This document shows, piece after piece, positions 1 through 64,000 of a DNA stretch of 64,000 nucleotides (position 1 is the first letter of the stretch; each line of letters begins with the position of its first letter). A program made the position numbers and the translations under genes. The DNA is taken from the NCBI GenBank assembly GCA_017460885.1, contig JAFUAB010000043.1:90063-154062 (forward strand), given 5' to 3'. Source of the stretch: Lachnospiraceae bacterium (GTDB taxonomy: Bacteria > Bacillota > Clostridia > Lachnospirales > Lachnospiraceae). The notes beneath the pieces are model-generated. The model was not told where the DNA came from, searched no databases, and worked only from the letters and a program-made list of their open reading frames with translations.

Positions 1-13
1 CCAAATAGGCGGC

Positions 14-1042
14 ATGAAAGTATCGATAATCGTTCCCGTATACAACAAAGAGAAATATATAAGGGAGTGTCTGGATTCACTGACAGGTCAGACCTACCAG
101 GGTATTGAGATCATACTGATAGACGGTGGATCAAAAGACCGGAGCGCCGATATCTGTGAAGAATACGCCTCAGAGGATGACAGGATCAGATTATTCAGAA
201 TGGAACACAGCAGAGGCCCCGCTGATTCCGTCAGACGCGGACTTGAGGAGGCATGCGGAGATTATTGCCTTTTTGTGGACAGTGACGACTGGATCGATAT
301 CGATACCGTGGAGAGGATGATAAGGCATACTACCGGAAGCGATGCCGAGATGATCCTGAGCGATTATATCATAGAGCGTCCGGACGGAACACAGACACAC
401 ATTTATCAGGATATATTGTCCGGCGAATATGATCCGGAAGACATCAGGAAGAAGATATATCCCCGTCTATGGGGGCTTGAGGACCGCGCTGTCAGCCAGT
501 CCCGGTGCATGAAGCTGTATTCGATGCCGCTGGCTAAGAGAAATGCTTCTTATCCCGATCCCGATCTTATCTTTGCCGAGGACGGAGCCTTTCTGATTCC
601 CTGTGTCCTGGATGCAAAACGGATCTTTATCATGGATCAGGCGGCTATGTATCATTACAGGTATGTGACTGATTCGGCTGTGCATCGTTACAAGCCTCAG
701 ATGACCGATAATATCTACCGTGTCAGGGAGATCATCAAAAGGGCCATAAGGGACAAGTATTCCGATGAACCGGGGTACAGAGATGAACTCCTTGAGATGT
801 ATGAACCCGAATATGTCATACTTCTGATGTTTGCGATACGCAATGAGATGCTGTGTGATACGGGGGAGTACATAGACCATATCAGACAGATATGCCTTGA
901 TCCCGATAACCGGCAGGTGATACGGAACAATCCTGTCACTTTCAGGCATTTGTATAACAGGCTGATCTATATGATCATGAAGCATCCCTCGCCGTTCATA
1001 TGCAGGGCTGTCAGAAAACTTAATGATATACACGGTGCGTAA
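14..1042 (+). CDS. GT2 family glycosyltransferase
   Basis: This probably transfers a sugar from a nucleotide-sugar donor to a surface-glycan acceptor at the cytoplasmic membrane face. The GT-A fold is visible: IIVPVYN at residues 5-11, the DGGS donor-binding motif near 38-41 and the metal-binding DSDD at 89-92. The C-terminal half (about 150-342) has no obvious membrane helix, so it is probably a soluble or peripheral enzyme. The AGGCGG just before the ATG fits a ribosome binding site. It overlaps the next glycosyltransferase start by one base, so the two are translationally coupled. Donor and acceptor cannot be read from the sequence. The operon probably begins before the window. Confidence 0.9.
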   Translation: MKVSIIVPVYNKEKYIRECLDSLTGQTYQGIEIILIDGGSKDRSADICEEYASEDDRIRLFRMEHSRGPADSVRRGLEEACGDYCLFVDSDDWIDIDTVERMIRHTTGSDAEMILSDYIIERPDGTQTHIYQDILSGEYDPEDIRKKIYPRLWGLEDRAVSQSRCMKLYSMPLAKRNASYPDPDLIFAEDGAFLIPCVLDAKRIFIMDQAAMYHYRYVTDSAVHRYKPQMTDNIYRVREIIKRAIRDKYSDEPGYRDELLEMYEPEYVILLMFAIRNEMLCDTGEYIDHIRQICLDPDNRQVIRNNPVTFRHLYNRLIYMIMKHPSPFICRAVRKLNDIHGA

Positions 1043-2061
1043 TGAGTATCCCGATAATCACGGTCATAGTACCGGTACACAATGAAGAAGAATATATTGA
1101 CCGCCTGATGGAGAGTCTCCAGGTACAGACATACCGCAGACTTCAGGTCATTCTGATAGACGGGGGATCCACAGATTCCACTCCCGCCAGGATAGATGCC
1201 TGGGCATCCAAATGGAATATGGGGCCGGATTCAAATATGGGAATAGTGGAAGTTATCCATACCTCCGATAAAGGTGTGTCCGCTTCCAGAAATATCGGTT
1301 TAAACCATGCCAGCGGAGATCTGATCACCTTTGTTGACGGGGATGACTGGCTCGAAAAGGATGCGCTCGAGAGAATGTACCGCTGTATGCAGGAAAGCGG
1401 CGCGGATCTGGTCGGCATGGATTTTGAAAGCATATATCCGGATACGTCAGGAAGCGAAACGGAGCAGGGAGACGGGGGATCGCGGTATACCGAATACTCT
1501 CCGGCAGAATTCCAGTCCGAACATATCCTCAGGGGAGATGTTCATGTATGGGGGCGTTTGTACAGATCGTCCCGCATAGGGAGACTGAGATTCAGGGAGG
1601 GACTCACGATAGGCGAGGATATGCTGTTTGTTTCGGAATACGCGGCCTGCTGCGTCAGGATAGCGCATATGGAATACCGGGGATATAACTATTTCAGAAA
1701 TCCGGCGGGTGCGATGGGCAGGCCGTTTACCTCCGCCGCGATGGATCAGGTAAGGTGTTTCAGACTTGAGCAGGAACTGCTCGGCAATATCGCTCCGGAA
1801 CTGGCAGACTCGGATGAACTGAAGTCCAATATGCTCATATCTGTAATGCTGACTGCAGGGCGGATCGCTTTTCTGGATAAGGAGATCAGGAAAGACGAAG
1901 AACACAAAGGCTATATCAGGGAGCTGAGATCTACGATCAAAGAATATAAGTCACGCGGAGCAATGAAACTGCTGGACAGGGGCTACAGGATAAAGGTAAG
2001 ATTGTTCAGGGCATTGCCGGGCCTTTATCTGGCTCTGTACCATACACACAGACCGAAATGA
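1042..2061 (+). CDS. GT2 family glycosyltransferase
   Basis: A second GT-A glycosyltransferase, similar in layout to its upstream neighbour and possibly an old duplicate. It has ITVIVPVHN at about 6-14, LIDGGSTD at 38-45, a GVSASRN motif at 78-84 typical of GT2 enzymes, and the metal-binding DGDD at 99-102. The C-terminal part is basic and helical without a clear membrane segment. The start codon overlaps the previous stop and its own end overlaps the next gene by four bases, so it belongs to one operon with the pyruvyl transferase. The specific linkage formed is unknown. Confidence 0.9.
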   Translation: MSIPIITVIVPVHNEEEYIDRLMESLQVQTYRRLQVILIDGGSTDSTPARIDAWASKWNMGPDSNMGIVEVIHTSDKGVSASRNIGLNHASGDLITFVDGDDWLEKDALERMYRCMQESGADLVGMDFESIYPDTSGSETEQGDGGSRYTEYSPAEFQSEHILRGDVHVWGRLYRSSRIGRLRFREGLTIGEDMLFVSEYAACCVRIAHMEYRGYNYFRNPAGAMGRPFTSAAMDQVRCFRLEQELLGNIAPELADSDELKSNMLISVMLTAGRIAFLDKEIRKDEEHKGYIRELRSTIKEYKSRGAMKLLDRGYRIKVRLFRALPGLYLALYHTHRPK

Positions 2062-3266
2062 CCGAAATGAACACGAAATCAACCAAATATCTGATGTATA
2101 TGCATGCCGGAAGTGCAAATCACGGCTGTGAAGCCATTGTGAGAGGATTGAGCTGCATTCTTGGAAACGGAGCGGATATCAGTGTCATCTCGAACAGACC
2201 CGAGCAGGATGAGCAGGCGGAGCTTGATAAGCTGGTACGTATTATACCGGCCAGACCGCATGATTCCGGATTCCTGCGAAAGGCATGGTTTTATCTTCTC
2301 AGACATCTGACCGGCAGTTCCGATGCCCGGATGAAGTATAAGTATGCCGGAGCAGAGCCTTTTGCGGAGTATGAGGCAGCCTTTTCCATCGGAGGCGATA
2401 ATTACTGCTATCCGGACGCACTGAGTGATCTTGCCGGTGCAAATCTGATGTTTAACAGATCCGGAATCCCAACTGCACTGATAGGATGTTCCGTTGAACC
2501 GGATATTCTCAAGGAGCCGGGGATTGTAACGGATCTTGGCAGATACGGGCTGATAGTTGCAAGAGAAAGTGTTACGTATAAAGCTTTGCTCGATGCACTG
2601 CCCCGGGATCGCCATGAGCGCATACACCTTCTGCCGGATCCTGCTTTTGCCCTGGAACCAAAAGAATGTGAGCTTCCCGCGGGATTCAGGATCGGACATA
2701 CCATAGGGGTGAATGTAAGTCCGATGATAATCAATTATGAGGCCGGAGGAAAAAGCGGTATCACGATGGAGAACTACCGGTTTTTGATAGAAACGATCCT
2801 AAGGGAGACCGGCGATACAGTTGCATTGATACCGCATGTGGTAACGCCTCTGTCGGATGACAGGAAGCCTCTCAAACAGCTGTATGATATGTTCGCTGAC
2901 AGCGGCAGGGTGATTCTCGCAGAGGACAGGCCGGCCGGAGAATTGAAATATATGATCAGCAAATGCCGGCTGCTTATCGCCGCCAGAACACATGCGTCGA
3001 TCGCAGCGTATTCTTCATGCGTTCCGACACTGGTAGTGGGCTATTCGGTCAAGGCCTGCGGCATCGCAAAGGATCTTTTCGGTACCGATGAAGGCTATGT
3101 ATGTCCGGTTCAGAGCCTGCGGAATAAGGATGATCTGACAGCCGCATATACCCGGCTTGAGGCTGAGGCGGAAACACAGCGGGAGCTTTTGCAGGACAGG
3201 ATACCGGAGTGGAAAAACCGGTGCCGTGAGTTGAAGGATATCCTGCAGTCCGGTATATTCCGCTGA
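2058..3266 (+). CDS. Polysaccharide pyruvyl transferase family protein
   Basis: Members of this family add a ketal-linked pyruvate to a sugar of a cell-wall or exopolysaccharide, using phosphoenolpyruvate. The N-terminus carries the family NHGCEAI motif at residues 21-27, a GGDNY glycine-rich turn lies near 115, and the conserved RTHA sits at 310-313, followed by a segment ending in GYSVK. The length of 402 residues is normal. The ATG overlaps the preceding glycosyltransferase stop. Its place between glycosyltransferases and a fucosyltransferase suggests it adds a negative charge to the glycan built here. The substrate sugar is an inference. Confidence 0.88.
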   Translation: MTEMNTKSTKYLMYMHAGSANHGCEAIVRGLSCILGNGADISVISNRPEQDEQAELDKLVRIIPARPHDSGFLRKAWFYLLRHLTGSSDARMKYKYAGAEPFAEYEAAFSIGGDNYCYPDALSDLAGANLMFNRSGIPTALIGCSVEPDILKEPGIVTDLGRYGLIVARESVTYKALLDALPRDRHERIHLLPDPAFALEPKECELPAGFRIGHTIGVNVSPMIINYEAGGKSGITMENYRFLIETILRETGDTVALIPHVVTPLSDDRKPLKQLYDMFADSGRVILAEDRPAGELKYMISKCRLLIAARTHASIAAYSSCVPTLVVGYSVKACGIAKDLFGTDEGYVCPVQSLRNKDDLTAAYTRLEAEAETQRELLQDRIPEWKNRCRELKDILQSGIFR

Positions 3267-3292
3267 TTTCCGGGATATGTTACGGAGAAAAG

Positions 3293-4429
3293 ATGAATAA
3301 AATAAATAAATCACTGACAGCAGAGGCCGTAAGGCTGTTGAATGTCTCCGATGTCCCCGATCTGTATCACCGGATCCGCAGATGGGCGAGGCTTCATATA
3401 AAGCATGAACCCGTTGCCCCCATAGACCGTATAAACTGGCCTAAAGGGATACTGATGACGGGTCTTCTGCATAAAGCGGAGGAGCTTAAAAATGCCGACA
3501 ATTCCGTTGACAGGGCAAGCTGCGTTTATGCCGTCGCTTCGGTACAGGAGTATCTGGACAGGTGGATTTATGGCGGCACGCCTGTTTTTTATATCGATGA
3601 TTCACTTGCCGGACTGGCACTTCTGATGCTGTCGGAGATATACAGGCATGAGGATGATGTTCTCAGCGATAAATATCTGAGGGCAGCAGGCTTTATCGCC
3701 GATTTTCTCAAGGGACAGAGAACGGATCCCGAAGGAGTTATCCCTTACCGTCCGGCCCATGGCAATGACCTTATATTTGCGGACAGCAGCGGCATGGTCC
3801 TGCCTTTTCTGATCAGGTACGGTGTGATCAAAAGGGATGATGATGCTATAGATATGGGGCTTCGCCAGATAAGAGCGGTGATGAAGTACGGGATCGATCC
3901 GGAGTCCGGATTGCCGTGTCATGCTTATTCGCTGATCGGAGATGAGGGAAAAGTCCCGGAGACAGTTAAAAGGATCCGGAATACGGATGCAAACGGTGAA
4001 TATCCGGGCTGGTGCCGTTATGCCCCCGGATGGGGACGCGCGCTTGGATGGATCATGTACGGGTTTGGAATGTGTGCCGAGGTCCTTGACCGCTACGGTG
4101 CCATATCTCCTTTGGAAATACAGGTTCAAAACGAAATACACAGGCATCTGACGACTCTGTCCGGTACGGCGCTTGAATATGTGCGCGATGACGGACTATA
4201 CGGCAGTATAATTAATGATCCTTCGTCGATGCCCGATACCTCTGCGACGGCCATGATATATTACGGTCAGACACGGTACGGAGAGGGAGCCGATGTCACG
4301 AATCTGCTGCCATATATCACATCCGCCGGTGAAGTAAAGGGCGCACAGGGAGAATGTCAGGGACTCGGAGTATATTCGGATGATTACGGCAGCTATCCCT
4401 GGTCCGTAGGATCGGTGCTGATGCTCTGA
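3293..4429 (+). CDS. GH88/GH105-like (alpha/alpha)6-barrel protein
   Basis: The 378-residue protein resembles unsaturated glucuronyl or rhamnogalacturonyl hydrolases. It has an FADSSGMVLPFL segment near 162-173, a DPESGLPCHAYS stretch near 202-213, and a tryptophan-rich WGRALGW motif at 247-253 that corresponds to the RGNGW-type motif of the family. No signal peptide is visible, so it acts in the cytoplasm or is exported another way. It is unusual inside a block of glycan-building genes, where no lyase is present to make an unsaturated substrate. It may trim intermediates or have a changed activity. The fold call is reasonably firm; the reaction is not. Confidence 0.75.
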   Translation: MNKINKSLTAEAVRLLNVSDVPDLYHRIRRWARLHIKHEPVAPIDRINWPKGILMTGLLHKAEELKNADNSVDRASCVYAVASVQEYLDRWIYGGTPVFYIDDSLAGLALLMLSEIYRHEDDVLSDKYLRAAGFIADFLKGQRTDPEGVIPYRPAHGNDLIFADSSGMVLPFLIRYGVIKRDDDAIDMGLRQIRAVMKYGIDPESGLPCHAYSLIGDEGKVPETVKRIRNTDANGEYPGWCRYAPGWGRALGWIMYGFGMCAEVLDRYGAISPLEIQVQNEIHRHLTTLSGTALEYVRDDGLYGSIINDPSSMPDTSATAMIYYGQTRYGEGADVTNLLPYITSAGEVKGAQGECQGLGVYSDDYGSYPWSVGSVLML

Positions 4430-4489
4430 GACGGACATATCACGTAACGTTCCTTAGGCGTGGAAATACATACATATCCGGGTGTTTAA

Positions 4490-5461
4490 ATGATCATTAT
4501 CAGATTAATGGGCGGACTGGGAAATCAGCTTCAGCAGTATGCCCTATGTCAAAAGTATATATCCCTTGGAAAGGATGCGAGACTCGATCTTTCGTGGTTT
4601 GCACCCGGGGTTCAGGATTCGGTAAAGGCACCTCGTCGCCCTGAGCTTAACGAGTTCAAGAATGCGGACTACAAAGAGGCTTCCCGTGATGATGTCGTTC
4701 GTATTATAGGCAGGGATGATCTCGCAGGCAAGATATACCGCAGGATAAGGAACAGCTGTTTTACCGAGCGGGAGATGTACTATCCGGATCTGTTTGACAG
4801 AGATAACATATATCTGGAGGGTTACTGGGCTGCGGAAAGGTACTATGCCGATATCATCCCCGTTCTGGCGGAAAAGCTCAGGTTTGATACGGAGTCCGTG
4901 CCGCAGGAAACGATGGATATTGCCTCCCGGATTTCCGGGGGAACACTTGATCAGTGTTTCCCTGACTATTCTTCGTATACCGGGGAAACCGCGGTGGAAC
5001 ATGAACATCCGTTTTCCGTGGCTGTTCATATCAGGCGCGGAGATTATCTGGATCCCGAAAACATGGCGTTATTCGGTAATATTGCCACTGACGGATATTA
5101 TGAGGCTGCCATTTCTCTTGTCAGGGAGAAACTTCCGGGGGCGCATTTCTTTATCTTTTCCGATGATCCGGCCTACGTTCGGGCAAAATACGGAAATGAT
5201 CATGATAAGACCATTGTGGATGTGAATCGCGGCGAGAACAGTCGCTTTGATATGTGGCTGATGAGCTTATGCGATGCACATATCTGCGCCAATTCCACCT
5301 TCAGTTTCTGGGGAGCAAGGCTGTCACGGAGTTATGCGGACGGTGGACTCAGGATAAGACCCACGATACAGAAAAATACCCAGACCTTTGATCACAGCAT
5401 TATGAAAGAACTGTGGAAGGGCTGGATATTTATCGATCCGGTCGGCAAGGTATACGAATAG
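4490..5461 (+). CDS. GT11 alpha-1,2-fucosyltransferase family protein
   Basis: This belongs to the glycosyltransferase family 11 group, which moves fucose from GDP-fucose to a glycan. The start RLMGGLGNQ (residues 5-13) and the GDP-binding HIRRGDY motif at 180-186 are both characteristic, and the C-terminal ANSTFSFWGA motif is also present. The length of 323 residues is slightly above the usual 280-300. It follows the GH105-like gene after 60 bases and ends 25 bases from the convergent gntR gene. GDP-fucose synthesis genes are not in the window. Some GT11 members use other 6-deoxyhexoses, so fucose is the family default rather than proven. Confidence 0.88.
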   Translation: MIIIRLMGGLGNQLQQYALCQKYISLGKDARLDLSWFAPGVQDSVKAPRRPELNEFKNADYKEASRDDVVRIIGRDDLAGKIYRRIRNSCFTEREMYYPDLFDRDNIYLEGYWAAERYYADIIPVLAEKLRFDTESVPQETMDIASRISGGTLDQCFPDYSSYTGETAVEHEHPFSVAVHIRRGDYLDPENMALFGNIATDGYYEAAISLVREKLPGAHFFIFSDDPAYVRAKYGNDHDKTIVDVNRGENSRFDMWLMSLCDAHICANSTFSFWGARLSRSYADGGLRIRPTIQKNTQTFDHSIMKELWKGWIFIDPVGKVYE

Positions 5462-5486
5462 GTGAAGCAGGGAAGCGGATCCCGGA

Positions 5487-6173
5487 TCAGTGCTTGTCCT
5501 GATAAAGAGCAATGTGACGCATGATAGCCAGTTCCTGATTGTCTATATGTATCCCGCTGGCGGCTTCCGCCGCTTCCTCGTCACGTGCGCCGATGGCGTC
5601 ACAGATCGCTTTGTGTTCGGCTATCAGCGTAGGATACTTGGCGGTATCTTTCAGATATTCAAACCTGTATCGGTACATTTCCGCACTCAGATCGCGCATC
5701 ATTTCTATCAGTCTTTTATTTCTGGTGGCTTCGATTATGATATTGTGAAAAGCAATATCACAGGAAGCGATATTTGTGATATCCGAGACGCTTGAAACGG
5801 CTTTTTCGAAGTCGTCGCATGCTTTCTGGAGGTTTGTCAGTTCCTCGGATGACATACGCAGACAGGCCAGGCGGGCGCAGGAGATATCCAGTGTTCTTCT
5901 GATCTCCAGAACATCCTGCATACCGTCAGTTGATATCCCTGCTACCGTAGCCCCCTTTGCGGGACGGATGACTACCAGACCATCCCGTTCCAGCATATGG
6001 ATGGCTTCTCTGATCGGGGTACGGCTTACGCCGAAGTGTTCGGCCAGATGGATCTCCATCAGTCTGTCTCCGGGAGAAAAAGCTCCTGTCAGTATTGCCC
6101 GTCGCAGCGTTCCGTATACCGATTCGTGAAGCGGCAGGTTAGGATTGTATTCAAGTTCAAATTTATATCTCAT
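5487..6173 (-). CDS. GntR family regulator, FadR/FCD subfamily
   Basis: A DNA-binding repressor or activator. Residues about 13-80 form the winged helix, with the recognition segment FGVSRTPIREAI. Residues about 85-215 form the all-helical FCD ligand domain, with histidines at DIAFHN, EHKA and GIHIDN that would form the metal or ligand site. The 228-residue length is typical. Its ATG overlaps the stop of ispE by four bases, so it is cotranscribed as the distal gene of an ispE-gntR operon, an unusual partner. FCD regulators often sense small organic acids. A phased TTGTA array in front of ispE is a natural candidate for its own operator. Confidence 0.92.
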   Translation of the reverse strand: MRYKFELEYNPNLPLHESVYGTLRRAILTGAFSPGDRLMEIHLAEHFGVSRTPIREAIHMLERDGLVVIRPAKGATVAGISTDGMQDVLEIRRTLDISCARLACLRMSSEELTNLQKACDDFEKAVSSVSDITNIASCDIAFHNIIIEATRNKRLIEMMRDLSAEMYRYRFEYLKDTAKYPTLIAEHKAICDAIGARDEEAAEAASGIHIDNQELAIMRHIALYQDKH

Positions 6174-7213
6174 ATCACAAACTCCGCATATTCCGCATAG
6201 ATCCCGGGATAGATATCTTTAACACGTTTCATTGCCATAAGGCATTGATCCTTTTGATCAAATAAACCAAAAACCGAGGGGCCGGAGCCGCTCATCATCG
6301 CTCCCGCTGCTCCGGCATCGGTAAGCAGATCCTCCAGTTCGGTTATTATCCCGTGATCTGCTGCGGTGACGATCCTCAGATCGTTATAAAGCGAACTCCC
6401 GATCGCTGTCAGGTCTCCGTCCTCAAGGGCCTGTATCATTCGGGCATCCGGGGTATCAGCCTCTGCGTTAGGATTTGATGCTGCTCCATCATCGGAAATC
6501 CCCGGGGTGAAACATTTCGGACACGATCCCCGATTGTATGTTCCTGATCCGGCAGAAGCGGATGTGCGCTCGTCAAACCTGACGTAAACATTGCCTGTAG
6601 GCACGTCGATAGAGGGCTTGACTATCAAAAGGTGTGCGGCGGGCGGAGATGAAACCGGAGTCAGTTTTTCGCCAATGCCTTCGGCGAGGCAGCTGCCTCC
6701 CCTTATGCAATACGGAACATCCGCACCTATTGAGACACCGATAGAGCAAAGCTCCTGTGTGCCGAGTCCAAGCTCCAGCAATTCATTGATCCCGCGCAGA
6801 GCCGCTGCGGCATCCGTGCTTCCCCCGGCCAGTCCCGCGGCCATGGGGATACGTTTGGTAAGGACGATATTCAGTCCCAACCGTCCTGAAATAACGTCTA
6901 TAGCGATATCCGAAAGCCGGACCGTATCCGTGCCTGCACCGTTCAGTCCTCTCGCATAATTCAGAATGGCTTTTGCGGCTTTGGTGACAAGATTATCATC
7001 ACCGTTACTCAATGATACCTCTTCGGACAGATTTTTTCCTTCGATCCTGCACGTCAGATGTATTCCCGGCTCATCCGAAACGGATATCTCCAGATCATCA
7101 TGAATGCTTATCGACTCCATGATCATGGAAAGCTCATGGTATCCGTCCGGCCGTTTGGAGCATACATGAAGTAAAAGATTGATTTTTGCATAAGCGCATT
7201 GATGTGTGTTCAT
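6170..7213 (-). CDS. ispE: 4-diphosphocytidyl-2-C-methyl-D-erythritol kinase
   Basis: IspE phosphorylates CDP-methylerythritol in the MEP route to isoprenoids. The GHMP kinase signature PMAAGLAGGSTDAA lies at residues 123-136. Lys10 and Asp165 (in GADVPYC) match the catalytic pair, and the C-terminal MMSGSGPSVFGLF glycine motif is present at 307-319. At 347 residues it is clearly longer than the usual 280-300. The excess is a low-complexity stretch at about 215-257, rich in Ser, Gly, Asn, Asp and Ala, plus a shorter addition near 88-108. Neither touches the catalytic motifs, so the enzyme should be active. It heads an operon with gntR. Confidence 0.95.
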   Translation of the reverse strand: MNTHQCAYAKINLLLHVCSKRPDGYHELSMIMESISIHDDLEISVSDEPGIHLTCRIEGKNLSEEVSLSNGDDNLVTKAAKAILNYARGLNGAGTDTVRLSDIAIDVISGRLGLNIVLTKRIPMAAGLAGGSTDAAAALRGINELLELGLGTQELCSIGVSIGADVPYCIRGGSCLAEGIGEKLTPVSSPPAAHLLIVKPSIDVPTGNVYVRFDERTSASAGSGTYNRGSCPKCFTPGISDDGAASNPNAEADTPDARMIQALEDGDLTAIGSSLYNDLRIVTAADHGIITELEDLLTDAGAAGAMMSGSGPSVFGLFDQKDQCLMAMKRVKDIYPGIYAEYAEFVI

Positions 7214-7220
7214 GCTTAAA

Positions 7221-7282
7221 GTGTACTATATTGTATTAAATTGTACAAGATTGTATTTCCGGCAATCCCGTAGCTGTTGTAT
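7221..7282. promoter_or_regulatory. Phased TTGTA repeat array, candidate operator for ispE-gntR
   Basis: Just upstream of the ispE start, related heptamers begin at 7221 (gtgtact), 7231 (ttgtatt), 7241 (ttgtaca) and 7251 (ttgtatt), an exact 10-base spacing that puts all four on one face of the helix. A fifth TTGTAT lies at 7277. Tandem direct repeats are used by some FCD-type GntR regulators such as NanR. The cotranscribed GntR protein is the obvious candidate ligand. The binding itself is inference. Confidence 0.5.
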
Positions 7283-7330
7283 TTCGGCAACGCTCCGGTA
7301 TACTGTCTGATTCTTTGGGGAAAGACCGAA

Positions 7331-7359
7331 TTGCCTTATCCTGTGATTTGTGGTAGCAT
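7331..7359 (+). promoter_or_regulatory. Promoter for the DUF1934-like gene
   Basis: TTGCCT at 7331-7336 and TAGCAT at 7354-7359 are separated by 17 bases, with a TG one base before the -10 (extended -10). It points to the downstream gene, leaving a leader of roughly 75 bases. Confidence 0.45.
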
Positions 7360-7439
7360 AGCCCTATGTATCAGGGTATATGGTATTGAACGGTATTTCA
7401 CGGGATATCAGCTGATGAATCCGGTTATGGAGACATATC

Positions 7440-7886
7440 ATGACTAATGATGTATTACTGGCGATGAAGGGCTTGCAGTTTGCGTTTGCCGAGGATGGTA
7501 CCGGTGTTCCCATCGAACTCATCACCAATGCAAAATATTACGAAAAAAACGACAGCCGCTATCTGCTGTATGATGAAATGGTAGAGGGGGCGTCAGAATA
7601 CATATCAAATCTCGTCAAATTTGACGGTGATACGATTGAGGTTACCAAGAAGGGTGTGATCAATGTGCATATGGTTTTTGAGGAGGGAAAGCAGAATCTT
7701 TCCAGCTATCAGACTCCGTACGGCACTCTTATGATCGGTATCAATACCCGTAAGGTGGAGATCACCGAAACCGAAGAGCTGATCCATCTGCAGGCCGATT
7801 ACGGACTGGATATCAATTATGAATATGTGTCCGACTGTACGATATCCATGGATATCTCACCGCGGGATCGGATCAATCTTTCATGA
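7440..7886 (+). CDS. DUF1934 (YwiB-like) beta-barrel protein
   Basis: The 148-residue cytoplasmic protein matches what I recall of the DUF1934/YwiB family, small lipocalin-like beta barrels of unknown role. Alternating strands are evident, for example GDTIEVTKKGVINVHMVFEEG, the central YQTPYGTLMIGI, and the C-terminal LDINYEYVSDCTISMDI. A GGAGA sequence lies about eight bases before the ATG. It has its own promoter and a strong downstream terminator, so it is monocistronic. Family assignment is from pattern memory. No enzyme motif is visible. Confidence 0.75.
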   Translation: MTNDVLLAMKGLQFAFAEDGTGVPIELITNAKYYEKNDSRYLLYDEMVEGASEYISNLVKFDGDTIEVTKKGVINVHMVFEEGKQNLSSYQTPYGTLMIGINTRKVEITETEELIHLQADYGLDINYEYVSDCTISMDISPRDRINLS

Positions 7887-7895
7887 TAATAAAGA

Positions 7896-7920
7896 AACAG
7901 GCATCTCGGCGATGCCTGTT
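7896..7920. terminator. Bidirectional intrinsic terminator
   Basis: A perfect 10-bp stem (AACAGGCATC / GATGCCTGTT) with a five-base loop is followed by a T-rich run on the plus strand and preceded by an A-rich run. It lies between two convergent genes and can serve both. Confidence 0.85.
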
Positions 7921-7928
7921 TTTGTTTT

Positions 7929-8417
7929 TTATTTGATGGGTTTTGCTCCGGCTTTTTCCTGAAGCTTGTCGATCTTATCCTGTAATTTCGCCCTCCAGTT
8001 CTTTTTGACCGGCTCGGAGGGCTTATTATTGTTGCCGTGAAGCCCTCTGACGGAAGAGATATACAAACCGCTGACGGTAGCTTTTACTTCTCTTTTGACG
8101 GGAATATCGTCAAATATCTTTTCATCCGCTATGAAGCTCATGATCTGGGGTCCGACCTTGGCCTTCACAATCGGAAGCTTGGAACCCTGCAGGTATTTGG
8201 GGGTCTGATCCAAAACCATTTGCGGCAGTCCCGCATCTCTCAGCTTCATTCGTTTCTTGTCGATGACGAGCATACTGACGGTCTGCTTCATCGCATCAAG
8301 CTGTTCCTGCTGTTCGGCCTGCTTTTTCTGTGCTTTTTTACCCAGGAAATACAAAACCGCCAATCCGGCTATCATCACCAGTAAGATAATCAACACTACG
8401 ATCTGCCAGGTTTGCAT
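7929..8417 (-). CDS. Membrane-anchored protein of unknown function
   Basis: The 162-residue protein has one N-terminal hydrophobic helix (about residues 5-24, IVVLIILLVMIAGLAVLYFL), then a charged helix rich in Lys and Gln, and then a basic cytoplasmic region. The layout resembles small stand-alone Clostridia membrane proteins of the YajC type. The C-terminal part ends in a Lys-rich coiled coil. No catalytic motif is visible. It converges with the DUF1934-like gene and shares the bidirectional terminator. Confidence 0.75.
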   Translation of the reverse strand: MQTWQIVVLIILLVMIAGLAVLYFLGKKAQKKQAEQQEQLDAMKQTVSMLVIDKKRMKLRDAGLPQMVLDQTPKYLQGSKLPIVKAKVGPQIMSFIADEKIFDDIPVKREVKATVSGLYISSVRGLHGNNNKPSEPVKKNWRAKLQDKIDKLQEKAGAKPIK

Positions 8418-8509
8418 ATGGAGTCCTCCGATCTTGATCCAAAGTTATCAATCAGTATATTTGTGCCGGCAAAAGCAGTAAGGAACTGTTGCGCTTTGTT
8501 AACACAGTA

Positions 8510-8538
8510 TTTCAATTATATCCTAAATATGCTAAAAT
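8510..8538 (+). promoter_or_regulatory. Promoter for NlpC/P60 gene
   Basis: TTTCAA at 8510-8515 and TAAAAT at 8533-8538 have a 17-base spacer and an extended -10 TG at 8530-8531. The transcript would start near 8545 and reach the TTG start at 8586. Confidence 0.5.
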
Positions 8539-8585
8539 TAACAGATAAGTTTTATTTGTTTTCAGTTATATTTTGGGAGCGTATT

Positions 8586-10070
8586 TTGAAAAAGCATGAT
8601 TTTCGGAATAACCGCATATCAGGCAAAACCGCAGTGCTGTGGGCGCTGTTTATGTCAGTTGTTCTCGCTTCTTCAGAGCCGCTAAGTATATTTGCGACTC
8701 CGGTTGAAGAAACCGAAGAAACCGAGGAAACCGACAGGAATACAAAGGATGATAAAACCGATACCGGGAGCAAGGAGTCGCTTGCGGATCTTCAAAAGGA
8801 GATAGATTCCCTGAATTCCGAGATCAAAGATCTGGAGGGTCAGAAAAAGGACGCCAAGAATGCCATTAATTCCGCACAGAGCAGTCTGAATTCCACCAAT
8901 ACCCAGATCAATTCGATCTCCGGAGCCATGGGTGATCTCGGCCAGGAGATCGAGGGTATCAATCAGGAACTGGTCGGACTGCTGACAGATATTGAGCTGA
9001 TCGAAACCGATATAGCCAATAAGGAACAGCAGATCGTCGAGACCGAGGCTGAGTATAACGAGGCCGTCAGACAGCGTGATTCACAGTATGAATCCATGAA
9101 GATCCGTGTCAGATACATGTACGAACAGGGAGATGCAATGTACATTTCCATCTTTCTGGATGCTACGACGTCACTTGCGGATGCTATCAACAAAGCCGAT
9201 TATGTGGAGCAGTTATACGCATATGACAGGGCTATGCTGGAAGAGTATATGGCTACCGTTGAATATACTCATGAGGTGTGGGACCGTCTGGAAGAGGAAA
9301 AGTCAGAGCTCGAAACATCCAAAGAGGAGCTGGAGAGCGAGCAGGCCTATCTGGAGGAGGTTGAGGCTCAGCTGGAATCCGAGTATGATAACTATTCGGT
9401 TATGCTGGCACAGGCCAAACAGCAGGCTGCCATCTATACCGCCAAGATAAACCAGCAGACCAACGAGATCCGTCAGCTTGAACGTGAAGAGGCTCAAAAG
9501 AAGAAAGAGGCTGAGGAAAAGAAAAAAGAAAAGAAGGCCGAGGAGGACCGGCTTAAGGCTGAAGCAGAGGCCGCTGCAGCGGCAGCAGCTGCTGCAAGTG
9601 AGCAGGTTGCGGAGGATACGGCCGTAACCACTTATGATGAAGACGATTCATCCGATAATGATCAGGAAACGACGACAACCACGCAGTCTAAAGGAAGTTC
9701 CGGCAGCGGAACCACAGCATCCGGGAGCGGCAAGGGCTCACAGATCGCCAATTATGCGCTTCAGTTTGTGGGTAATCCCTATGTTGCGGGCGGTACTTCG
9801 CTGACGGACGGATGTGACTGCTCGGGCTTCGTATATTCGATATATCAGGCGTTCGGTATAAGCCTGCCCAGAACCTCATATTCGCAATCGGGCGTAGGAA
9901 GAGCAGTCTCTTATTCGGAGGCTCAGCCCGGCGACATACTCTATTATGGAGGTCATGTGGGAATATATATCGGAAACGGACAGATCGTTCATGCTTCCAC
10001 GGAACGTACCGGCATTAAGGTGGCACCTGCAACGTATCGCAGTATTGTCACGATCCGGAGAGTTGTGTGA
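8586..10070 (+). CDS. Secreted coiled-coil NlpC/P60 peptidoglycan hydrolase
   Basis: This is probably a gamma-D-glutamyl-diamino acid endopeptidase acting on wall peptides, of the PcsB/CwlO architecture. A TTG start at 8586 is chosen because GGGAG sits six bases before it and the protein then begins with a basic signal peptide (about 1-38). A long coiled coil (about 60-320) follows, then an Ala/Glu/Lys-rich stretch and an acidic Ser/Thr linker (to about 385). The C-terminal NlpC/P60 domain has catalytic Cys412 (DCSGF), His457 (GHVGIYIG) and His469. In CwlO-type enzymes the coiled coil couples to FtsEX; no FtsEX is in the window. Confidence 0.9.
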   Translation: MKKHDFRNNRISGKTAVLWALFMSVVLASSEPLSIFATPVEETEETEETDRNTKDDKTDTGSKESLADLQKEIDSLNSEIKDLEGQKKDAKNAINSAQSSLNSTNTQINSISGAMGDLGQEIEGINQELVGLLTDIELIETDIANKEQQIVETEAEYNEAVRQRDSQYESMKIRVRYMYEQGDAMYISIFLDATTSLADAINKADYVEQLYAYDRAMLEEYMATVEYTHEVWDRLEEEKSELETSKEELESEQAYLEEVEAQLESEYDNYSVMLAQAKQQAAIYTAKINQQTNEIRQLEREEAQKKKEAEEKKKEKKAEEDRLKAEAEAAAAAAAAASEQVAEDTAVTTYDEDDSSDNDQETTTTTQSKGSSGSGTTASGSGKGSQIANYALQFVGNPYVAGGTSLTDGCDCSGFVYSIYQAFGISLPRTSYSQSGVGRAVSYSEAQPGDILYYGGHVGIYIGNGQIVHASTERTGIKVAPATYRSIVTIRRVV

Positions 10071-10101
10071 TTTCAGGGATGTGCACCGGGGACGGTAGAG
10101 T

Positions 10102-10137
10102 AGTCCACGTATTATTTCTTTCGGAATAACGTGGACT
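10102..10137. terminator. Hairpin between convergent genes
   Basis: Perfect nine-base arms (AGTCCACGT at 10102-10110, ACGTGGACT at 10129-10137) extend inward with partial pairing. The hairpin overlaps the last codons of trkH. It has no good T-run on either strand, so its terminator role is likely but not certain. Confidence 0.5.
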
Positions 10138-11590
10138 TTGAGGTCGGATGCAGGAATTCCTTCCAGACGCCCGGAGTAAAGAGCATCAGCATCGGAAACA
10201 GCTCAAGTCTGCCGGCGAGCATATCAAACATCAGCACGTATTTGCTGAGGATGCTGAAAAACGAGAAATTCTGTGTAGGTCCCACTGCCGCCAGGCCGGG
10301 ACCTATATTGTTTAATGTGGCGGCCACCGCAGTAAATATAGTGACCGGATCATGACCGTCTATGCTGATCAGCAGCGTTGAAAGTCCAAACAGAAAAATA
10401 TAGGTGATAAAAAAGACATTAACACTCCTGAGCACCTCGTGCTCAACGGGCTTTTCGTCCATTGTGAGCTTTTTAATGCTCTTGGAGTGAATATATCCTC
10501 CGATCTCCTTGACTACGGTTTTGGCCGCGATGACAAAGCGACTTACCTTGATCCCGCCGCCTGTCGATCCCGCGCAGGCTCCGATGAACATCAGTATCAC
10601 CAGTACAATTCTGCTTGTAACGTCCCAGGTATCAAAATCCGCCGATGCAAATCCTGTCGTAGTTATGATCGAAGCCACCTGGAAAGAGGAATGTGTGAGT
10701 GCTGTAAAGAAACTGCCGTATATGTTGACCGTGTCAAACATAATGATAGCGATGGCAGCTATGATCACACAGAAGTAAGTGCGTACTTCTTCCATTTTGA
10801 GGGCACGTCCCAGCTGACCGAACAGTATCAGGTAATATGCGTTGAAATTGACACCGAAAAGTATCATGAAAATGGTGACTATCCATTGCTCGGCAGCATT
10901 ATAGCCGGCAAAGGAATCTGCTTTTACCCCGAAGCCACCCGTTCCCGCAGTGCCGAGAGCGGTACAGATCGCTTCAAATGCATTCATCCGGGCTATGATA
11001 AGGGCCAGGAACTCAAGCAGGGTCATCGCAATGTAGATGATATACAGAATGCGTGCGGTTGATTTGATCTTGGGCACCAGCTTTCCCACGGAGGGACCGG
11101 GGCTTTCCGCGCGCATCAGATTGATGTTCGAGCCGCCGCTCATCGGTATCACCGCAAGAAGGAACACAAGCACACCCATACCGCCGATCCAATGGGTAAA
11201 GCTTCTCCAGAAAAGCATGCAGTGGGACATTGCCTCCACATCGGGAAGTATTGAAGCACCGGTGGTCGTAAAGCCGGAAATGGTCTCAAAAAGCGCATCC
11301 GTGAATGACGGGATCTCCCCCGCCAGATAAAAGGGAAGAGCCCCTATCAGTGAAAGCATTATCCAGCTCAGAGCACAGGTAACACAGCCCTCCTTGAGGT
11401 AGAAGACCGTAGATTCGGGCTTATGGATGGTCAAAAGCATACCCAGCAAAAAGGACCCGCTGGCGACTGCGATAAACCACAGTCCCAATGGCTCCTGATA
11501 AATAAACGAAACTAACAGAGGGAGTAATAACAATATTGCTTCTATACGGAGTACACGTCCCAGCAGGTAGCGTATCATTGATCTGTTCAT
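10112..11590 (-). CDS. trkH: Trk/Ktr-type potassium transporter membrane subunit
   Basis: The channel-like subunit of a K+ uptake system in the plasma membrane. The 492 residues show the repeated M1-P-M2 design with four filter regions: FTTTGAS near 107-113, GTAGTGGFG near 218-226, ITTTGFASAD near 307-316 and NNIGPGLA near 427-434. It is the distal gene of a two-gene operon, 16 bases after trkA, whose RCK protein gates it. The length and extra N-terminal helices favour TrkH/TrkG over the shorter KtrB. Confidence 0.93.
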   Translation of the reverse strand: MNRSMIRYLLGRVLRIEAILLLLPLLVSFIYQEPLGLWFIAVASGSFLLGMLLTIHKPESTVFYLKEGCVTCALSWIMLSLIGALPFYLAGEIPSFTDALFETISGFTTTGASILPDVEAMSHCMLFWRSFTHWIGGMGVLVFLLAVIPMSGGSNINLMRAESPGPSVGKLVPKIKSTARILYIIYIAMTLLEFLALIIARMNAFEAICTALGTAGTGGFGVKADSFAGYNAAEQWIVTIFMILFGVNFNAYYLILFGQLGRALKMEEVRTYFCVIIAAIAIIMFDTVNIYGSFFTALTHSSFQVASIITTTGFASADFDTWDVTSRIVLVILMFIGACAGSTGGGIKVSRFVIAAKTVVKEIGGYIHSKSIKKLTMDEKPVEHEVLRSVNVFFITYIFLFGLSTLLISIDGHDPVTIFTAVAATLNNIGPGLAAVGPTQNFSFFSILSKYVLMFDMLAGRLELFPMLMLFTPGVWKEFLHPTSKSTLFRKK

Positions 11591-11606
11591 AAATATGTGC
11601 CGGCGG

Positions 11607-12995
11607 TTATCTGACGATATCGGAAATATCCTTTACACCCTTCTCGGTTGTGATTATGACCACCGAATCTCCTTTTTTGATTGAATCCGAACCACCGGGA
11701 ATGATGGTTGTTCCGTTGCGTACTATACAGGCAACAAGGAAGTTCTTCCTGAGCTCAAGATCCTTGAGCGGTATATCGGTAGCCTTGTTGCTCTCTTTTA
11801 TTTTGAATTCGATCGCTTCAGCCGCATCATCCAGAAGGTGGTACATGGTTACGATATTACTGTATCCCTGAGAATTGCGCATGGCGCGTACATAACCGAT
11901 TATCGCTTCGGCAGTTATCTTTTTGGGATAAAGGACACTGCCCAGATCCAGATTGGCTATGATCTCGGGAAAACCTATCTTGGTGATCTTGGTTATGATC
12001 TTCCCTTTACATATTTTTTTTGCATACAGAGTCAGGATTATGTTCTGCTCATCGATACCGGTCAGCGGAATAAATGCTTCTGCATTGACCAGCCCCTCCT
12101 CCCGGAGTACTTCCTCATCGGTACCGTCTGCATTGATGATGACGGCCTTGGGAAGAAGGATCGAGAGCTCTTCGCATCTGGCTCTGTTGCGCTCTATGAT
12201 CTTGACGGCGATATTCATGTTAAGGAGCATAGTTGCCAGATAGATCCCGGACTGCCCGCCGCCGATGATTATCGCGTTTCTGACCGCTTGATTATGCATG
12301 CCTGCATATTCCATAAATTTGCGCACACTTTTGCGTGTGCCGATCACAGATACGATGTCCCCGGAACGTATCTTGAACATACCATTGGGAATATAGACGG
12401 CTCCGTTGCGTTCCACCGAACCTATCAGGATGGATTCGGTATTTTTTCTGCCCAGGTCTACCAGTGCCCGGCCGTCAAGCACATTTCCCTCGTCGACCTT
12501 AATCCGCACCAGCTGCGCCTGGCCGTTCGCAAAAGGGTTTACCTCCAGAGCCGAAGGCATACCGAGGATATTGGCGGCTTCCGAAGCCGCTTCCAGTTCG
12601 GGATTGACGATCATGGCAAGTCCGAGCTTGTCCTTCAGATATCCTATTTCGCGGGCATAATCCGATGTACGGACTCTGGCTATGGTAGAACAGGTGCCGG
12701 CTTTTTCTGCTATGGTACAGCAGAGCATGTTGAGTTCGTCGGATCCGGTTACGGATATCAGCAGATCCGCATCCTGTATGCCGGCTTCCATCTGAACCGT
12801 ATAGCTGGCTCCGTTGCCCGTGACTCCCATTACGTCATATAGATTGGTGATCTCGTTTATTCTGGAGGAGTCCTTGTCAATGACTGTGATGTCGTGCCCT
12901 TCGCGAATAAGCTGTGTGACCAGGTTGGAGCCAACCTTGCCGCAGCCGACGATTATTATATTTAAGCCTGTTTTTTCTTTACGAAATAATGACAT
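11607..12995 (-). CDS. trkA: Trk system potassium uptake regulator (double RCK)
   Basis: A cytoplasmic NAD(H)/nucleotide-binding gating ring subunit. Two RCK repeats are visible: Rossmann motifs VGCGKVGSNL at residues 17-26 and IGGGQSGIYL near 243-252, each followed by a TrkA-C domain (the last ends near 460). The 462-residue double form is the TrkA type. AAAGG lies seven bases before the ATG, which supports the start. It is the first gene of the trkA-trkH operon. Confidence 0.93.
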   Translation of the reverse strand: MSLFRKEKTGLNIIIVGCGKVGSNLVTQLIREGHDITVIDKDSSRINEITNLYDVMGVTGNGASYTVQMEAGIQDADLLISVTGSDELNMLCCTIAEKAGTCSTIARVRTSDYAREIGYLKDKLGLAMIVNPELEAASEAANILGMPSALEVNPFANGQAQLVRIKVDEGNVLDGRALVDLGRKNTESILIGSVERNGAVYIPNGMFKIRSGDIVSVIGTRKSVRKFMEYAGMHNQAVRNAIIIGGGQSGIYLATMLLNMNIAVKIIERNRARCEELSILLPKAVIINADGTDEEVLREEGLVNAEAFIPLTGIDEQNIILTLYAKKICKGKIITKITKIGFPEIIANLDLGSVLYPKKITAEAIIGYVRAMRNSQGYSNIVTMYHLLDDAAEAIEFKIKESNKATDIPLKDLELRKNFLVACIVRNGTTIIPGGSDSIKKGDSVVIITTEKGVKDISDIVR

Positions 12996-13058
12996 ATATC
13001 TATACCTTTAATTTCAGATCCATGGCTAATTGTACCACGTATACCTTATTATGCACAG

Positions 13059-14273
13059 TCATTCCATTCTTAGTGCTTCTATCGGATTGAGTGCGGCCGC
13101 CTTACGTGCGGGATATATTCCAAAAAAAACGCCGACCCCCACGGAGATGGCTACGACCAGTATCACATCGGAGGGGAGTATAACTGCCTTCAGATCGGCC
13201 AAACGCCCCACAACGTTACTGAAAAGAAAGCCGAGGATCATTCCTATGAATCCGCCGATCATGCAGATCATGGATGATTCGATCAAAAACTGCAGCATTA
13301 TCGATGAAGTCCTTGCCCCCAGGGATTTGCGGATGCCTATCTCCCTGGTTCGCTCGGTCACGGTCACGGTCATGATGTTCATGACACCTATGCCTCCTAC
13401 CAACAGCGAGATCGCGGCCACAAGGGCGATGACCAGAGTGACTGAATCCATGATGTTGGCGTACATATCAAGCATGGATGCCAGGGATTGCATTGTTACG
13501 GCTTTTTGCCCCCGGAGATCAAGAATGTTTTCCGTTACCTTGATCGCCTTGGCGGCAGCGGCCTCGGACTGACCGTTTATGGGAAAGATCTCGAATGAGG
13601 AGAGTTTTTCGTCCATCAGGTTATATCTTGAGGTAAAAAGGGTATAGGGGACAAATACGTCTGCATAGATATATCCGATCTGGTCATTGGCAATGAGTGT
13701 TCTGACGTTTTCGATATCATATTCCTCGCTGCGCAATACCCCGATTACCGTCAGTTCCCGGATCTTGTCATCCAGCGTAACCGGCAGCGTCATGCCCAGC
13801 ACGTCAAAGGTATTAAAAATGACCACGGCACTTGCCTGTGTCAGCACACAGACCTCGGATGCGGATTCCACGTCGTATTCGGAGTAATACCGTCCGCTGT
13901 AAAAGCCATCCTTGAATTCGACGACTGACTGTTCGTTTCCGCCGGTGAGCCGTGTCTCGGCTTTACGTTTGACGTTGCAGGACGCATACATGTTGACATG
14001 CGGAGTTGCACCGGATATAAGGGGTACCGCTCCTCCGACCGCCTTGATCTGGTCATTGGTTATCGTCTTTGTGGTTTTCTTGGGATCCAGGGCGATCGTT
14101 ACGGAACCGCCCGTGATATCATCCAGGGAAGACGTTACGTCTTTCTTCAGTCCGTTGCCCATTGACAGTATCGTTATCACGGAGGAGATGCCGATGATGA
14201 TCCCCAGCATGGTCAGTATTGTCCGTCCCTTGTTCATTTTGATGTTTTTCCACGCACTTTTGACGTATTCCAT
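13059..14273 (-). CDS. MacB/FtsX-type ABC transporter permease
   Basis: The 404-residue permease has an N-terminal helix after LTMLGIIIGISSVI (about 20-33), an extracytoplasmic MacB_PCD domain (about 45-240), and three C-terminal helices that begin near LVGGIGVMNIMTVTV and end in GIYPARKAAALNPIEALR. It probably pairs with the adjacent homologous permease as a heterodimer, powered by the upstream ATPase. It overlaps the other permease by one base. Such systems export peptides, lantibiotics or toxic amphiphiles, or sense them. The substrate is not deducible. Confidence 0.92.
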   Translation of the reverse strand: MEYVKSAWKNIKMNKGRTILTMLGIIIGISSVITILSMGNGLKKDVTSSLDDITGGSVTIALDPKKTTKTITNDQIKAVGGAVPLISGATPHVNMYASCNVKRKAETRLTGGNEQSVVEFKDGFYSGRYYSEYDVESASEVCVLTQASAVVIFNTFDVLGMTLPVTLDDKIRELTVIGVLRSEEYDIENVRTLIANDQIGYIYADVFVPYTLFTSRYNLMDEKLSSFEIFPINGQSEAAAAKAIKVTENILDLRGQKAVTMQSLASMLDMYANIMDSVTLVIALVAAISLLVGGIGVMNIMTVTVTERTREIGIRKSLGARTSSIMLQFLIESSMICMIGGFIGMILGFLFSNVVGRLADLKAVILPSDVILVVAISVGVGVFFGIYPARKAAALNPIEALRME

Positions 14274-15487
14274 CAGCTTCTCCTGTTAAGCGCATCCACG
14301 GGCTTGAGCCTGGCAGCCTTGCGAGCGGGGTAGATTCCAAAGAAAACTCCTATTCCCGATGAAAAAACTGCGGAAAGCAGGACGGAAGACGGCGTGACTA
14401 TGAATTTAAAATTGATCAGATGACATACTATGGCAGCTATCAACAGTCCGAGCAGTACGCCTATGACGCCGCCCAGCAGGGATATGATCGATGATTCCGC
14501 CAGAAACTGGATCAGGATCGATCCGGTTCGGGCTCCGATGGATTTACGGATGCCTATCTCGCGGGTTCGTTCCGTTACGGACACCAGCATTATGTTCATT
14601 ACACCGATGCCGCCGACGAGCAGGGAGATGGCGGCAACAAACGACATAAAGGTCGTGATTATTCCCATTACCTGATTTATCTCGTCGGTATCACCGGCTG
14701 AATCGTAATAGAATAAGGCATTTGTGCCACGCAAGCCTTTATAGATCTCGAGAAATTTGATAACTTTTCCCGTGGGGACGGCCCTGCTTCCTTTTTCGAC
14801 GTATATGTCCATTGATGTTTCTTTGTTGATCCCCAGTGAGAAAGCACTTTCTGCGGTTGTGTACGGCATTTTGACCGATGGAGGCATTCCGAGCATCTCA
14901 TACATTTTGCTGATCATTTCGCCGAGGTCTTCAAATACGCCTACGATCTCAAAGTCCGCGATTTGATTGTCAACGTTGATCTGCAGAGTCATTCCGACGG
15001 GGTTTTCGGTTCCGCACAGTTTTTTTGCATCGGAAACCTTGAGTGTGCAGACTCTTGCGTTTGATTCCATCTCCTCTGCGGTAAAGTTCCTGCCGTGGAG
15101 AAGCTTTGTCCCCTCGGAAAGATACTGGTAGTTGCTCACAAATTGGGCATCAATGTCAAAGCTGCCCTTACGGCTCGTGGCCGTGGCCGCGTAATACAGG
15201 CAGTATGAGGTTCCGATGATTCCGGGGAATTGTTCGACGACGGCATTGGCATCATCCGTAGTGAGAAACTGTTCCGTTTTGGTGGAGTCCAGATATACGG
15301 AGATCGTGGATGCTCCGGTGGAACTGAACTGCTTGCCGACATATTCGGTCATGCCGTTGCCGAGAGTGATTATTGCCACCACAGCCGCGATGCCTATGAT
15401 AATGCCGAGCATCGTGAGCAGTGTGCGCATCCTGTTGGAACGGATGTTTTTGATTGCACTTTCTATGTATTCACGTAAAGTGTCCAT
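14273..15487 (-). CDS. MacB/FtsX-type ABC transporter permease
   Basis: Paralogue of the following permease with the same length and layout: N-terminal helix with LTMLGIIIGIAAVVAI, external MacB_PCD domain, and a C-terminal FtsX domain with LVGGIGVMNIMLVSVTERT and GIYPARKAARLKPVDAL. The shared motifs point to gene duplication. It lies between the membrane-fusion-like protein gene (20-base gap) and the second permease, within a four-gene operon. It is a plasma-membrane efflux component. Confidence 0.92.
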   Translation of the reverse strand: MDTLREYIESAIKNIRSNRMRTLLTMLGIIIGIAAVVAIITLGNGMTEYVGKQFSSTGASTISVYLDSTKTEQFLTTDDANAVVEQFPGIIGTSYCLYYAATATSRKGSFDIDAQFVSNYQYLSEGTKLLHGRNFTAEEMESNARVCTLKVSDAKKLCGTENPVGMTLQINVDNQIADFEIVGVFEDLGEMISKMYEMLGMPPSVKMPYTTAESAFSLGINKETSMDIYVEKGSRAVPTGKVIKFLEIYKGLRGTNALFYYDSAGDTDEINQVMGIITTFMSFVAAISLLVGGIGVMNIMLVSVTERTREIGIRKSIGARTGSILIQFLAESSIISLLGGVIGVLLGLLIAAIVCHLINFKFIVTPSSVLLSAVFSSGIGVFFGIYPARKAARLKPVDALNRRS

Positions 15488-15507
15488 GGTAATCTATGGT
15501 GTCTTTC

Positions 15508-17181
15508 CTACTCGTTTTCCATCTCGGGAAGTACCGGCATGCCTTCGTAGAGTGAGTCGGGATCGGCAGTCACGATCACGTCTCCGGCCTCGAGCCCCTC
15601 GATTATCTGTGCATCAGTGCTGGTTGAAAGTCCGATTGTGACGTTACGGCGATACAGCATGCCTGAATCGTCTATCATGTATACGAAGTCACCATCGGCG
15701 TCCGCACCGATGTATTCGTAGGAAACAACCAGTGTGTCATCAGCCTTGTCAGTGTGTATCCTGGTTGTAGCCTCCGTGCCGAGTATTATCGAATCGGAAG
15801 GGTTGTCTATGGAAATCTGAGTATTGACGACTGCTACTCCGCTGGAATTTTTGGAGGCAGCACCGGAAATCTGTGCAACTTTGCCCGTGTAGCTTTCGCC
15901 ACTGATGGTAACGTCTGCGAGCTGGCCTTCCTTAACCCGGCCGATATCGGATTTGGAGATCTGAATGTCGATGCGGATGTCATCGGTGCTGGTAATGGTT
16001 ATGACCTTGGATCCTTTTTGTGCCATTGCACCTTCCTCTGCGGACACCTCCGTGACGACTCCGTCAAATTCAGCCGTGATGCCGTTTTCAACGCTTTCGA
16101 TGCTGGCGATCGTGTTGCTGTTTTCGAGTGACGAAAGCTCTTTTTGCGCTTCAAGCGCGGTCCTGTCTCCTGAAGTCATGCGGGCGCTTTCTGCGGCAGA
16201 GGCCTCAGACAGCCTGTTCTTTTCCTCGTTCAGGTCATTGATCTGTTTTTTCCATGCCAGCAGCTCCGGATCATACTGAAGAGCATACTGAACATCATTT
16301 ATGGATTCCTGGAGAGCGAGGGACATTTGCTTGTTTTTGTCCTTTTCGTCTTTTTCGGTCATTCTGTCCGTGGGAGCTGTATTGCCCTGGGCTGCGTCGG
16401 TTGTGTCGGATATGCCGTTCTGATCCACGTCCATGGTGGTTTTCTGCAGGTCCGTCAGGGTTTGCTGCATGCGGGCAGTCTTCTCATTGATCTTGTCATT
16501 GAGCGAGTCAACCTGAGCGGTGATCTCGTCCAATCTGGAATTGATGGCGGACAGGCTCATGCCGTTGGCATTGATCGTGGCAATGGCGTTTTTCTGCAGG
16601 GATCCCGTATAATTGCCCTCAGATTGGGCCAATGTCAGGCTGGCCTGTTCTTTTAGCAGGGCGAGGTCGTCCTCGGCATACTTATACAGGAGGTCGCCCT
16701 TTTTGACCCTGTCTCCGACATGAAGCTTCATCTCGGATATCGGGGCCGTTACCTGAGAGTAATAGCTTTTTAACTCATTGCTGGCTATGGTTCCGCTGTA
16801 GCTGCTTATTACCTCTATGCTGCCGTTTGAGACCGTGGTCACCGTTACGGGTGTTATGGCATTTTTTCCTTTGTTTATCACATAGAAAACAAGAGCAATG
16901 ACGGCGATGAGAATAACCGCAAGGATGATCAGCCATTTTTTGCCTTTTTTATGTTTCGGAAGTGAGAGAGCGGATGAACGGGAGGATGAATCTGAAACCT
17001 CCTTTTTGGCTTCTGAGTCACTTTTGGAGGCAGCCTTTGATTCTGCCTTTTCGACGGGGGCGGCTGTTTGCACAACGTTTGTGCCGGTCGCAGGCTCAGT
17101 CTCCTTCGTAATGGTCTTTGCGTCAGCATTATCCGTGCCGGTCGCGGTTTCGTTGGGTTCCGTAGTTTTCTTTTCTGACAT
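15508..17181 (-). CDS. HlyD/RND-type efflux adaptor, membrane-anchored
   Basis: This acts as the extracytoplasmic adaptor of the MacB-like exporter. Order: an unusually long cytoplasmic tail rich in Ser, Thr, Glu and Lys (1-80), one transmembrane helix (82-102), the first half of the biotinyl-lipoyl-like domain (about 125-170), a coiled-coil hairpin (about 172-350), the second lipoyl half and beta-barrel (about 360-500), and a membrane-proximal domain. Inside the hairpin, DVDQNGISDTTD (251-262) matches a thrombospondin type 3-like calcium loop, which is not usual for this family. At 557 residues it is longer than typical adaptors. It is second in the operon, after the ATPase. Confidence 0.9.
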   Translation of the reverse strand: MSEKKTTEPNETATGTDNADAKTITKETEPATGTNVVQTAAPVEKAESKAASKSDSEAKKEVSDSSSRSSALSLPKHKKGKKWLIILAVILIAVIALVFYVINKGKNAITPVTVTTVSNGSIEVISSYSGTIASNELKSYYSQVTAPISEMKLHVGDRVKKGDLLYKYAEDDLALLKEQASLTLAQSEGNYTGSLQKNAIATINANGMSLSAINSRLDEITAQVDSLNDKINEKTARMQQTLTDLQKTTMDVDQNGISDTTDAAQGNTAPTDRMTEKDEKDKNKQMSLALQESINDVQYALQYDPELLAWKKQINDLNEEKNRLSEASAAESARMTSGDRTALEAQKELSSLENSNTIASIESVENGITAEFDGVVTEVSAEEGAMAQKGSKVITITSTDDIRIDIQISKSDIGRVKEGQLADVTISGESYTGKVAQISGAASKNSSGVAVVNTQISIDNPSDSIILGTEATTRIHTDKADDTLVVSYEYIGADADGDFVYMIDDSGMLYRRNVTIGLSTSTDAQIIEGLEAGDVIVTADPDSLYEGMPVLPEMENE

Positions 17182-17283
17182 GTTTTTTTCCTTTGGTGAG
17201 TAATGAAGTTCTCTTTTTTCTATGTTTGCCGCCCGGGTTTACGGGCTTGCCGGCTTGTTGTCATGCGGTCTGCAGGACATTCT

Positions 17284-18018
17284 TCATTCATCCGGTGCCA
17301 CTCGGTTTTGCTCCCTCAGGCGCAGGAAATTCTCGGTGTTGTCCTCGTCCTTTATTATGTGACCGTCGCTGATCGTGATGATCCTTTTGGCCTGCGCTGC
17401 AATCCCGGGATCGTGCGTTATGATGATGACTGTCCTGCCCTCGGCGTAGAGGCCGTGAATGACTTCTATGATGTCACGGCTGGATGCGCTGTCCAGGTTA
17501 CCGGTAGGTTCGTCAGCCAGCAGTATCGGCGGCGCCTGCGCGATCGCGCGTGCTATGGCGACACGCTGCTGCTGCCCTCCCGAAAGTTCGCTTGGCTTGT
17601 GATCCATTCGCTTGGACAGTCCTACCTTTTCAAGGGCGCGCATGGACAGTTCGCGGCGTTCCCTGCGTGAAACCTTCCTGTAGATCAGCGGCAGTTCGAC
17701 GTTTTCGAACGCGGTCAGTGACTGTATCAGGTTAAATCCCTGGAAAATAAAACCGATCTCGCGATTGCGCACATCGGATTGTTCGTCGTCCGTCATGTGT
17801 GATACGTCAATACCGTGCAGCATGTAGGTGCCACTCGTGGGAGTATCCAGACATCCCAGCATATTCATCAGTGTGGACTTACCCGATCCGGACTGTCCGA
17901 TGATGGCGACGAATTCTCCCTCTTCGATGGTCAGGCTTACGTGATCAAGGGCACGCACCTCGTTCTCGCCGGGATTGTATATCTTGCTTATGTCTTTTAC
18001 TTCAACCAAAACGGCCAT
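17284..18018 (-). CDS. ABC transporter ATP-binding protein (MacB/LolD-type)
   Basis: The ATPase of the export operon. It has Walker [10 protein letters not shown], the Q-loop in [10 protein letters not shown], signature [16 protein letters not shown], Walker [13 protein letters not shown] and the switch histidine in IIITHD. The start is placed at the internal ATG at 18018 because GGAGA lies six bases upstream and the protein then begins [10 protein letters not shown], as in relatives. A longer reading from 18057 has no supporting ribosome site. It is first in the operon; 102 bases separate it from the adaptor gene. The family couples ATP use to mechanotransmission rather than classical import. 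Confidence 0.93.
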
Positions 18019-18331
18019 GTGTTCTCCAAAGCATTGCACAAATACAGTAAACAACAAAACGATTTTTCGTTTTGGTCGTTTGATGCGCGGGAAACGCTTT
18101 GATCAGCGTCACCCTGTAATACATTTTTCAAAAACACTTACAATCGATTAGTATAACATAAAAAGCAGGAAGAATTCTTAAAAAAACAGTAAATATATTA
18201 TGGGAAAGAGCAGAAATTACGTTTCCCCGGCTGATTTCGTTTATTTACAGTTGTTTCACGGTTGTGTATTATTTTGATGATAGGGTTTTAGGGAAACGCT
18301 GATAAAGCGTGTCAGATCGTGAGTATTCAGA
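18019..18331. other. Intergenic region with two matching hairpins
   Basis: Two copies of GGGAAACGCT-hairpin sequence lie here: arms ACGCT/AGCGT at 18094-18109 (loop ttgatc) and at 18296-18310 (loop gataa), about 200 bases apart. A minus-strand extended -10 (TGTTATACT, reverse complement of 18150-18158) could drive the ABC operon. No gene is seen. Confidence 0.4.
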
Positions 18332-18577
18332 ATGAATGTTGAGAAACTGATGGATGGTTTGGACAAGATTTACGGCCCCGGCCGGGGAGTCGGGGTATAC
18401 ATGACGATAATTCCCGGAATCCTGGCCGATTTTGACAAGATGCTTGCCAAAGCAGGGCCGGACAGCGAAGTGACGGAGGAATACCGCCTGGAGGACGGCA
18501 GGGGTGCTGTTTTTATGAAGGGCAAGGTCAGTCCGTCCGGAGAAAAAGAGATCGAAGCGGAACTGGTTGTGAAGTAA
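18332..18577 (+). CDS. Small protein of unknown function
   Basis: This is an 81-residue acidic-basic mixed protein with no signal peptide or membrane segment. The N-terminal half is helical (LMDGLDKIYG), and the C-terminal half has beta-like alternation (GAVFMKGKVS, EIEAELVV). No strong ribosome binding site precedes the ATG. Composition looks like a real protein, but there is no family I recognise and no operon partner. A noncoding explanation is possible because the flanks carry hairpin repeats. Confidence 0.45.
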   Translation: MNVEKLMDGLDKIYGPGRGVGVYMTIIPGILADFDKMLAKAGPDSEVTEEYRLEDGRGAVFMKGKVSPSGEKEIEAELVVK

Positions 18578-18645
18578 GGAACTGTTGCAAAATAACTTGA
18601 TCATTTATCCTTTGCCAACTGTTCAAGTTATTTATGAACAGTTCC
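18578..18645. repeat. Imperfect inverted repeat downstream of the small gene
   Basis: Arms at 18578-18599 and 18624-18645 match at 19 of 22 positions (GGAACTGTTGCAAAATAACTTG is paired with a near-complement) around a 24-base centre. It could be a terminator without a T-run or a small palindromic element. The 15 bases GTAAGGAACTGTTGC at 18574 also occur at 8478. Confidence 0.5.
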
Positions 18646-18653
18646 TAAGGCGT

Positions 18654-18711
18654 GAGATCATGAACTGATGAAGAAGCATGCGCAGGAGATCATGAATTGA
18701 TGAAGAAGCAT
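18654..18711 (+). repeat. Tandem 26-base direct repeat before guaA
   Basis: Two copies (18654-18679 and 18686-18711) differ at one base and are spaced 32 bases apart. Each contains atgaa-tgatgaagaagcat, so each carries short ATG-TGA units just upstream of the guaA ribosome site. The function is unknown. Confidence 0.6.
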
Positions 18712-18728
18712 ATGTCAGAGAGGAGCAG

Positions 18729-20588
18729 ATGAAGATGATACGGGAGCAGGAAAAGGTAATAGTCATAGACTTCGGAGGGCAATACAACCAGCTGGTTGCC
18801 CGCAGAGTCAGGGAGTGTAATGTATATTGCGAGATATATTCGTACAGAACGCCTCTCGAAGAGATCATGAAGATGCAGCCAAAAGGGATCATCCTTACCG
18901 GCGGACCAAACAGCTGCTATGAGGAGGGAGCGCCGACCGCTCCAAAGGAACTTTTTGAACTCGGAGTGCCGGTTCTCGGCCTGTGCTACGGAGCGCAGCT
19001 GATGCAGCAGGTGCTGGGAGGCAGGGTAGAACGTGCCGCGATGCGTGAATACGGCAAGACCGAGGTGAAGGTGAATACCTCCAGTCCCTTGTTTATTGGG
19101 ATCACCGAGGAAAACGGCACTGATCCCACGTCGGAATCCGGTGATGGCAGTTCAGCGGCCCATGAGGTTACGACGATCTGCTGGATGAGCCATTTTGACT
19201 ACATTTCCAGGCTTGCGCCGGGGTTCGAATCCGTGGCGTACAGTGACAACTGTCCGGTCGCCGCCGCTCAGGACCGCTCGAGGGGATTGTATGGCATTCA
19301 GTTCCATCCGGAGGTTCTGCACACCAGGGACGGCAAAAGGATGCTCTATAATTTTGTTCGCAACGTATGCGGCTGTGCGGGGACCTGGCGCATGGATTCC
19401 TTCGTGGAATCATCGGTTAAGGAGATCAGGAATAAGGTCGGAGACGGCAGGGTGCTGCTTGCCCTTTCGGGGGGTGTGGATTCATCAGTGCTGGCTGCAC
19501 TGCTGGCCCGTGCCGTTGGCCCCCAGCTGACGTGCGTGTTCGTGGATCACGGACTCATGAGAAAGGACGAGGGCGATGAGGTCGAGGCCGTATTCGGCAA
19601 GGGAGGTCTTTTCGATATCAATTTTATACGGGTAAATGCTGCTGACAGATATTACGTCCGACTGGCCGGCGTGGATGAGCCGGAGCAGAAAAGAAAGATA
19701 ATCGGCCGTGAGTTCATCCGCGTATTCGAAGAGGAGGCAAAGAAGATCGGTAAGGTCGATTTCCTGGCACAGGGAACCATCTATCCCGACGTCGTGGAAT
19801 CGGGACTTGGCGGCGAGAGCGTCGTGATCAAGTCTCATCATAACGTGGGCGGCCTGCCGGATCACGTGGATTTCAAGGAGATAATCGAACCGCTACGTAA
19901 CCTGTTTAAGGATGAAGTGCGCAAGGTCGGACTGGAGCTTGGCATTCCCGAGAATCTCGTCTTCCGCCAGCCTTTCCCCGGCCCCGGCCTGGGCATCCGC
20001 ATCATAGGCGACGTAACGGCGGAGAAGGTCCGCATAGTCCGGGAGGCCGATGCGATATTTCGCGAAGAGGTGGCAAGGGCTGCCGAGGAGTGGAGAGTTA
20101 AAAATATTAAAGGATACCGGGCAGCCAAAGAAATGGTTCAGACAGTGAGCGACGGGAAATCGAACGAAGCGACCCTGGATGCCTCAGGCGGAAATCCGTT
20201 CGATGAGACGGCTGGAAATGTTTCAAATACGGACGGTCGTGCTACGGCCGGCACAGGCGCCGGCATCACCTCGGATACTTCCGGACTGTCCGTTCAGGAG
20301 AAATTCGACAGATACATGAATCAGAATCCCGAATGGATGCCGGATCAGTATTTCGCCGCGCTCACCAACGTCCGCTCCGTCGGAGTCATGGGTGACGAGC
20401 GAACCTACGACTACGCCGTGGCACTTCGCGCCGTCCGCACCATCGACTTCATGACCGCCGAAGCCGCACCCCTCCCCTGGGACCTGGTCCAGCGCGTCAC
20501 CAGCCGCATCATCAACGAAGTCCGCTCCTGTAATAATGTGTTTTACTGTTGTGCAGGGAAGCCGCCGGCCACGATAGAGCTGGAATAA
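18729..20588 (+). CDS. guaA: GMP synthase (glutamine-hydrolysing), with insertions
   Basis: Converts XMP to GMP with glutamine and ATP. The class I amidotransferase domain has Cys86 (GLCYGAQ), His193 and Glu195 (FHPEV). The ATP pyrophosphatase P-loop SGGVDSS is at 247-253, and the dimerisation domain ends [16 protein letters not shown] sits just before the ATG. At 619 residues it is about 100 longer than usual. About 20 residues are added near 127-146, and a Gly/Ser/Thr/Asn-rich block is added at about 451-539, between the EEVARA helix and QYFAALTN. The last segment before KPPATIELE ([12 protein letters not shown]) is diverged and its codons differ from the preceding ones, as expected beside an integration site. 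Confidence 0.95.
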
Positions 20589-20590
20589 TG
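20574..20590 (+). repeat. Left attachment-like repeat at guaA 3' end
   Basis: ATAGAGCTGGAATAATG spans the last codons and stop of guaA (encoding IELE-stop). It recurs with one mismatch at 24595-24611. The guaA 3' end is a known integration site for genomic islands (core like GAGTGGGAATAA), so this is read as one end of an inserted element. Confidence 0.75.
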
Positions 20591-20610
20591 TACATTGTCA
20601 TAGGGCAAAG

Positions 20611-20636
20611 CAGTTTATCCTCCAAGAGGCAAACTG
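20611..20636. other. Small hairpin after guaA
   Basis: CAGTTT and AAACTG enclose an inner CCTC-caa-GAGG stem. There is no T-run, and it lies just inside the proposed island. Confidence 0.35.
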
Positions 20637-20670
20637 TCTTAGCCTGTAAGAATTAAATAGTACATAAGTA

Positions 20671-20724
20671 ACAGACCTTGAAAAGGACTCCACAATCGTC
20701 TTTCCAAGGTCTGTTCTTTTGTTT
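20671..20724 (+). terminator. Intrinsic terminator after guaA
   Basis: A long stem begins ACAGACCTTG (20671-20680) and pairs with CAAGGTCTGT (20705-20714), with further inner pairing. It is followed by ttcttttgttt. It now terminates guaA but lies inside the proposed island. Confidence 0.8.
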
Positions 20725-20822
20725 ATTAATCCTTGTAGTATAAGGCGTTGATGGATTTATGACTCTGGAGTTAGAGTCTTTTACAGATAACCATTAAGAA
20801 GTATTATGGGTACTCTTTATCT

Positions 20823-21593
20823 ATGGGTGGAGGATATGATTACTTTTGTTTGAGTGATGCAGAAAAGGAATACTGGACTTCAAATGAGGCGAAGATTCCG
20901 AAGCCCTTTGTGTGGAAAACAAATTATGGCTTGTATTCAATGCGTGCGAATATCTCTGCTTCTATGACGCTTGCGATATTCTTGATCGGGATCTGTCTGT
21001 CTGGGATATATGCCGGAGAACTGAGCCATCGAACGGAGGACTTAATCCTTTGTACAAAAACAGGCAAAGAAACGATAGCAGCAGCAAAATTGATCTCAGG
21101 AGGCCTTTTTTCTGCCGTAGTGGGAGGGATATTGTTTATTGCCGTAAACTCTCCTCATGTCATTTTTAATGGGTTCAACGGCTGGGATACTGCATGTCAG
21201 CTTATCATTCCATTTACGTCCTACCCATATACATCAGGGAAGATGGTGCTTGTTTGTTTTGGGGTCTATATGTTGGCTTCGGTATTGGCGGGTGCAATTG
21301 CTATGTTTCTGTCCTGTGTTCTAAAGAATATGGTGGCATCTGCAGGAGTAATCTGTGGAACTGTGTTTGTTGATCTGTTCTTTACAATCCCACACAGGTT
21401 CCGTGTTCTTTCGCAGATGCGATTTCTTACTCCGATACAGGTTCTTATCAATGGCTCCATGACGGATCCAAGGCTTGTTCATATAGGTGAGCATTTTTTG
21501 GGGACATATCAGACCGCTGCAATTCTCTATGTTGTTCTGATCTGCGTGTTCTGCATGTTGACATACCAGGCTTATATGAGAGTGAAGCGATAA
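20823..21593 (+). pseudogene. N-terminally truncated ABC-2 type permease
   Basis: The 256 visible residues hold about six hydrophobic segments (near 45-65, 93-110, 137-160, 165-185, 235-252), as in ABC-2 type permeases. Protein-like sequence (for example KKYYGYSLS) continues in frame upstream of the first ATG to a TAG at 20772-20774 without any usable start or ribosome site, so the original N-terminus and first helix are missing. No ATPase partner is nearby. AT-rich codon use differs from guaA. It is probably a remnant carried by the island. Confidence 0.6.
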
Positions 21594-21628
21594 GAAGAGT
21601 AGCAATATAGTCGTGGTATGATGGAAAA

Positions 21629-21651
21629 GGGAGCGATAGTATTTCGCTCCC
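21629..21651. terminator. Hairpin between convergent remnants
   Basis: Perfect eight-base arms GGGAGCGA / TCGCTCCC with a seven-base loop. It has an AAAA on its left, giving a short T-run on the minus strand. It probably ends the minus-strand gene and perhaps both. Confidence 0.6.
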
Positions 21652-21679
21652 TCCTGCCTACAAATTCTGATAAAGCAGA

Positions 21680-22429
21680 TTACTTTTTGATGAGTTCCTC
21701 CGCCATAGAGAACAGATCGTCAGCTGATACATCATCATTTGTGAAAATGAGATAGCGTATCCCGTCCTTTGCAAAGGACGCATTGCTGAAGAAGTATGTT
21801 TCTTTATCGCCGCCGTAGCTTACAAAGAAATGATCATCTTTTTCCTTGCGCTCCTGTACCGATGTTTCAAGGGGTTCATCCTCATTGGGGAGAATGAGAT
21901 ATTCATCGTAGTTGAATGCGACGGTAATGCCGTCTGTGGTACGGGTTTCGGTAGGAGTACGATCTTCATCATCCGATATGTTGTATGACAGGGTGAGATT
22001 TACTATACCACCGTCAGCGTTTTTATATACGGCACGAAGGTCATCCCACTTACCAATAGTATTGCCAGCTTCGTCCTTTCCGCTGACATTTACGGTATTT
22101 CCGCCGTCAAAAACATAATCGTCACCTAACGAATCCGGAAACTCCGGCATCTTAACATCCGTGGTTGTCTGAACACCGTCGGTAGCATCGTTCATCTCTA
22201 TTACGGATGTGTAATCATAAGCTCCCCTGGAGCTTGCCTCGTAGGAAATGATCTTTGATGCGGCAAATAGCATCAGGTGATCTGGTGAAAGTCTGTGAGA
22301 AAGAGCTGAAGTAGATTTCGGGATATTTTTACAAGAACTAAATGATAACATGTAAATTAACACGTAAATATACTTGCGCATTGGTTTTTGTGTTGTATTA
22401 TAAGTGTAAATTTGTAGCAGAAGAATCAA
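21680..22429 (-). CDS. Uncharacterised protein, possibly a decayed anti-sigma or DUF4367-like gene
   Basis: The C-terminal 190 residues look like a soluble beta-rich extracytoplasmic domain (ITVAFNYDEYLILP, THHF-like FFVSYGGDKETYFF, and the ending YLIFTNDDVSADDLFSMAEELI), resembling the C-terminal domain of DUF4367 and anti-sigma relatives. The N-terminal 45 residues are unlike a signal peptide, have no ribosome site at any of the four candidate ATGs, and overlap the divergent promoter of the antitoxin gene. The authentic N-terminus has probably been lost. The length is therefore uncertain, and it is likely a fragment. Confidence 0.5.
   Translation of the reverse strand: MILLLQIYTYNTTQKPMRKYIYVLIYMLSFSSCKNIPKSTSALSHRLSPDHLMLFAASKIISYEASSRGAYDYTSVIEMNDATDGVQTTTDVKMPEFPDSLGDDYVFDGGNTVNVSGKDEAGNTIGKWDDLRAVYKNADGGIVNLTLSYNISDDEDRTPTETRTTDGITVAFNYDEYLILPNEDEPLETSVQERKEKDDHFFVSYGGDKETYFFSNASFAKDGIRYLIFTNDDVSADDLFSMAEELIKK
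22374..22401 (+). promoter_or_regulatory. Promoter of the Phd-like antitoxin gene
   Basis: TTGCGC (22374-22379) and TATTAT (22396-22401) have a 16-base spacer. TGTAAATT occurs at 22351 and 22406 on either side and could be antitoxin operator half-sites. Confidence 0.4.
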
Positions 22430-22446
22430 TGGATGGAGGTGTCAAT

Positions 22447-22707
22447 ATGCCGAGTATAATGCCGATTTCGGACTTGAGGAATTATACAGAAGTCCTTAAG
22501 GAAGTTGATAGTAAAAATCGCGTTTATCTTACAAGAAACGGTCATGGTGCATATACGATCATGACGGTGGCTGAAGCTGATGAGTTGGACAGGATCAGAG
22601 CTGCTAGAGCACTTGCTACAGATCTGCGAAGAGCTGAAGATCGGGCTAACCGGGAAGGCTGGATTGATGCGGATGACTTTGACCGGGAGATGGGGATCAT
22701 AGATTGA
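22447..22707 (+). CDS. Phd/YefM family antitoxin, apparently orphan
   Basis: An 86-residue antitoxin that should bind its own promoter and, normally, neutralise a RelE/ParE or Doc toxin. The N-terminal PISDLRNYTEVLKEVD and the VYLTRNGHGAYTIMTV strand are typical of the Phd/YefM fold. The acidic helical C-terminus is the usual toxin-binding tail. The start at 22447 is chosen because GGAGG lies seven bases upstream. The toxin expected immediately downstream is absent; only a short Lys/Glu-rich open frame without a start follows. It is probably a relic of a toxin-antitoxin pair. Confidence 0.85.
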   Translation: MPSIMPISDLRNYTEVLKEVDSKNRVYLTRNGHGAYTIMTVAEADELDRIRAARALATDLRRAEDRANREGWIDADDFDREMGIID

Positions 22708-22867
22708 AGAAATTTATGCTGCTAAGATTCGTGAAAAGAAAGCTGAAGAAAAACGTGCCAAAGAAAAGATGCAGGAAAAAAAGCGAGCACTTAAGCAAAA
22801 GGAAAAACTAGAGGAGAAGAAATTAGAAATTAAAGAGGAATGTTTAGGTTTTAATAAATACGGCTGA
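22703..22867 (+). pseudogene. Lys/Glu-rich C-terminal coding remnant
   Basis: An open frame without a proper start reads EEIYAAKIREKKAEEK and continues as a strongly helical charged tail ending LGFNKYG. The stop is at 22865-22867. Only an internal ATG (22769) exists, with no ribosome site. This looks like the end of a larger mobile-element protein fused by deletion to the antitoxin stop. I do not recognise the parent. Confidence 0.35.
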
Positions 22868-22892
22868 GTGGTACTACCATTCATTATATAAC

Positions 22893-22940
22893 AGCTCTCG
22901 GACTGGAATGTAACATTTCCACGAAGAGAGCTATTTCTTT
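22893..22940 (+). terminator. Intrinsic terminator after the antitoxin remnant
   Basis: AGCTCTC (22893-22899) pairs with GAGAGCT (22926-22932), with inner GGAATG/CATTTCC pairing, followed by atttcttt. Confidence 0.6.
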
Positions 22941-22996
22941 GCAGATGGTTGTATGGAAAGCGAAAGACACTGAAAATGTTTGCAGATTCATATAAT

Positions 22997-23047
22997 ATAA
23001 GTGACAAAAAATGTCACTTATATTATAATAATGTCACTTATGAAAAA
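22997..23047 (+). promoter_or_regulatory. Promoter with operator-like repeats before the AlbA-type regulator
   Basis: GTGACA (23001-23006) and TATAAT (23024-23029) form a promoter with a 17-base spacer. It is covered by a perfect inverted repeat, ATAAGTGACA (22997-23006) and TGTCACTTAT (23012-23021). A third TGTCACTTAT is at 23032-23041, exactly 20 bases after the second. The geometry suggests autoregulation by the downstream winged-helix protein. Confidence 0.65.
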
Positions 23048-23059
23048 TGAGGTGCTGAA

Positions 23060-24412
23060 ATGAATCTTGGAAAAGAGACTGAGACGCTTGAGTTTAAGAA
23101 ATCTACTGGTGAGATAAAAGAAGGAATGGTGTCAATATCGTCTATCCTGAATAAGCATGGGGTTGGTACATTATACTTCGGAGTAAAACCTAATGGTGAT
23201 GTAATCGGACAGGATGTTTCCGAGTCGTCACTCCGGGATGTTTCAAGGGCTGTATATGAAAATATCAAACCCCAAATATATCCGGCGATTGATGAAGAAG
23301 TGCTTGATGGGCGTCATGTTATTAAGGTGGAATTCAGCGGAGAAAATGCACCGTATTCTGCGGCTGGAAGGTACTATTTGAGAACTGCAGACGAGGATCG
23401 AGAAGTAACACCGGAAGAATTGAAGGCATTCTTTGGGGCAAGCAAACATCGTGGTAAATGGGAGCGGGCAAAGTCCGAGGCTAAAGAAGATAAGGTTGAT
23501 AGGAAGACTATTAGATCCTTTTGGAAAAAAGCTGTATCAGTTGGCAGATTGCCGGAAGGGAAATACACCTGTCCTATAATTTTAAACCGTTATGGGCTGG
23601 TTACAGGCGGATATTTGACGAATGCGGGAGAGGTTCTGTTTGGTAATACACATCCCGTTACACTGAAAATGGCTATTTTTGCAACCAATGAGAAGCTGAC
23701 CTTTTTAGATATGAAGGTCTATGAAGATAACATATATAATTTGCTACAGATTGCCGAGGATTACATTTTAAAAAATATCCATTGGAGAAACGAAATTACC
23801 GGATTTGAAAGAGAAGAGATTCCGGAGATCCCGATAGCTGTTATCAGAGAGGTTCTCGCAAACAGCTTTGCTCATGCTATCTATGATAACAGGACACAGC
23901 ATGAAATATGTATTCATCCGGACATGGTGACAATTTACAGTCCGGGGGACTATGCAAGTGAGTATAAGCCCGAGGAATACATTAAGCGAAACATTGAATC
24001 TGAACTGAGGAACCCTAATATAGCAAGGCTTCTTTACTTAACCAAATCTATTGAGAAATTTGGAAGTGGTTTTAAGAGAATAGACAGTTTGTGCAGGGAT
24101 GCCGGAGTTAAATATTCATATGATAGAACAAAAAATGGCTTCAAGTTCATTCTGTATAGATCCGGGTCCATAAGTGACACATCAAGTGTCACTTATGATG
24201 TCACTTATGAAAAAAGACAGGCTTTAAACATTACAGAACAAGCTGTGCTTGCCGTATTAAAACAAAATCCTGCAATATCGCGTGAGGAGATTGCTGAAAG
24301 GGTATCAAAGACTGTGAGAACTGTACAGAGAGCATTGGTGTCTTTGACGGAAAAAGGATATATAAAGCGTGTTGGAGCAAAGAAAAACTCCACATGGGAA
24401 GTGCTGAAATAA
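23060..24412 (+). CDS. AlbA_2 (Schlafen-like)/RecG-like regulator with C-terminal winged helix
   Basis: The 450-residue protein begins with the AlbA_2 domain (ETLEFKKST at 7-15, about 1-120). The HATPase_c_4-like region typical of putative transcriptional regulators follows (about 250-375, with VLANSFAHAIYDNR and IEKFGSGFKRI). A winged helix ends the protein (about 390-450, ISREEIAERVSKTVRTVQRAL). GAGGTG lies five bases before the ATG. Family members are often found on mobile elements and in defence loci; biochemical roles are poorly known. The linker at 371-383 is encoded by copies of the same repeat seen in the promoter. Codon use is AT-rich relative to the chromosome-like flanks. Confidence 0.88.
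   Translation: MNLGKETETLEFKKSTGEIKEGMVSISSILNKHGVGTLYFGVKPNGDVIGQDVSESSLRDVSRAVYENIKPQIYPAIDEEVLDGRHVIKVEFSGENAPYSAAGRYYLRTADEDREVTPEELKAFFGASKHRGKWERAKSEAKEDKVDRKTIRSFWKKAVSVGRLPEGKYTCPIILNRYGLVTGGYLTNAGEVLFGNTHPVTLKMAIFATNEKLTFLDMKVYEDNIYNLLQIAEDYILKNIHWRNEITGFEREEIPEIPIAVIREVLANSFAHAIYDNRTQHEICIHPDMVTIYSPGDYASEYKPEEYIKRNIESELRNPNIARLLYLTKSIEKFGSGFKRIDSLCRDAGVKYSYDRTKNGFKFILYRSGSISDTSSVTYDVTYEKRQALNITEQAVLAVLKQNPAISREEIAERVSKTVRTVQRALVSLTEKGYIKRVGAKKNSTWEVLK
24170..24214 (+). repeat. Intragenic copy of the promoter operator-like repeats
   Basis: ATAAGTGACA (24170-24179), TGTCACTTAT (24187-24196) and TGTCACTTAT (24199-24208) repeat the inverted-plus-direct order of the promoter copy, with different spacers. 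The 16 bases TGTCACTTATGAAAAA are identical at 23032-23047 and 24199-24214. They encode SDTSSVTYDVTYEKR, a VTxx-type linker before the winged helix. Confidence 0.7.
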
Positions 24413-24594
24413 AAACATTGGAAATAGAGGCAGTGCATGGTACAAGGATTATTTATAAGAAGCAGTAAATGTTCCGTGATACCTTTTTGATACCTGTTTG
24501 TTTTGAAACGAGGAATAATCTGTCAAAACCGTAAAATATAGATACGAAAACAGCGGATTATAGACAATATATAAACCTAAACGGGTTTAATACA

Positions 24595-24611
24595 ATAGAG
24601 CTGGAGTAATG
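24595..24611 (+). repeat. Right attachment-like repeat (second guaA 3' end)
   Basis: ATAGAGCTGGAGTAATG matches 16 of 17 bases of the guaA 3' end at 20574 and also reads IELE-stop in the same register. It is read as the ancestral guaA end left at the far side of the insertion. Confidence 0.75.
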
Positions 24612-24650
24612 CCATCAGAATATTGATCGGCTTAAAGCAAGCTTATCCGT

Positions 24651-24680
24651 GGGATACGCTGTTTCGGCGTATCCCCTTTG
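24651..24680 (+). terminator. Hairpin, probably the ancestral guaA terminator
   Basis: Perfect nine-base arms GGGATACGC (24651-24659) and GCGTATCCC (24667-24675), followed by ctttg. It lies 40 bases after the second guaA-end copy, where a guaA terminator would have been before the insertion. Confidence 0.6.
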
Positions 24681-24731
24681 TACATGTGGAAACTGAAGCA
24701 TTTAATGAGCGGATGACGTGCCCATCCACGC

Positions 24732-25157
24732 ATGTCAGGCGGGACAAAAGTGTCAAAAGAAAACAGCGAAACAAGACATAAAAACATGGTCTCGATCAAG
24801 AGCAGGGACACGAGCATCGAGGTCAAGCTGAGGAAAATGCTGTGGGACCGCGGTATCAGATACCGCAAAAACTACAAGGCCCTGCCCGGCAGCCCGGACA
24901 TTGTGCTCACCAAATACAGGATCGCCAAGATCGCAAGGAACATAGACCGGGATGATGCGGTCAACAAGCAGCTGATCGCCATAGGATGGACGGTGCTGAG
25001 ATTTTGGGGCAGGGACATACTGAAATACCCGGATGAGTGCCTTCGCGCCGTCGAGGAGACGATTTTTGAAAATGAGCTCAGGCAATACGAAAGCGATGCC
25101 GAAAGGCGCGAGGAGACCGGAGAAGACGTGATCCCGGACTCCGGTACGGAGGAATGA
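24732..25157 (+). pseudogene. vsr: Very-short-patch-repair endonuclease with internal deletion
   Basis: Vsr nicks at T:G mismatches that arise from deaminated 5-methylcytosine. The N-terminal half (RHKNMVSIKSRDTSIEVKLR, then LPGSPDIVLTKYRIA) and the C-terminal part (NIDRDDAVNKQLIAIGWTVLRFWG) match the family. The segment normally between them, holding FxxGxFWH and about 30 residues, is missing. The junction is at residues 65/66 (near 24926). The catalytic Asp of SPD remains but the Phe-Trp-His part is gone. Short ATCGC repeats flank the junction. A GTG at 24750 with AGGCGGG before it is an alternative start. No Dcm-type methyltransferase is nearby. Confidence 0.75.
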
Positions 25158-25160
25158 GTG

Positions 25161-25787
25161 ATGCCTAAACAAAAGATGCAAAAGCAGGAGAGATCAGGAC
25201 AAGCGGCCGTGAAGCGCAGTGCGGCCAAACAATCATGGAAAGCCGGTAACATGCTTTATCCGGTGCCGGCGGTGATGGTCAGCTGCCGGAGGCCGGGTGA
25301 AAAGGCCAACATAGTGACGATAGCCTGGGCCGGGACGGTGTGCTCGGATCCTGCCATGACGTCGATCTCGGTCCGTCCCGAGAGACATTCGCACGACGTC
25401 ATCGAGGAAACCGGAGAATTCGTCATCAATCTGGTGAATGAGGAACTGGTCCGTGCCTGTGACTGGTGCGGAGTCACGTCCGGCAGGGATCATGACAAAT
25501 TTAAGGAGATGAACCTGAACGAATATGTCTCCGAATTCATGCAGACCCCCGCCATAGCAGAGAGCCCTGTCAACATATACTGCAAGGTGGTCAGGACCGA
25601 GCGCCTCGGGTCTCACGACATGTTCATCGGAGAAGTCGCGGGCGTTACCGTGGATGAGAAATACATGGATGAAAAGGGCCGGTTTGCGCTGGAGCATACC
25701 GGACTCATCGCCTATTCGCATGGCGAGTATTTTGCACTGGGCAAAAAGCTTGGCAAGTTCGGGTATTCCGTAAAGAAAAGCAAGTGA
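25161..25787 (+). CDS. Flavin reductase-like FMN-binding split-barrel protein
   Basis: The 208-residue protein resembles the DIM6/NTAB flavin reductase-like family. The split barrel starts at LYPVPAVMVSCRRPGEKAN and continues with IVTIAWAGTVCSDP, SISVRPERHSHDVIEETGEFVINL and a C-terminal strand ending in YFALGKKLGKFGY. The ATG at 25161 is preferred over the GTG three bases earlier because GGAGGA ends seven bases upstream. It follows the vsr remnant by three bases and precedes clpS. Members bind FMN and reduce flavins or other small acceptors; the specific substrate is unknown. Confidence 0.85.
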   Translation: MPKQKMQKQERSGQAAVKRSAAKQSWKAGNMLYPVPAVMVSCRRPGEKANIVTIAWAGTVCSDPAMTSISVRPERHSHDVIEETGEFVINLVNEELVRACDWCGVTSGRDHDKFKEMNLNEYVSEFMQTPAIAESPVNIYCKVVRTERLGSHDMFIGEVAGVTVDEKYMDEKGRFALEHTGLIAYSHGEYFALGKKLGKFGYSVKKSK

Positions 25788-25868
25788 GAAACAGCGAAGC
25801 AGGGCCGGAACTAAGCTGGGCCGGCAGGCCAGGCTGCCCGGCAAACGAAGTTCAGATGGAGGCAGACC

Positions 25869-26171
25869 GTGGCAACTGACAGTGCCCTAAAGGAAAATAC
25901 AAAGATAGAGCTAAAGGAGCCGAAGCATTACAACGTGATCATGATCAATGATGATTTCACTACCATGGAATTCGTGGTCATGATCCTGGTGGACGTATTT
26001 GACAAGGATGAGGCGACCGCGGAGGAGCTGATGATGAAGGTACACAGGATCGGCCGTGCCGTCGTGGGTACGTATCCCTATGACATTGCCATGACCAGGA
26101 CGAGCAAGGCGCTTGACATGGCCAGGATGGAGGGATTTCCCTTCAGGATGATCGTGGAGGAGACGGAATGA
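25869..26171 (+). CDS. clpS: ATP-dependent Clp protease adaptor ClpS
   Basis: ClpS recognises N-terminal Leu, Phe, Tyr and Trp on proteins and delivers them to ClpA-ClpP. The hallmark HYNVIMINDDFTTMEFVV (about 18-35) and the C-terminal FPFRMIVEE strand are clear. The 100-residue length is normal. The GTG start has GGAGG six bases upstream. The stop overlaps the clpA ATG by four bases, so the adaptor and unfoldase are translationally coupled. ClpS is common in Proteobacteria and Actinobacteria but less typical in Clostridia. Confidence 0.95.
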   Translation: MATDSALKENTKIELKEPKHYNVIMINDDFTTMEFVVMILVDVFDKDEATAEELMMKVHRIGRAVVGTYPYDIAMTRTSKALDMARMEGFPFRMIVEETE

Positions 26172-28468
26172 ATCTCTCTAAGGGACTGGGCGTTGTCTTA
26201 AGCGATGCCTTTCAATATGCATTGGTCAATGGATATGCCTTAGTCACGCCTGAACTCCTGTTGCTTAAGATGTGCGAGTCGCCTGATTTCGATCGTGCGC
26301 TGCGAGGATGCGGAGGAGACGTGTATGAACTTGCCGAAGACCTGGAGGAATATGGGATTGAGTACTTAAGCGGACCGGGCAGTGGTGAGCCGGAGCTTTC
26401 GACAGGGCTGACCACGCTGTTTTCGATCGCGGGGCAGCAGGCGGCCAGCAGTGGCAGGGGAGAAGTTGACTTTGCCCACGTGGCATATGCCCTGTGGGAG
26501 CTTAAGGACTCCTATGCCGTCTATTATCTGGAGAAGCAGGGGATCGACAGGACAGAGCTGTTGATGCAGCTGGCGGGATCGAGCGGTACGGAATCCGAGG
26601 CGGACGATGACAAATCCGGAGCGGACGAAGACGAAGCCGCAGCCGGTGACGGAAAACGCCGTCATCAGAAAAAAACACGCGCCGGAGGGAAAAATGCGGA
26701 TGATCCTGAGTCCTGGCAATCATATGCGCATTGCCTGAACGACGTGCTGGATGACGTGAATCCGCTGATCGGCAGGGAAGAAGAGTTGGAGAGGACGATA
26801 CAGATCCTTTGCAGGAGGGACAAGAACAATCCGCTGCACATAGGCGAGCCCGGCGTCGGCAAAACCGCCATCACCTTTGGACTGGCACGGAGGATAAACG
26901 AGGGCAAGGTGCCCGAACCGCTGATCGGCAGCCGGATATTCATGCTGGACATGGGCGGAATGCTCGCGGGGACGCAGTATCGCGGAGACTTTGAAAAAAG
27001 GTTCAAGCATGTCCTCGGAGAGATAGAAAAAGAAGAACGTCCGATCATATACATAGACGAGATACACACGCTGACGGGTGCAGGCGCCGTCGGCGAAGGC
27101 GCGCATGACGCGTCCAACATGCTAAAGCCATACCTCAGCGGGGGACACATACGGTTCATAGGTGCGACCACTTTTGAAGAGCATAAGAAACACTTCGAAA
27201 AAAACAAGAGCCTTGCCCGCAGGTTTCAGAACGTTGAGATCCGTGAACCCAGTGAGGAGGACACGGTTCGAATTCTGGAGGGCCTGAGGGAAAGGTACGA
27301 AAGCTTTCACGGAGTGCATTATGAGGACGGCGTGTTTGAATATGCCGTAAGCATGAGCGCAAAGCATATTAACGAGAGGTTTCTGCCGGACAAGGCGATA
27401 GACCTGATCGATGAGGCGGGATCTTATCGCAGGCTGCATCCGATTGAACAGGCTGATCCCGGTGATGCCGTGGGTAAACAGCCCGTCAGCAGGGAAGTGA
27501 TATCCGAAGTCCTGACCGGGATATGCAGGGTGCCGTTGGAAACAGTCGAGTCAGACGAAGTGGCCAACCTGGCCACCCTCGAGGAAAGGCTCGGAGCCAG
27601 GGTATTTGGACAGGATGAGGCATTGACGCAGGTGGTTAACGCGATCAAGTTTTCGCGCGCCGGACTGTCCGAAGAGGACAAGCCGCTGGCCAGCCTGCTT
27701 TTCGTCGGACCCACCGGAGTCGGCAAGACGGAGGTCGCGAAGAGCCTTTCGGAGGAACTGGGTGCCAAGCTGATCAGGTTTGACATGAGCGAATACACGG
27801 AAAAGCACGCCGTGGCCAAGCTCATAGGTTCACCGGCGGGATACGTCGGATACGAGGAAGGCGGACTGCTGACGGAAGAGATACGCAAGAACCCTTCGGC
27901 CGTGCTGCTGCTTGATGAGATAGAAAAGGCACATCCAGAGATATTCGGCGTGCTGCTGCAGGTGATGGACTACGCGACCCTTACCGACAATCAGGGCAGA
28001 AAGGCAGACTTCAGGAACGTCGTGCTGATTATGACCTCCAATGCCGGAGCGAACCGCCTGGGCAAAAAGGGCATAGGCTTCCGGAGCGGTTACGTGGATG
28101 ACAGCGCCCTCATGGAGGAAGTCAAGCGTACGTTCCAGCCTGAGTTCCGTAACCGTCTCAACAAGATCGTGCCTTTTAACGGCATGGATGATGAGATGGC
28201 CGCACGCGTAGTTGACAAAAAGATCCGCGAACTGGGGAATCTGCTGGGTAAGAAGAACATAGAGATTAGCGCTGATGACGAAGCCCGCAGCCTGATCCTG
28301 GAACGCGGCATCAGCAGGGAATTCGGAGCCAGGGAAGTGGACAGGGTCATCAGGAATGATGTCAAGCCGCTTTTTGTGGATGAGATACTGTTTGGCAGGT
28401 TGAAGGACGGCGGCAGGATCGTCCTCTCCGTAAGCGATGGTGAGTTTGCCGTCACGATCAGTCCATAA
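26168..28468 (+). CDS. clpA: ATP-dependent Clp protease ATP-binding subunit ClpA
   Basis: AAA+ unfoldase that feeds ClpP. The N-domain (about 1-138, ClpS docking) is joined to D1 by a hydrophilic, low-complexity linker (about 139-185, rich in Asp, Glu, Lys and Gly). D1 Walker A GEPGVGKT is at 226-233, with Walker B IIYIDEIH. D2 Walker A GPTGVGKT is at 514-521, with VLLLDEIEKAHPE. The ClpP-binding loop IGF is at 636-638, so it should act with ClpP rather than as a solo disaggregase. The middle M-domain coiled coil of ClpB/ClpC is absent, which favours ClpA. ClpP itself is not in the window. Confidence 0.95.
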   Translation: MNLSKGLGVVLSDAFQYALVNGYALVTPELLLLKMCESPDFDRALRGCGGDVYELAEDLEEYGIEYLSGPGSGEPELSTGLTTLFSIAGQQAASSGRGEVDFAHVAYALWELKDSYAVYYLEKQGIDRTELLMQLAGSSGTESEADDDKSGADEDEAAAGDGKRRHQKKTRAGGKNADDPESWQSYAHCLNDVLDDVNPLIGREEELERTIQILCRRDKNNPLHIGEPGVGKTAITFGLARRINEGKVPEPLIGSRIFMLDMGGMLAGTQYRGDFEKRFKHVLGEIEKEERPIIYIDEIHTLTGAGAVGEGAHDASNMLKPYLSGGHIRFIGATTFEEHKKHFEKNKSLARRFQNVEIREPSEEDTVRILEGLRERYESFHGVHYEDGVFEYAVSMSAKHINERFLPDKAIDLIDEAGSYRRLHPIEQADPGDAVGKQPVSREVISEVLTGICRVPLETVESDEVANLATLEERLGARVFGQDEALTQVVNAIKFSRAGLSEEDKPLASLLFVGPTGVGKTEVAKSLSEELGAKLIRFDMSEYTEKHAVAKLIGSPAGYVGYEEGGLLTEEIRKNPSAVLLLDEIEKAHPEIFGVLLQVMDYATLTDNQGRKADFRNVVLIMTSNAGANRLGKKGIGFRSGYVDDSALMEEVKRTFQPEFRNRLNKIVPFNGMDDEMAARVVDKKIRELGNLLGKKNIEISADDEARSLILERGISREFGAREVDRVIRNDVKPLFVDEILFGRLKDGGRIVLSVSDGEFAVTISP

Positions 28469-28472
28469 GCCC

Positions 28473-29126
28473 ATGTCCGTATTTTTGCTTGATAAAAATG
28501 AAATATGGTTTCCCGAGCCGACACTCGCTGACCCTGACGGACTGCTTGCGGTGGGAGGAGACTTGTCGGTTGACCGCCTGATCCTGGCATATACCCATGG
28601 CATTTTTCCATGGTACAACGAGGGCGACGACATCATGTGGTGGTGTCCGCACGAGAGATACGTGATCAGGCCTGCCAACGTACACGTTTCGCATTCCGTG
28701 AAGAAATTCATGAAAAAGCACGAGATTGAGTTCATGCTGAACCGGGACTTCGCCGACACCATTCACAGATGCAGGCTCAAGCGGGAATTCAAGGAAGGCA
28801 CCTGGATCCATGATGCCATGGAGGAGGCGTACGGACGGCTGCATGAAAAGGGATATGCGCTCGCCTTCGAGGCCTCGGTGGACGGGATCATCGCCGGAGG
28901 ATTGTACGGCGTGTGCCTGGGCAGGTGCTTTTTTGGCGAAAGCATGTACTCGGATTCGGAGAACGGATCCAAGCTCGCGCTCATAGCCCTGGCCGGCATG
29001 CTTGAAACCAGGAATTTCATCTTCATCGACTGCCAGTTTCACACCGATCACCTGGAAAGCATGGGCGGTGAGATGATCAGTTACGAGGAATACATGAAAC
29101 TGATGGAGATCGGCCTGGGAACGTGA
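28473..29126 (+). CDS. aat: Leucyl/phenylalanyl-tRNA-protein transferase
   Basis: Aat adds Leu or Phe from charged tRNA to proteins with N-terminal Arg or Lys, making them ClpS substrates. Seen here: IWFPEPTLADPDGLLAVGG near the start, GIFPWYNEGDDIMWWCPHER (about 44-63), and the C-terminal ECQFHTDHL-like DCQFHTDHLESMGG. The start at 28473 gives the usual N-terminus (MSVFLL) and 217 residues, four bases after the clpA stop. A start at 28437 inside clpA would add residues with no family match. Together with clpS and clpA it forms a complete N-degron tagging and delivery unit. Confidence 0.94.
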   Translation: MSVFLLDKNEIWFPEPTLADPDGLLAVGGDLSVDRLILAYTHGIFPWYNEGDDIMWWCPHERYVIRPANVHVSHSVKKFMKKHEIEFMLNRDFADTIHRCRLKREFKEGTWIHDAMEEAYGRLHEKGYALAFEASVDGIIAGGLYGVCLGRCFFGESMYSDSENGSKLALIALAGMLETRNFIFIDCQFHTDHLESMGGEMISYEEYMKLMEIGLGT

Positions 29127-29204
29127 GAAGAAGCCGGCAATGCCATCATGCCATCCCGGGTGCGTTGCCCTTGGTGCTGCCGGAAATGACCTGTCAAATG
29201 TGTA

Positions 29205-29234
29205 TTGTAAAAATGCAATGGACTGTGATATAGT
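29205..29234 (+). promoter_or_regulatory. tRNA-Ala promoter
   Basis: TTGTAA (29205-29210) and TATAGT (29229-29234) have an 18-base spacer. An extended -10 TG precedes TATAGT by one base. The promoter sits about 25-30 bases before the tRNA. Confidence 0.55.
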
Positions 29235-29260
29235 ATATTCGTTTAAGAAACTTATCTCAT

Positions 29261-29333
29261 GGGGCATTAGCGCAGTTGGGAGCGCGCCACACTGGCAGTG
29301 TGGAGGTCACGGGTTCAAGTCCCGTATGCTCCA
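29261..29333 (+). tRNA. tRNA-Ala (anticodon GGC)
   Basis: The cloverleaf folds fully: acceptor GGGGCAT with ATGCTCC, D-arm GCGC/GCGC, anticodon stem CCACA/TGTGG around loop CTGGCAG, and T-arm ACGGG-TTCAAGT-CCCGT. Discriminator A is at 29333 and the 3' CCA is not encoded. The anticodon is at 29294-29296. A T-rich run follows and may terminate the transcript. Confidence 0.97.
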
Positions 29334-29405
29334 TTTTTGTTTTTTTCGGAGCCGACAGGTGCGATACTTTTTTTGGAGATATCGCGGTTTTTACAGGAGG
29401 GGACT

Positions 29406-30233
29406 ATGAAGTATATTGAGGAACCGATCAAGGTCGAAGGAAGTGCCGACTATGCAAAGGTGATCTGGTATCTGCTGGATTATTCAGAGGAGATCGGGAT
29501 CAGTAAGCGGCCCATCGTGATCATATGTCCGGGCGGCGGATACTGCTTTACCTCCGACAGGGAGGCTGAGCTTTTTGCAATGCAGTGGACTGCCTGCGGA
29601 TATCATGCCGCTGTAGTCAGGTATTCGGTTTCGCCTGAGGCTGAATATCCGGTCGCTCTTAATGAACTTGCGACGGTTGTGCGCAGGGCTCATCGGATGG
29701 CCGAAGAGTGGTTGATCGATGAGAAGCTCATTATTCTGGAGGGATCGTCTGCCGGAGGACATCTGGCATGTAATTACGGACAGTCCTGGGATAAACCTCT
29801 TCTTTTTGAACTTACCGGAGCACCTGCCGGAGAATTGAAGCCTGCGGGGCTGATCCTTAATTACCCCGTTATCACTTCGGGTGAATATGCTCATGATGAT
29901 TCTTTCCGAAAGCTTTTGGGTGAACGTTACGACGAGATGAAGGACAGTCTTTCTTTGGAAAATAACGTGGATTCGTCTATGCCGCCCGCCTTTATCTGGA
30001 CAACAAACGAGGACGGACTGGTTCCTGCCGAGAATTCGTTTCTGCTGGCACTCGAGATGCGTAAAAAGGGAATTCCCGTAGAACTCCATATGTATGCAAA
30101 AGGTGATCACGGCCTGGGACTTGCTGACATCCGTACCATGACTCCGGATCATCAGTGTTTGGTTCCTTCCGTGACCACATGGATGAATCTGGCACGTATC
30201 TGGATAGAGACGGTACTGCTGGGCGGCGAATGA
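29406..30233 (+). CDS. Alpha/beta hydrolase, acetyl-esterase-like
   Basis: A cytoplasmic esterase of the acetylxylan-esterase-like group. The oxyanion turn CPGGGY is at 41-46, the nucleophile elbow GSSAGGH at 113-119 has Ser115, and the acid and base lie near TNEDGLVP and KGDHGLGLAD. The start at 29406 has AGGAGG six bases upstream. Longer readings run into the tRNA. The 275-residue form has no signal peptide, so it probably deacetylates imported oligosaccharides. It is transcribed from behind the tRNA and precedes truA by 41 bases. Confidence 0.88.
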   Translation: MKYIEEPIKVEGSADYAKVIWYLLDYSEEIGISKRPIVIICPGGGYCFTSDREAELFAMQWTACGYHAAVVRYSVSPEAEYPVALNELATVVRRAHRMAEEWLIDEKLIILEGSSAGGHLACNYGQSWDKPLLFELTGAPAGELKPAGLILNYPVITSGEYAHDDSFRKLLGERYDEMKDSLSLENNVDSSMPPAFIWTTNEDGLVPAENSFLLALEMRKKGIPVELHMYAKGDHGLGLADIRTMTPDHQCLVPSVTTWMNLARIWIETVLLGGE

Positions 30234-30274
30234 TCTGCCGAGTATGCTGAAGAGACAAATGGTGTCCCTGCAAT

Positions 30275-31015
30275 ATGAAAAATTATAAGTTTATTCTCTG
30301 CTACGACGGTACGAGATACAAAGGCTGGGAACACCAGCCCGGAATTGACAACACGATACAGGGCAAAATGGAATACCATCTGGCACAGATGACCGGCGGG
30401 GAGATCGAGGTTCTGGGAGCCGGACGGACCGATGCCGGAGTACATGCCAAGGGTATGGTGTGTAACGCCCGCTTTGATACAGCTCTTACTCCGGAAGAGA
30501 TTACGGGCTATATGAATGAGCATCTGCCCGAGGATATATGTGTTCTCGAGACCAGGATCGCTTCGGACAGATTTCATGCCAGGTACAATGCGGTTGGCAA
30601 GACATATTGTTACACCTGCTATGTCGGGCTCGGCAAGCCCGTATTTAACAGGAAATATGTTCTGACTCTTGAAAAAAGGCCGGATGTGGAGGCTATGCGC
30701 AAAGCAGCCGGATATCTGGTTGGCAAACATGATTACAGATCCTTCTGCGGCAATAAGCATATGACCAAATCCACGGTCCGCATTGTCGATTCGATAGAGA
30801 TTTCCGAGAGAAACGGTTATATAAATCTGACATACCATGGTACCGGATTTTTGCAGCATATGGTCAGGATTATGACAGGAACACTGCTCGAGGTCGGAGC
30901 CGGAGATAGAGATCCCGAATCAATCCCGGAGCTGATAGAGGCCTGCGACAGATCGCTGGCCGGATTTACGGCACCTGCCAGAGGGCTCTGCCTGATCAGC
31001 GTGGATTATGACTGA
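30275..31015 (+). CDS. truA: tRNA pseudouridine(38-40) synthase
   Basis: Isomerises uridines 38-40 in the anticodon arm. The catalytic Asp53 is within GAGRTDAGVHA (48-58). YDGTRYKGW near the start and the C-terminal GFLQHMVRIMTGTLLEVG motif are classic. The length of 246 residues is normal. It overlaps the following acyltransferase start by eight bases. Confidence 0.95.
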   Translation: MKNYKFILCYDGTRYKGWEHQPGIDNTIQGKMEYHLAQMTGGEIEVLGAGRTDAGVHAKGMVCNARFDTALTPEEITGYMNEHLPEDICVLETRIASDRFHARYNAVGKTYCYTCYVGLGKPVFNRKYVLTLEKRPDVEAMRKAAGYLVGKHDYRSFCGNKHMTKSTVRIVDSIEISERNGYINLTYHGTGFLQHMVRIMTGTLLEVGAGDRDPESIPELIEACDRSLAGFTAPARGLCLISVDYD

Positions 31016-32126
31016 CAAAAACAAGCGTGAATATAATATGGATCTTGAGCGCGTACTTCTGACCGTGTTCGTGATCATTCTGCATTTGAATAATCGCGAT
31101 ATGGGAGGCGCGCTTAATTTGGTTAATACAGGGACCGCGGCCGAGATAATGATCCGATTCTTTGAATCCGCGTCGATCTGTGCGGTAGACGCTTTTTTGA
31201 TGTTGAGCGGGTATTTTGCGGCGGTCAGGCATCCGAAATCCGACTATGCATCGGGCTCGGTCTCCCCAAACGGAAACCGGTCCGATTCAGGTATACCGGT
31301 ACGCAAATCCGTTCTTCTGCTGCTCACATGTTCCTTCTACAGGGTCACAGGCTATATCTGCTACATCATTTTTATTACTCCCGGAGATTTTAACATTCGG
31401 ACATTTATCGGATATATGCTTCCAAACAACTGGTATGTATGCCTTTTTGTGACAGTACTTTTGCTCAGCCCTTTCATCAACCGCCTTCTGTCCGCACTGA
31501 ATGACAGGGAACGCAGCATTCTGACGGGGCTGTCACTGTTCCTTTTCAGTGCGGTGCCCATGTTTGTTACCATGATGGGTGAGATCGAAGGCGTGGATAT
31601 ACGCGGACTGTCAACGGTCACGTGGCAGGGCGACGGTATGGGCTTCAACGCGGCTGTTTTTGTCACCTGTTATATCGTCGGGTATTCGATCAGATGCAGC
31701 AGGGATTACTGGGACCGGTTCGGAGTATCGTTTTATCTGGTCATGTATTTTCTGACTTCCGCTCTTACTGCGGCTGTTAGCAGGTTTACCGAATCGGTCT
31801 GGCATTATTCGGATCTGCTGGTGATAATGGAAGCCGCGATGCTTACGCTTGCCTTTACGCGGGTATCTGTCAGATCGGATCGTATCGGAAAAGTTATCTC
31901 CGCATTGGCAGGCTGTTCTCTGGGGATCTTCCTCTGGCATACGATGCCGGTTATGTTTGCTGGCTTTTGGGTTCGCTTTGGGATAGCAGCGTCTGCGGAA
32001 AAGGGTTTTGCTGCTTTTGCTCTGACATGCACCGGTGCGGCAGCTGCCATGTATGCAGTCAGCGGAGCCTGGGTGCTCGCGTGCAGATATATAATCAGGA
32101 CTGTCACGGGAGCGCTTCACAGATAA
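31008..32126 (+). CDS. Acyltransferase-3 family membrane protein
   Basis: The 372-residue polytopic protein (about ten hydrophobic segments) resembles acyltransferase-3 enzymes that O-acetylate surface sugars. The expected start, MDLERVLLTVFVIILHLN (residue 11 on), and the AVDAFLMLSGYFA region near 62-74 match the family. A hydrophilic Ser/Gly/Asn-rich insertion interrupts the first loop at about 78-100. Its start overlaps the truA stop, though a later internal Met may be used. It lies at the head of a surface-glycan block but has its own downstream promoter break before the radical SAM gene. Confidence 0.8.
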   Translation: MTDKNKREYNMDLERVLLTVFVIILHLNNRDMGGALNLVNTGTAAEIMIRFFESASICAVDAFLMLSGYFAAVRHPKSDYASGSVSPNGNRSDSGIPVRKSVLLLLTCSFYRVTGYICYIIFITPGDFNIRTFIGYMLPNNWYVCLFVTVLLLSPFINRLLSALNDRERSILTGLSLFLFSAVPMFVTMMGEIEGVDIRGLSTVTWQGDGMGFNAAVFVTCYIVGYSIRCSRDYWDRFGVSFYLVMYFLTSALTAAVSRFTESVWHYSDLLVIMEAAMLTLAFTRVSVRSDRIGKVISALAGCSLGIFLWHTMPVMFAGFWVRFGIAASAEKGFAAFALTCTGAAAAMYAVSGAWVLACRYIIRTVTGALHR

Positions 32127-32202
32127 TCCGAATAAGAAGGGACTTACGCGGAAGAGAAATCGATGCATCGGATCAAAGGGCGGTCACGTGGAAACTACCA
32201 AA

Positions 32203-32233
32203 TCTTGTATAAAATAACAAGATATAATATAAT
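32203..32233 (+). promoter_or_regulatory. Promoter of the radical SAM to MBOAT block
   Basis: TTGTAT (32205-32210) and TATAAT (32228-32233) have a 17-base spacer; another TATAAT overlaps at 32223. The inverted repeat TCTTGT/ACAAGA (32203-32208 / 32217-32222) covers the -35 and spacer. Confidence 0.6.
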
Positions 32234-32276
32234 ATATGGATACGTAACGTTTAACTGATTTGAAAGGATAAGTTTA

Positions 32277-33257
32277 ATGCCTATCAGAATTCATAATTTC
32301 ATGGGTAAGCTGGGATGGACGGCTCGCAAGTACTTTCCCAAGCTGTCTTCCGAAAGCTATCTTAAGCTTCAGTTTGTTTCCAGACGCAAGCTTCAGCAGC
32401 AGTACATAGATTATTTCATGAACTCGGAGGAACCGCCGCAGCCCCTGGTGGTCAATATCGAAACCGTCAACAGATGTAACTCCACCTGTGCTTTCTGTAC
32501 CGCAAACATACATGCGGAGAAACGTCCCTATATGAAGATCGAGGATGATATCTATTATTCGATAATCGATCAGCTTGCCGACTGGGGATACAAGGGACAT
32601 CTGACTCTTTACGGCAATAACGAACCGCTGCTCGATACCCGTATATTTGACTTTCATAAATATGCCAGGGAAAAGCTGCCGAATGCGTTTATCTTTATGT
32701 CCACCAACGGCCTGATACTCAATCTGGACAAGCTTCGTAAGGTGCAGCCCTATGTCGATCAGCTGATCATAAACAACTACAGTATGGAAATGAAGCTGCA
32801 TGACAATATTCAGGAGATTTATGACTATGTCAGCACGCATCCGGATGAATTCAAGGATATAGATATCCTGATCCAGATGAGATATCTGCAGGAGGTACTT
32901 ACCAATCGCGCGGGATCGGCTCCGAACAAAAAGGCTACCGAGAAGGTAATAACAGAGACCTGTCTGATGCCTTATACCGATATGTGGATCATGCCTAACG
33001 GCAAAATGGGCATCTGCTGCTGCGATAATTTTGAAGTGACCAATCTGGCTGATCTGCACAATGTCAGCCTCAGGGACGGATGGAATTCCGAACCGTATAA
33101 GAAACTCAGACAGGATATCCGTACCGGCCGTCAGAACTATCCGTTCTGCAAGCATTGCGACTTTATTGATGCGGGACTCAGGATGGATGCGGTCAAGGAC
33201 GAGCTTGCCCATTCGGAAAAGCTTCATGGTGCAAGACAGTCGCTGAGACAGTATTAA
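32277..33257 (+). CDS. Radical SAM/SPASM domain protein
   Basis: An iron-sulfur enzyme that would generate a 5'-deoxyadenosyl radical. The CxxxCxxC cluster site is at Cys67, Cys71 and Cys74 (RCNSTCAFC). The C-terminal SPASM-like auxiliary region includes ETCLMPYTDMWIMPNGKMGICCC and the FCKHC motif. The length is 326 residues, and AAAGGA precedes the ATG. It is followed by a flavoprotein and glycan membrane proteins. No precursor peptide is seen nearby, so it more likely modifies a sugar or lipid than a RiPP. The substrate is unknown. Confidence 0.87.
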   Translation: MPIRIHNFMGKLGWTARKYFPKLSSESYLKLQFVSRRKLQQQYIDYFMNSEEPPQPLVVNIETVNRCNSTCAFCTANIHAEKRPYMKIEDDIYYSIIDQLADWGYKGHLTLYGNNEPLLDTRIFDFHKYAREKLPNAFIFMSTNGLILNLDKLRKVQPYVDQLIINNYSMEMKLHDNIQEIYDYVSTHPDEFKDIDILIQMRYLQEVLTNRAGSAPNKKATEKVITETCLMPYTDMWIMPNGKMGICCCDNFEVTNLADLHNVSLRDGWNSEPYKKLRQDIRTGRQNYPFCKHCDFIDAGLRMDAVKDELAHSEKLHGARQSLRQY

Positions 33258-33328
33258 TGCCCCGGTGTGGGGCGATCGCCGGAGAAGGGATCCGCTGATC
33301 CGCAGGATCCGGTATTTGGAGGTTACAG

Positions 33329-34909
33329 ATGAGTAAGGTATTGATCATAGGTGCCGGCCCGGCCGGACTTACCGCAGCTTATGAATTGCTTAAATCCGGC
33401 AAAGGATATGAGGTTACCGTATTCGAAGAGACCGAGAGCTTCGGAGGCATTTCAAAGACCGTGGAATATCACGGTAACCGGATGGATATGGGCGGTCACA
33501 GGTTTTTCTCCAAGATACCCGAGGTCAATACATGGTGGGATAATATGCTTCCTTTGCAGGGATCTCCTACATGGGACGATATCAAACTGAACCGTAAGAT
33601 GACTTTGACAAAGGGAGGTCCCGATCCCGAAAAGACCGATCGTGTCATGCTCAAGAGGCATCGTGTATCCAGGATCCTTTTCAGCGATAAATTCTATGAT
33701 TATCCGATCTCACTCAAGCCCGAGACGATAAAGAACTTCGGATTTCTTATGACTATGAAGGTCGGATTCTCATATCTGGCTTCCGTTTTTCACAAGAGAC
33801 CCGAGGATAATCTCGAAAACCTTTATATCAATTCCTTTGGTAAAAAGCTTTACTCAATGTTTTTTGAGTATTATACGGAGAACCTCTGGGGAAGACATCC
33901 CAGCGAGATAGATGCTTCATGGGGGAAGCAGAGGACCAAGGGACTGTCGATATTCGGAATTATCGCGGATTATTTCGGTAAGCTTTTTAAGGTAAAGAAC
34001 CGTAAGGTCAATACATCTCTTATCGAGGAGTTCAAGTATCCAAAGCTCGGTCCCGGACAGCTGTGGGATGTGACGGCGGATGAGGTCAGAAAACTGGGCG
34101 GTACCATACTGACCGGAGCCCGGGTCATCCGGGTACACAAGGATGAGAACGAGCACATGACCGGCCTGACATATATATCCGAAGGCGTGGAAAAGGCTGT
34201 TGACGGAGATATTATAATCTCGTCGATGCCGCTGAAGGATCTGGTGTGCGGTATGAACAATGTTCCCAAGGAGAAGCTTGAGATAGCCGCAGGACTTCCT
34301 TACAGGGACTATATGACGCTTGGCGTTCTGATCCCCTCGGAGGCTCTTAAGCTGGTCAATAAGACCGATATACCCACTATTTCCAATATTGTGCCCGACT
34401 GCTGGATATATGTGCAGGAGCGCAAGGTCAAGATGGGACGTTTCCAGATCTACAATAACTGGTCACCCTATATGATCAAAGATGTCGAGCATACCGTATG
34501 GATGGGACTTGAATACTTCGTACAGGAAGGCGATGAATACTGGACCATGGAGGATTCCGGATTCTCCGACTTTGCTGTAAAAGAAATGGTTACTCTTGGA
34601 CTTATCGACAGTCCGGATGTGGTCATCGATACGCACGTGGAACGTGTCACGAAGGCATATCCGGCTTACTTTGATACCTATGACCGCATCGATGAGCTTG
34701 TAGACTATCTCAAAGGCATCGATAATCTGTACTGTGTGGGACGTAATGGCCAGCATCGCTATAACAATATCGATCACAGTATGTGCACTTCCTTTGAGAC
34801 TGTCAGGAATATACTCTCCGGCGTGACAACCAAGGACAATATATGGAGTGTCAACACCGAGGAAGAATATCATGAAGAGAATTCAGAAAACTCTGAAGAA
34901 TTGGATTGA
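33329..34909 (+). CDS. FAD/NAD(P)-dependent oxidoreductase, UDP-galactopyranose mutase-like group
   Basis: The 526-residue flavoprotein has a Rossmann motif [16 protein letters not shown] (5-20) and the GGHRFFSK motif near 52-59 found in UDP-galactopyranose mutase and protoporphyrinogen oxidase relatives. The C-terminal FAD contact [18 protein letters not shown] is present near 470-487. GGAGG precedes the start. Relatives often sit in exopolysaccharide or glycosyl clusters. Either a sugar ring contraction or another redox step is possible. Its stop overlaps the next gene start. Confidence 0.85.
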
Positions 34910-36581
34910 TACAGACAAAAGAGATTTTATCCGGACCTTTCTGTTATCGGAAGGGTTCGGATTTTGCTTGTGTTTAAGCCTGATCACCGGATACAGGCTG
35001 GACAGGTACGGAGAGGCTGCGAAGGACTTTCCGGTATTGATACCGTTGAGCCTTATAGTGGGGACGGTATTTGCACTCACACTTCAGCTGCTGTGGGGAT
35101 TTCAAAAAGAAAGAAAAAATGAGACATACCTTTTGGATAACCGGATTATTTCCAAAAGTGTATCCCTCCGCATTTGGCTGGCAGCGTCTGTGATAATACT
35201 GGCCTGCTGGATCCCGGTATGGCTGGCCTATTACCCCGTCATATTTGCATATGATGCCAATACTCAGCTGTCACAGGTTATCTCGGGGACATATTCTACA
35301 CATCATCCGCTGTTGCATACGCTCTGGCTCGGAGCATGCATGAAGCTGCTTTATGATATCGGCGGTATAAATGCCGGTATGGCGCTGTATGCCGTTACCC
35401 AGATGATCGTAATGGCCGGGATCTTCGGTTGGACTATGGCTGAGGGATTTCGGTTGATAAACCGGCGAGGGAGACAGATACTGTTGGTCATATACGGAGC
35501 TTATATCGCTCTTTTTCCGGCTAATCCGATGCTGGCGGTCTCTGCTACCAAGGATGTGGTCTTTTCGGGGCTGGTGCTCGTGTTTGTACTGCTGCTCAGA
35601 AGGACTGCGGAGATGGGATGTGTCGAAACACCGGATGCCGGAGGCGGCGGCAATGAAGCCGGATCCTTCGAGCAAAGGACATACACAGGAATAGCGGTTT
35701 CGGCTGCATTGATGATAGCCTTCAGGAACAATGCCGTGTATGCGCTTGTATTGATGACGGCAGTGCTGACGGTATGCCGGCTGATATATCGGTTCAAACA
35801 GTCAAACGCGGTAAAGAACCGGAACAAATTACTTATCTGTATCGCCACGGGAATTCTTGCGGGACTTTTTGTTACGGGCGGATTGAAGTTTGTGTTTCAT
35901 GCGGAAAGCGGAAGCCCGAGGGAGGCCCTGTCGATCCCCATCCAGCAGATTGCCCGGGTCAGGGTTCTGCATGCAGGGTCGCTGGATCCCGAAACTCTGG
36001 ATGCCATAGACAGGATAATGCCGGAACAGGCTTATGAGCTGTATGATCCGCATCTGTCGGATCCTGTCAAAAGGCTGATGAATATGAAGGATCCCGGACT
36101 GTTTATCAGGACATGGATCAGGATCTGCGCCGGATATCCGGGAGACTGTCTGGATGCGTGGCTGCTTACGACCGAGGGCGCGTGGTACATATACGATACA
36201 TCGGTAAATGAGATCTACGGAACAGGAGGAGGCTTCGGATATCTGAATACGGATATCAGACCGATGCCGGAGGGTTTTGAGATAAAACCTGTGTCCGCAT
36301 TTCCGGGCCTTCGGGAAGTTCTGGAGCGGCTGACTACTGATAATGCCTTTCAGGGTATTCCCGGACTTCGGCTTATATTTGCACCGTCCGTCTACGTGTG
36401 GCTGTTTTTTGTATATATTTATACCGGACTTGTTAAGCGAAAAACTGCGGTCCTGATCCCCGGACTATTTATGCTGGGTTTGCTGATTACTATCCTTATG
36501 GGACCGGCGATACTGGTCAGATATATGTATCCGTTTATGATATCATTTGTACTTTTTATTACAGGATATGATAGTATTTAA
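34872..36581 (+). CDS. DUF6020-like polytopic membrane protein
   Basis: The 569-residue protein has about 12 hydrophobic helices. The segment [20 protein letters not shown] and [17 protein letters not shown] are the features I recall for DUF6020 proteins. A Gly-rich hydrophilic loop ([18 protein letters not shown]) is inserted near 255-272. The ATG at 34872 is preferred because GAGGAAG lies six bases upstream, inside the preceding gene. The family is likely a GT-C-like glycosyltransferase or flippase. Here it lies between the flavoprotein and another large membrane protein. Confidence 0.72.
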
Positions 36582-37671
36582 AGTGTTGATTTGCCTGATT
36601 ATCTTAGCTTTAGTCCCGCTTATGTGCGGGATGATGATCGTTGCCGGACTGAAAAGTCCGTCGGCGTGGCTCGTATACCCTGCAGGCTTCTTTTTGATGC
36701 TTCTGGTCTTTGAACTTGTCTGCGTGCCGGTGGTACTGCTGACAAAGGGCAGTAATTTTGGCTATGTAACGGGGATCTACACGCCGCTTATGACAGTTGC
36801 AGCCCTGCTTGGATTATGGCGGGGCAAAAAAAGCGGCTTTGTCGCAGGGGTTCTGTCCCGGATCCGCAGCTGCCGGCCGGATAAAGAGACGGTTATAGTG
36901 TGGGGGATCGCAGGTTTGATACTGGCAGTGATCCTGATATTGATGGAAACCAGAGTGATCTTTGACGGAGATGACGCGTATTATGTGGTTCAGTCCCTGT
37001 CGGCATGGCAGAACGGAACCCTGTATTCCACCAACCCGTATACGGGAAGGGCCGCGGCAATAGACATGAGACATGCGCTGGCGGTATTTACCATGTGGAT
37101 AGCGTATGTCGGACGGGTGACAGGGATACATACCACGATCCTTTGCCACAGTGTACTTCCTGTGGTGATCATACCCCTTACATTACTCGTATACGGATGC
37201 ATCGGCAGCATACTTCTGAAGGATCGCAGAGAACTGCTTCCGTATTTCGTGATATTTACCGAGATCATCATTCTGTTCGGCAGAGTATCGATATATACGC
37301 CCGAAACGTTTCTGCTCGCAAGGGCGTGGCAGGGTAAGGCTGTTGCGGCCAATGTACTGATCCCGATGACCGTTCTGGCTCTGCTCATATTGGCATCCGA
37401 GTATTCCGACGGGACAGCAGGCGAAGCAAAGGGCATCATAAGGGACGGAAGAGGATCAGAATGGGTGCTCCTGGCATTGATAAATGCTTCGGCAGGGATT
37501 TTCAGTTCCCTGGCCGTGGAGCTTGTCAGTGTACTTATGGCCACGGGCGGATTCGTACTGGCAGTGAGGGAGAGGCGGATCAGAACCTTTGTACTGACCT
37601 GTATATGCTGCCTGCCGGGCTTCGTCTATATGCTGCTGTACGTATATTATACTTATTTCGGATGGAGATAG
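36568..37671 (+). CDS. DUF6077-like membrane protein, N-terminal part (split by in-frame TAG)
   Basis: The 367-residue product has about nine hydrophobic helices. Its extracytoplasmic DGDDAYYVVQSL motif near 133-144 resembles the donor-site motif of GT-C-like DUF6077 proteins. It ends at a TAG (37669-37671) immediately after the helix FVYMLLYVYYTYFGWR. The downstream gene starts four bases later in the same reading frame. The combined length of about 640 residues is what I would expect of the intact family. The ATG at 36568 overlaps the preceding gene by 14 bases. Confidence 0.7.
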   Translation: MIVFKVLICLIILALVPLMCGMMIVAGLKSPSAWLVYPAGFFLMLLVFELVCVPVVLLTKGSNFGYVTGIYTPLMTVAALLGLWRGKKSGFVAGVLSRIRSCRPDKETVIVWGIAGLILAVILILMETRVIFDGDDAYYVVQSLSAWQNGTLYSTNPYTGRAAAIDMRHALAVFTMWIAYVGRVTGIHTTILCHSVLPVVIIPLTLLVYGCIGSILLKDRRELLPYFVIFTEIIILFGRVSIYTPETFLLARAWQGKAVAANVLIPMTVLALLILASEYSDGTAGEAKGIIRDGRGSEWVLLALINASAGIFSSLAVELVSVLMATGGFVLAVRERRIRTFVLTCICCLPGFVYMLLYVYYTYFGWR

Positions 37672-37674
37672 AAC

Positions 37675-38493
37675 GTGGTAGATAATATCAAGGATGTATT
37701 CAGGATAATGTACGGATACATGGGAGCGGGTTTCCTGCTTCCGCTGTATGGCGCAGCACTTGTCTATCTTTTTGCGGCGGAAAAGGACAGGGTCAGGCGC
37801 CTGATACTATGCTGGCTTTCCCTGGCACTTTTGCTGATATATATCTGTCCGGTGTATTATCGTATATATGTACTCAAACTGGATTCACACGGTACCTATT
37901 ACCGTATGCTTTGGCTGTTGCCCGTTACGGTCACCGTCGGATATGCGTCATGTAAGCTGATCGGTGCACACAGGCGTATCGGGGCAGCCGTCATATGTGC
38001 CATTTTGATCATATGCGGGAGTTTTACGTATACGTCTGCCGATAACACCCGGGCTGAAAATGCCTATCATATCCCTCAGTATGTGATCGATCTGGCAGAT
38101 CATATGGTACAGGATATACCCGAGGTTAATGTATATGCATGCGTTCCGCTGGAGATGCTGTTCTATCTGCGGCAATATGATGCCGATATATGCCTCGTAT
38201 ATGGCAGAGAAGCCGTTGAGCCGGCCTGGGGTTATTATAACGAGATGTATGAGGCGTTTGAATTATCCGAGGTACTGGATTGGAATGAGGTACTGAGGCT
38301 TACCCGGGATGAATCGTTGGGAGTGGGCACGGCAACATACTTTGCGGTAGCCTCAGATCGGGAGATGAATGCCGATCCTGTGGAGTTTGGATTGGAAAAG
38401 GTGGCAGAAAGCGGAAACTATATCTTGTATGCTGACAGAGTGGCTCAGGCTCACGTCAGAGAAATATTAAAAGGCACACCATACCTGGAATAA
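37675..38493 (+). CDS. DUF6077-like membrane protein, C-terminal part
   Basis: The 272-residue product has a GTG start with GGAG seven bases upstream. It shows four hydrophobic helices (to about residue 123) and then an extracytoplasmic domain (about 130-272). It continues the previous frame after a single TAG and AAC, so it is probably either the same protein broken by a nonsense codon or the product of a two-gene split. The extracellular part is rich in Asp, Glu and Tyr and has no catalytic motif I recognise. Confidence 0.65.
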   Translation: MVDNIKDVFRIMYGYMGAGFLLPLYGAALVYLFAAEKDRVRRLILCWLSLALLLIYICPVYYRIYVLKLDSHGTYYRMLWLLPVTVTVGYASCKLIGAHRRIGAAVICAILIICGSFTYTSADNTRAENAYHIPQYVIDLADHMVQDIPEVNVYACVPLEMLFYLRQYDADICLVYGREAVEPAWGYYNEMYEAFELSEVLDWNEVLRLTRDESLGVGTATYFAVASDREMNADPVEFGLEKVAESGNYILYADRVAQAHVREILKGTPYLE

Positions 38494-38496
38494 CCT

Positions 38497-40026
38497 ATGC
38501 TATTTAACTCGTATCAGTTTATTTTCATATTTTTTCCATTGTGCATAACCGGTTTTTATGCTCTTAAAACCTGGGGAAATGCCAATCTGACCAAAGCCTG
38601 GCTGATCGGTTTTTCTCTTTGGTTTTACGGGTATTCCAGTCCTGCGTATCTTCTGATAATGCTTTTATCCATATTGCTGAATCGTCTTTTGTCCGATCTG
38701 ATGTGGTTCAAGTTGGACATGATACCCGCATTCTCCTTCCAAAAGGCTTCCAGAAGGAAGATGATCAGACGGATCCCCTCTCCGAAGATTTTATTAATCA
38801 CTGGCGTTATTCTAAATCTTGTGATTTTGGGATATTACAAATATTTCGATTTCTTAATTCTTAATTTAAATTTTGTACTTAAGGATGATCTGCCTCTCCG
38901 GGGTATACTGCTTCCGTTGGGGATAAGCTTTTTTACATTTCAGCAGATAGGATATCTGGCAGACATATACAGAAAGGAAGCTCCTCCTTCGAGTTTTCTT
39001 AATTATGTATTGTTTGTGTGTTTTTTTCCGCAGCTTGTTGCAGGCCCCATAGTTTCGCATGAGGAGATGATGCCTCAGTTTGAACGCATAGGAGATACCG
39101 GATTTGATGCCGAAAGATTTGCGAGGAATCTGACACTCTTTATCCTGGGTCTTTCCAAAAAGGTCATATTGGCCGACACACTGGGAGCAGCTGTGGATAC
39201 CGGATATTCAATGACAGGATCTCTGGGAGGTCTTGACAGCTTTCTGGTAATGCTGTGGTATCCGCTGCAGTTGTATTTTGATTTCAGCGGATACAGTGAT
39301 ATGGCTATCGGACTTGCCGGTATGCTGATGATAGATCTGCCCGTCAACTTTGATTCTCCCTACAAATCCTATAATATACTTGATTTTTGGAAACGCTGGC
39401 ATATTACCCTGACCAGGTTTCTGACCAAATATGTGTATATACCTTTGGGTGGAAGCAGAAGGGGCGCTGTCAGACTGGCGATAAATATCTTAGTTGTCTA
39501 TTTCCTGAGCGGATTATGGCACGGCGCAGGCTGGAATTATATTGTGTGGGGAGTCCTGCATGGCATCGCATATGCCGGAGTACGGTTGGCTCATATGAAC
39601 AGCCGCCACGAGAAATTCCTTCCCCATGACGCCGGAGCCATAATTAATTTCCTGTATGTGAGCTTTTGCTTTATTTTCTTTCGCGCACCAAACATCAAAG
39701 ATGCGCTGCTGCTGATACGCAATATGCTGACCGGAACATGGAGATCGGTAAGCCTTGCCCTGTCCGAAGCAGTGATCCCCGGAGAGCTCTGGTATGTATT
39801 AAAAGCGCTTCGGATTGAGCGGCTGGGCTATATACAAGCCAGAAACATCGGCATGATAATAGTATTCGTTCTGGTGCTGATACTGGTATTTTTCGCGCCG
39901 AATGCAAAGCAGGTATCCGACAGGATGCGGCCCCGTCCGCTGAACGCTGTCGCACTTGGACTGTTGGGAATGTGGTGTGTGATCACCTTTTCGCAGGTAA
40001 GTACGTTCCTGTATTATAACTTCTAA
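38497..40026 (+). CDS. MBOAT family O-acyltransferase (AlgI/DltB-like)
   Basis: The 509-residue polytopic enzyme moves an acyl group across or onto an external acceptor. The family signature WKRWHITLTRFLTKYVYIPL near 297-316 and the catalytic SGLWHGAGWN at 338-347 (His342) are both intact. It starts three bases after the preceding gene and is followed directly by an SGNH-like protein, the usual partner for O-acetylation of exported polysaccharide. Alginate-type and D-alanylation-type roles cannot be told apart here. Confidence 0.92.
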   Translation: MLFNSYQFIFIFFPLCITGFYALKTWGNANLTKAWLIGFSLWFYGYSSPAYLLIMLLSILLNRLLSDLMWFKLDMIPAFSFQKASRRKMIRRIPSPKILLITGVILNLVILGYYKYFDFLILNLNFVLKDDLPLRGILLPLGISFFTFQQIGYLADIYRKEAPPSSFLNYVLFVCFFPQLVAGPIVSHEEMMPQFERIGDTGFDAERFARNLTLFILGLSKKVILADTLGAAVDTGYSMTGSLGGLDSFLVMLWYPLQLYFDFSGYSDMAIGLAGMLMIDLPVNFDSPYKSYNILDFWKRWHITLTRFLTKYVYIPLGGSRRGAVRLAINILVVYFLSGLWHGAGWNYIVWGVLHGIAYAGVRLAHMNSRHEKFLPHDAGAIINFLYVSFCFIFFRAPNIKDALLLIRNMLTGTWRSVSLALSEAVIPGELWYVLKALRIERLGYIQARNIGMIIVFVLVLILVFFAPNAKQVSDRMRPRPLNAVALGLLGMWCVITFSQVSTFLYYNF

Positions 40027-40027
40027 A

Positions 40028-41113
40028 ATGGACAATAAAATTAAATCGGAATTTAAAAAATACACAATAATCCTGCTGAGTGTCGGGCTCGGATGCGTGA
40101 TGCTGGCTGCTGCACTGACGGCATATGTTGATCCTTTCTTTCACTACCATGCTCCGTTGGAAGGATTTCCTTATGAAATTGATAACCAGCTTACGCAGAA
40201 TCCGGGAATGGCTAAGCATTTTGATTATGATTCTGTGATATTGGGATCCTCAATGACCGTGAATTTTAATACGGATCTTTTTGCAGATGAGATGGGACTT
40301 AACACCATCAAGCTGAGCTACTCCGGAGCTTATCCGAGAGATATATCCAACATTGAAAGGATCATTTTTGATTCACATCCCGATACGAAGGTCGTATTTC
40401 TTGGTATTGATGTGTTCACATATTCTTCCGCAACGGATGAGACGAAGTTTCCGCTGCCCGAATATCTGTATGATTCCAACAATATCAATGATATCAGTTA
40501 TCTGCTTAACAGGGATGTCCTTATGGATTATATAGTAAGACCGGCCTTTGACCCGGACCCCACGGATCTGGCGCACGTTTATTCGAGCTGGTGGACCGAT
40601 GAGTATTACAATATCAATTACGTGATGCCTGCCTACATGCAGGAATTCAGATCCAGGGAAAGGATCCCCGGAGAACAGGAAAAGCCGCGGGACTATTTTA
40701 AGGAAGCAATTTGTGATAATATGGAAGAGAATATACTTCCTTATATTAGGGAACATCCCGATACCAGATTTGTGGTCTTTTATCCGCCGTACAGTATTCT
40801 GTTCTGGAACGATATGATAGATGACCACAGGCTGGAAGCGACGTTATACGAGTATGAGCTGATATCGGAGATGCTTGGGGCTTACGATAACGTTGATATT
40901 TATTTCTTCGCGGATGAGGAAAAGATAATCACGGATCTTAACAACTATGCGGACTATACACATTATCACCCGCGTTATAATGATTATATGACCAGGTGCT
41001 TTGCCACCGGAGTCAACAGATGCAGGGACGGCGGGGATGTCATGCGTCATATCGAAAATATGCGCAGGATAGTTGATGAGTATGATTTTGAGGCACTCCT
41101 GAAGGGGTGGTAA
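40028..41113 (+). CDS. Membrane-anchored SGNH-like partner of MBOAT
   Basis: The 361-residue protein has one N-terminal helix (about 13-33). Its extracytoplasmic domain contains SVILGSSMTVNF (about 69-80), an SGNH block I-like motif, and the C-terminal NYADYTHYHPRYND (about 304-317), which would supply the catalytic Asp-His. This MBOAT-SGNH arrangement occurs in acetylation systems (AlgJ/AlgX, PatB). The ATG lies one base after the MBOAT stop. Acetyl transfer to surface glycan is the most likely role. Confidence 0.78.
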   Translation: MDNKIKSEFKKYTIILLSVGLGCVMLAAALTAYVDPFFHYHAPLEGFPYEIDNQLTQNPGMAKHFDYDSVILGSSMTVNFNTDLFADEMGLNTIKLSYSGAYPRDISNIERIIFDSHPDTKVVFLGIDVFTYSSATDETKFPLPEYLYDSNNINDISYLLNRDVLMDYIVRPAFDPDPTDLAHVYSSWWTDEYYNINYVMPAYMQEFRSRERIPGEQEKPRDYFKEAICDNMEENILPYIREHPDTRFVVFYPPYSILFWNDMIDDHRLEATLYEYELISEMLGAYDNVDIYFFADEEKIITDLNNYADYTHYHPRYNDYMTRCFATGVNRCRDGGDVMRHIENMRRIVDEYDFEALLKGW

Positions 41114-41114
41114 A

Positions 41115-41828
41115 ATGGCTTTGGACAGGATAGACGGGTTACGCCCCTCGGATACGGGAGCAAATACTGCCAGGATCAAAGGCGCCGACACTAAGGGAGG
41201 TGCTGAAGGGTTCACTTTGCTGCGGGACGAAATGGAAGGCGTGATCTACGAACCGGAGAGTACAGGTCGTCCCGAGAAGCCCAGGACTCTGGCACAGGTC
41301 AGGGAGGAGATCGCCAGGGAGGAGTCGGAGGCGGCCAGGGCAAATCTGCATTCCAGGTTTGACGGTCCCGGGGTAACCGTGGAATTGTCCGCGGAGGGAG
41401 TCAAGGCCGAGAGACAGCCCCAAAATGCTTCGATCCTTGATATCTTCAGGAACATATGGCAGTCCATAGTCGGGTTTTTCTCTAACATCTGGAACGGAGG
41501 ACAGGAACCGACTGAGGCTCAGGAGATACTCGAAGAAATCGGAGAGCAATCCGATCAGGCTGCCCACTTATCCACGGAATCCTCAGAGAATGTACCGGCT
41601 GATATGTCCCCCGGGTCCGAGGAGGTCGGCGCAAAAGCAGCTTCTCCGCTTGAAAGGAGCAACACTCCGGAGGCGGTCGCCGCTTTTATGGTTGATTACG
41701 GCGGAGCCAGGCTCGCCAAGAATTCGGATCTGCTTACACAGTACGACAGAAGCGGTCACATAGTTACCATGGATCCTTCGGATAAAAGACGGATACTCCA
41801 CAGTAAAAGTGTGATCAGAAATTATTAA
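41115..41828 (+). CDS. Uncharacterised protein with one hydrophobic amphipathic segment
   Basis: The 237-residue protein is largely hydrophilic and disordered-looking, with an ILDIFRNIWQSIVGFFSNIWNG segment (around 109-130) that could lie in the membrane surface. The C-terminal 60 residues (PEAVAAFMVDYGGARLAKN onward) look like a folded, conserved domain. It is positioned one base after the SGNH gene and 19 bases before the UDPGP pyrophosphorylase. I do not recognise the family. Lachnospiraceae genomes often have such proteins here, which would make it a lineage-specific glycan helper, but that is inference. Confidence 0.7.
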   Translation: MALDRIDGLRPSDTGANTARIKGADTKGGAEGFTLLRDEMEGVIYEPESTGRPEKPRTLAQVREEIAREESEAARANLHSRFDGPGVTVELSAEGVKAERQPQNASILDIFRNIWQSIVGFFSNIWNGGQEPTEAQEILEEIGEQSDQAAHLSTESSENVPADMSPGSEEVGAKAASPLERSNTPEAVAAFMVDYGGARLAKNSDLLTQYDRSGHIVTMDPSDKRRILHSKSVIRNY

Positions 41829-41847
41829 AATATAAAGGAGATGCGAT

Positions 41848-43095
41848 ATGACTTACCAGGAAGCTTATGACAAATTGAATGCGATCGGCCAGACACAGCT
41901 GCTCAGGTACTATGACGAGCTGTCGGATTCCGATAAGGAAGCCCTGCTTACGCAGATCGATGAAACCGATTTTTCGGTGATCGACTACATCAGCCAGGGT
42001 GAATCGGGTGCGGAGAAGGGTGTTATCACTCCTTTGGAATGTATGGAACTTGCCGAGATCGAGGCTAACAGGGATCGTTTTACCTCTATCGGACTTGATG
42101 CTATAGCCGAATCCAGGGTGGGTGCCGTTCTGCTTGCGGGCGGAATGGGAACCAGACTCGGATCGGATGACCCCAAGGGAATGTACAATATCGGACTTAC
42201 AAAGGATGTGTTTATTTTCCAGCGCCTTATAGAGAACACGATGGATGTGGTACGTGCCGCCAACGAAAAAGCCGGCAGGAACGATATCTGGATCCCGTTC
42301 TATATCATGACCAGCGAGAAGAACAATGATGCGACCATCCGGTTTTTTGAAGAAAAGAATTACTTCGGATATAATAAGGAATATGTACACTTCTTCAAAC
42401 AGGATATGGCTCCCGCTACTGATAAGGAGGGCAAGGTATACCTGGAGGGAAAGGGGCGTATAGCTACTTCGCCCAACGGCAACGCAGGGTGGTTTAAATC
42501 TCTTGTCAATGCAGGACTGCTGGAGGGAGTGCATGAACAGGGCATAGAGTATCTGAATATTTTTGCGGTCGATAATGTTCTGCAGAGGATCGCCGATCCT
42601 GCGTTTGTGGGAGCCTGTATGGAACGCGGAGTGGATGTTGGCGCCAAGGTTGTTGCCAAGGCTGCACCCGATGAAGCAATAGGCGTTATGTGTCTTGAGG
42701 ATGGCAGACCGTCTATCGTTGAGTATTATGAGATGACCGATGAGATCATGCACGCAAAGAACGACAAGGGTGAGCCTGCATACCGCTTCGGCGTTATCCT
42801 GAATTATCTTTTCAAGGTGGATTCGTTGGAGGATATCCTGAGCAAGACCCTGCCGATGCACGTGGTGTCCAAAAAGATACCTTATCTGAACGAAGCGGGA
42901 GAGCTGGTAAAGCCCGGATCGCCCAACGGATATAAATTCGAGCAGCTCGTACTGGATATGATCCATCAGCTTGGTTCGTGTCTTCCGTATGAGGTTGTCA
43001 GAGAGCATGAGTTTGCACCCATCAAGAATAAAACCGGCATCGATTCCGTAGAGAGTGCGAGAGAGCTTTGCAAAAAAGACGGTATTGAACTGTAG
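41848..43095 (+). CDS. UDPGP-type UTP-sugar-1-phosphate uridylyltransferase
   Basis: Makes a UDP-sugar from UTP and a hexose-1-phosphate. The signature [20 protein letters not shown] lies at 93-112. The sugar site [12 protein letters not shown], the [13 protein letters not shown] strand and the EYYEM motif are all in order. The 415-residue length and these motifs fit the eukaryote-like UDPGP family (AGX/UAP1 or UGP) rather than GalU. Whether GlcNAc-1-P or Glc-1-P/Gal-1-P is used is not clear. The adjacent galE suggests UDP-glucose/galactose supply. Confidence 0.85.
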
Positions 43096-43121
43096 GATCA
43101 GATCACATAGGGAGGAGAACA

Positions 43122-44138
43122 ATGACAATATTAGTAACCGGCGGTGCCGGATATATAGGATCGCACACTGTGGTTGAACTGCAGAATGCGGGATATGATG
43201 TGGTGGTTTTGGATAATCTGTCAAACTCCAGTGAAAAGTCGATTGATCGTGTCAGCGCCATTACGGGCAAAAAGGTACCGTTTTATAAAACGGATATCCG
43301 TGACAGAGAAGGACTTGAGAAGATATTTGAGAAAGAGGATATTTCGGCGGTCATACATTTTGCGGGGCTTAAGGCAGTGGGTGAATCTGTTTCCAGGCCC
43401 TGGGAATATTACGATAACAATATTGCCGGAACTCTGGTGCTCATTGATGTGATGAGAAAACACGGTGTTAAAAATATCATCTTCTCATCCTCGGCTACCG
43501 TATACGGCGACCCCGCACAGATACCGATCACCGAGGAATGCCCCAAGGGTCAGTGTACCAATCCCTACGGATGGACCAAGTCAATGCTTGAGCAGATCCT
43601 GACCGATATCCAGAAGGCTGACAACGAATGGAATGTTGTCCTGCTGAGGTACTTTAATCCCATCGGTGCCCACAAGAGCGGAACGATCGGAGAGAATCCC
43701 AACGGTATCCCTAATAATCTGATGCCCTACATTACTCAGGTTGCTGTGGGTAAGCTTAAAGAGCTGGGAGTATTCGGCAATGATTACGATACACATGACG
43801 GTACCGGAGTCAGAGATTATATCCATGTGGTCGATCTGGCCAGGGGGCATGTGTCCGCACTCAGTAAGATTGAGGAAAAGGCCGGTCTGAAGATATATAA
43901 TCTCGGAACGGGAGTCGGTTATTCCGTGCTTGATATAGTCAGGAACTTTGAAGAAGCTACGGGAGTTAAGATCCCCTACGTGATCAAACCCCGCAGACCC
44001 GGTGATATTGCCACATGTTATTCGGATGCTACCAGGGCCAAAGAAGAATTGGGGTGGACGGCCGAGTTCGGCATCAGGGAGATGTGTGAGGATTCATGGA
44101 GATGGCAGAGCAATAATCCCAACGGATATGATGACTGA
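43122..44138 (+). CDS. galE: UDP-glucose 4-epimerase
   Basis: Interconverts UDP-glucose and UDP-galactose (some members also the N-acetyl forms). The NAD site [10 protein letters not shown] is at 6-15, SSSATVYG near 124-131 and the catalytic YGWTK near 149-153. AGGAG precedes the ATG. The 338-residue length is standard. It follows the pyrophosphorylase by 26 bases and overlaps the next small gene, so one operon supplies the glycan genes. Confidence 0.95.
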
Positions 44139-44404
44139 TGTTCAGACTTTGGGCCAGAGAATTTAAGGACGGACACATGGTGCGCGACACCGTGGTCGAG
44201 GATGATACGGACGAGACGCGTACACACAAGGTGTTTGCTGCGATCGAGCAGATCTGTGCGGGTTTTGATCTGTCCAGACCTATATGGCTGGACGTCAATG
44301 TCGCCGATTTTAAAAGAACTGCCGTAACCAGGTTCGGGAGAGACAGTTTTATCGATGATATTGACTTTGATTACCTTGAGATCAGGGTTATCGAAGAAGA
44401 TTAG
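44138..44404 (+). CDS. Conserved-looking small protein
   Basis: An 88-residue acidic protein with beta strands (RPIWLDVNVADF, YLEIRVIEED) and no membrane segment. It overlaps the galE stop by one base and precedes the alarmone synthetase by 20 bases. No family is recalled. Composition and tight coupling support a real gene. Confidence 0.75.
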   Translation: MFRLWAREFKDGHMVRDTVVEDDTDETRTHKVFAAIEQICAGFDLSRPIWLDVNVADFKRTAVTRFGRDSFIDDIDFDYLEIRVIEED

Positions 44405-44424
44405 AGTATTGAGAGGGTATAAAA

Positions 44425-45081
44425 ATGGAAAGTATCAATTCGTTCAGGGATTGGGATGTGGATTCCTATGAGGCGATCCAGCTCAGGTACAATGCGGCCC
44501 TGAAGCTGATCACTACTCGTATAGAGATACTGAACGAGGAGCTTCAGGAGGAACACAGATATAACCCGATAGAGCATGTGAAGGGCAGGATCAAGACGCC
44601 TGAATCGATCGTCAAAAAGCTGCGTCGTCATGGCGTTGAGTCTACCCTCGACAATATGATCGAGTACTGCAACGATATTGCGGGCATCAGGATAATATGC
44701 TCTTTTACGTCGGATATATACAAGATCGCCGAGATGATCAGTGCGCAGAATGACATCACGGTTCTTTCGGTCAAGGATTATATAGTTAATCCCAAGCCAA
44801 GCGGATATAAGAGCTACCATATGATAGTAACCGTACCGGTCTATCTCTCAAACCGGTGCGATCAGGTCAAGGTCGAGATACAGATCAGGACGGTCGCCAT
44901 GGACTTCTGGGCAAGTCTGGAGCATAAGATCAATTATAAATTTGAAGGAAATGCTCCCGACAGGATCAGCCTTGAACTTGTGGAATGCTCGGAGATGGTC
45001 AGTCAGCTTGATGCCAAGATGCTGGATTTGAATAATGAGATCCAGGCATTGTCGGAACAGTCGGACTCATCCAGAAATTAA
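44425..45081 (+). CDS. Small alarmone synthetase (RelP/RelQ-type GTP pyrophosphokinase)
   Basis: Makes (p)ppGpp from ATP and GTP or GDP in the cytoplasm. The 218-residue single RelA_SpoT domain has GRIKTPESIVKKLRRHG (about 54-70), DIAGIRIICSF (about 88-98), PKPSGYKSYHM (about 124-134) and EIQIRTVAMDFWASLEHKINYK (about 152-173). Hydrolase, TGS and ACT domains are absent, as in RelP/RelQ. It follows the small conserved gene by 20 bases. Confidence 0.92.
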   Translation: MESINSFRDWDVDSYEAIQLRYNAALKLITTRIEILNEELQEEHRYNPIEHVKGRIKTPESIVKKLRRHGVESTLDNMIEYCNDIAGIRIICSFTSDIYKIAEMISAQNDITVLSVKDYIVNPKPSGYKSYHMIVTVPVYLSNRCDQVKVEIQIRTVAMDFWASLEHKINYKFEGNAPDRISLELVECSEMVSQLDAKMLDLNNEIQALSEQSDSSRN

Positions 45082-45107
45082 AGAAAATGTATCCATAAAT
45101 GAGGAGT

Positions 45108-45133
45108 GCCCAGGCACCTTTCGGCGCCCGGGC
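45108..45133 (+). terminator. Hairpin after the alarmone synthetase gene
   Basis: An 11-bp stem with two A-C mismatches (GCCCAGGCACC / GGCGCCCGGGC) around TTTC. There is only a weak T-run, so the call is tentative. Confidence 0.5.
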
Positions 45134-45313
45134 TATTATGAAAAAATCATCTGCTTGAAGTCTTGTTTGATATGATTTAAGTATACGGACCGAATATGAA
45201 CAAATTGTGAACAGGATGTTACTATTCGGTAAAATAACCAAAGAGATAAAAAACGCATACAAAATATTGTACAAAATGCACAAATCAATACTATATATAA
45301 AATAATGTGCAGA

Positions 45314-45342
45314 TTGTCACAGAGAGTTATATTTGTTATACT
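45314..45342 (+). promoter_or_regulatory. Promoter of the coiled-coil/M23 pair
   Basis: TTGTCA (45314-45319) and TATACT (45337-45342) have a 17-base spacer and an extended -10 TG at 45334-45335. The rest of the 295-base gap (45082-45376) is AT-rich without a gene. Confidence 0.7.
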
Positions 45343-45376
45343 TCCATAAGGAACTTTTTTTCGGAGAGGTATTAAA

Positions 45377-46066
45377 ATGGACGGATTTAAAGACAGATTT
45401 ACGGAACACCTGGTTACTCCCGAGGAGATCATAACAGCCAATTCCCAGGCTGAGGCCACACAGGTAGAACAACTGCAGGAAGAGGTTCATAATCTGATCA
45501 GTTCGCTGGATGAAAAGATCGGTCAGCTGCAGATCGCCGCAGCCGGATCCGAAAAGGATGCCGAAACAGCCGCCGCTGCCGCCGAGGCCGCTGCCGCAGC
45601 CACCGCTGAAGCTACCGCCACGGCTGCTGCCGAAGCCGTTGATGAGAAGCTTTCTCAGGTCAAAGACGATCTTGAGAGTCATATACATAAGGAAAATGTC
45701 AGGGTGTACCGTAATGTTCAGGCCGCACTCGGAGAAGAGCTGACCAAGCAGTCCGGAGAGATACATGAGAAACTTGAAGCGCAGTCTGTCAGACTCGATG
45801 AGGGACTCGAGAATATCAACCGTAATCTCGGTGAACAGCTTTCCGAACGACTGGATATGCTTTCGGCTATGATGGAGACACTGAATGAACAGCAGAAGGG
45901 ACAGGGCATGACCCTGACCGAGATGGCTGTCCAGCTTAATGATACACAGACGAATCTATCCAAGAGCCTTAAGAGTCGCGCTCTTTTGGCAATTCAGATC
46001 GTAATGCTCATTCTCGTACTTGGTGATCTGGCTATCAATGTTTTGCTTACACTGGGTTTTCTGTAA
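45377..46066 (+). CDS. Coiled-coil protein with C-terminal membrane anchor
   Basis: The 229-residue protein has an Ala/Glu-rich helix (about 52-90, many Ala-Ala runs), two further coiled-coil stretches (to about 190), and a C-terminal hydrophobic helix (about 200-226, LAIQIVMLILVLGDLAINVLL). The long cytoplasmic coil with a tail anchor resembles proteins that organise membrane complexes. It is three bases before the M23 peptidase gene. I cannot name the family. Confidence 0.75.
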   Translation: MDGFKDRFTEHLVTPEEIITANSQAEATQVEQLQEEVHNLISSLDEKIGQLQIAAAGSEKDAETAAAAAEAAAAATAEATATAAAEAVDEKLSQVKDDLESHIHKENVRVYRNVQAALGEELTKQSGEIHEKLEAQSVRLDEGLENINRNLGEQLSERLDMLSAMMETLNEQQKGQGMTLTEMAVQLNDTQTNLSKSLKSRALLAIQIVMLILVLGDLAINVLLTLGFL

Positions 46067-46069
46067 AGA

Positions 46070-47650
46070 ATGAGACAGTTTAATCCCAAAAAACAATTAT
46101 CACGCATGAAGTATGGCTTTTTAGTCATACTTTTTTGTGCTGTCCTTATGCCAAGCTATACCCGGCTTGAACGCACAGGGGTCAATACCGTTGATGTCTA
46201 TCTGAACGGAACCGCTGTGGGATCCCTCGAGGATGAGGAAACGGCCGAGGCCTGTCTCAAGGAGGCCAGACGCAGGGTAAACAGTGAATCGGATGAGCTT
46301 ATCCTTGTGGATACCGAACTGACCTTTAAGCCTCGCGAGGAGATCCGGGGACGTGTGTCCGGGACAGGAGAAGTGGTCGATTCGATGTGCGATGTGCTGA
46401 ACCGTGATTCCATCGAGACATACGAAAGAGCATATACCGTCAAGATCGGACAGTTTTCGGTAAACATGGCATCCACGGATGATGTGATCACTCTTTTGCA
46501 GGCGGCGCTTGACAGATATCAGGATGATGACGGCTTTACACCGGTACTGGAGTATGATACCAACAGGGAACTCTCCGTGCTCACTCCCATCGTATACAAG
46601 GAGGAAACCGCCGAAACGGATGTAAACGCCGATTTTGATTATAAACGAGATTCCGAGGCAGGCATCATCGCCTATATGGATGAAAGATTTGAGGAATACG
46701 AGCCCGATGTCGAGCTTGATTTCGGCGATTATGAACAGGGCATAATGTCCATGGGCTTTAAGGATTATATAGAGGTTGTTGAGTGTTATCTGCCCGTGTC
46801 GGAGATAATGGATACGTCAGAGGCTATATCCGATATCACGGAGGATAAGGCCACTCCCGTGATATATGAGGTCAAGTCCGGTGATACCCTCAGTGAGATC
46901 TCCGAGAAGGTGAATGTTCCGCTGGATGACATCATTTCGATGAACGATTCGCTTCAGAATGAATTCTCCGTGATACAGGTCGGACAGGAGCTGACTGTTA
47001 CGGTTCCCAAGCCGAAGCTTGCGGTCAGGAGGGTGGAACAGAAGTACTACGAAGAGGATTATGAAGCCGAAGTGGTTTATATCGATAATGATGAATGGTA
47101 TACATACGAGACCCGGACTATCCAGGAACCTTCCGCAGGGCACCATAATGTTATGGCTGAGATAACCTATGTCAATGATGACGAGGCAGAGGTCTCATAT
47201 CTTAAGGAAGACGTTACATACGAAGCAGTCGCAAAGATAGTTGAAAAGGGTACAAAGATACCTCCGACATATATCAAGCCGATCTCCGGAGGAAGGCTTA
47301 CCTCGGGCTTCGGCAGACGAAAAGCTCCCAAACGCGGTGCCAGTACCTATCATAAGGGTGTTGACTGGGCTACGGCTACGGGTACTCCGGTATATGCTTC
47401 TTCCGGCGGTGTGGTAGCGAGAGCCGGCTGGGGCAGTGGCTACGGATACTGCGTATACATCAATCATCCCGACGGAAGACAGACCAGATACGGACACCTG
47501 AGCAAGGTACTCGTCAGTGCCGGACAATCTGTGTCACAGGGACAGAGGATAGCGCTTTCCGGAAATACGGGCGTAAGTACCGGACCTCATCTTCATTTTG
47601 AGATCCTGATAGGAGGATCTCAGGTTAATCCTCTGAACTATCTGAACTGA
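46070..47650 (+). CDS. Membrane-anchored LysM-G5-M23 metallopeptidase
   Basis: Cleaves peptidoglycan cross-links outside the membrane. The N-terminal helix (about 17-30) anchors or exports it. An irregular region follows (to about 260), then LysM (267-311, YEVKSGDTLSEISEKVNV), a G5 domain (about 322-404, ending EAVAKIVEKGTKIP), and the M23 domain (about 410-526). His428 and Asp432 (HKGVD), His507 and His509 (GPHLHFE) match the zinc site. It is the second gene of a pair with the coiled-coil protein. Confidence 0.92.
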   Translation: MRQFNPKKQLSRMKYGFLVILFCAVLMPSYTRLERTGVNTVDVYLNGTAVGSLEDEETAEACLKEARRRVNSESDELILVDTELTFKPREEIRGRVSGTGEVVDSMCDVLNRDSIETYERAYTVKIGQFSVNMASTDDVITLLQAALDRYQDDDGFTPVLEYDTNRELSVLTPIVYKEETAETDVNADFDYKRDSEAGIIAYMDERFEEYEPDVELDFGDYEQGIMSMGFKDYIEVVECYLPVSEIMDTSEAISDITEDKATPVIYEVKSGDTLSEISEKVNVPLDDIISMNDSLQNEFSVIQVGQELTVTVPKPKLAVRRVEQKYYEEDYEAEVVYIDNDEWYTYETRTIQEPSAGHHNVMAEITYVNDDEAEVSYLKEDVTYEAVAKIVEKGTKIPPTYIKPISGGRLTSGFGRRKAPKRGASTYHKGVDWATATGTPVYASSGGVVARAGWGSGYGYCVYINHPDGRQTRYGHLSKVLVSAGQSVSQGQRIALSGNTGVSTGPHLHFEILIGGSQVNPLNYLN

Positions 47651-47697
47651 GATATCATAAGTATATCAACGTTATGTCATCCGCTCATAAGTTCGGA

Positions 47698-47726
47698 TTG
47701 ACAGAGTGACGGTCTGAGACTATATT
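47698..47726 (+). promoter_or_regulatory. murA promoter
   Basis: TTGACA (47698-47703) and TATATT (47721-47726) have a 17-base spacer. The predicted start near 47733 leaves a leader of about 22 bases. Confidence 0.75.
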
Positions 47727-47754
47727 AAATGAAGTGTTATTTTAGGGTTTGGTT

Positions 47755-49050
47755 ATGGAACAGTATGTTATCAAAGGCGGCAATCCCCTTGTCGGGGAGG
47801 TCGATATTTCGGGAGCCAAGAACGCGGCTCTTCCTATAATCGCGGCCGCCATAATGACGGATGAAACCGTATATATAGACAATCTTCCCGATGTTACGGA
47901 TATCCATGCGCTGCTTACCGCGATCGAAAGCGTGGGTGCCGTTGTTACGCGTATTGACAGGCACAGTGTCAGGATCAACGGCTCGCAGGTCAGGGATTAT
48001 CTGATAGACGGGGAACATATCAGAAGGATCAGAGCTTCATACTATCTGCTGGGAGCTCTTTTGGGTAAGCTTCACAAGGCTGAAGTGGCTCTTCCCGGAG
48101 GCTGCAATATAGGACTTCGTCCCATTGACCAGCATCTCAAAGGTTTCAGGGGACTGGGAGCTACCGCGGAGGTCAGCTACGGACATGTGGTAGCCAGTGC
48201 GGACAGACTTGTGGGCGGTCATATCTATCTGGATGTGGTCAGTGTCGGTGCCACGATGAATATCATCCTGGCGGCCGTAATGGCAGAGGGCACTACCATA
48301 ATAGAAAACGCAGCCAAAGAACCTCATATAGTCGATCTGGCCAACTTCCTGAACAGCTGTGGCGCCAGCATCAGGGGTGCAGGTACCGATGTGGTCAGGA
48401 TCCGCGGCGTACAGCATCTGCATGGGACCGAGTATACCATCATACCGGATCAGATAGAAGCCGGTACGTATATGTTCGGAGCTGCAATTACCAAGGGAGA
48501 TATCGTTGTCAGAAACGTGATCCCCAAGCATCTGGAGTCTATCACCGCCAAGCTGGTTGAGATCGGCTGTGAAGTCGAGGAATCCGACGACTGTGTCAGG
48601 GTTGTTTCTTCCAAGCCTTTGCGCAGGACCAATGCCAAGACCCTTCCTTATCCCGGCTTTCCTACGGATATGCAGCCCCAGATGACGGTTGCGCTTGGAC
48701 TTGCCCAGGGTACGAGTATTGTGACGGAATCCCTTTTTGAAAACAGATTTAAATATGTAGATGAGCTGATCAAAATGGGTGCGAATATCAAAGTCGAAGG
48801 TAATTCGGCCATTATCGACGGGATCAGCGAATATCAGGGGGCGGATCTTTCTTCTCCCGACTTGAGAGCGGGTGCGGCACTTGTGCTGGCGGCACTTGCG
48901 GCCGACGGGTTTTCAACGATAGATAATATCCAGTATATCGAAAGAGGATACGAGGATTTCCATATTAAACTGCAGAGTCTGGGAGCTCATATAGACAGAG
49001 TGGATTCGGAGAAGGAAGCCACCAGATATAAATTTGAGATAGTGAGCTGA
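47755..49050 (+). CDS. murA: UDP-N-acetylglucosamine 1-carboxyvinyltransferase
   Basis: First committed step of peptidoglycan synthesis: enolpyruvyl transfer from PEP to UDP-GlcNAc. The catalytic Cys117 sits in PGGCNIGLRPID, the fosfomycin target, so the sequence predicts sensitivity at this residue. The N-terminal GNPLVGEVDISGAKNAALP is typical. The ATG at 47755 is preferred because TAGGG lies seven bases upstream. The length of 431 residues is right. It converges with the HD-GYP gene with no bases between the stop codons. Confidence 0.95.
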   Translation: MEQYVIKGGNPLVGEVDISGAKNAALPIIAAAIMTDETVYIDNLPDVTDIHALLTAIESVGAVVTRIDRHSVRINGSQVRDYLIDGEHIRRIRASYYLLGALLGKLHKAEVALPGGCNIGLRPIDQHLKGFRGLGATAEVSYGHVVASADRLVGGHIYLDVVSVGATMNIILAAVMAEGTTIIENAAKEPHIVDLANFLNSCGASIRGAGTDVVRIRGVQHLHGTEYTIIPDQIEAGTYMFGAAITKGDIVVRNVIPKHLESITAKLVEIGCEVEESDDCVRVVSSKPLRRTNAKTLPYPGFPTDMQPQMTVALGLAQGTSIVTESLFENRFKYVDELIKMGANIKVEGNSAIIDGISEYQGADLSSPDLRAGAALVLAALAADGFSTIDNIQYIERGYEDFHIKLQSLGAHIDRVDSEKEATRYKFEIVS

Positions 49051-50118
49051 TCAGATGATCTCGACGATGGAGATGTCTCTGTTTGCCGACAGATCCAGAT
49101 AACCGTTTTCTATTTTGATCGTAGGACGTGCCAGATGGTCTTTATTGATATAGATCACCTGGCCTTCTTTTCCGTCGGAAAGCCTGACGGTTTCCAACAG
49201 GTATGTATTCACGATATTTTCAAGTATGGTCATAATATACGCGGGATCGTATTTCTGGAGCCCGTCCTGTTCGAACATCCTGATCACTTCAAAGGGACAC
49301 ATGGGACCGCGATATACCCGCGGTGAAGTGGTCGCATCGTATACATCCGCAATGGCTACTATTTTGGCAAAGGGGTCGATCTGCGGTCCCTTGAGATGCA
49401 GGGGATAACCGCAGCCGTCGCATCTCTCGTGATGCATAAGCGCGGCGTTGCAGATGTGGGGATCCATATTGTTTTTGCGCAGGATCTCGTAGCCGGCACG
49501 GGCATGGTCCTTGATGCGCTTGTATTCGGCATCTGTCAGTTTGCCGGGTTTGCGCAGGATGCTCTCGGGAATGGTGAGCTTGCCTATATCATGGAGCAGC
49601 CCGCAGAGAGTAGCTGTGGTGATCTCGTCCTCGCTCAGATGCACCCATTTGGCAAAAAGATTACAGATCAGGGCCACGTTCATAGAGTGAGCGAAGGTCT
49701 CATCGTCGTAGTTATGCATATTCGAAATGAGTGTGAGTATACCGATCGAATCAGGTGCCGCGCTCATCATCGCACCGGTGCGTTCGAGCAGCTCGTCCAC
49801 ATCGAGAGGTTCATTTAAATTGATGACCTCATTCATCTGCTTTTTAAAGGAGTATACTTCGGTTTCGAATTTCTTTTTGAAAGCCTTGAACTGCGGATCC
49901 GACTGGACCTTTTCGTGATAAGACTGTGTTTCGACGGCTCCGAGGGAGATCTCATCATCCTCGACGAATATAAAGGGTACCGAATAAAAGCCAAGCTTAG
50001 AGATTGTCTTGCTGTTTAAGACTACTCCCTTTGGTATGACCAGCTGACCGCTGAGTGCATATACGTCAGAAGCGATAGTCATACCGCTTTTGGCAGATTT
50101 TGAATCGATCCTTCTCAT
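49051..50118 (-). CDS. HD-GYP domain protein, probable c-di-GMP phosphodiesterase
   Basis: The 355-residue protein has an N-terminal beta-rich domain (about 1-60), a helical linker, and the HD-GYP domain (about 130-330). His144, His176-Asp177 (LLHDIGK), His205 and HHERCDGCGYP (229-239) are all present, so the metal site looks complete. Members hydrolyse cyclic di-GMP or related dinucleotides. There is no receiver domain. It is transcribed toward murA, divergent from metK. Confidence 0.88.
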   Translation of the reverse strand: MRRIDSKSAKSGMTIASDVYALSGQLVIPKGVVLNSKTISKLGFYSVPFIFVEDDEISLGAVETQSYHEKVQSDPQFKAFKKKFETEVYSFKKQMNEVINLNEPLDVDELLERTGAMMSAAPDSIGILTLISNMHNYDDETFAHSMNVALICNLFAKWVHLSEDEITTATLCGLLHDIGKLTIPESILRKPGKLTDAEYKRIKDHARAGYEILRKNNMDPHICNAALMHHERCDGCGYPLHLKGPQIDPFAKIVAIADVYDATTSPRVYRGPMCPFEVIRMFEQDGLQKYDPAYIMTILENIVNTYLLETVRLSDGKEGQVIYINKDHLARPTIKIENGYLDLSANRDISIVEII

Positions 50119-50167
50119 TATGCAACCCCTAAAAATCCTAAATAAAACTTATCATATTATTTTGTGA

Positions 50168-50198
50168 TTGACAAGAGATTGCATAGCGTGTACGCTAT
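50168..50198 (+). promoter_or_regulatory. metK promoter with palindrome over the -10
   Basis: TTGACA (50168-50173) precedes TACGCT (50191-50196) by 17 bases. The inverted repeat ATAGCGT/ACGCTAT (50183-50189 / 50192-50198, two-base centre) covers the -10 and is a natural repressor site. Confidence 0.55.
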
Positions 50199-50222
50199 TA
50201 TTCAGATTCAATGTATTCGGAT

Positions 50223-50247
50223 CCGCTTGTTGAAGCGGTTTTTTTTT
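50223..50247 (+). terminator. Terminator-like hairpin in the metK leader
   Basis: CCGCTT-gttg-AAGCGG (50223-50238) is followed by nine T (50239-50247), 25 bases before the metK start. No plus-strand gene precedes it. It could attenuate metK. Confidence 0.75.
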
Positions 50248-50272
50248 GTTGGTTCAAGAAAGGAGCTGTTTG

Positions 50273-51457
50273 ATGGAAAAAAGATTATTTACTTCAGAGT
50301 CGGTTACCGAGGGACATCCCGACAAAGTCTGCGATGCGATCTCCGATGCGATCCTGGACGCATGCATGGAACAGGACCCCATGAGCCGTGTGGCTTGTGA
50401 GACTGCCTGCTGTACGGGATTTGTACTGATCACGGGTGAGATCACAACCAATGCATATGTGGATATGCAGAAGATCGTCAGAGATACGGTCAATGAGATA
50501 GGATATACCAAATCCGAATACGGATTTGACGGTAATACCTGTGCTGTTCTGGTTGCGATCGATGAGCAGTCAGCGGATATTGCCATGGGAGTTGACAAGG
50601 CGCTTGAGGCTAAGAAGGGTGATCTGAAGGATGACCTGGATACGGGAGCAGGCGATCAGGGTATGATGTTCGGATATGCTACCAATGAGACGGAGGAATA
50701 TATGCCTTATCCGATCTCACTTGCACACAAGCTGGTACGTCAGCTTACCAAAGTGCGTAAGGACGGAACACTTAAGTATCTGCGTCCCGACGGCAAGAGT
50801 CAGGTATCCGTTGAGTATGACGAGAATGGCAAGCCCGTCAGACTTGAAGCCGTTGTTCTCTCTACACAGCATGATGATGATGCGACGCAGGAGCAGATCC
50901 ACGAGGATATCAAAAAGTATGTTTTTGATCCGGTCCTTCCGGCTGAAATGATCGATGACAATACCAAGTTCTTTATCAATCCCACAGGCCGTTTCGTTAT
51001 AGGCGGACCTCACGGCGATGCCGGTCTTACCGGACGTAAGATCATCGTTGATACCTATGGCGGATATGCCCGTCACGGCGGCGGTGCCTTCTCCGGAAAG
51101 GACTGCACCAAGGTGGACAGAAGTGCAGCTTATGCGGCCAGATATGTAGCAAAGAATATCGTGGCAGCAGGCCTTGCTGATAAGGCAGAGATCCAGCTTT
51201 CATACGCCATAGGCGTTGCACAGCCCACCTCCATCTATATAGATACCCAGGGTACGGGCAGGCTCAGCGAAGAGAAGCTGATTGAGATCATCCGTGAAAA
51301 CTTTGATCTTCGTCCCGCCGGTATCATCAAGATGCTTGACCTGCGCAGACCCATTTACAAGCAGACGGCTGCATACGGACACTTCGGACGCAACGATCTG
51401 GATCTGCCCTGGGAGAAGCTTGACAAGGTAGATACACTTAAGAAATATCTGGGATAA
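50273..51457 (+). CDS. metK: S-adenosylmethionine synthetase
   Basis: Makes SAM from methionine and ATP. GHPDK is at 14-18, with [12 protein letters not shown] and [18 protein letters not shown] in the expected order and the C-terminal domain complete at 394 residues. AAAGGAG lies seven bases before the ATG at 50273, which supports this start over one at 50246. It follows a promoter with an operator-like palindrome and a leader terminator. The stop is followed after three bases by dnaE, so the two are probably cotranscribed. Confidence 0.96.
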
Positions 51458-51460
51458 TAT

Positions 51461-54400
51461 ATGTCATTTGTACATCTGCATTCACATACCGAATTCTCTT
51501 TACTTGACGCTTCCAACAAGATCAAAGAGTATGTAAAGAGAGTTAAGGATCTGGGCATGAACTCCGCGGCCATAACGGACCACGGAGTCATGTACGGTGT
51601 AATACAGTTTTACCGCGAATGTAAAAATGCAGGGATTAATCCGGTGATCGGGTGCGAGGTCTATGTCGCACCCGAATCCCGTTTCTCCAAGGAAAAAGGA
51701 GAGTCCGAAGACAGATACTATCATCTGGTGCTTCTCGCCGAAAACAATACGGGTTATCAGAATCTCATAAAAATGGTCAGTCTGGGTTTTACCGAAGGAC
51801 TGTATTATAAGCCGAGGATCGATATGGAGCTGCTTGAGCAGTATCACGAAGGGATCATCGGACTTTCGGCATGCCTTGCCGGAGAGATACCGAGGGCCAT
51901 CGTGCGCGGCATGAAAGCCGACGCCGATGCCGCTGCCCTCAGACTCAAAAAAATCCTCGGCGACGGCAATTTTTTTCTGGAAATGCAGGATCACGGACTC
52001 AGCGATCAGACTACCGTCAACATGGCATTGATGGAGATGAGCAAAAGACTGGATATCCCTATGGTCGTTACCAATGACGTGCACTACACGTATGCCGATG
52101 ATATGGAGTCGCACGATATCCTTCTTTGCCTGCAGACAAACAAGAAGCTGCAGGATGAAGACCGCATGCGCTATGTGGGCGGACAGTACTATGTCAAGAG
52201 CGAGGAGGAAATGAGAAAGCTTTTTTCCTTCGCTCCCGAGGCGCTTGATAATACACAGCGTATTGCAGACAGATGTCACGTGGAGATAGAATTCGGCAAG
52301 TATAAGCTTCCGCACTTTGAAGTGCCTGAAGGGTATGATTCCAGGAGCTATCTTGGACATCTGTGCGACGAGGGACTTGGCCGCAGATACGTGGAGATCA
52401 CACCTGAGCTCAGGGAACGCCTGAATTATGAACTGGGCGTGATCGAGAGAATGGGGTTCGTGGACTACTTCCTGATCGTATGGGATTACATCAATTTCTG
52501 TCGTAACAACGGTATACCTGTCGGCCCGGGGCGCGGGTCGGCGGCGGGAAGTCTTGTTTCCTACTGCCTCAGGATCACGGATATAGATCCGATCAGGTAT
52601 GACCTGCTGTTTGAACGATTCCTGAACCCGGGACGTATCTCGATGCCCGATATCGACGTGGATTTCAGTGATGACAGACGTGAGGATGTCATTAAGTACG
52701 TTTCCGAAAAATACGGTAAGGATCATGTGGTACAGATAGGCACCTTCGGTTCGATGCTGGCCAGAGGCGTGATCAGGGATGTGGCGCGTGTTATGGATAT
52801 TCCGTATTCGGAGGCTTCTAATCTGGCCAAGATGGTTCCTGCGGAGCTGGGGATCACTCTTGATCGGGCGATAGATATCAATCCCGAACTCAAGGCACTG
52901 TACAATTCGGATGACAGCGTTCATCATATGCTTGATATGTGCCGCAGACTGGAGGGACTTCCGCGCAATACCTCGACTCATGCAGCCGGAGTTGTGATAT
53001 GTCCCGATGCGGCGGATAAATATCTTCCGCTTTTTACCAGGGGGGACGGACCGGTCAATACCCAGTTTGACAAGGATACCGTTGAGGAGCTTGGGCTGCT
53101 CAAGATGGACTTTCTCGGTCTTCGTACCCTGAGCGTGATCAGAGATGCTGTGGATATGGCTGAGGCCAATCACAACGTTAAGATAGATATAGAAGCGATT
53201 GATTATGACGATCCGGAGGTTCTGGAGCTGATCGGCAGCGGCCATACGGAGGGCGTATTCCAGCTTGAATCCGCAGGCATGAAGTCCTTCATGAAGGAGC
53301 TGAAGCCGCACAGCCTGGAGGATATCATAGCGGGCATCTCACTGTACCGCCCCGGTCCCATGGACTTTATCCCCAAATATATCGAGGGAAAGAACCATCC
53401 GGAAAACGTGACTTACGAATGTCCGGAACTGGAACCCATATTGTCCGCGACGTACGGGTGTATAGTTTATCAGGAACAGGTCATGCAGATAGTCCGGGCT
53501 CTCGCGGGATATTCAATGGCGGACAGCGACAACATCCGTAAGGCGATGTCCAAGAAAAAGCAGTATGTCATCGATGAGAACAGGGAGTATTTCCTGCACG
53601 GCAGTAAGGAAAAAGGTATACCCGGATGTGCTGCGAACGGTATAGATCCGTCTGCTGCCGACCGGATATATGATTCGATGGTCGATTTCGCCAAGTATGC
53701 CTTCAACAAGTCACACGCAGCCTGTTATGCGGTGGTCGCGATGCGAACGGCGTACCTCAAACGGTACTATCCGGTGGAATTTATGGCAGCATTGATGACT
53801 TCCGTGGCGGGCAGCTCCTCCAAGGTGGCTCAGTATATCATGAACTGCCGTGAGATGGGGATCGGTATACTTCCTCCGGACGTCAATCTGAGCAATGAGG
53901 GCTTTACCGCCGAGGGCGGAAATATCAGGTTTACGCTTGCGGCGATCAAGTCTATAGGATATCCGGTCATCCGCAGGATAATAGAAGAACGCGGTATAAG
54001 GGGATCATATAAGGATCTGCGGGATTTTCTGGTCAGAGTCGGAGATTCCGGAGGCGAGGTCAATAAACGCGTTGTTGAGAACCTGATCAAAGCCGGAGCC
54101 ATGGATTCCTTCGGGATCAAACGCAGGCAGCTGATGATCGTGTATGAGTCCGTGATGAATGATGTGCATAAGGAGCGTAAAAACTCTACAGCGGGGCAGA
54201 TGAGTCTTTTTGATCTGGTGGGTGAATCAGGCAAAACCCTCATCGAAAACAGGATCGCACTGCCGCCGGTCGGAGAGTTTCCCAAGGAAGAGCTTCTCAG
54301 ATACGAAAAAGAGGTGCTGGGGATCTATCTCAGCGGACATCCCATCGAAGAGTATGAAGCTCTGTGGAAAAAGAAGATCACCAATACCACTGCCGATTTC

Positions 54401-54988
54401 AAGCTGACGGAGACGACCCTTGAGGATGAGGATAATGATGTGGATCCGGCCTCACAGGCAATGATGGTACAACAGCCGGATGAAAACGAGGGAGACAGGC
54501 TGCACGGCGGTGAATCCGTGACTGTAGGAGGGATAATCAGCGAGTGCAAGACCAAGTTTACCAAGCGGGATGATATCATGGCATTTGTTACGCTTGAGGA
54601 CATGCTTGGAAGTGTCGAGGTGATCGTCTTTCCCAAGAACTATATGAGATACAGAGCCCTGCTCGAGGAGGGCAGCATGGTATTTATTTCCGGACGCGCT
54701 TCCGAGGAGGACGACCGTGATATGAAGGTCATCTGCGATACTATCACGAGTTTTGAGGATATCCCCGGGCAGCTGTGGATACAGTTTAAGTCAGAGGAGG
54801 ATATGAATGCTGTCAGGACGGGTCTTATGGAGGAACTGGATGACAGAAGCGGCAGAAGCCCGGTGATCTTTTATGTGCCCGGGTTAAAACCGATACATAC
54901 CTCCATGGGTGTCAGACTGGAACGCGAGCTTCTACGGGAACTCGGGGAGAGATTCGGTGAAGAAAATGTCAAGGTTACGTATGTGTGA
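51461..54988 (+). CDS. dnaE: DNA polymerase III alpha subunit (DnaE type)
   Basis: The 1175-residue replicative polymerase begins with a PHP domain (FVHLHSHTEFSLLD at 3-16). The polymerase palm motifs GRGSAAGSLVSYCL near 359-372 and PDIDVDFSDDRR near 396-407 carry catalytic aspartates. The C-terminal OB region (about 1020-1100) contains IISECKTKFTK and MAFVTLEDMLGSVEVIVFP. A low-complexity acidic loop near 985-1015 precedes it. No 3'-5' exonuclease domain is present, so it is DnaE rather than PolC. It lies three bases after metK. Confidence 0.96.
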   Translation: MSFVHLHSHTEFSLLDASNKIKEYVKRVKDLGMNSAAITDHGVMYGVIQFYRECKNAGINPVIGCEVYVAPESRFSKEKGESEDRYYHLVLLAENNTGYQNLIKMVSLGFTEGLYYKPRIDMELLEQYHEGIIGLSACLAGEIPRAIVRGMKADADAAALRLKKILGDGNFFLEMQDHGLSDQTTVNMALMEMSKRLDIPMVVTNDVHYTYADDMESHDILLCLQTNKKLQDEDRMRYVGGQYYVKSEEEMRKLFSFAPEALDNTQRIADRCHVEIEFGKYKLPHFEVPEGYDSRSYLGHLCDEGLGRRYVEITPELRERLNYELGVIERMGFVDYFLIVWDYINFCRNNGIPVGPGRGSAAGSLVSYCLRITDIDPIRYDLLFERFLNPGRISMPDIDVDFSDDRREDVIKYVSEKYGKDHVVQIGTFGSMLARGVIRDVARVMDIPYSEASNLAKMVPAELGITLDRAIDINPELKALYNSDDSVHHMLDMCRRLEGLPRNTSTHAAGVVICPDAADKYLPLFTRGDGPVNTQFDKDTVEELGLLKMDFLGLRTLSVIRDAVDMAEANHNVKIDIEAIDYDDPEVLELIGSGHTEGVFQLESAGMKSFMKELKPHSLEDIIAGISLYRPGPMDFIPKYIEGKNHPENVTYECPELEPILSATYGCIVYQEQVMQIVRALAGYSMADSDNIRKAMSKKKQYVIDENREYFLHGSKEKGIPGCAANGIDPSAADRIYDSMVDFAKYAFNKSHAACYAVVAMRTAYLKRYYPVEFMAALMTSVAGSSSKVAQYIMNCREMGIGILPPDVNLSNEGFTAEGGNIRFTLAAIKSIGYPVIRRIIEERGIRGSYKDLRDFLVRVGDSGGEVNKRVVENLIKAGAMDSFGIKRRQLMIVYESVMNDVHKERKNSTAGQMSLFDLVGESGKTLIENRIALPPVGEFPKEELLRYEKEVLGIYLSGHPIEEYEALWKKKITNTTADFKLTETTLEDEDNDVDPASQAMMVQQPDENEGDRLHGGESVTVGGIISECKTKFTKRDDIMAFVTLEDMLGSVEVIVFPKNYMRYRALLEEGSMVFISGRASEEDDRDMKVICDTITSFEDIPGQLWIQFKSEEDMNAVRTGLMEELDDRSGRSPVIFYVPGLKPIHTSMGVRLERELLRELGERFGEENVKVTYV

Positions 54989-55082
54989 GTGATCCGAATG
55001 TGATATACTTGGAAAGGAGATATTGTCATTTTGAGCACGGCGAATGATCCGATGGCTTGGATGAGTTGAAGGAGATCTGAAA

Positions 55083-56060
55083 ATGGCCAAAACTAAAGAG
55101 ATAAAAACAATAGGTATACTTACCAGCGGCGGTGATGCTCCGGGCATGAACGCAGCTATCAGAGCGGTAGTCAGAAAGGCACTCGCCAAGGGAGTGAAGG
55201 TCAAGGGTATCAAGAAGGGATATCAGGGTCTCCTTTCGGAGGAGATCATAGATCTGGAGAGATATCATGTATCCGATACGATCCAGCGGGGCGGTACTAT
55301 ACTCGGTACGGCCAGATGCCTGGAATTCCATACCGAGGAAGGCCAGCAGAAGGGCGTGGAGATATGCAGGAAATACGGTATTGAGGGTCTTATAGTCATC
55401 GGAGGTGACGGCTCCTACAGAGGTGCACAGGCTCTGTCGCGTCACGGCATCAACACCATAGGCATTCCCGGAACCATCGATCTGGATATAGCATGCACAG
55501 ATTACACCATAGGCTTTGATACGGCAGTCAATACCGCAATGCAGGCGATAGATAAGGTCAGGGATACTTCTTCCTCACACGAAAGATGCTCCATAATAGA
55601 GGTTATGGGAAGAAACGCCGGATATATCGCACTCTGGTGCGGCATTGCCAACGGTGCCGAGGATATTCTTCTGCCGGAAAAATACGATTATAACGAGCAG
55701 AATATCATAAACAACATTATCAATAACCGTAAAAGAGGCAAGACTCATCATATTATCATCAATGCCGAGGGCATCGGCCATTCCACATCCATGGCAAGAC
55801 GAATAGAGGCGGCAACCGGCATCGAAACCAGGGCTACGATACTTGGTTATATGCAGCGCGGCGGATCTCCTACCTGCAAGGACAGATACTATGCTTCCGT
55901 TATGGGGGCTTATGCAGCCGATATACTCTGCGCGGGCAAGACCAATCGCGTGGTGGGCATACGGCATGGCGAGTGTCAGGATTTTGATATCGAAGAGGCG
56001 CTCAACATGACAAAGAGCATACCTGAGTATGATTACGAAGTTGCAAGGATCCTGAGCTGA
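55083..56060 (+). CDS. pfkA: ATP-dependent 6-phosphofructokinase
   Basis: Glycolytic enzyme that phosphorylates fructose 6-phosphate. GILTSGGDAPGMNAAIRA (11-28), the GGDGSYRGA motif (107-115) and MGRNAGYIAL are present. GGDGS favours ATP over pyrophosphate. The GTIDLDIACTDYTIGFDTA motif at 130-148 has Leu where E. coli has Asn in GTIDND; the flanking aspartates remain. The length of 325 residues is normal. An extended -10 (TGATATACT at 55001-55009) may give it a promoter separate from dnaE. Its stop overlaps the next gene start. Confidence 0.95.
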   Translation: MAKTKEIKTIGILTSGGDAPGMNAAIRAVVRKALAKGVKVKGIKKGYQGLLSEEIIDLERYHVSDTIQRGGTILGTARCLEFHTEEGQQKGVEICRKYGIEGLIVIGGDGSYRGAQALSRHGINTIGIPGTIDLDIACTDYTIGFDTAVNTAMQAIDKVRDTSSSHERCSIIEVMGRNAGYIALWCGIANGAEDILLPEKYDYNEQNIINNIINNRKRGKTHHIIINAEGIGHSTSMARRIEAATGIETRATILGYMQRGGSPTCKDRYYASVMGAYAADILCAGKTNRVVGIRHGECQDFDIEEALNMTKSIPEYDYEVARILS

Positions 56061-56836
56061 TGATAAGCAGTCTGACAAATGCGGCTGTCAGGCATATTAC
56101 CCTGCTTCAGTCCAAGGAAAAGTCCAGAAGAGAGGAAGGCCTCTATATAACCGAGGGCGTCAGAATGTTCGCGGAGGTACCCGCGGACAGGCTTGACAGC
56201 GTGTATGTTACCGAGGATTTTCTCAGCGGAGCGAGTTTTGAGACCGGGGAGAGACTTGCGCGTACCGGCTATGAGCTTGTGTCCGACGACGTCATGAAGA
56301 AGATGTCCGACACCATGACTCCCCAGGGGATTTTGTGCGTTGTAAAAGCGGCTGATCACAGCCTGGAGGAGATACTGGATGCTGGTTCGCTTTTTTGCAT
56401 TCTGGACGGACTGCAGGATCCCGGAAATCTCGGAACGATATTCCGTACCGCAGAGGCAGCAGGCGTAGCCGGGGTCATTATGAGCCGGGATACGGTCAGC
56501 ATATACAATCCCAAGAGTGTTCGTTCCACCATGGGTACTCTGTTCAGAATGCCGTTCGTGTATGTGGATGACACGGTAGAAGCGATACATATGCTGCAGG
56601 CCGGAGGGATCAGCGTTTTTGCTTCGGCACTTGACGGAGCTAAGGCATATACCGACTGCGATTATCGTACTGCATCGGCTTTTGTTATAGGTAATGAAGG
56701 GGCAGGTGTTTCCGCAAGGGTTCAAAATGCTGCGGATGAGAGGGTTTTTATACCTATGGAAGGATCTGTGGAATCTCTTAATGCTGCGATCGCAGCTTCT
56801 GTTCTTCTCTATGAGGCTCACAGACAAAGAGCCTGA
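56060..56836 (+). CDS. SpoU/TrmH family RNA 2'-O-methyltransferase
   Basis: Methylates ribose of rRNA or tRNA using SAM. The 258-residue protein has an N-terminal substrate-binding domain (about 1-95) and the knotted SPOUT domain. The motifs are CILDGLQDPGNLGTIFRTA (about 114-132), FVIGNEGAGVS (about 211-221) and the C-terminal IPMEGSVESLNAAIAASVLLYE. It resembles the RlmB/TrmH-like enzymes with an extra N-terminal domain. The precise target is not clear. It overlaps the pfkA stop by one base. Confidence 0.9.
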   Translation: MISSLTNAAVRHITLLQSKEKSRREEGLYITEGVRMFAEVPADRLDSVYVTEDFLSGASFETGERLARTGYELVSDDVMKKMSDTMTPQGILCVVKAADHSLEEILDAGSLFCILDGLQDPGNLGTIFRTAEAAGVAGVIMSRDTVSIYNPKSVRSTMGTLFRMPFVYVDDTVEAIHMLQAGGISVFASALDGAKAYTDCDYRTASAFVIGNEGAGVSARVQNAADERVFIPMEGSVESLNAAIAASVLLYEAHRQRA

Positions 56837-56848
56837 AATCAACATTTT

Positions 56849-56877
56849 TTGACAATTTAATATTTTATTGATATTAT
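56849..56877 (+). promoter_or_regulatory. Promoter of the SleB-like gene
   Basis: TTGACA (56849-56854) and TATTAT (56872-56877) have a 17-base spacer. The leader is about 30 bases and lacks a clear ribosome site. Confidence 0.7.
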
Positions 56878-56913
56878 TGTAATAATTTTGTAAAAAATGT
56901 CGAAGTATACATC

Positions 56914-58011
56914 ATGAAGATCATAATCTTTTTCGGCAGAACGGTGATAGTCTGTGTGACATTTATCTGGCTGTACAGCTTTGCGGTGTCGGCAGAGGAA
57001 ACCACCACAACTGCGGATTGTCTTAATAGTGCCAGCGCAGGCGTCGCTAATCTGGTAGGCTCATATGCCGGGGATACCGAGAAATCCCGACAGGCTATAG
57101 ATGAGCTTGCTTCGTATGCACCGGAACCCGAGGCAGAGGAAGAAGAATCGGAATCCACGCTTTTTATGGCTAACGTTAATAATTCGGTGAACGTGAGGAC
57201 CGAACCAAGCGAAGAGGCGGAAAAGGCGGGACTGTTGTATAAGGACTGCGGTGGCCGTATCCTTGAGCGGGGTGAGGACTGGAGCCGTATCCAGTCAGGA
57301 GAGCTTGTCGGATGGGTCAGCAATGACTATGTGCTTTTTGATGAAGAGGCAGAGGAACTTGCTTCGGATGTCGGGTTCAAGATACTGACGGTTGAAACAG
57401 ATGCGTTGAGGATACGGGAGGAACCCAGTACGGATGCCAGGATACTTGGACTTGTGGCCAGCGGCGATGAGCTTGAGGTCGTGAATGATGAAGAAACCGA
57501 GTGGATAGAGGTGGCCTATGAGGAAGAGGAGGGCTACGTATCCGCCGAATATGTCAAAGTTACTTTTTCCATAGATGCAGGTGAGACTATGGAACAGATC
57601 AGGATCAGAGAGGAAGCGGAGGCGGAAGCCAAGCGCAAGGCTCTGCTGCGTGCTCAACAGGCCAAGGTGGATGCCGACGGCAACGAGACAAAACTGCTGG
57701 CTGCGCTCGTACAGTGTGAGGCCGGTACCGGCAACTACGAAGGTCAGCTTGCCGTTGCTGCATGCGTAATGAACCGTGTCAGATCCTCCGCTTATCCAAA
57801 TTCCATATACGGCGTGATCTACGCTTCGGGGCAATTCACTCCCGCCTTGAATGGAAAGGTGGCTGCGGTGTATAATAATAAGGTGTACGATTCTTGTTTT
57901 ACCGCAGCGCAGGATGCATTGAACGGTAAGACCAATATCGGAACGGCTACGCATTTCAAGAGAGCCGGTTCCCATGAGGGTGTGGTCGTCGGCGGCAATG
58001 TTTTCTGGTAA
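56914..58011 (+). CDS. SH3-SleB cell-wall hydrolase
   Basis: The 365-residue protein has an N-terminal signal (about 1-28), two SH3b domains (about 84-146 and 154-210), and a C-terminal SleB-type hydrolase (about 250-365). Catalytic Glu269 lies in QCEAGTGNYEGQ, the usual SleB position, followed by NRVRSSAYP and TATHFK. The family cleaves spore cortex or vegetative wall. In a probable non-sporulating relative it may act in growth. No strong ribosome binding site precedes the ATG. Confidence 0.88.
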   Translation: MKIIIFFGRTVIVCVTFIWLYSFAVSAEETTTTADCLNSASAGVANLVGSYAGDTEKSRQAIDELASYAPEPEAEEEESESTLFMANVNNSVNVRTEPSEEAEKAGLLYKDCGGRILERGEDWSRIQSGELVGWVSNDYVLFDEEAEELASDVGFKILTVETDALRIREEPSTDARILGLVASGDELEVVNDEETEWIEVAYEEEEGYVSAEYVKVTFSIDAGETMEQIRIREEAEAEAKRKALLRAQQAKVDADGNETKLLAALVQCEAGTGNYEGQLAVAACVMNRVRSSAYPNSIYGVIYASGQFTPALNGKVAAVYNNKVYDSCFTAAQDALNGKTNIGTATHFKRAGSHEGVVVGGNVFW

Positions 58012-58069
58012 CGGTAAAACCGTGATCGCCGGCCGGTTAACCGACCGGTAAGGAATAGGGGGTGATCGT

Positions 58070-58528
58070 ATGAATGAAACCGTTGTTATCATATGGATCA
58101 TTGCATTGGTGGTTCTTATCCTTGTGGAACTTCTGACCATGGGACTTACCACTGTCTGGTTTGCCGGCGGATCCCTGGTTGGACTTCTGCTGGCGGTTCT
58201 GGGTGCTCCTGTATGGGCACAGCTTATTGCGGCTCTTGTTGTCAGCCTTATACTTCTGCTCACAACTCGTCCCATTGCGATCAAATATTTTAATAAGGAC
58301 AGGGTGCGTACCAATGCCGAGAGTCTGATAGGGCATATGGCGGTCGTTATGACGGATATCGATAACCTGGAGGGTGTCGGACTGGTAAATGTGGGCGGAC
58401 AGGAATGGTCAGCCAGAAGCAGTGATGACAGTACGGTTATTCCGGCAGGAAGCGTAGTAAGGATCCTGTCGATCAGTGGGGTTAAGCTGATAGTTGAGAA
58501 ATCTGTGCAGGATAATGCGGAACAGTGA
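58070..58528 (+). CDS. NfeD family membrane protein
   Basis: The 152-residue protein has three hydrophobic helices (about 5-22, 25-42, 48-68) and a C-terminal OB-fold domain (about 85-150, GHMAVVMTDIDN and VGGQEWSARS). Such NfeD proteins work with an SPFH partner, which is the next gene. GGGTGAT is close to the ATG. The pair probably organises membrane microdomains or quality control. Confidence 0.88.
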   Translation: MNETVVIIWIIALVVLILVELLTMGLTTVWFAGGSLVGLLLAVLGAPVWAQLIAALVVSLILLLTTRPIAIKYFNKDRVRTNAESLIGHMAVVMTDIDNLEGVGLVNVGGQEWSARSSDDSTVIPAGSVVRILSISGVKLIVEKSVQDNAEQ

Positions 58529-58570
58529 CCGTGGACTGAATCTGATTATCTGAGGGAAAAGGAGGTTGTT

Positions 58571-59491
58571 ATGGTAGTAGTTGTCGTTTTACTTGTGATA
58601 GTAGTTGCATTGCTTGCCACTTGTATCAAGATCGTTCCTCAGGCCAATGCTTATGTGATAGAGCGTCTGGGTGCATATCAGCAGACCTGGTCGGTAGGAC
58701 TTCATTTCAAGATGCCGCTTTTTGACCGGGTGGCAAAGAGAGTGACACTCAAGGAACAGGTCGTTGACTTTGCTCCTCAGCCCGTTATCACCAAGGATAA
58801 CGTTACGATGCGTATAGATACCGTAGTGTTCTATCAGATCACGGATCCCAAGCTTTTTACTTACGGAGTGGAAAATCCGATCATGGCTATCGAGAATCTG
58901 ACCGCCACCACACTCAGAAATATCATTGGTGAGATGGAGCTTGACCAGACACTGACCAGCCGTGAGATCATTAATACCAAGATGAGAGCTTCATTGGATG
59001 AGGCAACGGATCCCTGGGGGATCAAGGTCAATCGTGTGGAGCTTAAGAACATCATTCCTCCGGCAGAGATACAGAATGCCATGGAAAAGCAGATGAAGGC
59101 AGAGCGTGAAAGACGTGAGGCCGTAACCCGTGCGGAGGGTGAAAAGAAGGCAGCGATACTTGAGGCAGAGGGTCTGAAGGAAAGCGCGATCCTGAAGGCA
59201 GAGGCCGAGAAGCAGGCTACCGTGCTTCAGGCAGAGGCTCAGAAGGAAAGGAAGATCCGAGAGGCCGAAGGTGAGGCTCAGGCGATCCTGAGCGTACAGC
59301 AGGCAAAGGCAGAGGGTATCAGAGTACTTAAGGAAGCCGGCGCGGATGAAGCGGTTATCAGACTGAAGAGCCTGGAGGCTTTCGAGAAGGTTGCCGACGG
59401 ACAGGCTACCACCATACTCATGCCGGCCGAACTGCAGGGGATAGCATCGGTAGGAAGCACGCTTGCGCAGGCGGCAAAGGTGATAAAATAA
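58571..59491 (+). CDS. SPFH/stomatin-like membrane protein
   Basis: The 306-residue protein has an N-terminal membrane helix (about 2-20), a band-7 domain (about 22-190, VIERLGAYQQTW onward with VEKLVDF-like EQVVDFAPQPV), and a long charged coiled coil with repeating AEGEKKAAILEAEG-like units (about 185-250). It pairs with the NfeD gene 42 bases upstream. GGAGG precedes the ATG. The family (QmcA/stomatin) forms membrane scaffolds. Confidence 0.92.
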   Translation: MVVVVVLLVIVVALLATCIKIVPQANAYVIERLGAYQQTWSVGLHFKMPLFDRVAKRVTLKEQVVDFAPQPVITKDNVTMRIDTVVFYQITDPKLFTYGVENPIMAIENLTATTLRNIIGEMELDQTLTSREIINTKMRASLDEATDPWGIKVNRVELKNIIPPAEIQNAMEKQMKAERERREAVTRAEGEKKAAILEAEGLKESAILKAEAEKQATVLQAEAQKERKIREAEGEAQAILSVQQAKAEGIRVLKEAGADEAVIRLKSLEAFEKVADGQATTILMPAELQGIASVGSTLAQAAKVIK

Positions 59492-59500
59492 AACATTCAA

Positions 59501-60493
59501 ATGACTGATAAAGCTGATTTACTTGCCCTCCTTCGGGAGGGCACCACTTACATATCGGGGCAGGAGCTGAGCGAACATTTCGGAGTATCGCGTACCGCGA
59601 TCTGGAAAGCGATCAGGACGCTGAAGGAAGACGGATATGAGATCGAGGCGGTACCGAATAAGGGTTACCGGCTGGTGAGTACTCCGGATATCATGTCATA
59701 CTCGGAAATATCAAGCAGGCTGGGTACCGGCTATGTCGCCAGAGAGTTGTACTATTACGATAAAGTGGATTCTACTAATGTCCGTGTGCGTCAGATCGCG
59801 GATACCGCTTCGGATGGTACTCTGGTGGTGTCGGATATGCAGGAGGCCGGCCGGGGCAGGCGAGGACGCGGATGGAATTCTCCTGCAGGAACCGGAATAT
59901 ATATGTCACTTCTCCTGAAACCGGATATCATGCCCTCGGATGCCCCCATGATCACACTGATAATGGCTCTCGCGGTAGCGGGAGCGATAAGGAACACAAC
60001 AGGACTCGACGCTCGCATCAAGTGGCCGAATGATGTGGTCATAAACGGCCGCAAGACCTGCGGCATATTGACCGAAATGGATATGGAATCGGATTATATC
60101 CGTGATGTTATAGTCGGAGTGGGCATCAATGTAAACCAGCCCGATACCGGATCCTTTCCGGAGGAGATCAGGGGAACCGCCACGAGTCTGAAGATCGAAG
60201 CGGGGGAGACTGTCCGAAGATCGGCACTGGTGGCTGAAGTTATGAATCTCTTTGAAGGGTATTATGACAGCTTCCTCGGAAACGGTGATCTGTCCGGCCT
60301 TAGACAGGAATACGAGAAGCTGCTGGTCAGCATCGGAACCGAGGTCAGGGTATTGGATCCCGGGGGGGAGTACAGCGGAATCTCCGGAGGCATTGATGAC
60401 CGCGGAGAGCTTCTTGTGAAAATGCCCGACGGCGAGGTCCGCACGGTCTATGCCGGTGAGGTCTCCGTGCGAGGGATCTATGGATATGTATGA
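59501..60493 (+). CDS. birA: Bifunctional biotin operon repressor/biotin-protein ligase
   Basis: Attaches biotin to acceptor proteins and represses biotin genes. The N-terminal winged helix (about 5-65, EHFGVSRTAIWKAIRTLKEDG) makes this the class II, DNA-binding form. The ligase motif AGRGRRGRGWNSPAGTGIYMS (about 114-134) and KWPND (about 173-177) are intact. The length of 330 residues is normal. It has a weak ribosome site and overlaps the next gene by one base. Confidence 0.94.
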   Translation: MTDKADLLALLREGTTYISGQELSEHFGVSRTAIWKAIRTLKEDGYEIEAVPNKGYRLVSTPDIMSYSEISSRLGTGYVARELYYYDKVDSTNVRVRQIADTASDGTLVVSDMQEAGRGRRGRGWNSPAGTGIYMSLLLKPDIMPSDAPMITLIMALAVAGAIRNTTGLDARIKWPNDVVINGRKTCGILTEMDMESDYIRDVIVGVGINVNQPDTGSFPEEIRGTATSLKIEAGETVRRSALVAEVMNLFEGYYDSFLGNGDLSGLRQEYEKLLVSIGTEVRVLDPGGEYSGISGGIDDRGELLVKMPDGEVRTVYAGEVSVRGIYGYV

Positions 60494-60831
60494 TGAGCGA
60501 TAATAAGCGTACCGTCGTATGCGGAGCCAATGCATACGAACAGAAATACTATTTTAATAAGGATTTTGATAAGATCCCTCCTTCTCTTAAGGAGGAACTC
60601 AGGATAATCTGCGTCCTTTTCACGCAGGATGCGGGAGGCATCTTTACCATAGCGTTTGATGAAGACGGCGAACTGGTGATGGAAACACAGGCCGATGAAT
60701 ATGACATCACCTATGATGAGATCACGGCGGGTATGCTCATTGCCGAGATCCGGCGTAACCGCGCGGAACTCTTTGAATCTTTGTCGTTGTTTTACAAACT
60801 GGTCGTGTGTCAACGGGATGACAAGCAATGA
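60493..60831 (+). CDS. DUF6145-like protein
   Basis: The 112-residue cytoplasmic protein matches, from memory, the DUF6145 family of Lachnospiraceae. CGANAYEQKYYFN and the IICVLFTQDAGGIFTIAF core are the recognisable parts. The first Met at 60490 or the second at 60493 may start it. It lies between birA and dusB and overlaps dusB by four bases, a layout I recall as conserved in the group. No function is known. Confidence 0.75.
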   Translation: MSDNKRTVVCGANAYEQKYYFNKDFDKIPPSLKEELRIICVLFTQDAGGIFTIAFDEDGELVMETQADEYDITYDEITAGMLIAEIRRNRAELFESLSLFYKLVVCQRDDKQ

Positions 60832-61787
60832 ACATAGGCAGCATCCATCTTCAATATGGCTTGATAATGGCTCCGATGGCAGGTATAAGCGACCTGCCTT
60901 TTCGTCTGTTATGCGCGGAATACGGCAGCGAACTCCAATGTATGGAGATGATCAGTGCCAAGGCTATCACTTATCATAACCGTAATACGGAATCACTTCT
61001 GGAGATCGATCCCGGTGAGGGATATGTATCGCTTCAGCTCTTCGGCAGGGAGCCGGAAACGATGGCGGAGGCGGTAAAGATGATCTCCGACAGGTCTTTT
61101 GACATACTGGATGTCAACATGGGATGTCCGGTCCCGAAGATAGTCAATAACGGTGAGGGCAGCGCACTCATGAAGGAGCCCGGGCTGGTCGGAAAGATCG
61201 TGGAGGCGTTGGTCAGGGCAACCGACAGGCCCGTCACCGTCAAGATCCGCTCAGGCTTCGATCCTGACCATATCAATGCTGCCGAGATAGCTCATATAGC
61301 CGAGGAATCAGGGGCGAGTGCGGTAGCTGTACACGGAAGGACCAGAGAGCAGTTCTACAGCGGACGTGCGGATTGGGATATTATCGCCCGCGTAGCGGAT
61401 CGCCTGTCGATACCGGTGATCGGTAACGGAGACGTCACCTCTGCCGAAGACTTTATTAATATGAAAAAACAGACCGGATGCGCCGGAGTGATGATAGGCC
61501 GGGCTCTGCAGGGGAATCCGTGGCTGTTGAAGGATATAAGGACTTATCTGGAGACCGGTGAACATGCCACCCCTCCGACACCGGAGGAAAAGACGGAGAC
61601 GATACTGCGCCATGGCAGGATGCTGATAGAGCATAAGGGCGAATACGTTGGGATCCGTGAAATGCGTAAGCATACGGCCTGGTACACACAGGGACTTCCG
61701 CATTCGGCGGCTTTTCGCGGAAGGATAAATGAAATGGAAACCTTTGAGCAGCTCGAAACGGCGGTGCGGGAGCTGATATTGACATAA
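60828..61787 (+). CDS. dusB: tRNA-dihydrouridine synthase B
   Basis: FMN-dependent reduction of uridine to dihydrouridine in tRNA. MAPMAGISDLPFRLLC (about 14-29), VNMGCPVPKI (about 99-108, with the catalytic Cys), and VHGRTREQFYSG and IGRALQGNPWL are in the family order. The length of 319 residues is normal. Its ATG overlaps the preceding stop by four bases. The last bases of dusB carry the -35 of the greA promoter. Confidence 0.95.
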   Translation: MNIGSIHLQYGLIMAPMAGISDLPFRLLCAEYGSELQCMEMISAKAITYHNRNTESLLEIDPGEGYVSLQLFGREPETMAEAVKMISDRSFDILDVNMGCPVPKIVNNGEGSALMKEPGLVGKIVEALVRATDRPVTVKIRSGFDPDHINAAEIAHIAEESGASAVAVHGRTREQFYSGRADWDIIARVADRLSIPVIGNGDVTSAEDFINMKKQTGCAGVMIGRALQGNPWLLKDIRTYLETGEHATPPTPEEKTETILRHGRMLIEHKGEYVGIREMRKHTAWYTQGLPHSAAFRGRINEMETFEQLETAVRELILT

Positions 61788-61807
61788 ATGAACTTATTAT
61801 GTATAAT
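61779..61807 (+). promoter_or_regulatory. Consensus promoter of greA-lysS
   Basis: TTGACA (61779-61784) and TATAAT (61802-61807) are both perfect, with a 17-base spacer; the -35 overlaps the dusB stop. The start near 61814 leaves a 99-base leader. Confidence 0.85.
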
Positions 61808-61812
61808 TGCGT

Positions 61813-61884
61813 CGATTGCGTAGCAATCGGTAAACAACAGCCGCGGTGAGCCGCGACAACCAGGTGTCACGAACAGATCCGTGA
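61813..61884 (+). promoter_or_regulatory. Structured greA leader with three hairpins
   Basis: CGATTGC/GCAATCG (61813-61829), CGCGG/CCGCG (61842-61855) and TCACG/CGTGA (61867-61884) lie in order between the predicted transcript start and the greA ribosome site. No T-run follows, so they are not obvious terminators. Confidence 0.5.
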
Positions 61885-61912
61885 TACAGAATATATTAAA
61901 GAAGGTGTAGAA

Positions 61913-62407
61913 ATGAGTGAATCCAAAAAAAACATCCTTACATCTGAGAGCCTTAAGGCTTATGAGGATGAACTGAGCTACTTAAGAGAGGTTAAGCGTC
62001 ACGAGATCGCACAGAAGATCAAGGAAGCCAGGGAACAGGGAGACCTTTCCGAAAACGCTGAGTATGATGCGGCCAAGGATGAACAGCGTGACAACGAAGC
62101 CAGGATCGAGGAACTGGAAAAGATCCTAAAGAATGTAGAGGTCATCTATGAGGATGAGGTAGACTTAGAGACCATCAATATCGGATGCAGCGTAAGACTG
62201 ATGGACAATACTTATAATGAAGAGATCGAATTCAAGATAGTAGGCTCAACGGAAGCGGATTCACTGCTCGGCAAGATCTCAAATGAGTCACCGGTGGGTG
62301 CAGCCCTGCTCGGTCACAAGACCGGAGATACCGTCAAGGTTGAAACACAGGCAGGAGAGATCGTATATAAGGTTTTGGAGATTCATAACAGAAAAGACGA
62401 TGAGTGA
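61913..62407 (+). CDS. greA: Transcription elongation factor GreA
   Basis: Rescues backtracked RNA polymerase. The N-terminal coiled coil (about 8-80) has ENAEYDAAKDEQ at its tip, where acidic residues reach the polymerase active site. The FKBP-like C-domain ends YKVLEIHN. The length of 164 residues is normal. GAAGGTG precedes the ATG. It overlaps the lysS ATG by eight bases, giving a coupled pair. Confidence 0.95.
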   Translation: MSESKKNILTSESLKAYEDELSYLREVKRHEIAQKIKEAREQGDLSENAEYDAAKDEQRDNEARIEELEKILKNVEVIYEDEVDLETINIGCSVRLMDNTYNEEIEFKIVGSTEADSLLGKISNESPVGAALLGHKTGDTVKVETQAGEIVYKVLEIHNRKDDE

Positions 62408-64000
62408 AAAGAATATACAGCAGACAGAAGAACAGGATATAGGACAGCTTTTGAAGGTTCGCAGGGAGAAGCTTGCCGCGTTACAGGAAGCAGGCAAGGA
62501 TCCCTTTGTCATAACAAAATATGACGTGACCTGTCATGTGGCCGATGCCCAGAAAGAGTATGAAGCACTTGAAGAAAAGCTGCTTGGTGACAGACCTCCG
62601 GTAGATGTGACCGGTCTGCCCGAAGAGGAAGCCCGTCCGAAGCGTAAGGCCGACTACGAGGAACGCAGGGCCATCATGGATGCACAGCCTATACAGGTCA
62701 GTATAGCAGGACGTCTCATGAGCAAGCGGATCATGGGTAAGGCATCCTTTTCCAATGTACAGGATAAGTCCGGCAATATACAGATATATGTCGCCAGAGA
62801 TGCCATAGGAGAGGAAGCTTATGCCGATTATAAGAAGTATGATATAGGCGATATAGTCGGAATAAAGGGATATGTGTTCCGAACAATGACCGGCGAGATC
62901 TCCGTGCATGCATCAGAGGTAATTCTGCTGACCAAATCTTTGCAGATCCTTCCCGAGAAATTCCACGGTCTGACCAATACGGATATCAGGTATCGTCAGA
63001 GATATGTGGATATGATCATGAATCCGGAGGTAAAGGAAACCTTCATCAAGAGGAGCAGGATCATAAGTGCGATCCGCAGATTCCTGGATGACAGAGACTT
63101 CATGGAAGTGGAAACACCTATGCTGGTAGCCAACCCCGGCGGTGCGGCAGCGAGACCTTTTGAGACTCACTACAACGCACTTGATGAGGACGTGAAGCTT
63201 CGTATCTCACTTGAACTTTACCTGAAAAGACTGATCGTCGGCGGCCTTGAGAGAGTATACGAGATCGGCCGCGTGTTCAGAAACGAAGGAGTGGATACCC
63301 GGCACAATCCCGAGTTTACCCTGATGGAGTTATATCAGGCATATACAGACTATCACGGCATGATGGATCTGACCGAGGATATGTTCAGATATCTGGCAGA
63401 GACAGTGCTGGGCTCGACCAGATTTAAATACGGTGATATAGAGCTTGATTTCGGCAAGCCCTTTGAACGCATCACCATGACGGAAGCCGTAAAAAAATAC
63501 TCCGGAGTGGATTTCGACGATCCTGCACAGGTACCGGATGATGAAGCGGCAAAGCGCCTGGCCAGGGAACACCACATAGAATATGAGGAGTTCCATAAAA
63601 AAGGAAATATCCTGAATCTGTTCTTTGAAGAATATGTAGAGGAGCATCTGGTACAGCCGACTTTCGTCATGGATCATCCGATAGAGATATCGCCGCTGAC
63701 CAAGAAGAAACCCGACGATCCGACCAAGGTAGAGAGATTCGAGCTCTTCATCAACGGATGGGAAATGTGCAACGCCTACTCCGAGCTCAACGATCCCATA
63801 GACCAGCGCGAGCGCTTCGCAGCCCAGGATGCCAACGCAGCAGCAGGCGACGAAGAAGCCGAGCACACCGACGAGGACTTCCTTAATGCACTTGAAGTCG
63901 GAATGCCTCCTACAGGTGGTATTGGATATGGAATTGACAGACTTGTGATGCTGTTGACGGATAGTGCGGCGATCAGGGATGTACTACTGTTCCCGACGCT
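62400..64000 (+). CDS. lysS: Lysyl-tRNA synthetase, class II (cut by the window end)
   Basis: Charges tRNA-Lys. The start at 62400 overlaps greA. An N-terminal helix is followed by the OB-fold anticodon domain (about 65-170), then motif 1, motif 2 (about 275-310, YEIGRVFRNEGVDTRHNPEF) and the motif 3 region (GIGYGIDRLVMLL). 533 codons are visible and the last residues are FPTL, so a C-terminal piece remains outside. The length to here already covers the catalytic core. It is the second gene of the greA-lysS operon. Confidence 0.96.
   Translation, partial: MSEKNIQQTEEQDIGQLLKVRREKLAALQEAGKDPFVITKYDVTCHVADAQKEYEALEEKLLGDRPPVDVTGLPEEEARPKRKADYEERRAIMDAQPIQVSIAGRLMSKRIMGKASFSNVQDKSGNIQIYVARDAIGEEAYADYKKYDIGDIVGIKGYVFRTMTGEISVHASEVILLTKSLQILPEKFHGLTNTDIRYRQRYVDMIMNPEVKETFIKRSRIISAIRRFLDDRDFMEVETPMLVANPGGAAARPFETHYNALDEDVKLRISLELYLKRLIVGGLERVYEIGRVFRNEGVDTRHNPEFTLMELYQAYTDYHGMMDLTEDMFRYLAETVLGSTRFKYGDIELDFGKPFERITMTEAVKKYSGVDFDDPAQVPDDEAAKRLAREHHIEYEEFHKKGNILNLFFEEYVEEHLVQPTFVMDHPIEISPLTKKKPDDPTKVERFELFINGWEMCNAYSELNDPIDQRERFAAQDANAAAGDEEAEHTDEDFLNALEVGMPPTGGIGYGIDRLVMLLTDSAAIRDVLLFPT

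Follow-up and report, generated by a model that had tools for sequence, protein, structure and literature searches.

The 4-kb segment that lies behind guaA in contig JAFUAB010000043.1 of a Lachnospiraceae bacterium is probably what remains of two mobile systems with one landing place in common, the 3' end of guaA. The window, meaning the whole stretch of 64,000 nt that was analysed, comes from a draft genome with an estimated contamination of 6.6%. The target gene, guaA, occupies 18729..20588 on the plus strand and encodes a GMP synthase of 619 aa (an open reading frame with GATase and GMP_synt_C matches). An earlier note, made from the sequence alone, had described a single island at this place. 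Its insert at the end of guaA, bounded by a repeat, stands, but the first ~240 nt are the truncated end of a Tn7-like transposon, a second system aimed at this very place.

The flanking repeat and the right edge

The left core, ATAGAGCTGGAATAATG at 20574..20590 (plus strand), is the end of guaA itself and recurs with one mismatch at 24595..24611 (plus strand). In the extended pair, 20571-20590 and 24592-24611, 18 of 20 letters agree. A scan with the 17-mer, allowing up to three mismatches, returned two matches, while 100 shuffles gave a mean of 0.19 and reached two in four cases. As the earlier note claimed, this repeat is real and marks the borders of an insert at the end of guaA; like the direct repeats of guaA tyrosine-integrase islands, it consists of the guaA 3' end. 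The available parts of two papers document the guaA 3' end as a site of tyrosine-integrase elements, and support the note's description of guaA as a known integration site of islands (PMC5704250; PMC4701971).

The right copy was further examined by a core test across guaA loci. The host's own last 12 nt of guaA (up to one mismatch) occurred in seven copies within 391,651 nt downstream of guaA, across 78 loci (77 of 80, and the window). Five of these seven copies, including that of the window, have a tandem repeat of 7-9 nt lying 60-170 nt upstream, while 30 runs with shuffled cores gave a mean of 0.13 copies with such an arm repeat and a maximum of one. Adding three regions picked for their arrays brought the count to 8 of 11 copies at 81 loci. 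L130 and L143, two of the loci, seem to hold nearly the same island, which lowers the number of independent cases. In the window, the arm-type repeat is GATACC-N5-GATACC (24478..24494, plus strand), which stands 121 nt before the right core; similar repeats are found at equal distance before guaA-like cores elsewhere. In this the right edge is built like those of tyrosine-integrase islands specific for guaA. The island right end around it (24460..24578, plus strand) is 99.2% identical to positions 6255-6373 of a contig from another genus (L195). Identity at this level over 119 nt suggests that the sharing between genera is recent. Relatives of three array integrases are present at 16 of 80 guaA loci, and 15 of the 16 start within about 3.3 kb of guaA. 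In the G208 array, the first unit runs guaA, integrase, a right end with GATACC, and core; the second is a core-to-core unit of 4.7 kb without integrase; and the third encodes an integrase together with a mobilization protein of NikA type.

The variant core GAGCTGGA(A/G)TAA had been taken to suggest a different recombinase specificity. This is unsupported, as the core letters track each host's guaA codons: right-edge cores reading GAGTTCGA.., GAGTTTGA.., GAGATGGA.. and GAGCTGGA.. all match the codons of their hosts. As a search key the core was discarded, since it is too short; it matched 88 of 299 genomes, mostly at unrelated sites.

A guaA locus without the insert, joining guaA directly to the sequence at 24612, was not found among the relatives compared. 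In one relative (G002), other genes follow guaA and there is no repeat. For the segments with clpA/clpS and the flavin reductase, the matches within the genus lie on contigs other than that of guaA; L098 has a flavin reductase (68% identical) about 3.1 kb downstream of guaA, which hints that this gene is an old right-flank neighbour of guaA. The missing empty site and the different arrangement of the right-flank genes in the same genus would suit a native origin of 20591-24594, with the second core as a chance match. This is most improbable: the arm repeat and the core stand at the expected distance, the right end recurs in another genus at 99% identity, and GC content is 0.405 inside the insert versus 0.497 elsewhere in the window, in agreement with the note's AT-rich insert. 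A hairpin behind the right core (24651..24675, plus strand; -18.4 kcal/mol, z -3.0), not flagged by the terminator scan, is possibly the native guaA terminator.

The left edge and its relatives

Behind the guaA stop, a spacer of 7 nt (20589..20595, plus strand), the letters of which vary among copies, leads to a sequence at 20596..20836 (plus strand). Aligned with related copies, this sequence is a truncated end, or terminal repeat, of a Tn7-like transposon that targets guaA. Over 241 nt it shares 90.5% identity with the G117a copy. Complete copies measure 277-286 nt, and the window copy is without about 45 nt of the right side, including the inner inverted sites. Thus, of the terminal array of inverted sites typical of Tn7-like elements, the left side is there and the right side is missing, while the fixed position at the target gene is kept, with 7 nt between the guaA stop and the end. 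Of 21 ends, 17 start 6-7 nt after a GAA/GAG-stop (10 at guaA, six at guaA-like cores and one at a cargo gene), a placing found for 24 of 6000 random positions; the remaining four follow one common right-end sequence. Among 397 genomes of the family, 17 carry the end at E<=0.001, 11 of these at E<1e-50. Comparison with phages, plasmids and viral contigs gave no match (one set was searched by exact 21-mer only).

Four copies of the end are followed at a fixed distance by tnsA/tnsB, with TnsA proteins 98-100% identical. In G084, the end is followed by TnsA-TnsB-TnsC-TniQ (Pfam: TnsA-like, Mu-transpos_C/rve, TniB/AAA and TniQ). Three of eight TniQ loci lie directly behind guaA (G084, G072 and G143, the start of the G143 end being set by eye). 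G052 carries a related transposon of 27.4 kb behind an aldolase gene, with no guaA in the stretch examined. Its two ends are identical direct repeats of 294 nt, and it is flanked by a target duplication of 5 nt, ATTGA; inverted sites stand at both edges of the end, followed by tnsA within tnsABC-tniQ. Terminal direct repeats were found in three of nine tns-bearing elements tested, several of which are cut by contig ends. In these three, long and nearly identical direct repeats form the two ends, and each repeat has inverted sites on both edges. The left edge of the window insert was identified as a Tn7-like transposon end because the end family sits behind guaA, tns genes follow copies of it, and the G052 ends match its layout.

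The 286-nt sequence might be a free MITE that moves on its own, but this is only a possibility. Target duplications are inconsistent: among six solitary full-length ends, the duplication is exact (5/5) in one (G208a), reaches 4/5 in G085, reaches 4/5 in G596 only when shifted by 1 nt, in a comparison by eye across two contigs, and is lacking in G208b, G108 and G253. None fits in G004, and in G084 a shift of 1 nt is needed for a fit. Moreover, the G052 element accounts for the sequence as a transposon end.

A different account would need one system only, the 286-nt sequence being the left arm of the integrase islands and the spacer a Tn916-like variable overlap. One G208 copy of the end sits between a guaA-like core and a tyrosine-integrase unit, and a heterologous overlap would fit the variable spacers. 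Nevertheless, this account is unlikely, given that G052 shows a like end layout before tnsABC-tniQ behind an aldolase gene, away from guaA, that tnsA/tnsB stand at a fixed distance behind four copies, and that the end sequence is absent from several guaA integrase islands (the first G208 island, and guaA ends such as those of L100, L122, L130 and L143).

A single simple decayed guaA island with no transposon would explain the core repeat, the arm repeats, the AT-rich cargo and the absent integrase. It leaves 20596-20836 unexplained, a sequence ~90% identical to ends behind guaA in other genera and to tns-followed ends, and is rather improbable. Under the favoured reading of two systems, these 241 nt are what the transposon left. 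The window has neither a tns gene nor a right transposon end; a candidate relic of the latter at 24430-24465 was rejected when its alignment scores did not exceed those of shuffles.

Inside the transposon end lies a hairpin (20670..20715, plus strand; -24.9 kcal/mol, z -6.1), followed by CTTTTGTTT. It probably now ends guaA transcription; a simple terminator scan did not flag it. Two-sided change was seen in one of 61 predicted RNA pairs in the end, a sequence too conserved for a test of RNA structure.

Contents of the insert and the course of events

On its plus strand, the insert holds an ABC-2-like permease remnant lacking its N-terminus (20823..21593; ABC-2 Pfam matches, all below cutoff) and a Phd/YefM-like antitoxin (22447..22707; 21 bits against a cutoff of 29.8), for which no toxin partner was recognized, matches being below cutoffs. 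Between them, on the minus strand, a remnant open reading frame (21680..22429) has no Pfam match; its product is 38% identical over part of its length to a G478 protein, which is encoded beside an ECF-type sigma factor and behind another transposon-end copy. The plus-strand gene at 23060..24412 encodes an intact AlbA-type regulator of 450 aa, with AlbA_2, HATPase_c_4 and winged-helix (HTH_24) matches all above cutoff, and a stretch 92.7% identical to its 3' part was found in another genus. Upstream of it lies a palindrome (22986..23032; inverted repeat 22986-23006/23012-23032, 90% complementary), which is probably the operator of this gene. A defence role for the AlbA protein was dropped, as PADLOC matches were partial only. 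The insert gave no match to plasmids.

None of the four insert proteins tested against Pfam matched an integrase family, and no PF00589 match of the genome lies in 20591-24594, in line with the note's statement that no integrase remains. Thus, without its own tyrosine integrase, the insert is a remnant and not an autonomous guaA island. The genome has 11 Phage_integrase matches, none close to the G208 integrase (E<=1e-20), and the G208 integrase was found in 0 of 7 members of the genus at that threshold, in a search without a positive control. TnsA, TnsB, TnsC and TniQ/TnsD genes are likewise absent from the insert. The description of the island as decayed is right only in part: the 450-aa AlbA frame is intact, and 119 nt of the right end recur at 99% identity in another genus.

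The recombination and transposition events, and their order, we infer as follows. A tyrosine-integrase island would have entered by recombination at the final ~17 nt of guaA, leaving the core at 20574-20590, the two GATACC motifs at 24478-24494 and the second core at 24595-24611. A Tn7-like transposon of the TnsA-TnsB-TnsC-TniQ family, with a target selector that sets the end 6-7 nt behind the guaA stop, would have left the terminal repeat at 20596-20836. Since this end follows guaA itself rather than the right core, its arrival was probably later than that of the island, or it travelled inside the island. Internal deletion may then have taken the integrase with the left arm sites, and the tns genes with the right side of the transposon, with the permease piece, the antitoxin and the AlbA regulator remaining as cargo. 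In relatives G208 and G001, a GATACC arm pair lies within about 0.2 kb of guaA; in the window, there is none on the left side and GATACC occurs at the right end only. With its left arm sites missing, the segment should not excise alone.

Wider meaning and comparison with known systems

A broader reading, which we hold tentatively and as a whole, is quite possible. A Lachnospiraceae Tn7-like lineage would land just behind housekeeping genes (guaA, aldolase and pyruvate phosphate dikinase genes) and carry long terminal direct repeats, each with both kinds of transposon end. Because each repeat holds both kinds, an element could shed its interior and persist as solo ends, much as solo LTRs remain from retrotransposons. 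At guaA, such ends would accumulate together with tyrosine-integrase islands that use this gene end too. The essential guaA gene would then be a shared, layered dock for two unrelated recombination machines, and the window one scar of it. For KolobokP composite-like DNA transposons of animals, title and listing (PMC9587614) reportedly name a DDE transposase along with 'terminal direct repeats' and 'solo'; these elements are eukaryotic and unrelated, and may serve as an analogy only.

On the two-system reading, a single conserved gene end is open to two site-specific systems of unrelated kind, and what one of them leaves behind comes to flank the other. If islands are called by their repeats only, this second layer goes unnoticed. 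A TniQ family that directs elements with long direct-repeat ends to guaA would add a new natural target selector that acts behind an essential gene, and solo ends could be used as markers of past insertions. In the open-access literature searched, no report was found of a guaA-targeting Tn7-like family ('Tn7-like' and 'GMP synthase' were co-mentioned once, in PMC8239412) or of guaA with integrase and Lachnospiraceae, and none of the open-access matches listed linked Tn7-like elements to miniature inverted-repeat elements or to terminal direct repeats.

CIMEs (cis-mobilizable elements), in the part of the source available, are without integration and transfer genes, have att-like gene-end copies at their borders and adjoin integrase-bearing tandem insertions (PMC5704250). 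The window insert is alike in its att-like guaA-end borders, in its place beside sites of tandem insertion by integrase-bearing relatives, in the absence of integrase and transfer genes (four open reading frames against Pfam) and in a retained attR, formed by the right core and the GATACC arm repeat. Unlike a CIME, it has lost its left arm sites and has a transposon end between the left core and the cargo. The IMEs and ICEs of the guaA 3' end, ATE-1, GIsul2 and ICE_SmiB6_guaA, have a direct repeat equal to the gene 3' end, as far as the available parts of the sources describe them (PMC5704250; PMC4701971). The insert resembles them in target gene and gene-end repeat, a likeness drawn without integrase comparison, and differs in having no integrase.

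The tns-bearing relatives resemble Tn7 and Tn7-like elements in their TnsA, TnsB, TnsC and TniQ/TnsD proteins, in insertion just behind a conserved gene, in the inverted-site arrays at their ends and, in G052, in a 5-nt target duplication. Tn7 itself, as partly sourced here, targets glmS, whereas these elements target guaA. They further differ from Tn7 in that three of nine have long, nearly identical direct repeats at their ends, with inverted sites at both edges of each.

Gene content of the guaA locus

The draft genome that holds the window comprises 3.6 Mb in 55 contigs. The target gene of the insert is guaA (18729-20588), and the core repeat reported in an earlier note, a copy of the guaA 3' end at 20574-20590 and again at 24595-24611, is present as described. 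The insert itself and its site at guaA, both proposed there, are borne out as well. The insert is AT-rich, as had been claimed (GC 0.405 vs 0.497 in the rest of the window), and the reported lack of an integrase was confirmed, none being detected within it. A different recombinase specificity, also suggested in that note, is unsupported because the cores follow host codons.

The cargo consists of a permease remnant, a minus-strand remnant, a Phd/YefM-like antitoxin and an intact 450-aa AlbA_2/HATPase_c_4/winged-helix gene. The minus-strand remnant (21680-22429) shows 38% resemblance to a protein of a relative, G478 (L235, 6208-7501), encoded beside a sigma-70-type factor; a transposon-end copy lies approximately 2 kb upstream there. 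The palindrome TGTCACTTATA precedes the AlbA gene (22986-23050), and its half sites recur near the 3' end of this gene (24169-24217). In the copy on L195, a contig of another genus, the stretch between such repeats is lost. To the right of the island is a Vsr-type mismatch endonuclease gene (24732-25157). Since Vsr models match only its first half (residues 9-65 or 12-65), with a score below the NCBIfam cutoff, the enzyme appears to lack its middle part.

GuaA of the window is a 619-aa protein that carries a variable insert (residues about 453-535) ahead of its C-terminal domain; guaA open frames in same-genus genomes span 558-631 aa. All seven same-genus genomes searched have a second GuaA-like gene that lacks the glutaminase part (e.g. 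G000:C42:4589-5515, L037). Such a gene also lies downstream of the guaA array in G084 and G085, and in G226 an end-like sequence follows the second GuaA-like gene.

A Tn7-like transposon end at the left edge

The left edge of the insert is a Tn7-like transposon end. Positions 20596-20836 align with a 277-286-nt sequence of other genomes, which starts with TGTC, finishes with GATA and carries inverted sites at both edges; the window copy is without the right ~45 nt. A hairpin within this end (20670-20715; z -6.1) is stronger than the hairpin behind the right core, the note's candidate for the ancestral guaA terminator, and a simple terminator scan flagged neither. A search of 397 family genomes located the end in 17 (11 at E<1e-50), and an order-wide draw of 392 genomes gave it in seven, all from the same family and four already among the earlier matches. 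Within the genus it was found in three of seven genomes, at guaA only. A strict start pattern located 21 copies, leaving out weaker or partial matches (G226, G127, G701, a second G108 copy and others). In 17 of these, a GAA/GAG-stop lies 6 or 7 nt ahead of the start, compared with 24 of 6000 random positions; ten are at guaA itself, six at guaA-like cores and one behind a cargo gene (G478). The remaining four are all preceded by one shared sequence.

Frames for TnsA (98-100% identical) and TnsB follow four end copies (G004, G084 and twice in G117), and the gene row in G084 reads TnsA-like, TnsB, TnsC and TniQ. With this TniQ as query, 7 of 397 genomes matched at E<=1e-20, giving eight loci. 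Three lie directly behind guaA (G084, G072, G143), the end starting 6 nt behind the guaA stop in G072 and 7 nt in G143, where the start was placed by eye. Two others follow genes for a class-II aldolase (G052) and pyruvate phosphate dikinase (G269), and in three no target was visible within the fetched stretch. The 27,391-nt G052 element has ATTGA on each flank and begins and ends with identical 294-nt direct repeats; an older copy follows. Two direct end copies (93-95% identical) are also present in G084 and G004. The other six elements tested yielded no second copy, several of them being truncated at contig ends. Between the two ends of G084 lies a gene with a flagellin N-terminal domain (L191, 19117-20000), an odd cargo.

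In view of the tns rows behind the ends and the direct-repeat ends in G052, G084 and G004, the 286-nt sequence is best understood as a terminal repeat of Tn7-like transposons. Solitary copies would then be remnants after loss of the transposon inside; the presence of an exact 5-nt duplication in just one of six solitary copies counts against this reading. In two surveys of Tn7-like elements, a word search of the main text returned neither 'guaA' nor 'GMP synth' (PMC8649781; PMC10293859).

The attR-type right edge

At its right edge the insert has a regular attR. Downstream of guaA, 78 loci (77 of 80 guaA loci, those with a complete guaA end, and the window; 391,651 nt) were searched for copies, with at most one mismatch, of the final 12 nt of each host's guaA. 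Seven core copies were found. A tandem repeat of 7-9 nt lies 60-170 nt upstream of five of them (L108, L122, L130, L143 and the window); the other two have none (L135, L139). Thirty runs with shuffled cores gave a mean of 2.3 copies, 0.13 with the repeat (maximum 1). The proportion becomes 8 of 11 once G208, G108 and G253, regions picked for holding arrays, are included. L130 and L143 share the same arms at the same distance and may be one island. L135 has a second guaA-like 3' end ~1.06 kb behind guaA, without arm repeats, which is perhaps a replaced gene end.

Order of events and comparison with integrase islands

An island entering the guaA end after the transposon would displace the transposon end behind the right core, an arrangement seen in G208, G117, G108 and G253. 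Because in the window the transposon end sits behind guaA itself, it would be either later than the island or carried along by it. The segment now lacks an integrase, left arm sites, tns genes and a right transposon end. Sharing of the segment was recent: 119 nt of the island right end (99.2% identical) and 301 nt around the 3' end of the AlbA gene (92.7% identical) match L195, the contig of another genus. L195 itself bears the transposon-end sequence as well as tnsA and part of tnsB.

The definition of CIMEs and the use of guaA as an integration target are covered in parts of PMC5704250 and PMC4701971. At 16 of 80 guaA loci there are tyrosine integrases with a relationship to three array integrases, 15 of them starting within ~3.3 kb of guaA. 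In G208, the clearest case, the first integrase matches Arm-DNA-bind_4, SAM_3 and Phage_integrase and begins 186 nt behind guaA. Next come a right end that has GATACC pairs and a core, a 4.7-kb core-to-core unit, in which no integrase was recognized, and a third unit, which encodes an integrase and a NikA-like mobilization protein. The window insert has the layout of the core-to-core unit in the middle of this G208 array.
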